DNA of 27,478 nucleotides from a virus, in IMG/VR virus record IMGVR_UViG_3300014838_000067, positions 1 through 27,478 of that record; one strand, 5' to 3'. Position 1 is the first letter of the stretch, and every line of letters begins with the position of its first letter. Positions 1-27,478 of the stretch are shown piece after piece. The notes under the pieces are model-generated. The model made no database searches, had not been told where the DNA came from, and worked only from the letters and a program-made list of their open reading frames with translations. The position numbers and the translations under genes were made by a program.

Positions 1-1003
1 TAATAGTGTTTTAGCTAATATAAACTTTGATGTTAGCAATAATCTCAAAACAGCCGACCAGAATTTAAGTGGAGCTATTTCAGGAGGTAAGCTTCAAACA
101 GATATATTTACTTTGCTTAATGGTATTATTTCAAGTTCAAAACTTGCTATATCAACAGCTTTAGACGCTGTAGTTTCAGGCGGTAGATTGTTAATAACAA
201 CAGCTTTTGATTCAACTATAGGCACTATTAATACAAATATAGCCACTCTTGTAGCTAATACTCCAGCTTTATCCGGCGGAAATATCCCTGTTGTGCTACC
301 ATCAGCGCAAATAACGACTTTGACGCCTCCTGCTGCAATAACAAATTTTGCAAAAGAAACTGGTGGAAATTTAGCAATTTTGTCCGGCATTGTTTCAAAT
401 GCAAAAGCTGCTGTAAGTACTGCTTTAGATGCTGTTGTTTCTGGTGGAAGATTATTAATAACAACTGCTTTTGATGCTACTATTGGCACTATTAATACAA
501 ATATAGCAACTCTTGTAACTAATACACCTGCTTTGTCAAGTGGAAGCAGTCCTGTAATATTACCTACTTCTCAGATTACAACTTTAACCCCTCCTGCAGC
601 TGTGGCACCTCCTGAAATGCGATATAATGGAGCCGCCACAGCTGCTCTTAATAACAATCTTTGTCAATCATCCGTTTCAACATCACCTTTAGGTTGTCAA
701 GGATATAGCTCTATTATTTTACAGATTAATGCAAGTGCTGGAATTACTGGCGGAGTTATTTCGTTTGAAGCAAGTGAGGATATTGCAAACTACGTGGCTT
801 TGCCTATGTTAAATATAGCAACAGGCATAAAAGTAACAAGTATAAATTTAACAGCAGGACAATCTTACTTTTTTATAGCGCCTGTTTCACTGATTTACTT
901 TAAAGCTGTTATAACCACTGCTATTGTAGGGGGAACTGCTACATGTTATACAAGGCAATCGCCTATGCCTATGTCAGATCATGCAAATTATATAGCCGGA
1001 TAA
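1..1003 (+). CDS. Tail fibre / receptor-binding protein, C-terminal part (5' end outside window)
   Basis: The frame is open from base 2 with no start before the window edge, so this is the 3' part of a longer gene. The protein is Ala/Thr/Ser/Ile-rich with two long near-identical repeats. Each repeat contains VSGGRLLITTAFD and ends in a QITTLTPPAA motif that I recall from phage fibre proteins whose N-terminus resembles the partial gene at the right edge. The last roughly 130 residues form a non-repetitive distal domain that begins MRYNGAATAALNNNLCQSS. The inferred role is host recognition at the particle tip. The lysis genes follow directly downstream, a normal late-operon position. Fibre-type identity is fairly sure; the receptor is unknown. 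Confidence 0.75.
   Translation, partial: NSVLANINFDVSNNLKTADQNLSGAISGGKLQTDIFTLLNGIISSSKLAISTALDAVVSGGRLLITTAFDSTIGTINTNIATLVANTPALSGGNIPVVLPSAQITTLTPPAAITNFAKETGGNLAILSGIVSNAKAAVSTALDAVVSGGRLLITTAFDATIGTINTNIATLVTNTPALSSGSSPVILPTSQITTLTPPAAVAPPEMRYNGAATAALNNNLCQSSVSTSPLGCQGYSSIILQINASAGITGGVISFEASEDIANYVALPMLNIATGIKVTSINLTAGQSYFFIAPVSLIYFKAVITTAIVGGTATCYTRQSPMPMSDHANYIAG
95..609 (+). repeat. Two tandem 264-bp repeats inside the fibre gene
   Basis: Copy 1 lies at about 95-345 and copy 2 at about 359-609, offset by 264 bp (88 codons). The middle of the unit is almost identical at protein level, with differences mainly at third codon positions. This is a coding duplication that lengthens the fibre shaft. 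Confidence 0.8.
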
Positions 1004-1022
1004 TTTTTAGAACAAAATAATT

Positions 1023-1250
1023 ATGAAAAAAATTAAAACAAGTCCTGGCCAAATATCTATATTTGGTCATATTATTTATGGGAATAAAATTTATAATTCG
1101 CTTAAAGACGCTATGCTTTGTGCTATGCAGGATTTTTATATTAAAAAAGTATTTCCTGCAAAGATTATCAGTGGCAATAAAACATATTATTTGAGAGACA
1201 TGAAAGAGTTTTGGAATATAAACGGATTCCATGATTATTATATTTACTGA
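1023..1250 (+). CDS. Small hypothetical protein
   Basis: A 75-residue protein rich in Lys, Ile and Tyr, starting MKKIKTSPGQISIFG and ending in TGA. It lies 19 bp after the fibre stop and before the lysis genes. The upstream ribosome-binding site is poor. No signal peptide, membrane segment or recognisable motif is seen. Its position suggests a late protein. An overlapping opposite-strand frame exists but lacks support. I do not recognise the family. Confidence 0.5.
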   Translation: MKKIKTSPGQISIFGHIIYGNKIYNSLKDAMLCAMQDFYIKKVFPAKIISGNKTYYLRDMKEFWNINGFHDYYIY

Positions 1251-1287
1251 CAAAAGTCATATATGTATATTTTAGGAAGGTTAATTA

Positions 1288-1542
1288 ATGGAATCAATAT
1301 ATTTTATGTTTGTTGTAGTTGTACAAGTACTTTTAGGGGGAATTTTTATTGGGCGTTTGACGGCAGCCATAAACTCGATAAAAGACAATATTAAAGAGCT
1401 AAAAGGCCACATAAAAGATGATATGACAAGGCTTGAAACCAAACAAGATAAACATAATGGGCTTATCGAGCGTATGACCATTGTGGAACAATCCAGCAAA
1501 TCAGCACATCACAGAATTGATGATTTTAAAAATAGAAAGTAG
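1288..1542 (+). CDS. XhlA/holin-like membrane protein with coiled coil
   Basis: An 84-residue protein with one N-terminal hydrophobic helix (about residues 4-23) followed by a charged, heptad-rich region (about 28-84) predicted to be a coiled coil. This architecture matches XhlA-type haemolysin/holin accessory proteins of PBSX-like phages, which work at the membrane with the endolysin. It has a clear AGGAAGG site about 9 bp before ATG, and the endolysin begins 6 bp after its stop. A role in lysis is inferred from topology and position; sequence identity to XhlA is not claimed. It could instead be a holin or a spanin-like anchor. Confidence 0.6.
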   Translation: MESIYFMFVVVVQVLLGGIFIGRLTAAINSIKDNIKELKGHIKDDMTRLETKQDKHNGLIERMTIVEQSSKSAHHRIDDFKNRK

Positions 1543-1548
1543 GAAGAA

Positions 1549-2046
1549 ATGAGTTTTGAAGATTATCAGAATTATTTAATTGAAGCAAAAAATGAGAAAA
1601 TTTCTCAAAATTTTACGGTTTTTGATATTTGTAATTCAGAAACTGCTATTGAAAAGAAAATTGACAATACGCCTGATGCTCAGATAATTAAAAATGCTGA
1701 AATGGTTATAAATGCTATTTTAGAGCCCTGCACAAAGCATTTTTTGTTTAAACCTATTGTACATTGTATATATAGAAACAATGTATTAAATACTGCTGTA
1801 GGTGGAGTTAAAGACAGTCAGCATTGCAGTGGCATAAATTCAGGAAAAATTGAATCGGCTGCTGATTTCACTGTTGTTGGAGTCCCTGACATAATTGTAG
1901 TTAATTACATCAGAAAAAATCTTGTTTTTGATCAGTTAATATTGGAAAGTGAAGGTAATAATCATTGGGTACATTGCAGTGTGAAAGCTTCGGGAAATAG
2001 AAAAGAAGTTCTTAAATATTCAATGGGAAAATATGTAGCTATATAA
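1549..2046 (+). CDS. Endolysin, peptidase M15 family
   Basis: A 165-residue cytoplasmic protein without a signal peptide. The C-terminal half carries the M15 (D-Ala-D-Ala carboxypeptidase-like / L-Ala-D-Glu endopeptidase) pattern: SQH with H92 as a zinc ligand, an AADF motif with D106, then DQLILE (E133) and WVH with H142. It should cleave peptidoglycan peptides once the membrane is breached. It follows the TM/coiled-coil protein by 6 bp, with GAAGAAATG at its start, so the two are probably translated together. Unusually, the segment between H92 and D106 is about seven residues longer than the common spacing. Family assignment is fairly confident; bond specificity is not known. Confidence 0.8.
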   Translation: MSFEDYQNYLIEAKNEKISQNFTVFDICNSETAIEKKIDNTPDAQIIKNAEMVINAILEPCTKHFLFKPIVHCIYRNNVLNTAVGGVKDSQHCSGINSGKIESAADFTVVGVPDIIVVNYIRKNLVFDQLILESEGNNHWVHCSVKASGNRKEVLKYSMGKYVAI

Positions 2047-2076
2047 GGCGTATATGGCTTAGTTTTAATTTGTATA

Positions 2077-2105
2077 GGGTAATAGATTGTCTATTACTCA
2101 TTTTT
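2077..2105 (+). terminator. Weak intrinsic terminator after the endolysin
   Basis: GTAATAGA and TCTATTAC are perfectly complementary around a TTG loop and extend by a G-T and a G-C pair. ATTTTTG follows. It is AT-rich, so it may only partly stop transcription. Confidence 0.5.
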
Positions 2106-2127
2106 GTTAATAAAAAAGGAGAAAAAC

Positions 2128-2463
2128 ATGAACTTGTTTTTAGAAAAAGTTGAATCACTATTATGTCACGCCACCAGTGAAGCTGAATTATTTGCAAAAT
2201 CAGCTGTGACTTTTATTCAAACTCATGAAGATGAAGTAAAGCCAATATTACAGGCAATTTCAGACAAATTATTTTCTACTGGTGCTGAAGTGGCTGCTGA
2301 AACAATTATTGCTGAAGCTCTTGAATCGCTGACTATTCCTGTGACTATGGCTACTTATTTAAGTGATGCCGGAACAATTGCAGTTAAGGCAGAATTAACA
2401 AAAGTTTTAAATTTACTTAAAACTCCTGCGCCTGTTCCAGTGACTGAAGCAAATCCAGCATAA
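2128..2463 (+). CDS. Small helical late protein of unknown function
   Basis: A 111-residue acidic, Ala/Glu-rich, predicted mostly helical protein beginning MNLFLEKVESLLCHATSEAE and ending in a Pro-rich tail (PAPVPVTEANPA). I chose the ATG at 2128 because AAAAAGGAGAAAAAC sits directly in front of it; an upstream in-frame TTG at 2104 lacks a site. It is the last gene before a strong terminator. No membrane segment or catalytic motif is seen. Small proteins of this kind near the lysis genes of phages are common but mostly uncharacterised. Confidence 0.6.
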   Translation: MNLFLEKVESLLCHATSEAELFAKSAVTFIQTHEDEVKPILQAISDKLFSTGAEVAAETIIAEALESLTIPVTMATYLSDAGTIAVKAELTKVLNLLKTPAPVPVTEANPA

Positions 2464-2496
2464 TTTAACCGGGCAAATTCTGTATTTTCCTCTTAA

Positions 2497-2529
2497 GCTC
2501 TGATGTTTAATTACATCAGGGCTTTTTTT
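2497..2529 (+). terminator. Strong rho-independent terminator ending the late transcript
   Basis: GCTCTGATGT pairs with ACATCAGGGC (ten pairs, one T-G) around TTAATT, followed by seven T. It ends the rightward late operon and separates it from the leftward gene whose stop codon overlaps the T tract. Confidence 0.85.
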
Positions 2530-3121
2530 ATTTAAGATTGTATTTTTTTCTTACTTCTTTGGCAAAAAAGGAATTTGTTAGGATTTCAGGGAGAGAATTG
2601 AGCCATTTTATCGCTTCCGGTTTTGATAGGTCTAGAGGTGATCCTTTGGTTATATTTTGGGCTTTTTGTATGTTTTGCTTAGTTTGATAACTAGATATGT
2701 ATTTAACTTCGGTAACGTTGTTTTGATAAGGTTTATTATTATTTTTATATTTATTTTTATTGGATGAAAAATTTTCACGTTCTTTGGTGAAAGTTTTGCT
2801 TGAAGAGTGTGAAATTTTTGTAAGTTCAAAAAAAGTTGATGTAAATCTATAAGTATTACTGTGATTGCACTCAACTAAAATCAAGACTTTTGATTTTAGT
2901 TCGGATAAAGCATTTATAACGCTTCTTGTCGTTAATCCTGACTTTTTGGCTATAGTTTGTTGGCAAGGGTATATTTTAGGATAGTAACGACATAAAACTA
3001 TTAATACGAGCCTTGCTGATGCTGTTAATTTAACTTTGCTGAATAACTCGCAGTCAAATATCTGATTACTTAGTTCAAATTGTGTAATGTTTAATGTTGT
3101 TTGTGTTTGTGTTTGTTCCAT
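2528..3121 (-). CDS. Winged-helix replication-initiation-type protein (copy A)
   Basis: A 197-residue protein from the ATG at 3121, which has GGAGG at 3133-3137; an in-frame TTG at 3139 overlaps that site and is less likely. The N-terminal half holds a helix-turn-helix of the HTH_36 kind (LTASARLVLIVLCRY, then QQTIAKKSGLTTRSVINALS), as in phage and plasmid replication proteins. An Asn/Lys-rich linker follows. The last 40 residues (GSPLDLSKPEAIKWLNSLPE and onward) are shared with the genes at 7291 and 9067. It diverges from the HTH gene at 3354 around an inverted repeat. Origin binding is inferred from domain type and context. Confidence 0.65.
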   Translation of the reverse strand: MEQTQTQTTLNITQFELSNQIFDCELFSKVKLTASARLVLIVLCRYYPKIYPCQQTIAKKSGLTTRSVINALSELKSKVLILVECNHSNTYRFTSTFFELTKISHSSSKTFTKERENFSSNKNKYKNNNKPYQNNVTEVKYISSYQTKQNIQKAQNITKGSPLDLSKPEAIKWLNSLPEILTNSFFAKEVRKKYNLK

Positions 3122-3258
3122 TTTTAATTGTTCCTCCAAAAAATTTCATACAGCAGTATTGCACTTTTTTGAGGAAGCATTATAATAAAATTGTGAGTTT
3201 TAATTAAGTGCTTTCTTTGGAAAGTGCTTTTTAGTATTTATAAATATTTATAGCCATG

Positions 3259-3288
3259 AGTATAAACTCCATGTTAAACTTTTGTCAA
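3259..3288 (-). promoter_or_regulatory. Leftward sigma-70-type promoter for replication-type gene A
   Basis: On the minus strand TTGACA (3288-3283) is followed after 18 bp by TATACT (3264-3259). The -35 lies inside the left arm of the perfect inverted repeat, so a protein bound there would block or control it. Confidence 0.6.
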
Positions 3289-3326
3289 TAACTGGTTTCA
3301 AAAGTTATTGACAATCAATAACTTGT
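3282..3326. repeat. Perfect 12-bp inverted repeat plus extra half-site: operator or iterons
   Basis: TTGTCAATAACT (3282-3293) and AGTTATTGACAA (3303-3314) are exact reverse complements separated by 9 bp. A third copy of the core, TCAATAACT, starts at 3315, and a shorter AGTTAT overlaps the start codon of the gene at 3354. Both arms contain TTGACA, one pointing each way; the rightward one (3308-3313) has only a weak -10 near 3330. The array could be an operator for either flanking HTH protein, or replication iterons. Confidence 0.65.
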
Positions 3327-3353
3327 TAGTATTGAAAGGTTTTTACAAAAGTT

Positions 3354-3905
3354 ATGAATAAAGTTACTGTTACAGAATTTGCCTCTATGTGCGGAGTTAG
3401 TACGGTTGCGATAAGAAAATTGATTACTTATTTAAGCCCAAAAACAGGGCAAAATGAGCCAAAATTAAATGCAATTAAAGACGAAAACGGCAATTATATT
3501 TTAAGTTTAGATGATGAAAAAAATAAAAGTTACCTAGCTAACAAAAAGCATGTTTCGATACAAAATAATCAGGCTTTGGAACAGGTTATAGGTTATGAAA
3601 ACCATAATATCGAAAATTGTCCAAAACCAACTAATGACGTTATGATAACCTTAATTACTGAGCTAAAAAATCTTAGTTTTGAAGCTGGTAAAGCAAAGCA
3701 GTTAGAAAATAATCTAATCGAGAAAAAAGATGATATAAAATATTGGCAAGAAAAGTATTTTGAGTTACAAAACCAAAATAACTTGTTGCATAACCAAGTT
3801 ACTAGCCTTGAAAATAGAAATCGGGAACTTCAAATGCAGCTTGAAAAGAAAGCTGGATTTTTGGGATTATTTAAGAAACAAAGCTATTCAAGTTTTATTT
3901 TTTAA
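3354..3905 (+). CDS. HTH plus coiled-coil protein resembling plasmid replication-associated (DUF536-type) proteins
   Basis: A 183-residue protein. The N-terminus has an excisionase/MerR-like helix-turn-helix (VTEFASMCGVSTVAIRKLI, residues 5-23). The middle is variable and the C-terminal third (about 110-170) is a long coiled coil rich in Glu, Asn and Gln, ending in a short basic-aromatic tail KKAGFLGLFKK. This order is typical of small plasmid proteins found beside rep genes in low-GC bacteria. It diverges from replication-type gene A around an inverted repeat, and the AGTTAT element overlaps its start. Its 3' end overlaps the convergent channel gene by 11 bp. Role in copy control or partition is inferred; a phage regulator is the alternative. 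Confidence 0.55.
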   Translation: MNKVTVTEFASMCGVSTVAIRKLITYLSPKTGQNEPKLNAIKDENGNYILSLDDEKNKSYLANKKHVSIQNNQALEQVIGYENHNIENCPKPTNDVMITLITELKNLSFEAGKAKQLENNLIEKKDDIKYWQEKYFELQNQNNLLHNQVTSLENRNRELQMQLEKKAGFLGLFKKQSYSSFIF

Positions 3906-4593
3906 TAAATCCTGAAATTAAAATACTGGCTAATAATCCATGAATTGCTACACCTATAATGGCTGCAAAAGAAGCAATTATTTTGCCTATAGTGCTTTTT
4001 GGAACTACATCACCATATCCGACACTTGTAAATGTGATTATAGTCCACCACATTGATTTTGGGATGCTTGAAAAGCCATTTTGTAAATGACCCTCGGCAA
4101 AATACATTATTGATGAAATAACTATTAATGCTATTGCAAAAAAGATTCCCCAAATTATTAATTCGTCTTTTTTGTATTTAATTGCATTAATTATATTATT
4201 CAAGGCTTGATTATATCTTGCCAGTTTAAATATCCTTAAAACTCTTGAAAGTCTAAAAATTCTTAAACTAAATAAATTGGAATTTAAAAATGTAAAATAA
4301 AAAGGTAAAATTACAATTAAATCTAATAATAACAAGGATGTGTATAAATCTTTGAATTTTTTTAAAGTTATTACTCTTAAAACGTATTCAATTGAAAATA
4401 AAATCATAAAAAAATTATCAGCAAATTTAAAAAAATTATTAAATTGTGTGTCTATGCTTTTTACTGACTGGGTTATAAAAAGCGTTATGCTGGTAATAAT
4501 TGCTATAACCATAATAATATCAATGGCTTTTGATTCAAGAATAGCGGAAAGTTTATCTTTGAAATTTAGAGTGTTTTCTAATTGAATTTGCAT
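3895..4593 (-). CDS. Six-transmembrane voltage-gated potassium channel
   Basis: A 232-residue inner-membrane protein with the complete Kv layout. S1 is about 22-41, S2 58-76 with E69, and S3 84-103 with D91. S4 is about 106-126 with basic residues every third position (R111, R114, R117, R120, K123, R126). S5 is about 145-165, the pore helix and K+ selectivity filter TSVGYGD lie at 189-195, and S6 spans 202-228 with G214 as possible hinge. The chain stops just after S6 with no RCK or other cytoplasmic domain. It starts 6 bp after the XRE gene stop, so the two form an operon. Such a channel is not a known structural or lysis phage part; a lysogen-expressed accessory gene is the likely explanation. 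Confidence 0.93.
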   Translation of the reverse strand: MQIQLENTLNFKDKLSAILESKAIDIIMVIAIITSITLFITQSVKSIDTQFNNFFKFADNFFMILFSIEYVLRVITLKKFKDLYTSLLLLDLIVILPFYFTFLNSNLFSLRIFRLSRVLRIFKLARYNQALNNIINAIKYKKDELIIWGIFFAIALIVISSIMYFAEGHLQNGFSSIPKSMWWTIITFTSVGYGDVVPKSTIGKIIASFAAIIGVAIHGLLASILISGFIKK

Positions 4594-4599
4594 TTTATT

Positions 4600-4812
4600 T
4601 TATAGCCTTTTAAGTAACACTTCTAATTTTACATTTAAAGCTAACGAAATTCTATAAGCAGTTTCAACAGTGGGGTTTGTTTCACCTCGCTCAAGTACAC
4701 CTATAAAGGTTCTATGCATATCTGCTAGTTCTGCCAATTTTTCCTGGCTTATACCTTGCTGCTTTAGTTCTTTTGCTATTCTTCTTCCAATTAATTTTTT
4801 AATATTTCTCAA
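4600..4812 (-). CDS. XRE-family regulator resembling restriction-modification controller proteins
   Basis: A 70-residue HTH protein from a TTG at 4812; a GTG at 4866 would add 18 residues but lies at the predicted transcription start. The core (GRRIAKELKQQGISQEKLAE, then LADMHRTFIGVLERGETNPT) closely follows the pattern of C proteins that control restriction-modification operons and of related XRE regulators. No methyltransferase or nuclease of such a system is near. It is the first gene of an operon with the K+ channel. C-box-like sequences upstream suggest autoregulation. The TTG has AGAGGGG nine bases upstream, inside a hairpin. HTH identity is sure; start and C-protein analogy are moderately supported. 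Confidence 0.8.
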   Translation of the reverse strand: MRNIKKLIGRRIAKELKQQGISQEKLAELADMHRTFIGVLERGETNPTVETAYRISLALNVKLEVLLKRL

Positions 4813-4847
4813 ATCGATAAGCCCCTCTAATGCTAATAATAGAGGGG
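4813..4847 (-). promoter_or_regulatory. Leader hairpin that sequesters the Shine-Dalgarno of the XRE-channel operon
   Basis: In the minus-strand transcript CCCCTCT (4847-4841) pairs perfectly with AGAGGGG (4828-4822) across a 12-nt loop. The 3' arm is the ribosome-binding site for the TTG at 4812. The GC-rich stem stands out in AT-rich surroundings. No T tract follows, so it is not a terminator. Confidence 0.55.
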
Positions 4848-4863
4848 TAGGACAAACATTCAA

Positions 4864-4917
4864 CACTATACTTATAGCGCAAATGTAGCTAAAAGTTAAT
4901 AATTAAGACTATAAGTA
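4864..4917 (-). promoter_or_regulatory. Promoter and C-box-like operators of the XRE-channel operon
   Basis: On the minus strand TTAACT (4899-4894) and TATAAG (4876-4871) are 17 bp apart. GACTATAAGTA at 4907-4917 matches ten of eleven bases of the C-protein box GACTATAAGTC (reverse of GACTTATAGTC) and lies just upstream of the -35. A related palindrome, CTATACTTATAG (4866-4877), covers the -10. This arrangement fits activation or repression by the encoded XRE protein. Confidence 0.5.
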
Positions 4918-5002
4918 GCACAAAGGTATTTTATGTTACATAGTTGTTATACATTATAATAATAATTTTGATTTGAACATTGTTTATACTAGAATAAAAA
5001 AA

Positions 5003-5038
5003 TTAAAAAAGATAAGGCACATCGAATACCTTATCTTT
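5003..5038 (-). terminator. Leftward intrinsic terminator downstream of the repressor
   Basis: AAAGATAAGG (5008-5017) and CCTTATCTTT (5029-5038) form a perfect 10-bp stem with an 11-nt loop. On the minus strand it runs into a T-rich tract. It separates repressor transcripts from the XRE-channel operon, so the latter needs its own promoter. About 200 bp of apparently gene-free leftward 3' UTR lies between it and the repressor stop. Confidence 0.75.
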
Positions 5039-5158
5039 CAAATATTTTAAAGCTAGATCGCTTAAAAATATTTTCCAAATTTGATTTTAAATTAAACTTA
5101 ATTTTTTTGCAAGTATCCAGATGAAATGTTGTGTAAATATTTATTTAGGGGTGGTTTT

Positions 5159-5257
5159 GTGCAAAATTTAAAAGAAAAAAAGATAGAAACTAAAATTGGA
5201 ACTAAAAAAGAAATTTTATATATTTGGAATATTTATTTTAAAGAATTTAATCATTAA
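5159..5257 (+). CDS. Possible very small basic protein (uncertain)
   Basis: A 32-residue frame from GTG at 5159, preceded by AGGGGTGG at about 6 bp. It is rich in Lys and Ile and overlaps the convergent repressor end by 11 bp. No motif is recognisable. In AT-rich DNA this could be chance. The rest of the 4918-5158 stretch shows only the terminator stem and no gene. Confidence 0.25.
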   Translation: MQNLKEKKIETKIGTKKEILYIWNIYFKEFNH

Positions 5258-5678
5258 GTCTTGATTTTATAAGTTTAATCATACCTTCAAGCTCGAAAAG
5301 AGCCTCTTTATCTCCTTTTTCTGCCTTAAATAAAGTTTCAAGCATTCCTGTGCCTTTAAATTTAATTGCATATTTCAATAGTTCGTCAGCTTCTTCCTCG
5401 GATACGCCCCATTTTTCTGCGGCAATTCGTCTTTTTTCTAAAAGTTCTTCTTCGGTTGGCGGATTATAAAGAGACATTTCTCCATCGCCAGACAAAATCC
5501 AATTAATATTAATATCAAGTTTTTCTTGCAATAAGGTTAAAAAATCACTACTAGGTTTTACATTACCTTTTAAGATTGAAGCAATATTTCCTTGTGATTT
5601 TTTAAGTATATGAGCTAAATCGGCAGGCCTTAAGTTTTTTTCTATTAATACGAGTTTTAGTCTTTCAAATATTTCCAT
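5247..5678 (-). CDS. CI-like phage repressor (short, no protease domain)
   Basis: A 143-residue protein. Residues 1-60 form an XRE helix-turn-helix (ADLAHILKKSQGNIASILKG) followed by NINWILSGDGEM, the element typical of phage CI-type repressors. The C-terminal part is an acidic helical region and lacks the S24 LexA-like autocleavage domain, so induction must work in another way; the ANT protein at 9067 is a candidate antirepressor. It is transcribed leftward and faces the Cro-like gene, with twin operators in between. The role in keeping lysogeny is inferred from this classic arrangement. Confidence 0.85.
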   Translation of the reverse strand: MEIFERLKLVLIEKNLRPADLAHILKKSQGNIASILKGNVKPSSDFLTLLQEKLDININWILSGDGEMSLYNPPTEEELLEKRRIAAEKWGVSEEEADELLKYAIKFKGTGMLETLFKAEKGDKEALFELEGMIKLIKSRLND

Positions 5679-5708
5679 AATTTATTCCAATAATTATTTA
5701 CATTTATA

Positions 5709-5761
5709 CTACTAATTTTAGTATTGACCGCTACTAAAATTAGTAGTAAGATTTACTAAAT
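5709..5761. promoter_or_regulatory. Repressor/Cro operators at 22-bp spacing
   Basis: O1 (5709-5724) and O2 (5731-5746) share CTACTAA arms with TTAGTAG around a 2-bp centre; O2 has both arms perfect, O1 misses one base. A half-site TTACTAA (5753-5759) falls exactly one further 22-bp step away. The sites flank and cover the rightward promoter. Confidence 0.85.
5724..5752 (+). promoter_or_regulatory. Rightward early promoter (PR-like)
   Basis: TTGACC (5724-5729) and TAAGAT (5747-5752) are 17 bp apart. O2 fills the spacer, so bound repressor would block polymerase. A leftward partner is weaker: TATAAA (minus strand, 5708-5703) without a good -35, as expected for a repressor promoter that needs activation. 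Confidence 0.65.
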
Positions 5762-5766
5762 ATCCA

Positions 5767-5793
5767 ATTAGGTTAGCTCAGATAGAACCTAAT
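5767..5793 (+). promoter_or_regulatory. Inverted repeat in the early leader
   Basis: ATTAGGTT and AACCTAAT are perfect 8-bp complements around an 11-nt loop, between the early promoter and the Cro-like gene. It may act as an RNA hairpin or as the site of a second regulator. No T tract follows. Confidence 0.4.
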
Positions 5794-5834
5794 ATACAAT
5801 ACACTAAAAATATCATTATGGAAAGAATATAAAT

Positions 5835-6047
5835 ATGTTTTACAGAGAAGAGTTTGAAATAGCTTTAATAAAAAATAAAACTAATCAACAAAAGCTTGCA
5901 AAAGAATACGGTTGTTCAAGTAAATTCTTCAATCTTTTTATTAATGGTAAGAAAAAAAGTAAACCGCTTGAAAAATTTATCAGCGAGAAATTAAATATTT
6001 TACCGATGCAGGATGATAAAAACAATTCATCCAGAGAAATTGCCTAA
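5835..6047 (+). CDS. Cro-like HTH regulator
   Basis: A 70-residue basic protein, first gene of the rightward early operon. An HTH pattern (NQQKLAKEYGCSSKFFNLFI, about residues 17-36) is followed by a Lys-rich turn and a short polar tail. Size and position opposite the CI-like repressor across shared operators are what a Cro protein shows. It would repress both promoters after induction. GGAAAGAAT precedes the ATG. Some plasmid copy regulators look alike, but the context favours Cro. Confidence 0.7.
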   Translation: MFYREEFEIALIKNKTNQQKLAKEYGCSSKFFNLFINGKKKSKPLEKFISEKLNILPMQDDKNNSSREIA

Positions 6048-6077
6048 AAAATATAAATTGCAAATCAAAGATTAAAG

Positions 6078-6097
6078 CGTCCTGTAAGAATAGGATG
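6078..6097 (+). promoter_or_regulatory. Short hairpin between early genes
   Basis: CGTCCT and AGGATG pair (one G-T) around an 8-nt loop. It lies in the untranslated stretch before the gene at 6135. A similar weaker hairpin, AGTGGT with ACCGCT, lies before the gene at 6523. No T tract; a processing or stability role is possible. Confidence 0.3.
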
Positions 6098-6134
6098 GCA
6101 ACGGCATACAAAAATTTAAAAGGAACTTTGAAAA

Positions 6135-6260
6135 ATGGACGAAATTACGCAAATCTTAATTGAAACTTTATATGAGTTTATTGATAATTCAGATGATAAC
6201 GAGCTTGTAGCTAAAGCAAGTACATTTTTATGTGAATTGGAAGATGTGGAGGATAAATAA
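6135..6260 (+). CDS. Small acidic early protein
   Basis: A 41-residue protein (MDEITQILIETLYEFIDNSD and onward), strongly acidic and predicted helical. An AAAAGGAA site stands 8-11 bp before ATG. The next gene begins 1 bp after its stop and uses GGAGG inside its 3' end, so the two are coupled. No family is recognised. Small acidic early phage proteins often bind host factors, but nothing here shows a target. Confidence 0.55.
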   Translation: MDEITQILIETLYEFIDNSDDNELVAKASTFLCELEDVEDK

Positions 6261-6261
6261 A

Positions 6262-6465
6262 ATGGAATGTCCATATCGTAGCTTATATATGGCTTTGCAA
6301 AAACTGAATAAGCTTGATAAAAAAGCAGTTATTAATAAATATGAAATTAGGACCTTTGGAGAAGTCCAGCAAGCCGAATCGATGCGGTATTTTAATTTGC
6401 CTGTATCTTCTAGAAGGATTAAGCACGAGTGGCTTGTAGAAATAATTTTAAATTTAGCTAAGTAA
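6262..6465 (+). CDS. Small early protein, unknown
   Basis: A 67-residue basic protein starting MECPYRSLYMALQKLNKLDK. The ATG at 6262 is chosen because GGAGG lies about 9 bp upstream, inside the end of the previous gene; a TTG at 6232 would overlap that gene. A mixed helical composition and a central YEIRTFGEVQQAESMRYF segment are visible. No catalytic or binding motif is recognised. Confidence 0.55.
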   Translation: MECPYRSLYMALQKLNKLDKKAVINKYEIRTFGEVQQAESMRYFNLPVSSRRIKHEWLVEIILNLAK

Positions 6466-6522
6466 AAGATTTGCAGTGGTCGTATACCGCTGTATTTATA
6501 ACAAAAACAGGAGAAAAATAAA

Positions 6523-6786
6523 ATGAGAGAACATCTAGGAAAAGTAGCAAAAGACAAAGTTACAGGATTTAAAGGAATTGTAACAGGTATAACAACTTAT
6601 TTGACAGGTTGTGACCAATATTGTTTAGTTCCAAAGGCTGAAGATAAAAGTAAATATCCTACTGTGCAATGGCTTGACGTAGATAGATTAGAGTTTCAAG
6701 ACGATAAAAAAATTAAAATAGACACAAGTGTACATAAATGTGCTTGGGATACTGCACCTATATATTATTTGTTGCAGCAACATTAA
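6523..6786 (+). CDS. Conserved phage protein with TGF / TGCDQY motifs, function unknown
   Basis: An 87-residue protein. The first 55 residues look like a small beta-barrel: GKVAKDKVTGFKGIVTGI, then TGCDQYCLVP and WLDVDRLEF. I recall this pattern from many phage and mobile-element proteins without a known function; no family name is claimed. The C-terminal KCAWDTAP contributes one more Cys. CAGGAG lies 11 bp before ATG. It sits in the early operon between two hairpins. Confidence 0.65.
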   Translation: MREHLGKVAKDKVTGFKGIVTGITTYLTGCDQYCLVPKAEDKSKYPTVQWLDVDRLEFQDDKKIKIDTSVHKCAWDTAPIYYLLQQH

Positions 6787-6787
6787 G

Positions 6788-6824
6788 TGCTGTCGCCAAC
6801 GTAAGCGTGAGAAGCGTGACAGCA
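6788..6824 (+). promoter_or_regulatory. GC-rich hairpin with tandem AAGCGTGA repeats
   Basis: TGCTGTC and GACAGCA (7 bp) close a 23-nt loop that contains AAGCGTGA twice, at 6803 and 6812, one base apart. It begins 2 bp after the stop of the previous gene and is much richer in GC than its surroundings. There is no T tract. It could be an RNA-protein site, a processing site or a DNA operator. Confidence 0.4.
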
Positions 6825-6860
6825 TGAGAGAATGCGTTTATTAATTATGGAGTGAGAAAA

Positions 6861-7010
6861 ATGGCTAAATATGTACCATTAACATTTATGGGATTACTTG
6901 ATTTATTTCAAACAAACAAAAAATCTGTAGGAAAAAATGAAAAATTCAAGGATCTGCTTGAAAATGATTATTCTCAAATCCTTGAATATCTTAATTTGAC
7001 TGGTAAATGA
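6861..7010 (+). CDS. Small early protein, unknown
   Basis: A 49-residue protein (MAKYVPLTFMGLLDLFQTNK and onward). The start is supported by GGAGTGAG 6 bp before ATG. The N-terminal half is mildly hydrophobic and the rest charged; it is too short and broken for a clear membrane helix. Its TGA overlaps the ribosome-binding sequence GAGGGG of the next frame. No family recognised. Confidence 0.5.
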   Translation: MAKYVPLTFMGLLDLFQTNKKSVGKNEKFKDLLENDYSQILEYLNLTGK

Positions 7011-7022
7011 GGGGAATTAAAT

Positions 7023-7205
7023 ATTAAATTTAAAATTTCTTCCAACAAAGAAGCTTTTGCAAAAGTTGATATGCAAGTTTCAAAGAAATTTGAAAAAATA
7101 AGCAATTATGTTGAACTTCCGCAAAATGAGGCGGGAGAAATATTTATCGATAATCCAGACCAGGAAGTTTTGCAGAACGTTCTGCCATTTGGGGTGTCGG
7201 AATAA
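7023..7205 (+). CDS. Small early protein, probably started at ATT
   Basis: A 60-residue frame (KFKISSNKEAFAKVDMQVSK and onward, ending VLPFGVSE) with coding-like composition. No ATG, GTG or TTG exists near its 5' end. ATT at 7023 lies 8 bp after AGGGG (7010-7014), an ideal spacing. The alternative is an internal ATG at about 7068, without a good site, giving about 45 residues. ATT starts are rare but known, for example infC. Function unknown. Confidence 0.45.
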   Translation: MKFKISSNKEAFAKVDMQVSKKFEKISNYVELPQNEAGEIFIDNPDQEVLQNVLPFGVSE

Positions 7206-7212
7206 TTTATTT

Positions 7213-7247
7213 AAAAAAATAACTCTCTAACTTGAATTAGAGAGTTA
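7213..7247 (-). terminator. Intrinsic terminator pointing leftward inside the rightward operon
   Basis: TAACTCTCTAA (7220-7230) and TTAGAGAGTTA (7237-7247) form a perfect 11-bp stem with a 6-nt loop. The T tract (seven) follows only on the minus strand; on the plus strand AAAA follows. It would stop antisense transcripts, or fold as a plain hairpin in the early mRNA. Confidence 0.55.
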
Positions 7248-7290
7248 AAACAGTGTTAATAATTTTGTAAACTGGAAAGAAACTTATATT

Positions 7291-8001
7291 ATGTTAAATG
7301 TATCAACTACACAAGCTAATTATACTATTAAACAATATGAACTGTCAACAGTAATAACACATAACAGGTTTTTTAAACGTGTTAGTTTAACTCCATCTGC
7401 TAAATTAATAATAAGATGTCTGATAGATTGTTGGAATCCTGATAATAAATTAATGTTCCCTCGTCAGGAAATGATTGCAGATGCCTGTGATATGTCTGTC
7501 AGATCAGTTGAGAAGGCTATTAAAGAGCTAAAAGAAAATGGATTAATTTTAATAACAAAAAAATATAATAAAAATGCTTATACATTCACTAATGAATTTT
7601 TTGCTCTAGTTTTTAAAGTTGATAATTTTTCACCAGAAAATGCCAAAAAGTGCGCTCGCATCTTACCCGAAATTATTGCAGGGCTACCCGAAAATTCTGC
7701 GGTTACATATATAACCAATAAAGAACCAATAAATATTAACCGTAACGAAAATAAAAATTTAAATTTTAATAAAAACAAAACGGATTATAAAAATGATTGG
7801 AGGAACAATATGACAACTGGGATAACTTATAAAGATCCAGAAAATACAAAGCAGGCAATGGCTGAAACATTTAGTGTTAAGTGTGGATCTCCACTGGATT
7901 TGCCTAAAGAGGAACAAATTGAATATTATAACAAGCTTCCAGATTTTGCTAAAAATGGGATTTTTGGCCGCGAAATTAAGAAACGTTGGAATTTGCAATA
8001 A
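7291..8001 (+). CDS. Winged-helix replication-initiation-type protein (copy B)
   Basis: A 236-residue protein. Residues about 28-110 contain an HTH_36-type winged helix (LTPSAKLIIRCLIDCW, FPRQEMIADACDMSVRSVEK, AIKELKENGLILITKK), as in phage replication proteins of the O or DnaD-like type. A long Asn/Lys-rich linker follows. The C-terminal 40 residues (GSPLDLPKEEQIEYYNKLPD and onward, ending KKRWNLQ) match the tails of the genes at 2528 and 9067. It is the central gene of the early operon, where lambda-like phages keep O. It probably binds the origin and recruits the host helicase; this is inference. Confidence 0.65.
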   Translation: MLNVSTTQANYTIKQYELSTVITHNRFFKRVSLTPSAKLIIRCLIDCWNPDNKLMFPRQEMIADACDMSVRSVEKAIKELKENGLILITKKYNKNAYTFTNEFFALVFKVDNFSPENAKKCARILPEIIAGLPENSAVTYITNKEPININRNENKNLNFNKNKTDYKNDWRNNMTTGITYKDPENTKQAMAETFSVKCGSPLDLPKEEQIEYYNKLPDFAKNGIFGREIKKRWNLQ

Positions 8002-8016
8002 TTTGGAGTTATTGAT

Positions 8017-8151
8017 ATGAAAGAATGTGAAACAAATGGGACTTGCACTACTAGCATAGGTTATTGTATACAACGTGAATATGATAGAGAGGATTGGGAT
8101 TGTAAAAACTGTTGTTTTAACGGGAAATATGAGGATAATATATGCCAATAG
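8017..8151 (+). CDS. Small Cys-rich protein
   Basis: A 44-residue protein with seven Cys (positions 4, 10, 17, 29, 32, 33, 43), which probably binds a metal, likely zinc, through CKNCC and the other Cys. TTTGGAG stands 8 bp before ATG. Its 3' end overlaps the next gene by 10 bp, so the two are translated together. The family is not recognised. Confidence 0.55.
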   Translation: MKECETNGTCTTSIGYCIQREYDREDWDCKNCCFNGKYEDNICQ

Positions 8152-8267
8152 AGAATTTTATATGTGCCAATTGTGATGGTGCCGTAGAAATTAAAGGATA
8201 TATGGATAAATATTTTATTTGCGTGATTTGCGGTAAAAAAAATAATGTCAAAAAAGTAAAAAAATAA
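8142..8267 (+). CDS. Small zinc-ribbon protein
   Basis: A 41-residue protein with a minimal zinc ribbon: CANC (C8, C11) and CVIC (C27, C30) followed by a Lys-rich tail. The ATG lies inside the previous gene. Similar mini-ribbons occur in many phages and may bind nucleic acid or protein. Function unknown. Confidence 0.55.
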   Translation: MPIENFICANCDGAVEIKGYMDKYFICVICGKKNNVKKVKK

Positions 8268-8304
8268 TTAGTTAAGCTTGTTTATTTGAGGAGTAACGGG
8301 ATAT

Positions 8305-8511
8305 ATGCGAGTTATTAGGACAAGAATAACAGAATTAATCAAAGAAAATAAGACTACAAAAATAAGCTTAGCTAGAAAATTGGGTGTCTCAAGAGATACT
8401 GTTCAGAATTGGGATAAAGGGCGTTCAATGCCATCAATGACAAATAGTATAATGCTTGTAGGAATTTTAAAATGTAAAATAGAACAATTGTCTGAAATTA
8501 TTGAATGTTAA
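8305..8511 (+). CDS. Small XRE-family HTH regulator
   Basis: A 68-residue protein made of one helix-turn-helix domain: ISLARKLGVSRDTVQNWDKG (about residues 24-43), then a short helix. Strong site GAGGAGTAACGGG before ATG. It is the fourth XRE-like protein here (with those at 4600, 5247 and 5835). In the middle of the early operon it may switch early to late expression or modulate the antirepressor; no operator is identified. Confidence 0.7.
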   Translation: MRVIRTRITELIKENKTTKISLARKLGVSRDTVQNWDKGRSMPSMTNSIMLVGILKCKIEQLSEIIEC

Positions 8512-8678
8512 ATAATATTTAACCTATGCAAAATAAAATATATAGATTAAATTAAAAACAAGAAATTAAGAAATTGAATAACTTCGTTAATACAAGATCT
8601 CGGATGAAGTACTGTAGGATATGCGTTCGTATGTGCGAAATTGCGGCCGAAAAACGTAATCAGAAAAGGGGCGGAGCT

Positions 8679-9077
8679 ATGACAAAAATTTATTGTAATC
8701 ATTGCCATACAAATCAAAAAGCAGATGTTATAGAAATTAAAATCCCTGAAATGTATTATAATCCTGAATTAATGGCTTTTTATCTTTTAATAATTCCTGC
8801 GTGCGCAAATTGTGGCAGTAGAAAAATTTTGCCTGTTGGCTTAACTTATTTGGGTAATTTTGTCGAATATGAATATTTAAAATTAAGATTTTGTGAAAAA
8901 CTTGCAAGAAATATTATAAGAAAGCTTGATGGATTACCAATAATTCAACACGCAAAAGATAAAAAAGGATTTTATCTTTTGTATTCAGAGCGAGGAGTGG
9001 TGAAGCGTTGCTACTCGAATTTATCTACATTAAAATTAGGTATAGACCCAAACTGGGATAGGAATTATGCAAGCTAA
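8679..9077 (+). CDS. Zinc-ribbon early protein
   Basis: A 132-residue protein from the ATG at 8679, which has GGGGCGGAG directly before it. An ATG at 8604 and a TTG at 8574 would extend it by 25 or 35 residues, adding CRICVRMC; those lack a comparable site. It carries CNHC (C6, C9) and CANC (C42, C45), an apparent four-Cys zinc site, followed by a basic helical region. The last 11 bases overlap the next gene. No family recognised; nucleic-acid binding is possible. Confidence 0.6.
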   Translation: MTKIYCNHCHTNQKADVIEIKIPEMYYNPELMAFYLLIIPACANCGSRKILPVGLTYLGNFVEYEYLKLRFCEKLARNIIRKLDGLPIIQHAKDKKGFYLLYSERGVVKRCYSNLSTLKLGIDPNWDRNYAS

Positions 9078-9591
9078 GAAACCATATAACCATTCAGACT
9101 ATGTGAAATGTAAGGAAGTAGAAATATTCGCTAAGCATTATAATTTTGAATGTAACTGTGGAAAATTTTTAGGTCGAAATAAAGTATTTAGGGTATTACG
9201 GCGATTAAAAATTATCAATAAGGATAATGTGCCTTATCAGTCTTATCTAAGTAATTTTTTAACTTTGAATAAAGAATATAAAAAGGGCAATGTGAGTTCT
9301 AATAAGACTCACATTTTTATTAAGCCTGAAAGCGAACAATATTTAGTAAAAAGAATTACTGATTATCTTGATGATCATTGCGTGTGCGAATCTAAGAAAA
9401 AGAAAAATAATAAAGAGCTTAGTAATATTACAATAGATAATCAAAGCTCAGGTAATGAAATTGTCAGCTGTTCATCTCCGGCAGATTACACAAGAGAAGA
9501 AGCATTAAAATGGCTTTCTAAGTTACCTGAATTTTTAAAAAATAAACAAACGGCCATTGATTTACGCAAAAAATGGGGAATTGATAGTTAA
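9067..9591 (+). CDS. Antirepressor-like protein with ANT (KilAC) domain and shared C-terminal motif
   Basis: A 174-residue protein. Residues about 15-100 resemble the KilAC/ANT domain of phage antirepressors: LGRNKVFRVLRRLKIINKDN, then VPYQSYLSNFL and, after a loop, THIFIKPESEQYLVKRI. A Lys/Asn/Ser-rich linker follows. The last 40 residues (SPADYTREEALKWLSKLPEF and onward) are the motif shared with the replication-type proteins at 2528 and 7291. No N-terminal Bro or AntA domain is present. Antirepressor action on the CI-like protein is plausible because that repressor has no cleavage domain, but the shared tail suggests a replication link. Confidence 0.6.
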   Translation: MQAKKPYNHSDYVKCKEVEIFAKHYNFECNCGKFLGRNKVFRVLRRLKIINKDNVPYQSYLSNFLTLNKEYKKGNVSSNKTHIFIKPESEQYLVKRITDYLDDHCVCESKKKKNNKELSNITIDNQSSGNEIVSCSSPADYTREEALKWLSKLPEFLKNKQTAIDLRKKWGIDS

Positions 9592-9597
9592 ATAAAA

Positions 9598-9909
9598 ATG
9601 GCTAAAGATTTTGCTAAAGATTTTTACAATTCTCCTGCTTGGAAAAGAGTAAGAAAATTATACAAACGAGATATGTTGGGCATTTGTGAACGATGTAATA
9701 GTAATGTTGATCTTAAGATACATCACAAAATATATTTAACGCCACAAAATATTAATGATCCTAAAATAACAATGTCATTCAGCAATTTGGAATTACTTTG
9801 TATTAATTGCCACAACAAAGAACACTTTGTAAAGTATTCAGCAGTTGATGATAGCCTGAAATTCAATGACAATGGCGAATTGGTACGAATTGACATCCCC
9901 CCGGTTTAA
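9598..9909 (+). CDS. HNH endonuclease of the DNA-packaging type
   Basis: A 103-residue protein with a full HNH fold: FYNSPAWKRVRK at the N-terminus, C30-x2-C33, the catalytic region IHHKIYL (H42, H43), N63, and C68-x2-C71 with H72 in CINCHNKEH. HNH proteins of this size beside the terminase genes are required for terminase-driven cos cleavage in HK97-like phages. The gene stands directly upstream of the non-coding region before TerS, which supports this role. Confidence 0.85.
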   Translation: MAKDFAKDFYNSPAWKRVRKLYKRDMLGICERCNSNVDLKIHHKIYLTPQNINDPKITMSFSNLELLCINCHNKEHFVKYSAVDDSLKFNDNGELVRIDIPPV

Positions 9910-10129
9910 TTTTACAGGTGCCACTGATTCGACACCGTATGCAAAGGTGTGTGTGATGAAAGTCTAATTTTGGGGTGGGGGTGGTATTGGAATTGGGGTG
10001 AAATCTCGCCTCTGTTTGTTTCTGTGTTGGATTTTTCGATTATTTTAAATAGCGTTTTTTTTAAAAACTTTTTTCTTTTTGCAGCGAAATGTATTTCTTT
10101 TTGAAAAGTAATTAATAAATAGGTAAAAA
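9910..10129. other. Non-coding region before the terminase; candidate cos/packaging site
   Basis: No credible gene lies in these 220 bp. It holds a small hairpin (ACACC 9932-9936 with GGTGT 9946-9950), a striking G-rich run with tracts at 9972-9975, 9977-9981 and 9995-9998, and a T-rich stretch near 10050-10080. Its place between the HNH nuclease and TerS is where cos lies in many HK97-like phages. No cohesive end can be defined from the sequence alone. Confidence 0.4.
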
Positions 10130-10510
10130 ATGACAGAAAAACAAATAGAAAAACAAAAAATAGAAAAAAAAGTAAGAAGTCGGATAAAGACAAAGATTAA
10201 AGATCTGCTTTCATTTTATAAAGATGCGCCATTAGATCGTGTAGATACTTATCGATCAGCTATTGTAACTTTAGCTAATATTAATATACATATTCAGGAT
10301 TGCGAAGAGGCTATTTTAATTAATGGGCGAAGAATACGATATCAAAATGGTAAAAGCCAATGGGGATATAAAAGAAATGATGATATAGACACTCTTAAAG
10401 AGTTGACCCTATTGAAAATTAAGCTTGAAAACCATTTACAGCTAGTATTATATGGCGAAAATGATAAAGGGTTAGAGGATGACGGTTTTGATGAGCTTAG
10501 CAACCGTTGA
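10130..10510 (+). CDS. Terminase small subunit (probable)
   Basis: A 126-residue protein with a very basic, helical N-terminus (EKQIEKQKIEKKVRSRIKTK), a helical middle and an acidic tail. It lies between the HNH gene and TerL, and its end overlaps TerL by 32 bp. Small subunits bind the packaging site and load TerL. The sequence is divergent and I cannot see a clear HTH, so the call rests mainly on position and size. TAGGTAAAAA precedes ATG. Confidence 0.6.
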   Translation: MTEKQIEKQKIEKKVRSRIKTKIKDLLSFYKDAPLDRVDTYRSAIVTLANINIHIQDCEEAILINGRRIRYQNGKSQWGYKRNDDIDTLKELTLLKIKLENHLQLVLYGENDKGLEDDGFDELSNR

Positions 10511-12176
10511 ATATTATGATAATCCGATATTTAAATACAATGAAAAAATTCAATCTGGTGAAATTGCTGCATGTGAAAAGCTTAAGAAAATATATAAATA
10601 TGTAGTTGATAGTCTTTCAAATCCTGAATGTGAGTTTGAATATTCGCATATTAAGGCAAATAAGGCTATAGGATTTGTAGAGAGGTTTTGTAAGCACTCA
10701 AAAGGCAAGTGGGGCGGTAAACCTTTAACATTAGAGTTATGGCAAAAAGCTTTAATTGCTTGCATGTTCGGCCTTATAAATAAAAAAACTGGTTTAAGGC
10801 AAATTAAAGAAACATTTCTGCTTGTTGCTAGAAAAAATGGAAAGTCTCTTTTGGCGTCAGCTATTGCATTGTATTGTCTGATGTTGGATGGAGAGGCAGG
10901 CGCTGAAGTTTACTCGATTGCAACAAAAAGAGAACAGGCCAAAATAGTTTGGGATGAATCAGTAAAAATGATTAAAAAATCTCCTGCTTTAAATAAACGT
11001 ACAAAATGTTTAGTCTCTGAAATTAAATTTAAAGACTCTGTTTTTAAACCATTATCCAGTGAATCAAAAAGTTTAGACGGTTTAAACGTATCAACTGCAA
11101 TTATAGATGAATTACACGAGATGAGAGATAAAAATCTATATGATGTTATTGTTGACAGTTGTGCGTCTAGGACACAGCCTGTAATTTTTGATATTTCGAC
11201 TGCCGGAACTCATAGGGAGGGAATATTTGATATTAAGTATAGGGAAGCAGAAAACTTAATAAAAAAAATTGATGAAAAGAAAAAATTTAATTTAAGATTT
11301 CTTCCGATTTTTTATGAATTGGATTTTGAGAAAGAATATTTAAATGAAGAATGCTGGATTAAAGCTAACCCTAATTTAAATATATCAAAAGATAAAAGTG
11401 TTCTTAATGATGAGATAGAAAAGGTAAAAGATCAGGAAGAATTAAAAACTAATTTACTCTGTAAACACTTTAATCTTAGACAAAACAGCGCATCAAAATG
11501 GTTAACCTGGGAACAAAAGGAAAACAAGGCAACATTTGATATTGAAATGTTTAGAGATTTTTATGCGGGTGGTGGCGTTGATATATCAAGTACAACTGAT
11601 TTAACAGCTGCTTGTTTGCTCTTAAAGAAACCTTTTGAAGATACTTTATATTTTATGCATATGTACTGGCTGCCAGTTGAAAATATAGATCAGCGTGAAA
11701 AGGAAGATAAAGTACCTTATTCGTTATGGGTTAAGCAAGGTTATTTGCGCTTATGTGAAGGAAATAAAGTTAATCCTAGTGATATTACTATCTGGTTTAA
11801 AGAAATTCAGGAAAAATATGGAATTTATTTGTATCGCTGCGGTTTTGATTCCTGGGGATCTCAAATGTGGGTCAAAGAGATGCAGGATGCTTTCACAAAG
11901 GATGTACCAGAACAAGTAATACAGGGTGCTAAGACTTTAAGTAACCCTATGAAGCAATTAGGGGCTGATTTAAAGAGTAAATTAATTAATTATGGTAATA
12001 ATCCTATTACTTTTTGGAATCTAACCAATGTAAGTGTAGTTGTTGATAGAAATAATAATATAGTCCCCTGCAAGAGTAATCAAAAGCAACGTATAGATGG
12101 TGTAGCAGCTATGCTAGATGCTTATGTTGTCTATAAAAATAACAGTCAGGATTTTGACAGTATGAATAATAGGTAA
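10479..12176 (+). CDS. terL: Terminase large subunit
   Basis: A 565-residue packaging motor of the HK97/Terminase_1 type. It has the ATPase domain with Walker A VARKNGKS (116-123), Walker B TAIIDELHEM (D210, E211), a coupling motif STAGT (240-244), and a C-terminal RNase H-like nuclease with GGGVDISSTTDLTA and GFDSWGSQMWVKEM. It drives DNA into the prohead and cuts it. The start at 10479 has GGG 7 bp upstream; the ATG at 10491 is an alternative. Full family length and all key motifs are present. Confidence 0.95.
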   Translation: MTVLMSLATVEYYDNPIFKYNEKIQSGEIAACEKLKKIYKYVVDSLSNPECEFEYSHIKANKAIGFVERFCKHSKGKWGGKPLTLELWQKALIACMFGLINKKTGLRQIKETFLLVARKNGKSLLASAIALYCLMLDGEAGAEVYSIATKREQAKIVWDESVKMIKKSPALNKRTKCLVSEIKFKDSVFKPLSSESKSLDGLNVSTAIIDELHEMRDKNLYDVIVDSCASRTQPVIFDISTAGTHREGIFDIKYREAENLIKKIDEKKKFNLRFLPIFYELDFEKEYLNEECWIKANPNLNISKDKSVLNDEIEKVKDQEELKTNLLCKHFNLRQNSASKWLTWEQKENKATFDIEMFRDFYAGGGVDISSTTDLTAACLLLKKPFEDTLYFMHMYWLPVENIDQREKEDKVPYSLWVKQGYLRLCEGNKVNPSDITIWFKEIQEKYGIYLYRCGFDSWGSQMWVKEMQDAFTKDVPEQVIQGAKTLSNPMKQLGADLKSKLINYGNNPITFWNLTNVSVVVDRNNNIVPCKSNQKQRIDGVAAMLDAYVVYKNNSQDFDSMNNR

Positions 12177-12188
12177 ATAAAATTAAAA

Positions 12189-13424
12189 ATGAAAATAGAA
12201 TATAGAAGTCTTTTTAATAAATTTTTCGGTTCTAAGCCTGCTGATATTCCAGGGGCTACACAAATACAGCTTGTAAATTCTTTATTGCCTTATTTTTATA
12301 ATTTTGATGGGAATATTTACGATTCTGACATTGTTAGAAGTTGTATCCATGCTATTGCAAGCAATGCTGCTAAGTTTGACCCTAAGCATAAAATTAAAGG
12401 ATTAAGCCAGGGTAAAACTTCAGCGATTGAAAGATTGTTATCACTCAGGCCTAATAAATATATGTCCAGCTATGATTACATTTATAAAATAGTTTCACTG
12501 CTTTATACAAGCAACAATGTTTTTATATATATAAGATACGTAGATGGAAAGCTTGAGGGACTTTATCCTATTAATTATACGTCTGTTCAACTGCTTGAAT
12601 ATCAAAATGAAATATATGTAAAATTTATGTTTTTGACCGGTCAAATGGTTACAATTCCTCTATCAGAGCTTATACATTTACGTAGACATTTTAACAGGAA
12701 TGATATGTTCGGAGAGGATGCTTTATTGCCTCTTAAGCCATCTTTAAGCGTTGCATCCGTTCAAAATCAGGGTATTATGCACGCTATAAAATCAACAGCC
12801 GGCATTAGGGGGATTATAAAAATAACCGGCGTGTTAAATCAAAAAGATTTGAAAGAATACAAAGATAATTTTGTTAAGGATTATCTGAATATTTCTAATA
12901 ATGGCGGTGTTGCTGCTACTGATGGCAAGGCTGATTATATAAATATAGATTCTAAGCCTATTGTTGCTGATGATAAGCAATTAGCTTTTGCAAGAGATAC
13001 TATTTATCGATATTTTAACATATCTGAAAAAATAATAACGTCAAACTATACGGAAGCTGAATATAACGCTTTTTATAGTTCTGTTTTAGAGCCTTTAGGG
13101 ATTCAATTGAGCCAAAGTCACACTTATGGACTGTTTAGCGATAGAGAAATAGGCTTTGAAAATGAGATTGAGTTTAATTCAGATCGAATTACTTTTGCAT
13201 CGCTAGAGACAAAGCGGAAGTTAATCAAAGATCTTATACCGCTTGCAGTATTGAGCATAAATCAGGCTAAAGAAATTCTTGATCTGCCAGCTATCCCGGG
13301 AGGTGATAAGCATATTATGAGTCTTAATTATGTAGATTATGACAAAGCTAATAAGTATCAATTAGGAGAGGATAATGACGATCAAAACGATTCGGACAAT
13401 GGACAAGCAAATCAGGACGGCTGA
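12189..13424 (+). CDS. Portal protein (HK97 family)
   Basis: A 411-residue protein typical of HK97-like portals in length and order. It contains SDIVRSCIHAIASNAAKFDP near the N-terminus, YKIVSLLYTSNNVFIYIRY, ELIHLRRHFNRNDMFGEDAL and a C-terminal region with RDTIYRYFNISEKII. The dodecameric ring is the channel for DNA and the seat of the tail connector. The C-terminal tail is acidic and Asn/Asp-rich, and its last 50 bases overlap the protease gene in another frame. Confidence 0.92.
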   Translation: MKIEYRSLFNKFFGSKPADIPGATQIQLVNSLLPYFYNFDGNIYDSDIVRSCIHAIASNAAKFDPKHKIKGLSQGKTSAIERLLSLRPNKYMSSYDYIYKIVSLLYTSNNVFIYIRYVDGKLEGLYPINYTSVQLLEYQNEIYVKFMFLTGQMVTIPLSELIHLRRHFNRNDMFGEDALLPLKPSLSVASVQNQGIMHAIKSTAGIRGIIKITGVLNQKDLKEYKDNFVKDYLNISNNGGVAATDGKADYINIDSKPIVADDKQLAFARDTIYRYFNISEKIITSNYTEAEYNAFYSSVLEPLGIQLSQSHTYGLFSDREIGFENEIEFNSDRITFASLETKRKLIKDLIPLAVLSINQAKEILDLPAIPGGDKHIMSLNYVDYDKANKYQLGEDNDDQNDSDNGQANQDG

Positions 13425-13977
13425 GCTTAGAAATGCTAATGCTGAAAAACAAAATGATGATATGACTTTACAGGGTTATGCTGCTACTTTTGATACTGAA
13501 ACTGTTTTATTTAATATTGGCGGTAACGATTACAAAGAAATAATTGCAAGAGGCGCTTTTGATGGGGCTAATTTTAAGGATTGCGCCTTAAAGTATAATC
13601 ATGGCGATGTTTGCATGGTTCTTGCCAGAACTAGAGGAGGCAGTCTGTCTACTTCTACGGATGATTTTGGGCTTAAGTTTGATGCAAAGTTATTTAATAC
13701 AACAATGGCAAAGGATGCCCATATACTTGTCAAAGAGGGTGGCATAGACAAATGTTCATTCGCTTTTACTATCAAAGAAGAAAGTTATAACGCAGAAACT
13801 CGAACATGGACCGTATTAAAAATTGATCAGGTTTTTGATGTTTCAATAGTTGATTTACCTGCGTATGACAATACAAGTGTTGAGGCCAGGAGCTTAGACG
13901 GTCTGGAAAGACGCAAAAAACAGGTTCTGGAAAGAATAAATCTGGCTAATGAATTGTTAATAAAAACGTATTTGTAG
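13375..13977 (+). CDS. Prohead maturation protease (peptidase S78 type)
   Basis: A 200-residue serine protease of the HK97 gp4 family. Motifs: GYAATFD (residues 34-40), LKYNHGD with H76, DKCSFAF with S128, and DVSIVDLPAYDNTSV (155-169). It cleaves scaffold segments of the capsid protein and itself. The ATG at 13375 has GGAGAGG 5 bp upstream, so the unusually long 50-bp overlap with the portal gene seems real. An ATG at 13402 is the alternative start. Confidence 0.92.
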   Translation: MTIKTIRTMDKQIRTAELRNANAEKQNDDMTLQGYAATFDTETVLFNIGGNDYKEIIARGAFDGANFKDCALKYNHGDVCMVLARTRGGSLSTSTDDFGLKFDAKLFNTTMAKDAHILVKEGGIDKCSFAFTIKEESYNAETRTWTVLKIDQVFDVSIVDLPAYDNTSVEARSLDGLERRKKQVLERINLANELLIKTYL

Positions 13978-14005
13978 ATTTAAAAAAGAAGGTTGATTAA
14001 AAATT

Positions 14006-15256
14006 ATGGAAAAAAGATTAAAAGAAATTATAGCTAGAAAACTTGAAATTAGAAACATGTTTAATTCTGGTGGTGATGTTGATCTTGAGGCAATTAAGGC
14101 AGAATTAGCAGCGCTGGATGCAGAAGTAAAAACTATTGAAGAAAGATCTAAAATTTCTGCTCTTTTGGGCTCTGGAGATATTACAGGAAAGCCATTATTT
14201 GAAAATAGAGGCAGTGATAAAAAAGATCCAGCAATATTAGAAAGATGTGAATTATTACTCAGTGAAGAATATCGAAATGCATGGCTGAAAAATTTGCAGG
14301 ATGCTGAAGAGCGCGGTAAAAATGAATTATCTTCAACGCTTACAGATATCGAGAAAAGATCAATAACATCCGCTGCCGGTTCTGGTGGTGCAGTCATACC
14401 AACATTGACGCTAAACAAGGTAATTGAAAAATTATATCAAACTTCAATTATATTCCCATTGGTTTCATCTCTTGAAATCCCTTCAAACTTAACAATTCCT
14501 TTTGAATCTGAAACTGAAGAAGCATCTTGGGTTGATATGGATACTGATTCAGCTGATAGCGATGATGAAACCGGGGAACTTTCACTAACAGCTTACAAAA
14601 TTATCAAAACTATTGAAATAGATGCTGATGTTTCAAAAATGAGTATATCTGCTTTTGAGACGTTTATTGTTAATACTTTGGCCCGTAAAGTTAAAAAAGC
14701 TATTGATATTTCAATTATTAACGGCTCAGGCGCAACAGGAAAACAAGCAACAGGTATTATTAAGGCATTAACAGGTACAGATTATGCAATAACATCTAAA
14801 TATAACATATTGAGTTATGATGATATTTGTGATCTGTTTGCAGCATTGCCAACAAGCTATGCGGTCAATGCAAAGCTTGTTCTTAATAGAAAATTTCTTT
14901 ATGGAACAATTGCAAAAATCAAAGATGAACAGGGAAGGCCTATCTTTATTCATGCTAGAAGTGATGATGGATCTAAACAAAAAGGTATTGAGGGACAGAT
15001 TCTTGGTTATCCTGTTGTTATCTATGATTTTGTCCCCGATAATACAATGATCTTTGGTGATTTTGAATACTATTATTTCAACTGGGTACAGGCATTCTTA
15101 ATTACGAAATCACTAGAAGCGGGATTCCGTAAAGGTTCTGTTGTTTACAGAGCATTAGGATTAGCTGATGGTAATGTTGCTCTTCAAGAAGCTTTTGTTG
15201 TTCAAACACTTGGAACTACTGCACCTCCTACCGGCACTCCTGATCTGGCATCATAA
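14006..15256 (+). CDS. Major capsid protein (HK97 fold)
   Basis: A 416-residue protein. The first roughly 120 residues are a charged helical delta/scaffold region starting MEKRLKEIIARKLEIRNMFN; the mature part begins near RSITSAAGSGGAVIPTLTLN, a typical cleavage and N-arm sequence of Phage_capsid proteins. Later motifs include FESETEEASWVDMDTDSAD, KAIDISIINGSG and a C-terminal VVYRALGLADGNVALQEAFV. It forms the icosahedral shell after cleavage by the upstream protease. No separate scaffold gene is seen, which fits. Confidence 0.95.
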   Translation: MEKRLKEIIARKLEIRNMFNSGGDVDLEAIKAELAALDAEVKTIEERSKISALLGSGDITGKPLFENRGSDKKDPAILERCELLLSEEYRNAWLKNLQDAEERGKNELSSTLTDIEKRSITSAAGSGGAVIPTLTLNKVIEKLYQTSIIFPLVSSLEIPSNLTIPFESETEEASWVDMDTDSADSDDETGELSLTAYKIIKTIEIDADVSKMSISAFETFIVNTLARKVKKAIDISIINGSGATGKQATGIIKALTGTDYAITSKYNILSYDDICDLFAALPTSYAVNAKLVLNRKFLYGTIAKIKDEQGRPIFIHARSDDGSKQKGIEGQILGYPVVIYDFVPDNTMIFGDFEYYYFNWVQAFLITKSLEAGFRKGSVVYRALGLADGNVALQEAFVVQTLGTTAPPTGTPDLAS

Positions 15257-15278
15257 AAGTTATATTTTAATTTTTTAT

Positions 15279-15308
15279 CGGGAACCATGGAATTTTTCAG
15301 GGTTCCCG
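15279..15308 (+). promoter_or_regulatory. GC-rich hairpin after the capsid gene
   Basis: CGGGAACC and GGTTCCCG pair perfectly across a 14-nt loop, 23 bp after the capsid stop. GAACAAAA follows on the plus strand, so it is not a normal terminator. A TTTTTT tract precedes it. It may stabilise the upstream capsid mRNA or reduce transcription into the connector genes. Confidence 0.45.
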
Positions 15309-15338
15309 GAACAAAATTAAAAATGAGGTTTAAAAAAT

Positions 15339-15644
15339 ATGGCTGTTACGGTTGAAAGTATAGGAGCTTACCTATATTTAGAATCTGATGTTATCACTGA
15401 TGATACAGATCTTATTCAAGGTTTTATCAATGGCGCTCTAGATGAAGTTAGGGATGCTACAGGAAAGGCTTTGATTGAAACTGAAACTTCAGGCGTGATT
15501 AATAATTTTGATCTGGCTGTTACTATGCTCGCAGCACACAGGTATATGAATAGAGGGATAATTAGCGATAAATCCAGTTATATAATACCTGAGGGATACG
15601 ATATGTTGATAAAACGCATATCATTGAGCAGTGCTTATGTATAA
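15339..15644 (+). CDS. Head-tail connector (gp6-like)
   Basis: A 101-residue protein matching the gp6/YqbG-like connector pattern. It starts with a helical region (VTVESIGAYLYLESDVITDD), then ALDEVRDATGKAL and AVTMLAAHRYMNRG. These proteins form a ring under the portal. It is the first gene after the capsid; AATGAGG lies before ATG. Its stop overlaps the next start. Confidence 0.85.
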   Translation: MAVTVESIGAYLYLESDVITDDTDLIQGFINGALDEVRDATGKALIETETSGVINNFDLAVTMLAAHRYMNRGIISDKSSYIIPEGYDMLIKRISLSSAYV

Positions 15645-16131
15645 TCCAGGCAGAAAAACTAAGAAAATTAAGATCTGGGCTAGTGTTGAAAGTTTTTTAA
15701 CTGCTTCTGATTTGTCAGCTATGACTTTAGACAAAGTTAAAGAGCAGGCTTTTAATAACGATATAACTTTTGATGATGATATTTTGCAGGTTGATTTAAT
15801 TAATCTTTTGCTGGCAGGCCAGGAAAGTATCAGAGAAATTGATAAACTTGGTCAGCAAGTTATGAAAGATCAGTTCATTAAAAGTTTAAGGGCTGAAATT
15901 ATTAATCTTACAGGATTGTTATTAATAGCAAGGCCTGCTGATACTGTAGTATCAAAATCAACACAGAAAATAGTTGTTAAATACAATAAGCACTTTATTT
16001 TTAAATCAAAAACAAATTGGATAACTTACAAAGATCATCGTTTTGAGATTGATTATACTTCTAGTCCCGGTTTTGGTGTGGTAGATTTAGAAATTTTTTG
16101 CCAGGAGATATTAAATGGAAGCGGGTTTTGA
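15637..16131 (+). CDS. Head-tail joining / head-closure protein
   Basis: A 164-residue protein from the ATG at 15637, which overlaps the previous stop; a GTG at 15631 is possible. The N-terminus MYNPGRKTKKIKIWA is the usual opening of Phage_H_T_join-type adaptors. The C-terminal half (VVKYNKHFIFKSKTNWITYK and onward) is beta-rich as expected. It is longer than the usual about 110 residues because of a helical insertion in the middle (about residues 20-90). It probably seals the portal after packaging. Confidence 0.7.
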   Translation: MYNPGRKTKKIKIWASVESFLTASDLSAMTLDKVKEQAFNNDITFDDDILQVDLINLLLAGQESIREIDKLGQQVMKDQFIKSLRAEIINLTGLLLIARPADTVVSKSTQKIVVKYNKHFIFKSKTNWITYKDHRFEIDYTSSPGFGVVDLEIFCQEILNGSGF

Positions 16132-16540
16132 TTATCACGAGCTTACAGATTTAAAAAAAGAGCTTATTCAGCTTGCTAAAGATGATTTTCCACGAGAAAC
16201 AAAGAAATTTATTAAAAAAGAAGCTGGTAAATTAACTACAATTGCTAAAAATACGGCTAAAAAAGAATGTTTAAATAAAACAGGGAACTATTTAAAAGGC
16301 TTCAAGGCGGGTAAAGTTTATAATTTTGCTGGTGATATATGTTGTAGGGCTTTTAACAGCTCTTCACATGCTCATTTAGTTGAGTATGGTCATAATATGG
16401 TGACTTCAAGGGCTAAAAGAAATGTGGGTTTTGTTCCCGGTAAATATATTTTAACTAAATCTTCAACTAAATTTGAAAATAAGTTTGAGGAAGATATAGA
16501 GCAGTTTTTAGAGAATGTTTTAGATAAGAGTTTGAAATGA
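16115..16540 (+). CDS. HK97 gp10-like neck/tail completion protein
   Basis: A 141-residue protein with a basic helical N-terminal half and the family signature AHLVEYGHNMV followed by GFVPGKYIL. These features place it with the HK97 gp10 family, which sits at the head-tail interface. It overlaps both neighbours by a few bases (17 upstream, 4 downstream), as usual in this module. Confidence 0.85.
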   Translation: MEAGFDYHELTDLKKELIQLAKDDFPRETKKFIKKEAGKLTTIAKNTAKKECLNKTGNYLKGFKAGKVYNFAGDICCRAFNSSSHAHLVEYGHNMVTSRAKRNVGFVPGKYILTKSSTKFENKFEEDIEQFLENVLDKSLK

Positions 16541-17001
16541 TTGATGTAACTGATGCTTTTAGAGCTATAAGAGAGATGTTGAAAGATAATTTTCCAACTT
16601 TAAACTTGGAAAATGCTGATTTAAAGAATCCTAAGAGACCATCATTTTATATAAATCTGGTTAATCAGATAGATAACAGGCAAGATTCTGAATTTATCCG
16701 AACTATATTTAGTTTTGATTTAATTTATTTTGCTGAAAGCACTTATAAGGGCTATGCCGATTTAATGGGAAAGCAGAGTGCTTTGTCGAGAATATTTTTA
16801 AAGCCTTTGACTACTAAAAAATATAATAAAACTATATATTTAGACGTTTCACAAATTAATTTTAACCCGAATACTACTGATTACGTACTTAACGCTGTAT
16901 TTAATATTGAAATTATACAGTTAATTAGCGATAAAAATAGGTTTAACAAGGTTGTTAACCCTGAACTTATGGATGATTTAGTGATAAATACACAAATTTA
17001 G
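16537..17001 (+). CDS. Tail terminator protein (probable)
   Basis: A 154-residue protein whose ATG overlaps the previous stop (ATGA). The pattern RPSFYINLVNQIDNRQDSEF, then FSFDLIYF and a C-terminal NAVFNIEIIQL, resembles the tail-terminator family found just before the sheath in PBSX-like contractile phages. It caps the finished tail tube and joins it to the head. The call rests on fold-like pattern and exact position. Confidence 0.7.
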   Translation: MIDVTDAFRAIREMLKDNFPTLNLENADLKNPKRPSFYINLVNQIDNRQDSEFIRTIFSFDLIYFAESTYKGYADLMGKQSALSRIFLKPLTTKKYNKTIYLDVSQINFNPNTTDYVLNAVFNIEIIQLISDKNRFNKVVNPELMDDLVINTQI

Positions 17002-17011
17002 GAGAATAATT

Positions 17012-18079
17012 ATGAGTAGTGGACTTTCTTTAAGTCAAATTATGCCACCAATAGAGGTAATTTTTGAGCAATTGGCTGCAAATTTAATTGCGACTGGGTT
17101 AAAGGGTGTTGTCCTGTATGCGACTAAAAATACTGCACAAAGCAATTTGGTTGAACTTTTTAGTTTTACAGATGCAAATAATATTACCGGTTTAACTTCT
17201 GTTGATGCAGCACAAGTTAAAAATATTTTTCTTGGCAATGTTAAACAGGTTATTGTAATTACTTACAGTACTCAATTTTCTGATTGTGCTAATTTAATTG
17301 GTGCTCAAAATTTTGACTGGTTAGTTTGTGATGATGCTAATGAACAAACAAATGTGGCTTTATATGGCAAAGAAAACGCAGTTAAGACTGTTGTTTTTAA
17401 TTATGCTGCTGATGATATGCACGTTGTTAATTTTACTAATCCTTCAGTTTTATTGGATGATGGTGTAACGATTCAAACAGGGCTTGAATATCTGCCTCGT
17501 GTTGCCGGTGCTTTGGCTGGTTTGCCATACACAGAGGATGCTTGTGCCCTTACTTTTACTGATTTAGCAAGTGTTACTATGCCAGCTAATATGGAATTAG
17601 GGCAATTTATTCTATATAATGATCCTTCGGGAGTTAAGGTTGCTAATCCTGTTAACAGTTTGCTTACACTAACAACTAATATTACCGCTGATATGCAATC
17701 TATTTGCATTGTTGAGGGTATGGACAGAATGACCGCCGATATTAAGGCTGCTTTTGCTCAGTCTTACAAAGGCAAATATAAAAATATGTATAATTATCAG
17801 TGTTTGCTTATAGCAGCTGTTAATTATTATTTTACAGTTTTGGGAAATATGGAGATATTGGATCCTAATTATAACAATGTTTGTAGTGTTGATACTGTAA
17901 CTCAACAAGCGCTTTGGATAGCTGACGGCTATAATGGAACTAATGGAAATGAGGATGCTTCTACGTGGACTGATATTCAGATTAAGAATAATGCATATAA
18001 AAAGCAGGTTTTACTCCTGAATAATGTAAAATTCTTAGATGGTATGGATTCTTTGCAGTTTACAGTTCAGATGATGTAG
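17012..18079 (+). CDS. Contractile tail sheath protein (XkdK-like)
   Basis: A 355-residue protein. It opens with SSGLSLSQIMPPIEVIFEQL and GLKGVVLYATKN, has the NFDWLVCDDANEQTNVALYG region typical of sheaths, a beta-rich middle, and a C-terminal WTDIQIKNNAYKKQVLLLNN that would form the handshake with neighbouring subunits. AGGAGAATAATT is a strong ribosome site. Presence of a sheath shows that the phage is a myovirus. It is at the short end for sheaths, like XkdK-type proteins. Confidence 0.9.
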   Translation: MSSGLSLSQIMPPIEVIFEQLAANLIATGLKGVVLYATKNTAQSNLVELFSFTDANNITGLTSVDAAQVKNIFLGNVKQVIVITYSTQFSDCANLIGAQNFDWLVCDDANEQTNVALYGKENAVKTVVFNYAADDMHVVNFTNPSVLLDDGVTIQTGLEYLPRVAGALAGLPYTEDACALTFTDLASVTMPANMELGQFILYNDPSGVKVANPVNSLLTLTTNITADMQSICIVEGMDRMTADIKAAFAQSYKGKYKNMYNYQCLLIAAVNYYFTVLGNMEILDPNYNNVCSVDTVTQQALWIADGYNGTNGNEDASTWTDIQIKNNAYKKQVLLLNNVKFLDGMDSLQFTVQMM

Positions 18080-18141
18080 TTATAGAGCTATTTAAGGCAG
18101 TTGAAATAATAAATTAGTAATAATATACGTGAGGTTTAGAA

Positions 18142-18576
18142 ATGTCCAATGCGATGCAGGCAAGTAAAGTAATAAACGGCACTTACGGGCGGTTGTGGTT
18201 TCAGGGAGCTGAGCTTACAAGCGTTAAAAGCTTTGAATGTAAGCAAAAAATTAATTATGAAGATATTAAGCAAGCTGGAAAGCTTAACAAATCAAGAAAA
18301 ATGGTCGGTTATGAATTGGCCGGTACATTTACTCTAAACAAAATTGATGATACTGTAGCTGCAGCTGTGTGCGCTGGCATAAATGCAGGCATTCAGCCAA
18401 CATTAACTTTGATCGGTGTGCTTGCTGATCCCTCTTCATACGGAGAAACACGAGTACAAATCAATGGTATAACCATAGATAACATAATCTTGATGAAATT
18501 TGAAGCTGGAAAACTTGGAGAAGAAGAAATTTCGTTTGAAGCTGAAACTTATCAATTTTTGGATCAGATTACTTAA
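18142..18576 (+). CDS. Tail tube protein (XkdM-like)
   Basis: A 144-residue protein with the XkdM/DUF2001 pattern: KVINGTYGRLWFQGAELTSV, then a conserved AGKLNKSRKMVGYELAGTFT and a closing beta region. Hexamers stack to form the inner tube through which DNA passes. Full length for the family. GAGGTTTAGAA precedes ATG. A strong terminator follows, so head, neck, sheath and tube may form one transcript. Confidence 0.9.
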   Translation: MSNAMQASKVINGTYGRLWFQGAELTSVKSFECKQKINYEDIKQAGKLNKSRKMVGYELAGTFTLNKIDDTVAAAVCAGINAGIQPTLTLIGVLADPSSYGETRVQINGITIDNIILMKFEAGKLGEEEISFEAETYQFLDQIT

Positions 18577-18604
18577 GCTATACACTCTCTACGCTATCTG
18601 GGAT

Positions 18605-18650
18605 GGATTAGGGTAAGTTTTGATTTTCTTGCCCTAATCCTATTTTTTTA
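18605..18650 (+). terminator. Strong rho-independent terminator after the tail tube gene
   Basis: GGATTAGGGTAAG (18605-18617) pairs with CTTGCCCTAATCC (18628-18640), 13 pairs with one T-G, loop of ten, then TATTTTTTT. It separates the head-tube operon from the accessory island. Confidence 0.9.
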
Positions 18651-18662
18651 AGGATATGATTG

Positions 18663-18767
18663 ATGTCTAAAAGATTAATTTATATTTTATTTAGGCATAA
18701 TTGTTATTTGAGCCGTAAAAAATGGATATGTATGAGATGCAAGCGATTTCAATGTTTTTATAATTAG
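18663..18767 (+). CDS. Possible small basic Cys-containing protein
   Basis: A 34-residue frame (MSKRLIYILFRHNCYLSRKK and onward) with AAGGA 8 bp before ATG. It ends with CMRCKRFQC, a possible metal knuckle. The layout vaguely recalls tiny phage proteins with an LFGH motif and a later CxRCG (DUF1660 type). Very short, so it is uncertain. The stretch from 18768 to 18887 shows no gene. Confidence 0.35.
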   Translation: MSKRLIYILFRHNCYLSRKKWICMRCKRFQCFYN

Positions 18768-18887
18768 AGCTAAGTAAAATAAAAACGTTCGTTTATTTTT
18801 TGCACTTAAGCAAATTTTAAACGATTGATTTTTATTTTGCGAATATGACAATTATAAAATAGGCCAAAAGGTTTTTGGTTATTGGAC

Positions 18888-18911
18888 AAAAAAAGAGAGC
18901 GTTAAGCTCTC
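18888..18911 (-). terminator. Leftward terminator of the accessory island
   Basis: GAGAGC (18895-18900) and GCTCTC (18906-18911) pair around five bases; on the minus strand seven T follow. The stop codon of the frame-shifted leftward gene (18902-18904) lies in the loop. Confidence 0.7.
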
Positions 18912-19019
18912 AAGGTTTTTAAATATTCTTTTATTTTCGCGTACTCTTCATTGGTACATCTAATTGTTTTACTTTTTAGGGGTTCTATGGACAAGCGAGG
19001 GCGACCGCCCCCTCTCCAT
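18902..19019 (-). pseudogene. Small ribbon-helix-helix-like gene, apparently frame-shifted
   Basis: An ATG at 19019 opens a frame MERGRSPS that ends after 16 residues. In a second frame lies GRPRLSIEPLKSKTIRCTNE followed by EYAKIKEYLKTLRA, which looks like a typical small ribbon-helix-helix-type regulator but has only a TTG (18994) as start. Loss of one base in the five-G run (19008-19012) would join them into MERGGRPRLS and onward, a natural N-terminus. This could be a frameshift mutation, a base error in the homopolymer or recoding. It follows the gene at 19030 in one leftward unit ended by a terminator. Confidence 0.45.
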
Positions 19020-19029
19020 CCTCCCCTAC

Positions 19030-19272
19030 CTACTTTTTTTCAACCCACTCCAAATGATGAGGAACGTAGGATTTTTCATTAATAATAATTTTGGCATTTT
19101 CAAGAATAATGCCTTTAGATTTTTCAATATTAGCGGATAACGTGGAAAAGTCTTTATCCGTCATTTTCAAGGAATTAATTCTTGTAATTGTCTCAATTTC
19201 TCCAATTTGGCAAATTAAAATACCAACATTCTCTTTTAGTTCTTTTGTTTGTTTTTGATTTAATTTTGTCAT
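19030..19272 (-). CDS. Small leftward accessory protein, unknown
   Basis: An 80-residue, mostly helical, charged protein (MTKLNQKQTKELKENVGILI and onward, ending PHHLEWVEKK). GAGGACGAAA lies before ATG, and a good promoter stands about 50 bp upstream. With the RHH-like remnant it forms a leftward unit between two terminators, opposite to the surrounding tail genes. No membrane segment or motif. Its own promoter suggests expression in the lysogen; function is unknown. Confidence 0.6.
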   Translation of the reverse strand: MTKLNQKQTKELKENVGILICQIGEIETITRINSLKMTDKDFSTLSANIEKSKGIILENAKIIINEKSYVPHHLEWVEKK

Positions 19273-19318
19273 TTTCGTCCTCTTTCTTTTTTTTTATTTC
19301 GTTTTTGTCTGCCCTTAT

Positions 19319-19347
19319 ATAATAACAAAAGTTGTTAGTTTTTGCAA
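19319..19347 (-). promoter_or_regulatory. Promoter of the leftward accessory unit with overlapping inverted repeat
   Basis: On the minus strand TTGCAA (19347-19342) and TATTAT (19324-19319) are 17 bp apart. Around the -35, GTTGTTAGTTTT and AAAACAACAAC form an imperfect inverted repeat, a possible operator. Confidence 0.6.
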
Positions 19348-19430
19348 TACGAAAACAACAACCTACATCAAAAATATTAGAAAATGGCTTAAACTTAGTT
19401 ATAGCTTGAAATAAAATGTTAAGGAATTGT

Positions 19431-19473
19431 AATAAAAATAAAGGCCTATATAAAAATGGCCTTTATTTTTATT
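19431..19473. terminator. Bidirectional terminator upstream of the tail chaperone gene
   Basis: AATAAAAATAAAGGCC and GGCCTTTATTTTTATT are perfect 16-bp complements with an 11-nt loop, giving T-rich ends on both strands. It closes the accessory island on the right. Transcription of the tail genes should restart between 19474 and 19540; a TATAAC at 19499-19504 is the only weak candidate. Confidence 0.8.
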
Positions 19474-19540
19474 GCAAAAAGTGAAAACGTTGTTTTTGTA
19501 TAACTATTATTATTGGATATGAATTAGAAAGGTTTTTATT

Positions 19541-20011
19541 ATGGCAAAAAGTAGTATGGAAAAGGTTTTGGAACAAATTGCTGAAAAAAAATGTGAGGAA
19601 CAAATAATCGAAATGCAAATCAAAGATGATACAGCCAGTGAAATTGTTTATGATGTTACTAGGGTTACACTTGATTCGGTGCTCAATAGGGGTATCGAAG
19701 AAAATATGGTTAAAGATTATTATTGTGAGCCATTAGGTGGAAATCTTGAACTTAAAAGGCTTAGTCCTGAAAAAATTCAGGATACATTAGCAGAAATTAA
19801 TCAGGGTGTTAGTGAATTTAGAGTTTATCAAAAAATTGTTTATTTAAGTTGTGATTTGTTTCAGCGCAAAGAAGTGCTTGAAAAATATCCGCATGCAGAA
19901 CCTTATGAGGTTGTTTATCAAATTATGGGCAAAAATATTGCCGAAATCAATATTATGGCCAAAACAATTCTTGAATGGTACGGGTTTGATTTTGACGCAA
20001 AAAAGCAATAA
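19541..20011 (+). CDS. Tail assembly chaperone (XkdN-like), unshifted product
   Basis: A 156-residue acidic, helical protein just before the tape-measure gene, matching XkdN-type chaperones (functional analogues of lambda gpG). A C-terminal EWYGFDFDAKKQ ends at TAA after a slippery A-rich run. Such chaperones coat the tape measure during tail assembly and are absent from the particle. AGAAAGG lies before ATG. Identification rests on position, size and the frameshift signal. Confidence 0.85.
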   Translation: MAKSSMEKVLEQIAEKKCEEQIIEMQIKDDTASEIVYDVTRVTLDSVLNRGIEENMVKDYYCEPLGGNLELKRLSPEKIQDTLAEINQGVSEFRVYQKIVYLSCDLFQRKEVLEKYPHAEPYEVVYQIMGKNIAEINIMAKTILEWYGFDFDAKKQ

Positions 20012-20178
20012 AACAGGATGAAAAGCTTTTTTTAGTACATTATTATCTACAAAAAGGCTTTAAACCTGATTATATACTTAATTTAACATTCAAAGAAAAG
20101 CAGTTTTTCGCTGCTAGCGCTGAATTGGAAATTGAAAGAGAAAATGAAAAATGGCAAAAACTATCGGGTGCGTCTTAA
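19541..20178 (+). CDS. Tail assembly chaperone, -1 frameshift fusion product (gpGT-like)
   Basis: At 19999-20005 the heptamer A AAA AAG stands in the zero frame directly before CAA TAA. After a -1 shift the reading continues for 57 codons (AIKQDEKLFLVHYYLQKGFK and onward, ending WQKLSGAS) to a stop at 20176-20178, overlapping the tape-measure start by 28 bp. The extension has a normal protein composition but no start codon of its own. A ratio of short to fused product set by -1 slippage is well established for tail chaperones of many phages. Total about 212 residues. Confidence 0.85.
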
Positions 20179-21740
20179 GCCTTAAGGATAAATTTTCAAC
20201 AACATTAAAAGATATAGCTAATAAGCTTGGGATAACTGAAAAAGAGCTTAAAAAAGCTACTTTAACTGTTAAAAATTTCCAAAAGCAAGCTTCTAGTGGA
20301 TTTAAAACGGTAGGTTTAGGTGCTGTAGGTATGGGTTCAGCTTTGGCAGGTGCTGTTGGGGTTGCTGTTAATACTACTCTAGGTTATGCCAAAGAAGTTA
20401 AAAGAATGCAAACTTTGACGGGTGAAAGTGTTGAAAGTGCTAGCAAAATGGTTGCTGTCGGCAAAAAATACGGTATAAGTGCTGATGGTATGGCAAAATC
20501 TTTACGTATGTTAAGTATAAAAGCAACAAATAACTGTAAAGATTTTAAAACTTACGGTTTGGTTGTTAAAAATGCACACGGTGAACTTTTACCAGCTTCA
20601 AAAATCCTTGAACAAGTCGCTGATAAATATAAACAGCTTGGTGGTGGCTTAAAAGGTGCTGTTTTTGCACAAAAATTAATGGGTAAAGGTTGTATGGATC
20701 TTTTGCCATTATTAAAAAAAGGATCGGTTGGCATACAAGCAATGGAAGCTGATGCTTCACGCATGGGGCTTGTATTATCTAAAGATAATATGGATTCATT
20801 CTCTAAATTTTCTGAAGCACAAAAAAGATTTAATCAGGCAATGCTGGGAATACAAGTTACTATAGGTGCGAAAATATTGCCAATTTTAGGACAATTGGCT
20901 GAAAAGGTTAATGTTGCTATAACTAAGTTTGATTTTAGGCAAGTTGGTACGGTTACTGATAAGGTTTTTAAGGGTATCGGCAGTGCTGTAAAATTTGTAG
21001 GTAATAATATTAACTGGTTAATACCAATTACAACTGCTGTTTTGAGCTCAATCATAGCATTTAAGACTATTTCTACTACTATAAACGTTTTTAGCACTTT
21101 AAATGGAGTCATTAAGGCGTTAACTATAACACAGGGTATATGGAATGCTGTTATGTTAGCAAATCCTATAGGGCTTGTGGCTGTTGGTATTGGATTATTA
21201 ATTGGTGTTGGTGTTCTATTGGTTATGAATTGGAAAACAATTTGTAAATGGGCTGGTCGGCTTATGGGCTGGATAAATAAAAACAAATTGGCTTTTGTGT
21301 TAGTAACTGGACCAATTGGACTTTTAGTTTTGGCTGGGATCAAACTTTATGAAAACTGGGGTAAAATTTGCAAAAAAGCTTCTGAATTGTGGGGCTGGTT
21401 AAAGAAAATCACTGGATTTGGCAATAAAACTATTTCTGTTAATGCCAATATTAACAGAAATAGTCCCGGTGAAAATAAAGTTCCTCATCATTCCCTAGGC
21501 ACATCTTATTTTAAGGGTGGATCTACTTATATAAATGAGGGTGGCAGGGGTGAAAAGATTACTTTGCCTTCCGGTTCAAAAATTACGCCACATAATGAAA
21601 CTAAAAAGGCTTTAAATAACCATGGGGCTGTTAATTTACATATTGAGATTCATGGAAATGTGATTGGCGAAAAAGAATTTTTGAATAAGATGGGTGCAAT
21701 GTTTACTGATAAGGTTGTTTTAGCTTTAGGTAATATTTAA
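20151..21740 (+). CDS. Tape measure protein
   Basis: A 529-residue protein with a helical N-terminus, hydrophobic stretches at about 55-80, 285-305, 335-358 and 378-400, and a Gly/Asn-rich C-terminus with GGSTYINEGGRGEKITLPSG, common at tape-measure ends. The region GISADGMAKSLRMLSIKATN and around matches the PhageMin_Tail type. It sets tail length; at about 0.15 nm per residue the tube would be near 80 nm. The hydrophobic parts may help DNA cross the membrane. Its stop shares TTAA with the stop of the leftward gene. Confidence 0.92.
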   Translation: MAKTIGCVLSLKDKFSTTLKDIANKLGITEKELKKATLTVKNFQKQASSGFKTVGLGAVGMGSALAGAVGVAVNTTLGYAKEVKRMQTLTGESVESASKMVAVGKKYGISADGMAKSLRMLSIKATNNCKDFKTYGLVVKNAHGELLPASKILEQVADKYKQLGGGLKGAVFAQKLMGKGCMDLLPLLKKGSVGIQAMEADASRMGLVLSKDNMDSFSKFSEAQKRFNQAMLGIQVTIGAKILPILGQLAEKVNVAITKFDFRQVGTVTDKVFKGIGSAVKFVGNNINWLIPITTAVLSSIIAFKTISTTINVFSTLNGVIKALTITQGIWNAVMLANPIGLVAVGIGLLIGVGVLLVMNWKTICKWAGRLMGWINKNKLAFVLVTGPIGLLVLAGIKLYENWGKICKKASELWGWLKKITGFGNKTISVNANINRNSPGENKVPHHSLGTSYFKGGSTYINEGGRGEKITLPSGSKITPHNETKKALNNHGAVNLHIEIHGNVIGEKEFLNKMGAMFTDKVVLALGNI

Positions 21741-21957
21741 GCTGCTTTATTGCTAAATAAAGCCTGATATAAATTATCAAATCTTGTATTGACCGCGTCA
21801 ATTTTATCTTCAAGTTTTTCAAATCGTTTTTCTGTTTTTTCTTCCGATTTTTCAATTTTTTTATCAAGTCGATTGTAAAAATAAAATACTATTAAGCCTA
21901 ATACCTGCGTTTGAGCAGGATTAATCTGCTTGAAAGTTCGACAATTAAATTTTCCAT
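21737..21957 (-). CDS. Leftward TM/coiled-coil protein needing a -1 shift (recoded or broken)
   Basis: The ATG at 21957 has AAAGGG 7 bp upstream but its frame ends after 19 residues. The -1 frame, without a start codon, encodes INPAQTQVLGLIVFYFYNRL (membrane helix) followed by a Glu/Lys heptad coiled coil to LYQALFSNKAA and TAA at 21739-21737. The slippery heptamer A AAT TTA (21952-21946) is in the right frame at codons 3-4, and a shift there gives a 73-residue product. An indel is the alternative. Architecture resembles XhlA-like lysis accessory proteins. It has its own extended -10 promoter and lies against the tail genes. Confidence 0.5.
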
Positions 21958-21986
21958 AAATTTACCCTTTTTGTCTATTTTTCATG

Positions 21987-21995
21987 ATTATAACA
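21987..21995 (-). promoter_or_regulatory. Extended -10 promoter of the leftward TM/coiled-coil gene
   Basis: The minus strand reads TGTTATAAT (21995-21987), a perfect extended -10, with a weak -35 (ATGCAA) 17 bp upstream of the hexamer. It is about 30 bp before the ATG at 21957. Confidence 0.6.
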
Positions 21996-22020
21996 TGGGT
22001 TTCGAGGTATTGCATTAATA

Positions 22021-22431
22021 ATGAATATAACATTATCAGATGTTAACGGTGACCAGGTTTTGATTGTTCCTATTGTTCCGCCTAATATCCCTATATTACA
22101 GCCTACTAAAAATACTACTTTTGAATCTCTCAGGGGTGATATTAATATTATTGGGATTAAAGGCTTAAGAGAATTTGGATGGGATTCGTTTTTTCCTAAT
22201 CAGGACTATAGTTTTGCTAAAACTGGTTCTTGTACTAATGGCTGGGATTATGTGGATTTCTTGAATAATTATATTGATCTTGGTTTACCTATTAGATTAG
22301 CTGTAACAACAGAAACTAAGCAAACTGTTTTAAATATGCTTGCCAGTATCGATAAGTTTGATTATTCGCTTGATGCTATTGGTGATATTGCTTATTCTAT
22401 AGGATTTAAGGAATTTAATGAACAATTATAG
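22021..22431 (+). CDS. XkdP-like tail/baseplate protein without LysM
   Basis: A 136-residue protein with a region of XkdP-type proteins: IGIKGLREFGWDSFFPNQDY, then NGWDYVDFLNNYIDLGLPIR. Proteins of this family bind the tube end near the hub and often carry a C-terminal LysM domain, which is absent here. It starts a tightly packed baseplate series; its end overlaps the next gene by 14 bp. The ribosome site GAGGT is about 14 bp upstream, rather far. Confidence 0.75.
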   Translation: MNITLSDVNGDQVLIVPIVPPNIPILQPTKNTTFESLRGDINIIGIKGLREFGWDSFFPNQDYSFAKTGSCTNGWDYVDFLNNYIDLGLPIRLAVTTETKQTVLNMLASIDKFDYSLDAIGDIAYSIGFKEFNEQL

Positions 22432-23356
22432 ATTAATTATTAATGGTATTGAACTTGCTATTTTTGGCGGCTTGAGCTGGTCTGATGATGATGATGGGCT
22501 TTCAACTTTGTTGCAATTTACATCATTGATTAATTTGTCTGTTGGTAATCAATTTACGCTGTTAAATAGCAATAATATCATTATGAATGGGATTATTACT
22601 GATAAAAGTTATGATAAATATCTTATTTATCAATATACTTGCGCTGATTTGGGATTTTATCTTAATAAAAATTCTGTGGTTATTCAGTTTAACGGTATTT
22701 TGGCAAAGCAGGCTATTACACAGTTATTAAATAAATATAATTTGCCTGTCGGGAATATTCCTGATGTGCCTGTTATGATCAAAAATATTTATAAAAATGT
22801 CATTTTATCTGATGTGTTAAAAGATATTATTTATAATATGCAGAAAAAAACAGGTAATTTTTATAATATCAGGGTTAATAACGGTCTTGTGAATATTGTT
22901 CAGTCTGAGGAAATAGACGTTACGGCCTACTATGATAATTCAGGATTTTTGATAAATTTAACTGATGCAGTTAGCAATTTTGAAGCGGTTGATTCTATTC
23001 AGGACATGAAAAACAGTGTTTTAGTAGTTAGCAGTGGCAATAAAATACTTGCACAGGCTCAAGATAATAATAGTATTGCTACTTTTGGGCTATTGCAACA
23101 TATAGAAGAACCTGATCAGGATAAAAACACATCAAATTATAATATAGCTAATAATTTATTAAAAGATTTAAATCAGATAAAACAGACTAAATCAGTTGAT
23201 ATGCTCGGCACAGATGCTGTAATGTCGGGTGTTGTTTTAAATTTTAACTATCCTGAGCTTAATTTTGTAGCTAAATATTATGTTAAGCACGTTGATCATA
23301 CTATTGACGGCGTTATACATAAGATAAAATGTGATCTTGAGGTTTATGATGACTAA
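22418..23356 (+). CDS. Baseplate hub protein (XkdQ / gpD-like)
   Basis: A 312-residue protein with the order of XkdQ hubs: an N-terminal beta domain (LIINGIELAIFGGLSWSDDD, then LSVGNQFTLLN), a middle domain with VILSDVLKDIIYNMQKKTGN and NIRVNNGLVNIV, and a C-terminal region ending with YYVKHVDHTIDG and KIKCDLEVYDD. It should form the trimeric hub beneath the tube. Family length is usual. Confidence 0.85.
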   Translation: MNNYRLIINGIELAIFGGLSWSDDDDGLSTLLQFTSLINLSVGNQFTLLNSNNIIMNGIITDKSYDKYLIYQYTCADLGFYLNKNSVVIQFNGILAKQAITQLLNKYNLPVGNIPDVPVMIKNIYKNVILSDVLKDIIYNMQKKTGNFYNIRVNNGLVNIVQSEEIDVTAYYDNSGFLINLTDAVSNFEAVDSIQDMKNSVLVVSSGNKILAQAQDNNSIATFGLLQHIEEPDQDKNTSNYNIANNLLKDLNQIKQTKSVDMLGTDAVMSGVVLNFNYPELNFVAKYYVKHVDHTIDGVIHKIKCDLEVYDD

Positions 23357-23858
23357 TATGTTAACCCCTAAAAACAGTTGGGCTGTTACTTTAGCTAAGC
23401 AGTTTAAAAAAAGGGATAATCCGACTGATCTAAAAGAAGGATTAAAGGGAAAAGTTATTAATTTGGATCCTGTTCAGGTACATATTGAAGATGGTCAAAT
23501 AACTTTGACTGATGGTGATCAGCTTGTTATTCCTGAATGGTTTCAAAAAAGATGGGATATTGATAAAACTTTTGCTTTATCTGCTCAGATTCCTGAAAAT
23601 CTTGCTCAGGAGCAGGCTTCATGTTTGACCGCTGAAACGGCACTTTCTGCGTATATTTCAAGCGAGCCTCCTGATATTGCGCTTGCTACGGTTACTTTAG
23701 ATTCTATTACATCAATATCACAGGCTATATCAGATGTTTCGGATGGAATAACGGCATTAAAAACTGAATTGTTGAATTTAAAGCTTGATTTGCAAATTAA
23801 TGACATGGTTATTCTTCTTCCAGGTGCTACTAAATATTATTTGATTGATAAGGTTTGA
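23349..23858 (+). CDS. DUF2577-type baseplate protein (XkdR-like)
   Basis: A 169-residue protein. The start at 23349 is chosen because GAGG lies 6 bp upstream; the open frame itself begins at GTG 23331. It starts with a short helical part (KNSWAVTLAKQFKKRDNPTD), then a beta region GKVINLDPVQVHIEDGQITL typical of DUF2577, a helical Ser/Thr/Ala-rich insertion (about 85-145) and a closing LPGATKYYLIDKV. Probably part of the hub or the spike connection. The insertion makes it longer than the usual roughly 110 residues. Confidence 0.75.
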   Translation: MTNMLTPKNSWAVTLAKQFKKRDNPTDLKEGLKGKVINLDPVQVHIEDGQITLTDGDQLVIPEWFQKRWDIDKTFALSAQIPENLAQEQASCLTAETALSAYISSEPPDIALATVTLDSITSISQAISDVSDGITALKTELLNLKLDLQINDMVILLPGATKYYLIDKV

Positions 23859-23860
23859 TT

Positions 23861-24445
23861 ATGTTTCCAACTGATTCTTATACTGTTCAAATTGCTCAAT
23901 TAACTAAGATTCCTGTTGCCACGACTATTTTAAACAATTTTGAATTTGATTATGTTAAGGGCCAATTTAATATAGTTGACGGTAAGCCAGCTATGAATAG
24001 TGGAGTTCAAGCTATTGAGCAGTGGATTATATTGTTTTTTAACACTGCTTTAAATGCTTATCCAGTTTACGCTAATACCAAATTTGGTACTAATATTAAC
24101 TCTTTGCTTGGTAAAAAGCTTGTAAATAACGGTTTTGTTGAGTCTGAAGTTCAAAGACAAATAACTGAGGGTTTTGCGCTTTGTCCTGATATCCAAAAAA
24201 TAACTTCTTATAATATGGTCAAAAATGGTCGGACTTTGCAAATAAACATGACAATTTTGACTTATAGTGGTCAAACAATAAGTTCTAATATTAGTATCAA
24301 TACAGCTGTTTCTGGTGGTGTATCCTCCACGACTTCAACAGGTTCTACAAGTTCGACAAATTCAAGCAGTTCTACCAGTTCGACTACTTCTACAACAAAT
24401 AATACAAACTTTGAAATTGCAATATCCATTGCGTTAGGTGGTTAA
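23861..24445 (+). CDS. Baseplate wedge protein, DUF2634/gp25-like (XkdS)
   Basis: A 194-residue protein from the ATG at 23861 (AAGG 8 bp upstream). The core has DYVKGQFNIVDGKPAMNSGV, AIEQWIILFFNTALNAYPVY and TKFGTNINSLLGKKL, as in XkdS/gp25 wedge proteins that clamp the sheath to the baseplate. Near the C-terminus (bases 24319-24402) lies a Ser/Thr-only type linker of about 28 residues, which I do not know from the family, then a last beta strand. Confidence 0.85.
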   Translation: MFPTDSYTVQIAQLTKIPVATTILNNFEFDYVKGQFNIVDGKPAMNSGVQAIEQWIILFFNTALNAYPVYANTKFGTNINSLLGKKLVNNGFVESEVQRQITEGFALCPDIQKITSYNMVKNGRTLQINMTILTYSGQTISSNISINTAVSGGVSSTTSTGSTSSTNSSSSTSSTTSTTNNTNFEIAISIALGG

Positions 24446-24449
24446 CAAT

Positions 24450-25532
24450 ATGTCTATACAGTTATATAGTGAGACTGAGGCTAGTATTGCTAGTAATTTA
24501 GTTAATAATATGCCTGATACATATCAAACAACTGTAGGTTTCCCCATTGGTGATTTTTTTACGGCTATTTCAATGGTTTTGTTGCCTTTGTGGACTGCTA
24601 TTAATTATATTCTAGGTATGCTCACAGATTTAAGCAATTTTGATTTAGTTGATTTGATCAAATGGTGCGCACAAAGACGTAATATTATTTACAAAACTGC
24701 TACTTATTCAAGCGGTTTGCTTCAATTAACTGGTAATTTTACTGTTAATATTGGTGATTTGTTTGAATCTACAGGTGGTATACAGTTTTCTGCAACTGAA
24801 AGTGTTTCTAGTGTTGGCGGTATTGGGGTTGTTAATGTACAGTGTACTACAGCCGGATCGGCCGGTAATGTTGGAACTGGTGCTATTACTCAGATGCCTC
24901 TTACTTTATCGGGAGTAATGAGTGTTACTAATAACACTGCTTTTAGTAATGGTTATGATGAGGAAGGCGCAACGAGCTTATTAAATCGTTATTATGCGAA
25001 TCTTGCACTTCCAATAACCAGCGGTAACGCTAATTGTTATGAAGAATGGGCTACAAGTTGTGTAGGCGTGGGGAATGCAAATATTATACCGCTTATGAAC
25101 GGTCCTAATACTGTGGGTGTTGTCTTAATTGACAGTGACGGCCAACCAGCTGACAGTGATTTAGTGACTCTTGTCCAAAATTATATTGACCCTGGAATAA
25201 CCGGAACTGGTGCTGGAGTTGCGCCAATGGGTGCTTATTGCACTGTTTTATCTGCTGTTCCATTGGATATTAATATTTCAGCTAATATTTTGTATAGTGG
25301 CAATATTTCGGATGTTAATGCTGCTATCCAAACTGCTTTGGTTAACTATTTTAAGTCTGTGAATGCTGATTATATAAGCTATGCAAAAATAGGTGATATT
25401 ATTTTAAATGCTACTGGTGTAAGTGATTATAATACGCTTTTAGTTAATGGTGGGCTTGAAAATATTGCTATAAGCAATCTTGATGTTGCAATTTTGGGAA
25501 CAACAGCATTTACGGCGGTAGTTTATGAATAA
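24450..25532 (+). CDS. Baseplate J-like protein (XkdT / gp47)
   Basis: A 360-residue protein from the ATG at 24450, with AGGTGG 8 bp upstream. Typical Baseplate_J features are LLQLTGNFTVNIGDLFEST, TTAGSAGNVGTGAI, NGYDEEGATSLLNRYY and NTVGVVLIDSDGQPAD, and a C-terminal domain with PLDINISANILYSGN. It builds the wedges around the hub. The Leu-rich N-terminal region (about 30-60) would pack with the gp25-like protein. Full length for the family. Confidence 0.92.
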   Translation: MSIQLYSETEASIASNLVNNMPDTYQTTVGFPIGDFFTAISMVLLPLWTAINYILGMLTDLSNFDLVDLIKWCAQRRNIIYKTATYSSGLLQLTGNFTVNIGDLFESTGGIQFSATESVSSVGGIGVVNVQCTTAGSAGNVGTGAITQMPLTLSGVMSVTNNTAFSNGYDEEGATSLLNRYYANLALPITSGNANCYEEWATSCVGVGNANIIPLMNGPNTVGVVLIDSDGQPADSDLVTLVQNYIDPGITGTGAGVAPMGAYCTVLSAVPLDINISANILYSGNISDVNAAIQTALVNYFKSVNADYISYAKIGDIILNATGVSDYNTLLVNGGLENIAISNLDVAILGTTAFTAVVYE

Positions 25533-26148
25533 ATTTAATTTTATAAGTTTATTGCATAGGTTGTACCAGCTTGATATGTTTGTATATGATTTATTTACTG
25601 CAATTGCTTTTGTTGTTAATAATATTTTTAACGCTATAACTACTCTTAAGGGTGAATTTTATTTTGACACTATGATTATTATGGTTCCAGTTTATGAAGC
25701 TCTAATGAAAATCATACCTGCATCAACACAGACTTTGAATAACAGACGTTCTGCTATTCAGGCGAAATGGTTAAGCAATAACAAATGTGATCTTGCTTTA
25801 ATACAGGCTGTTGCAAATTGTTGGCAGAATGGTAATGTTAATGTTACTTTTACGCCTAGATATTTAACTGTTAATGATATCAACAATATGACTGTTAATG
25901 AGTTAGATCAGCAACTTATAAGTAATTTTGCTTCCGGGAATGACCAGCAATATTCAGCCATAAATATAGAATTTGTTAATATAATTGGTGTTCCTGGCGA
26001 CATAAACACCCTAAAAAATATGTTGAGTGCGGTAGTTCCTGCTCATATTCCTCTTAGTTTTTTATATAAATATTTGCCGGTTAGCAAGGTAAATAATATG
26101 ACTGTAAATGAGCTGAATCAACAGCTTATAAGTAATTTTGCATATTAA
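25525..26148 (+). CDS. Baseplate-fibre adaptor (DUF2313/XkdU-like) with duplicated motif
   Basis: A 207-residue protein in the place of XkdU/YmfQ proteins (gpI-like), between baseplate J and the fibres; it overlaps J by 8 bp. It contains TLNNRRSAIQAKWLSNNKCD, a helix typical of the family, and FVNIIGVPGDINTLKNMLS. The motif NNMTVNELDQQLISNFA occurs at 25870-25932 and again, slightly changed, at the very C-terminus (26080-26142). It should connect fibres to the baseplate. Confidence 0.75.
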   Translation: MNKFNFISLLHRLYQLDMFVYDLFTAIAFVVNNIFNAITTLKGEFYFDTMIIMVPVYEALMKIIPASTQTLNNRRSAIQAKWLSNNKCDLALIQAVANCWQNGNVNVTFTPRYLTVNDINNMTVNELDQQLISNFASGNDQQYSAINIEFVNIIGVPGDINTLKNMLSAVVPAHIPLSFLYKYLPVSKVNNMTVNELNQQLISNFAY

Positions 26149-26162
26149 AGAAAGGTTTAAAA

Positions 26163-27020
26163 ATGCCTATAAATACACCTAATTTGGGATTATTTGATTA
26201 TAATCCAATTACTGATGGAAATTTGGCTTTTAATATTACTCAGGCACTTAGTAATAATTTTAATGTTATAGATACGGCTTTTGGAAATTTGATGGGTAAT
26301 TTTAGCGGTTATTTATCAGGATTTACAATATCTAATGATTCTGTTAGCCCAAATAGCATTATCGATATTTCTTCAGGCATTTGTATGGATTCTACAAACT
26401 CGAATTTTATTAAGGTCGTATCGGGGATTAAAAAAAGTTTATCAGGTAATTGGGTAGCTGGTTCTGGCAATACGGGCTTGGATACTGGAAGTGTTGCGCC
26501 TAACAGTGAATATAATGTTTTCACTATTATAAACCCGATTACCGAAATAATTGATAATTTATTATCATTATCTTTAAGCCCTGTTTTGCCTTTTGGTTTT
26601 ACGCTTTTCAGGCGAATTGGCAGTATATTTACTAATTCTAGCGGTAACATAATACCGTTTTATCAAAGTGGCAATTATTTTTACTGGAAAATCCCGGTAA
26701 TGGATATAATTGCTGTAATGTCAACTTCGGCCAGAACATTATATAAGTTATCTGTTCCCGGTGCTGTCCCTGTTATACCCATTATTAATATAATGACTGA
26801 TGCAAGTACCGGAACTAATATTATTACTTCGCCATTGCAAAATGATGTAGCGCCAACATCAAGCTTGTTTGATACTTATGGTGGTTCTGTTGGTGCTTTT
26901 GGCTATTGCAGCAAGCATATACTAACTAATACAGGCCAAATAGGTGCAAGAGCTATGAATGGTTCTGCACAGATATTCATACTTACAAGCGGTTATATAG
27001 ATTTTAGAGGTAAAGGTTAA
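26163..27020 (+). CDS. Tail fibre-related protein
   Basis: A 285-residue protein opening with a baseplate-binding-like N-terminus (PNLGLFDYNPITDGNLAFNI), then a Ser/Gly-rich beta region and RRIGSIFTNSSGNIIPFYQS with YFYWKIPVMD, a segment I recall in phage fibre and structural proteins. The C-terminal half is beta-rich with few charges. It should form part of the host-contact fibre. AAAGG lies before ATG. The exact receptor is unknown. Confidence 0.7.
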   Translation: MPINTPNLGLFDYNPITDGNLAFNITQALSNNFNVIDTAFGNLMGNFSGYLSGFTISNDSVSPNSIIDISSGICMDSTNSNFIKVVSGIKKSLSGNWVAGSGNTGLDTGSVAPNSEYNVFTIINPITEIIDNLLSLSLSPVLPFGFTLFRRIGSIFTNSSGNIIPFYQSGNYFYWKIPVMDIIAVMSTSARTLYKLSVPGAVPVIPIINIMTDASTGTNIITSPLQNDVAPTSSLFDTYGGSVGAFGYCSKHILTNTGQIGARAMNGSAQIFILTSGYIDFRGKG

Positions 27021-27145
27021 TGTTTGTAACTAGAGATGCTAATAACAATATTGATGGTGCTTTTGCTCGTGAACAATTTGAAAATCAGGAATATATCTCT
27101 CTTGATGATCCTGCATTGGTGACTTTTTTAAATACTCCTCGTTAG
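27020..27145 (+). CDS. Small conserved fibre-associated protein
   Basis: A 41-residue acidic protein (MFVTRDANNNIDGAFAREQF and onward, with YISLDDPALVTFLN near its end). Its ATG overlaps the previous stop as TAATG, so it is translationally coupled. Short peptides with a DDP-x-V-x-x-FL ending are frequent beside phage fibre genes and are thought to help fibre assembly; that function is only inferred. Confidence 0.6.
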   Translation: MFVTRDANNNIDGAFAREQFENQEYISLDDPALVTFLNTPR

Positions 27146-27154
27146 GCGGATAAA

Positions 27155-27478
27155 ATGAAACGTAAAATAGTTAATTATAGCTTTGATAAAGTATCTGGTA
27201 CTGTTACTTTCCATGATTATACAAGTATTACGCTTGATCAGATATTATTAATAACTAATTTAGCCTCAAATGTTATTATTTATAATTTTGCTGGGTCGGG
27301 GGGATCAGTTAACGGTAATGTACTTACTTTAGCCTTTAATACATTATCAATGAAAAATACTGACCCTTTGCAAATTTGGTTTGATGACGGTGTTTATAAC
27401 TCTTATGATTCCAGTAATAACCTTTTAGTTACGGATAATAATTTACTTACTACTGTTACTAAGCTTCTCGACAAGGAA
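27155..27478 (+). CDS. Tail fibre protein, N-terminal part (3' end outside window)
   Basis: An open frame of 108 codons with no stop before the edge. The start MKRKIVNYSFDKVSGTVTFH and the following TSITLDQILLITNLASNVII and DPLQIWFDDGVYNS are the usual N-terminal domain of a known phage fibre family whose later parts contain ITTLTPPAA repeats, as in the partial gene at the left edge. GGCGGATAAA lies before ATG. The two fragments are probably one gene of a circular genome, although the bases at the two edges do not join in frame directly. Confidence 0.7.
   Translation, partial: MKRKIVNYSFDKVSGTVTFHDYTSITLDQILLITNLASNVIIYNFAGSGGSVNGNVLTLAFNTLSMKNTDPLQIWFDDGVYNSYDSSNNLLVTDNNLLTTVTKLLDKE

Follow-up and report, generated by a model that had tools for sequence, protein, structure and literature searches.

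A complete voltage-gated potassium channel gene beside the lysogenic switch of a contractile-tailed phage, and the repeated placement of its relatives behind phage repressors

What might a complete voltage-gated potassium channel do in the lysogenic region of a phage genome? The question is raised by a gene in a 27,478-base IMG/VR virus record, the whole of which was analysed here and is referred to as the window. What voltage-gated K+ channels naturally do in bacteria and archaea is, to our knowledge, still largely unsettled, and channels that stand repeatedly right behind phage repressors, including those of phages of culturable lactobacilli, offer a concrete place where such a role can be tested.

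The channel gene and its protein

The original prediction, made from the letters of the window, had placed a six-helix voltage-gated channel at 3895-4593 and stated no strand. The open reading frame is real and lies on the minus strand, where it starts with ATG and encodes 232 aa; the plus strand of this interval is full of stops. The G+C content of the gene is 25%, against 31.8% for the window. The protein matched two Pfam families, Ion_trans at an E of 4.8e-26 and Ion_trans_2 at 4.4e-14, each scoring better than its gathering threshold, and a PDB sequence search returned solved Kv channels at up to 5e-28 (Kv2.1), together with many other Kv. The monomer was modelled by AlphaFold2 with an alignment of 82 channel sequences, giving a pLDDT of 91.3 and a pTM of 0.71. 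The model contains S1 (22-42), S2 (52-75), S3 (86-101), S4 (107-127), S5 (142-167), a pore helix (177-188) and S6 (201-231 of 232 residues) in the correct order. The best Foldseek matches in the PDB were Kv1.3, Kv4.2 and Kv1.2 (7.6e-11 and up), and VIA-align superposed the model on the best fold match, human Kv4.2, with a Z of 19.6 and an rmsd of 2.2 over 226 residues. A search of the BFVD fold library gave weak pore-only matches and nothing useful.

The S4 segment reads LRIFRLSRVLRIFKLARY, and its gating charges R111, R114, R117, R120, K123 and R126 (4216-4263, minus strand) are spaced exactly every third position. Conservation was counted in the alignment of 82 channel sequences, where R111 is kept in 81, R114 in 79, R117 in 77 and R120 in 78; of the remaining charges, K123 is found in 72 (R in 5) and R126 in 62. 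The gating-charge transfer centre comprises the hydrophobic cap and acidic residue of S2, F66-E69 (4387-4398, minus strand), which align with the FxxE of Kv2.1, and the S3 aspartate D91 (4321-4323, minus strand). Here F66 is kept in 81/82 sequences, while E/D69 and D91 are each kept in 82/82. In the selectivity filter TSVGYGD (residues 189-195; 4009-4029, minus strand), T189 and G192-D195 are invariant, GYGD being present in all 82. The results bore out the features that had been read from the letters alone, namely six complete helices, six regularly spaced S4 charges, the filter and an end right after S6.

By its sequence the channel is of the working type, with voltage sensor, pore and filter all intact. 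On every testable feature of sequence and modelled fold it belongs to the Kv family, and it would be expected to form a tetramer with a voltage-dependent K+ current. Its fold, S4 charges, charge-transfer centre and filter are common to Kv1/Kv2/Kv4 and to prokaryotic KvAP-type channels. Unlike the eukaryotic Kv1-4, it has about 20 residues before S1 in place of a T1 domain and ends at S6; moreover, its S6 carries HGL (IHGLLASIL) where Kv channels have the ALP/PVP proline, which sets it outside the Kv1-4 subfamilies. Position 221 has no proline, which is present in 76/82 relatives, and the usual ALP region is replaced at H218 (3940-3942, minus strand), a histidine invariant in the channel subgroup of the host order described below. 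The complete voltage sensor rules out a minimal viral K+ channel: chlorovirus Kcv also has a virus-coded K+ filter, but it is pore-only. The sequence does not reveal the direction of gating, and methanogen channels with a similar S4 open on hyperpolarisation. Model NF040645 (hyperpolarization-activated K+ channel, methanogen type) gave 39.3 bits with the window channel, below its equivalog cut-off of 300 bits. The PHROG 7872 profile, which carries no function annotation, matched residues 18-232 at 1.8e-40; it also matched all 82 aligned relatives, cellular ones included, and is thus not phage-specific.

The lysogenic switch region

The rightward genes of the window encode terminase, portal, prohead protease, tail sheath, tape measure and baseplate proteins. 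The large terminase subunit lies at 10479-12176 (plus strand; TerL_ATPase, 5.9e-35) and the tail sheath at 17012-18079 (plus strand; phrog_1480, 6e-65), and the sheath gene marks the phage as contractile-tailed. Both the myovirus assignment of the original prediction and its placement of the channel in the lysogenic-control part are supported. The channel is on the leftward, lysogenic side of a divergent gene pair, formed by a CI-like repressor of 143 aa (5247-5678, minus strand; phrog_4 transcriptional repressor, 3.2e-11; HTH_19, 8.7e-7) and a small Cro-like ORF (5835-6047, plus strand). The latter resemblance is weak: the ORF matched the divergent HTH ORFs in L007, L086 and L087 at 34% across 50 aa, and Pfam returned no match. 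Two operator-like palindromes, TACTAAAATTAGTA, occupy the intergenic region at 5710-5723 and 5732-5745, and no further exact copy of this 14-mer occurs anywhere in the window.

Between the repressor and the channel, an intrinsic terminator with a 14-pair stem and a T tail (5007-5039, minus strand; z -5.27) closes the repressor transcript in the direction 5039-5007, so that a small HTH regulator gene (4600-4866, minus strand; HTH_3, 6.7e-15) and the channel, which follows it at 6 nt, look like a separate unit. This reading also draws on the operators, which stand only at the repressor, and on the ribosome site of the channel (AAAGG), which sits within the last codons of the HTH gene. The true start of the HTH gene is probably TTG at 4812 (70 aa), behind GAGGGG. 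A 9-nt perfect inverted repeat, TACTTATAG/CTATAAGTA (4869-4877 and 4909-4917), may serve as the operator of the unit; the 9-mer has 3 copies in the window versus 0.46 expected. A hairpin, CCCCTCTA/TAGAGGGG (4822-4847), stands directly before the probable TTG start and covers the ribosome site; translational control of the HTH gene by this hairpin is possible. The promoter scan of the window gave 24 sites versus 17.4 (sd 4.2) by chance, and the candidate at 4986-4959 scored only 9/12. The unit has no clear terminator of its own. Neither an Rfam search of the window nor a viral scan with the small HTH protein as query gave anything useful.

The coupling of the two genes is what a toxin-antitoxin or addiction unit would show, with the small HTH protein restraining a toxic channel, and the protein does resemble control proteins (PADLOC Control_protein, 1.4e-13), CapH (3.5e-8) and antitoxins of the Y4mF/HigA type. 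However, its NCBIfam matches reflect general XRE-type HTH similarity below the curated cut-offs, and the adjacent HTH protein in other phages is usually the CI repressor itself; we regard an addiction unit as highly improbable.

On the other side of the channel, a convergent gene for a coiled-coil protein (3354-3905, plus strand) overlaps the channel end by 11 nt. Phage genes thus flank the channel on both sides, and relatives occupy the same place in other phages, which removes the objection, raised together with the prediction, that the gene might belong to a chromosomal segment of a chimeric assembly. None of the ORFs in the window was recognised as an integrase or recombinase, the record is linear, and a search for terminal repeats found none; the phage is taken to be temperate on the grounds of its repressor region and its relatives. 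The contig ends (27020-27478 and 1-1003) read like pieces of a single repetitive tail-fibre gene that are out of frame by one base; at about 27.5 kb the genome may be almost closed and integrase-less.

Recurrence and descent of the channels

Related prophages were sought with the large terminase subunit as query. Relatives of 49-54% identity occurred in at least 8 genomes of one bacterial order, which falls in the class of the rumen MAG RUG14326 (L094) and which, from gene content, we take to be the Gastranaerophilales (the host order). One such prophage (L210) has terminase, portal, protease, capsid, sheath and baseplate in common with the window, and in it an S24 repressor is followed first by an HSDR_N protein and then by a Kv channel with 41% identity to that of the window. 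In a viral contig (L250), an S24 repressor is followed by a bPH/SHOCT protein, a small exported Cys-rich protein, a Kv channel and a tyrosine integrase, the last three genes overlapping; its channel is 44% identical to that of the window and 58% to that of L210. As is characteristic of morons, the channel is absent from close relatives, namely from the sampled stretches of L211, L212, L241, L242 and L244. The slot holds a DEDDh-BRCT exonuclease resembling PADLOC PDC-S48, a candidate defence gene, in L242, and small or unknown proteins in L241, L244 and L246; a large protein reading as a serine recombinase follows the cargo in these relatives. This other cargo indicates that the slot is variable and that the channel is one of its accessory genes.

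Two further genes next to such channels were observed. The lone HSDR_N-domain protein between repressor and channel (L210:4701-5813) is possible defence cargo. The small exported Cys-rich protein (..YHxxxC..KxCGG) adjoins the channel in two phages (L210:6681-6896, L250:7789-7998) and two chromosomes (L228:885-1088, L232:1181-1396), and is a possible channel partner.

A channel might also serve the phage's own cycle by tuning the membrane potential at infection or induction, with effects on DNA entry, the choice between lysis and lysogeny, or holin timing. Greiner et al. (PMC6163359) note that DNA injection by T4 and T5 requires an increased K+ conductance. The timing of lysis depends on membrane energisation. 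Yet the window channel is transcribed with the lysogenic side, away from the lysis and structural genes, and its absence from the sampled stretches of the five relatives indicates that the cycle does not need it, so that this role appears improbable.

To what extent the placement recurs was assessed by a profile scan of viral contigs, which found 182 channel relatives, of which 80 were kept; a scan with the channel as a single-protein query gave nothing useful. The closest relatives in annotated phage records include those of Lactobacillus phages PLE2 and JNU_P5, Enterococcus phage Efs 1-1-1, Dulem virus 33 and Halorubrum virus Humcor1. In PLE2, JNU_P5 and the faecal Dulem virus 33, repressor, channel and integrase follow in that order on one strand. 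Clustering at 70% identity left 57 assessable, non-redundant viral channels. A same-strand CI-type HTH gene at most 600 nt upstream was present for 26/57 of them, compared with 36/475 control ORFs of the same loci (Fisher p 2.7e-12) and 0/60 of the closest cellular channels. Repressor-type proteins from four of these phages had served as seeds for the HTH model behind these counts; in an independent Pfam check all 25 upstream ORFs other than that of the window were HTH_3 proteins, 7 of them also S24 peptidases. By the same 600-nt criterion, about half of the viral relatives have no nearby repressor. Among the next large downstream ORFs (n=42), 27 encode tyrosine integrases and another 6 encode serine recombinases, 33 in all. 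Some of the contigs classed as viral appear to be chromosomal. One is L008, which held the nearest relative in the first scan of viral contigs; it has dnaB- and fabI-like neighbours and was left out as phage evidence. A 363-kb viral contig (L002:7590-8615) encodes a glutamate-receptor-like channel, in which the periplasmic binding halves are split by a K+ pore with TTTGYGD.

The original prediction had called a full voltage sensor in a temperate phage unusual, a view that is only partly right. Phage K+ channels, annotated as "ion transporter", had already been reported by Greiner et al. (2018; PMC6163359), including gp27 of Lactobacillus phage PLE2, the PLE channel being predicted there with four helices, and our scan of viral contigs found the 182 relatives given above. 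PLE2 gp27 belongs to the same protein family as the window channel and PHROG 7872, and its gene likewise lies between repressor and integrase. The passages on phage channels in that paper propose no lysogeny role and name no member of the phage group of the window. Among open-licence PMC papers, a literature search turned up no description of Kv-type channels within lysogeny modules or of their repeated placement. What seems to be new, therefore, is the tie between a complete voltage sensor and lysogeny modules, and the repeated placement of channels behind phage repressors, which seems undescribed.

The window channel groups with channels of the host order (support 97/94), with which it has in common the S6 histidine (H218) and HGL/HAL in place of the common ALP. 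It is drawn from a channel lineage of this order; it sits on a long branch and its exact place is unsure. One origin for all lysogeny-placed channels, those of the window and the G235 prophage among them, was rejected (p-AU 8e-54), as was a sister relationship between the window and G235 prophage channels (p 0.0007); for the 14 other lysogeny channels, with L010 and L014 set aside, one origin was not rejected (p 0.31). The rejection of a single origin implies that at least two separate lineages reached the same genomic slot.

These results bear on the view that the channel is neutral cargo, a host gene acquired by chance that has no function in the phage. It would agree with the accessory status of the channel within its own phage group and with its origin from the channel pool of the host order. 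Against it, the frame is intact and all gating and filter residues are kept despite the long branch, separate lineages have the channel in the same place, and dN/dS is low in closely related phage copies, mostly 0.03-0.2 (L065/L083 0.04; L056/L070 0.07), omega of about 0.04-0.07 in several informative pairs indicating purifying selection. We consider neutral cargo very unlikely.

Possible roles of the channel in the lysogen

We tentatively read the channel as an accessory, moron-like cassette acting in the membrane of the lysogen, where it would change K+ flux and membrane potential, most likely in superinfection exclusion or abortive defence, a reading in which belief and doubt are close to balance. 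It builds on the lysogenic side occupied by the gene, the slot that holds candidate defence genes in sister prophages, the comparable slot of ltp and the Shango-linked channels described below. In such a cassette, a control-protein-type HTH gene and, 6 nt on, a full Kv channel would be transcribed in the lysogenic direction beyond the CI-like terminator. We infer that the channel would be made in the lysogen and work in its membrane against incoming phages. Infection would disturb the membrane potential, the voltage sensor would respond in whichever direction it gates, and the resulting flow of K+ would exclude or abort the superinfecting phage. No PADLOC model matches the channel, and lysogeny modules also hold fitness genes without a link to defence.

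The closest precedents are exclusion genes of other prophages. For lambda RexAB, Sbash gp30/31 and CarolAnn gp43/44, a prophage membrane protein has been proposed to act on the potential (PMC6426596, PMC6426606), and the Rex-type membrane gene lies near the repressor in lambda and CarolAnn, as does the window channel. The Rex analogy drawn in the original prediction is thus apt for the position and the class of idea, but not for mechanism or membership. RexB and Sbash gp31 are four-helix proteins that have a RexA-type cytosolic partner and for which no K+ filter is described; the window channel has six helices, its neighbours are HTH proteins and a coiled coil, and neither a Rex-like match nor a RexA-like partner (DUF4747) was found among the window genes, so that membership in the Rex family is rejected. 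As for mechanism, a K+-selective pore drives the potential to the K+ equilibrium and lets K+ out on depolarisation; it is doubtful in principle that such a pore would simply collapse the potential in the way proposed for RexB. A proven exclusion gene in a lysogeny module, ltp of TP-J34, lies behind CI repressor/metalloproteinase genes (PMC3952083) in a slot comparable to that of the window channel, but Ltp, a lipoprotein, acts by blocking the injection of DNA and is not a channel.

Taken further, temperate phages of several lineages might have repeatedly taken up Kv channels behind their repressors as electrical sensor-effectors, which would sense the depolarisation caused by an invader, open a path for K+ and stop the infection. 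This would give prokaryotic Kv channels a natural role; we think it unlikely as a general account. Should the channels exclude phages, phage exclusion would be seen to have a voltage-sensing form, and a function could be assigned to PHROG 7872.

Alternatively, the channel could be a fitness gene of lysogenic conversion that helps the host to hold its K+ balance or its membrane potential when it meets acid, osmotic or uncoupling stress, and so favours the lysogen irrespective of other phages. A channel relative is carried by 24/383 genomes of the host order, and the other copies that could be placed, same-subgroup relatives among them, lie at varied chromosomal positions, which speaks for this reading. 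Strong purifying selection points the same way, and the conserved S6 histidine might allow pH sensing. Repeated placement behind repressors by different lineages, on the other hand, fits a phage-specific benefit, and the slot holds candidate defence genes in related prophages. A general fitness gene is in our estimation doubtful, though a contender to be taken seriously.

Returning to the preferred reading of exclusion or abortive defence, some chromosomal channels of the host order are themselves linked to an anti-phage system. In five genomes (L233, L235, L237, L239 and L240) a Kv channel lies 10 nt behind a three-gene operon, which in L239 matches a complete SngABC of the anti-phage system Shango (PMC10250203). 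It is found at about 7.9-8.7 kb (3.5 kb in L235), and the L240 copy is broken by stops. The channel behind SngABC is possibly a fourth gene of the system. The Shango-linked channels belong to a clade different from that of the window channel and are close to each other, and the linkage may be one single event. Directly beside several chromosomal channels, proteins starting MGFxxRKSxxLxxGxxxNLSKSGIGxSxG were also observed (L008:3825-4820, L221:6711-7760 and L234:1073-1456).
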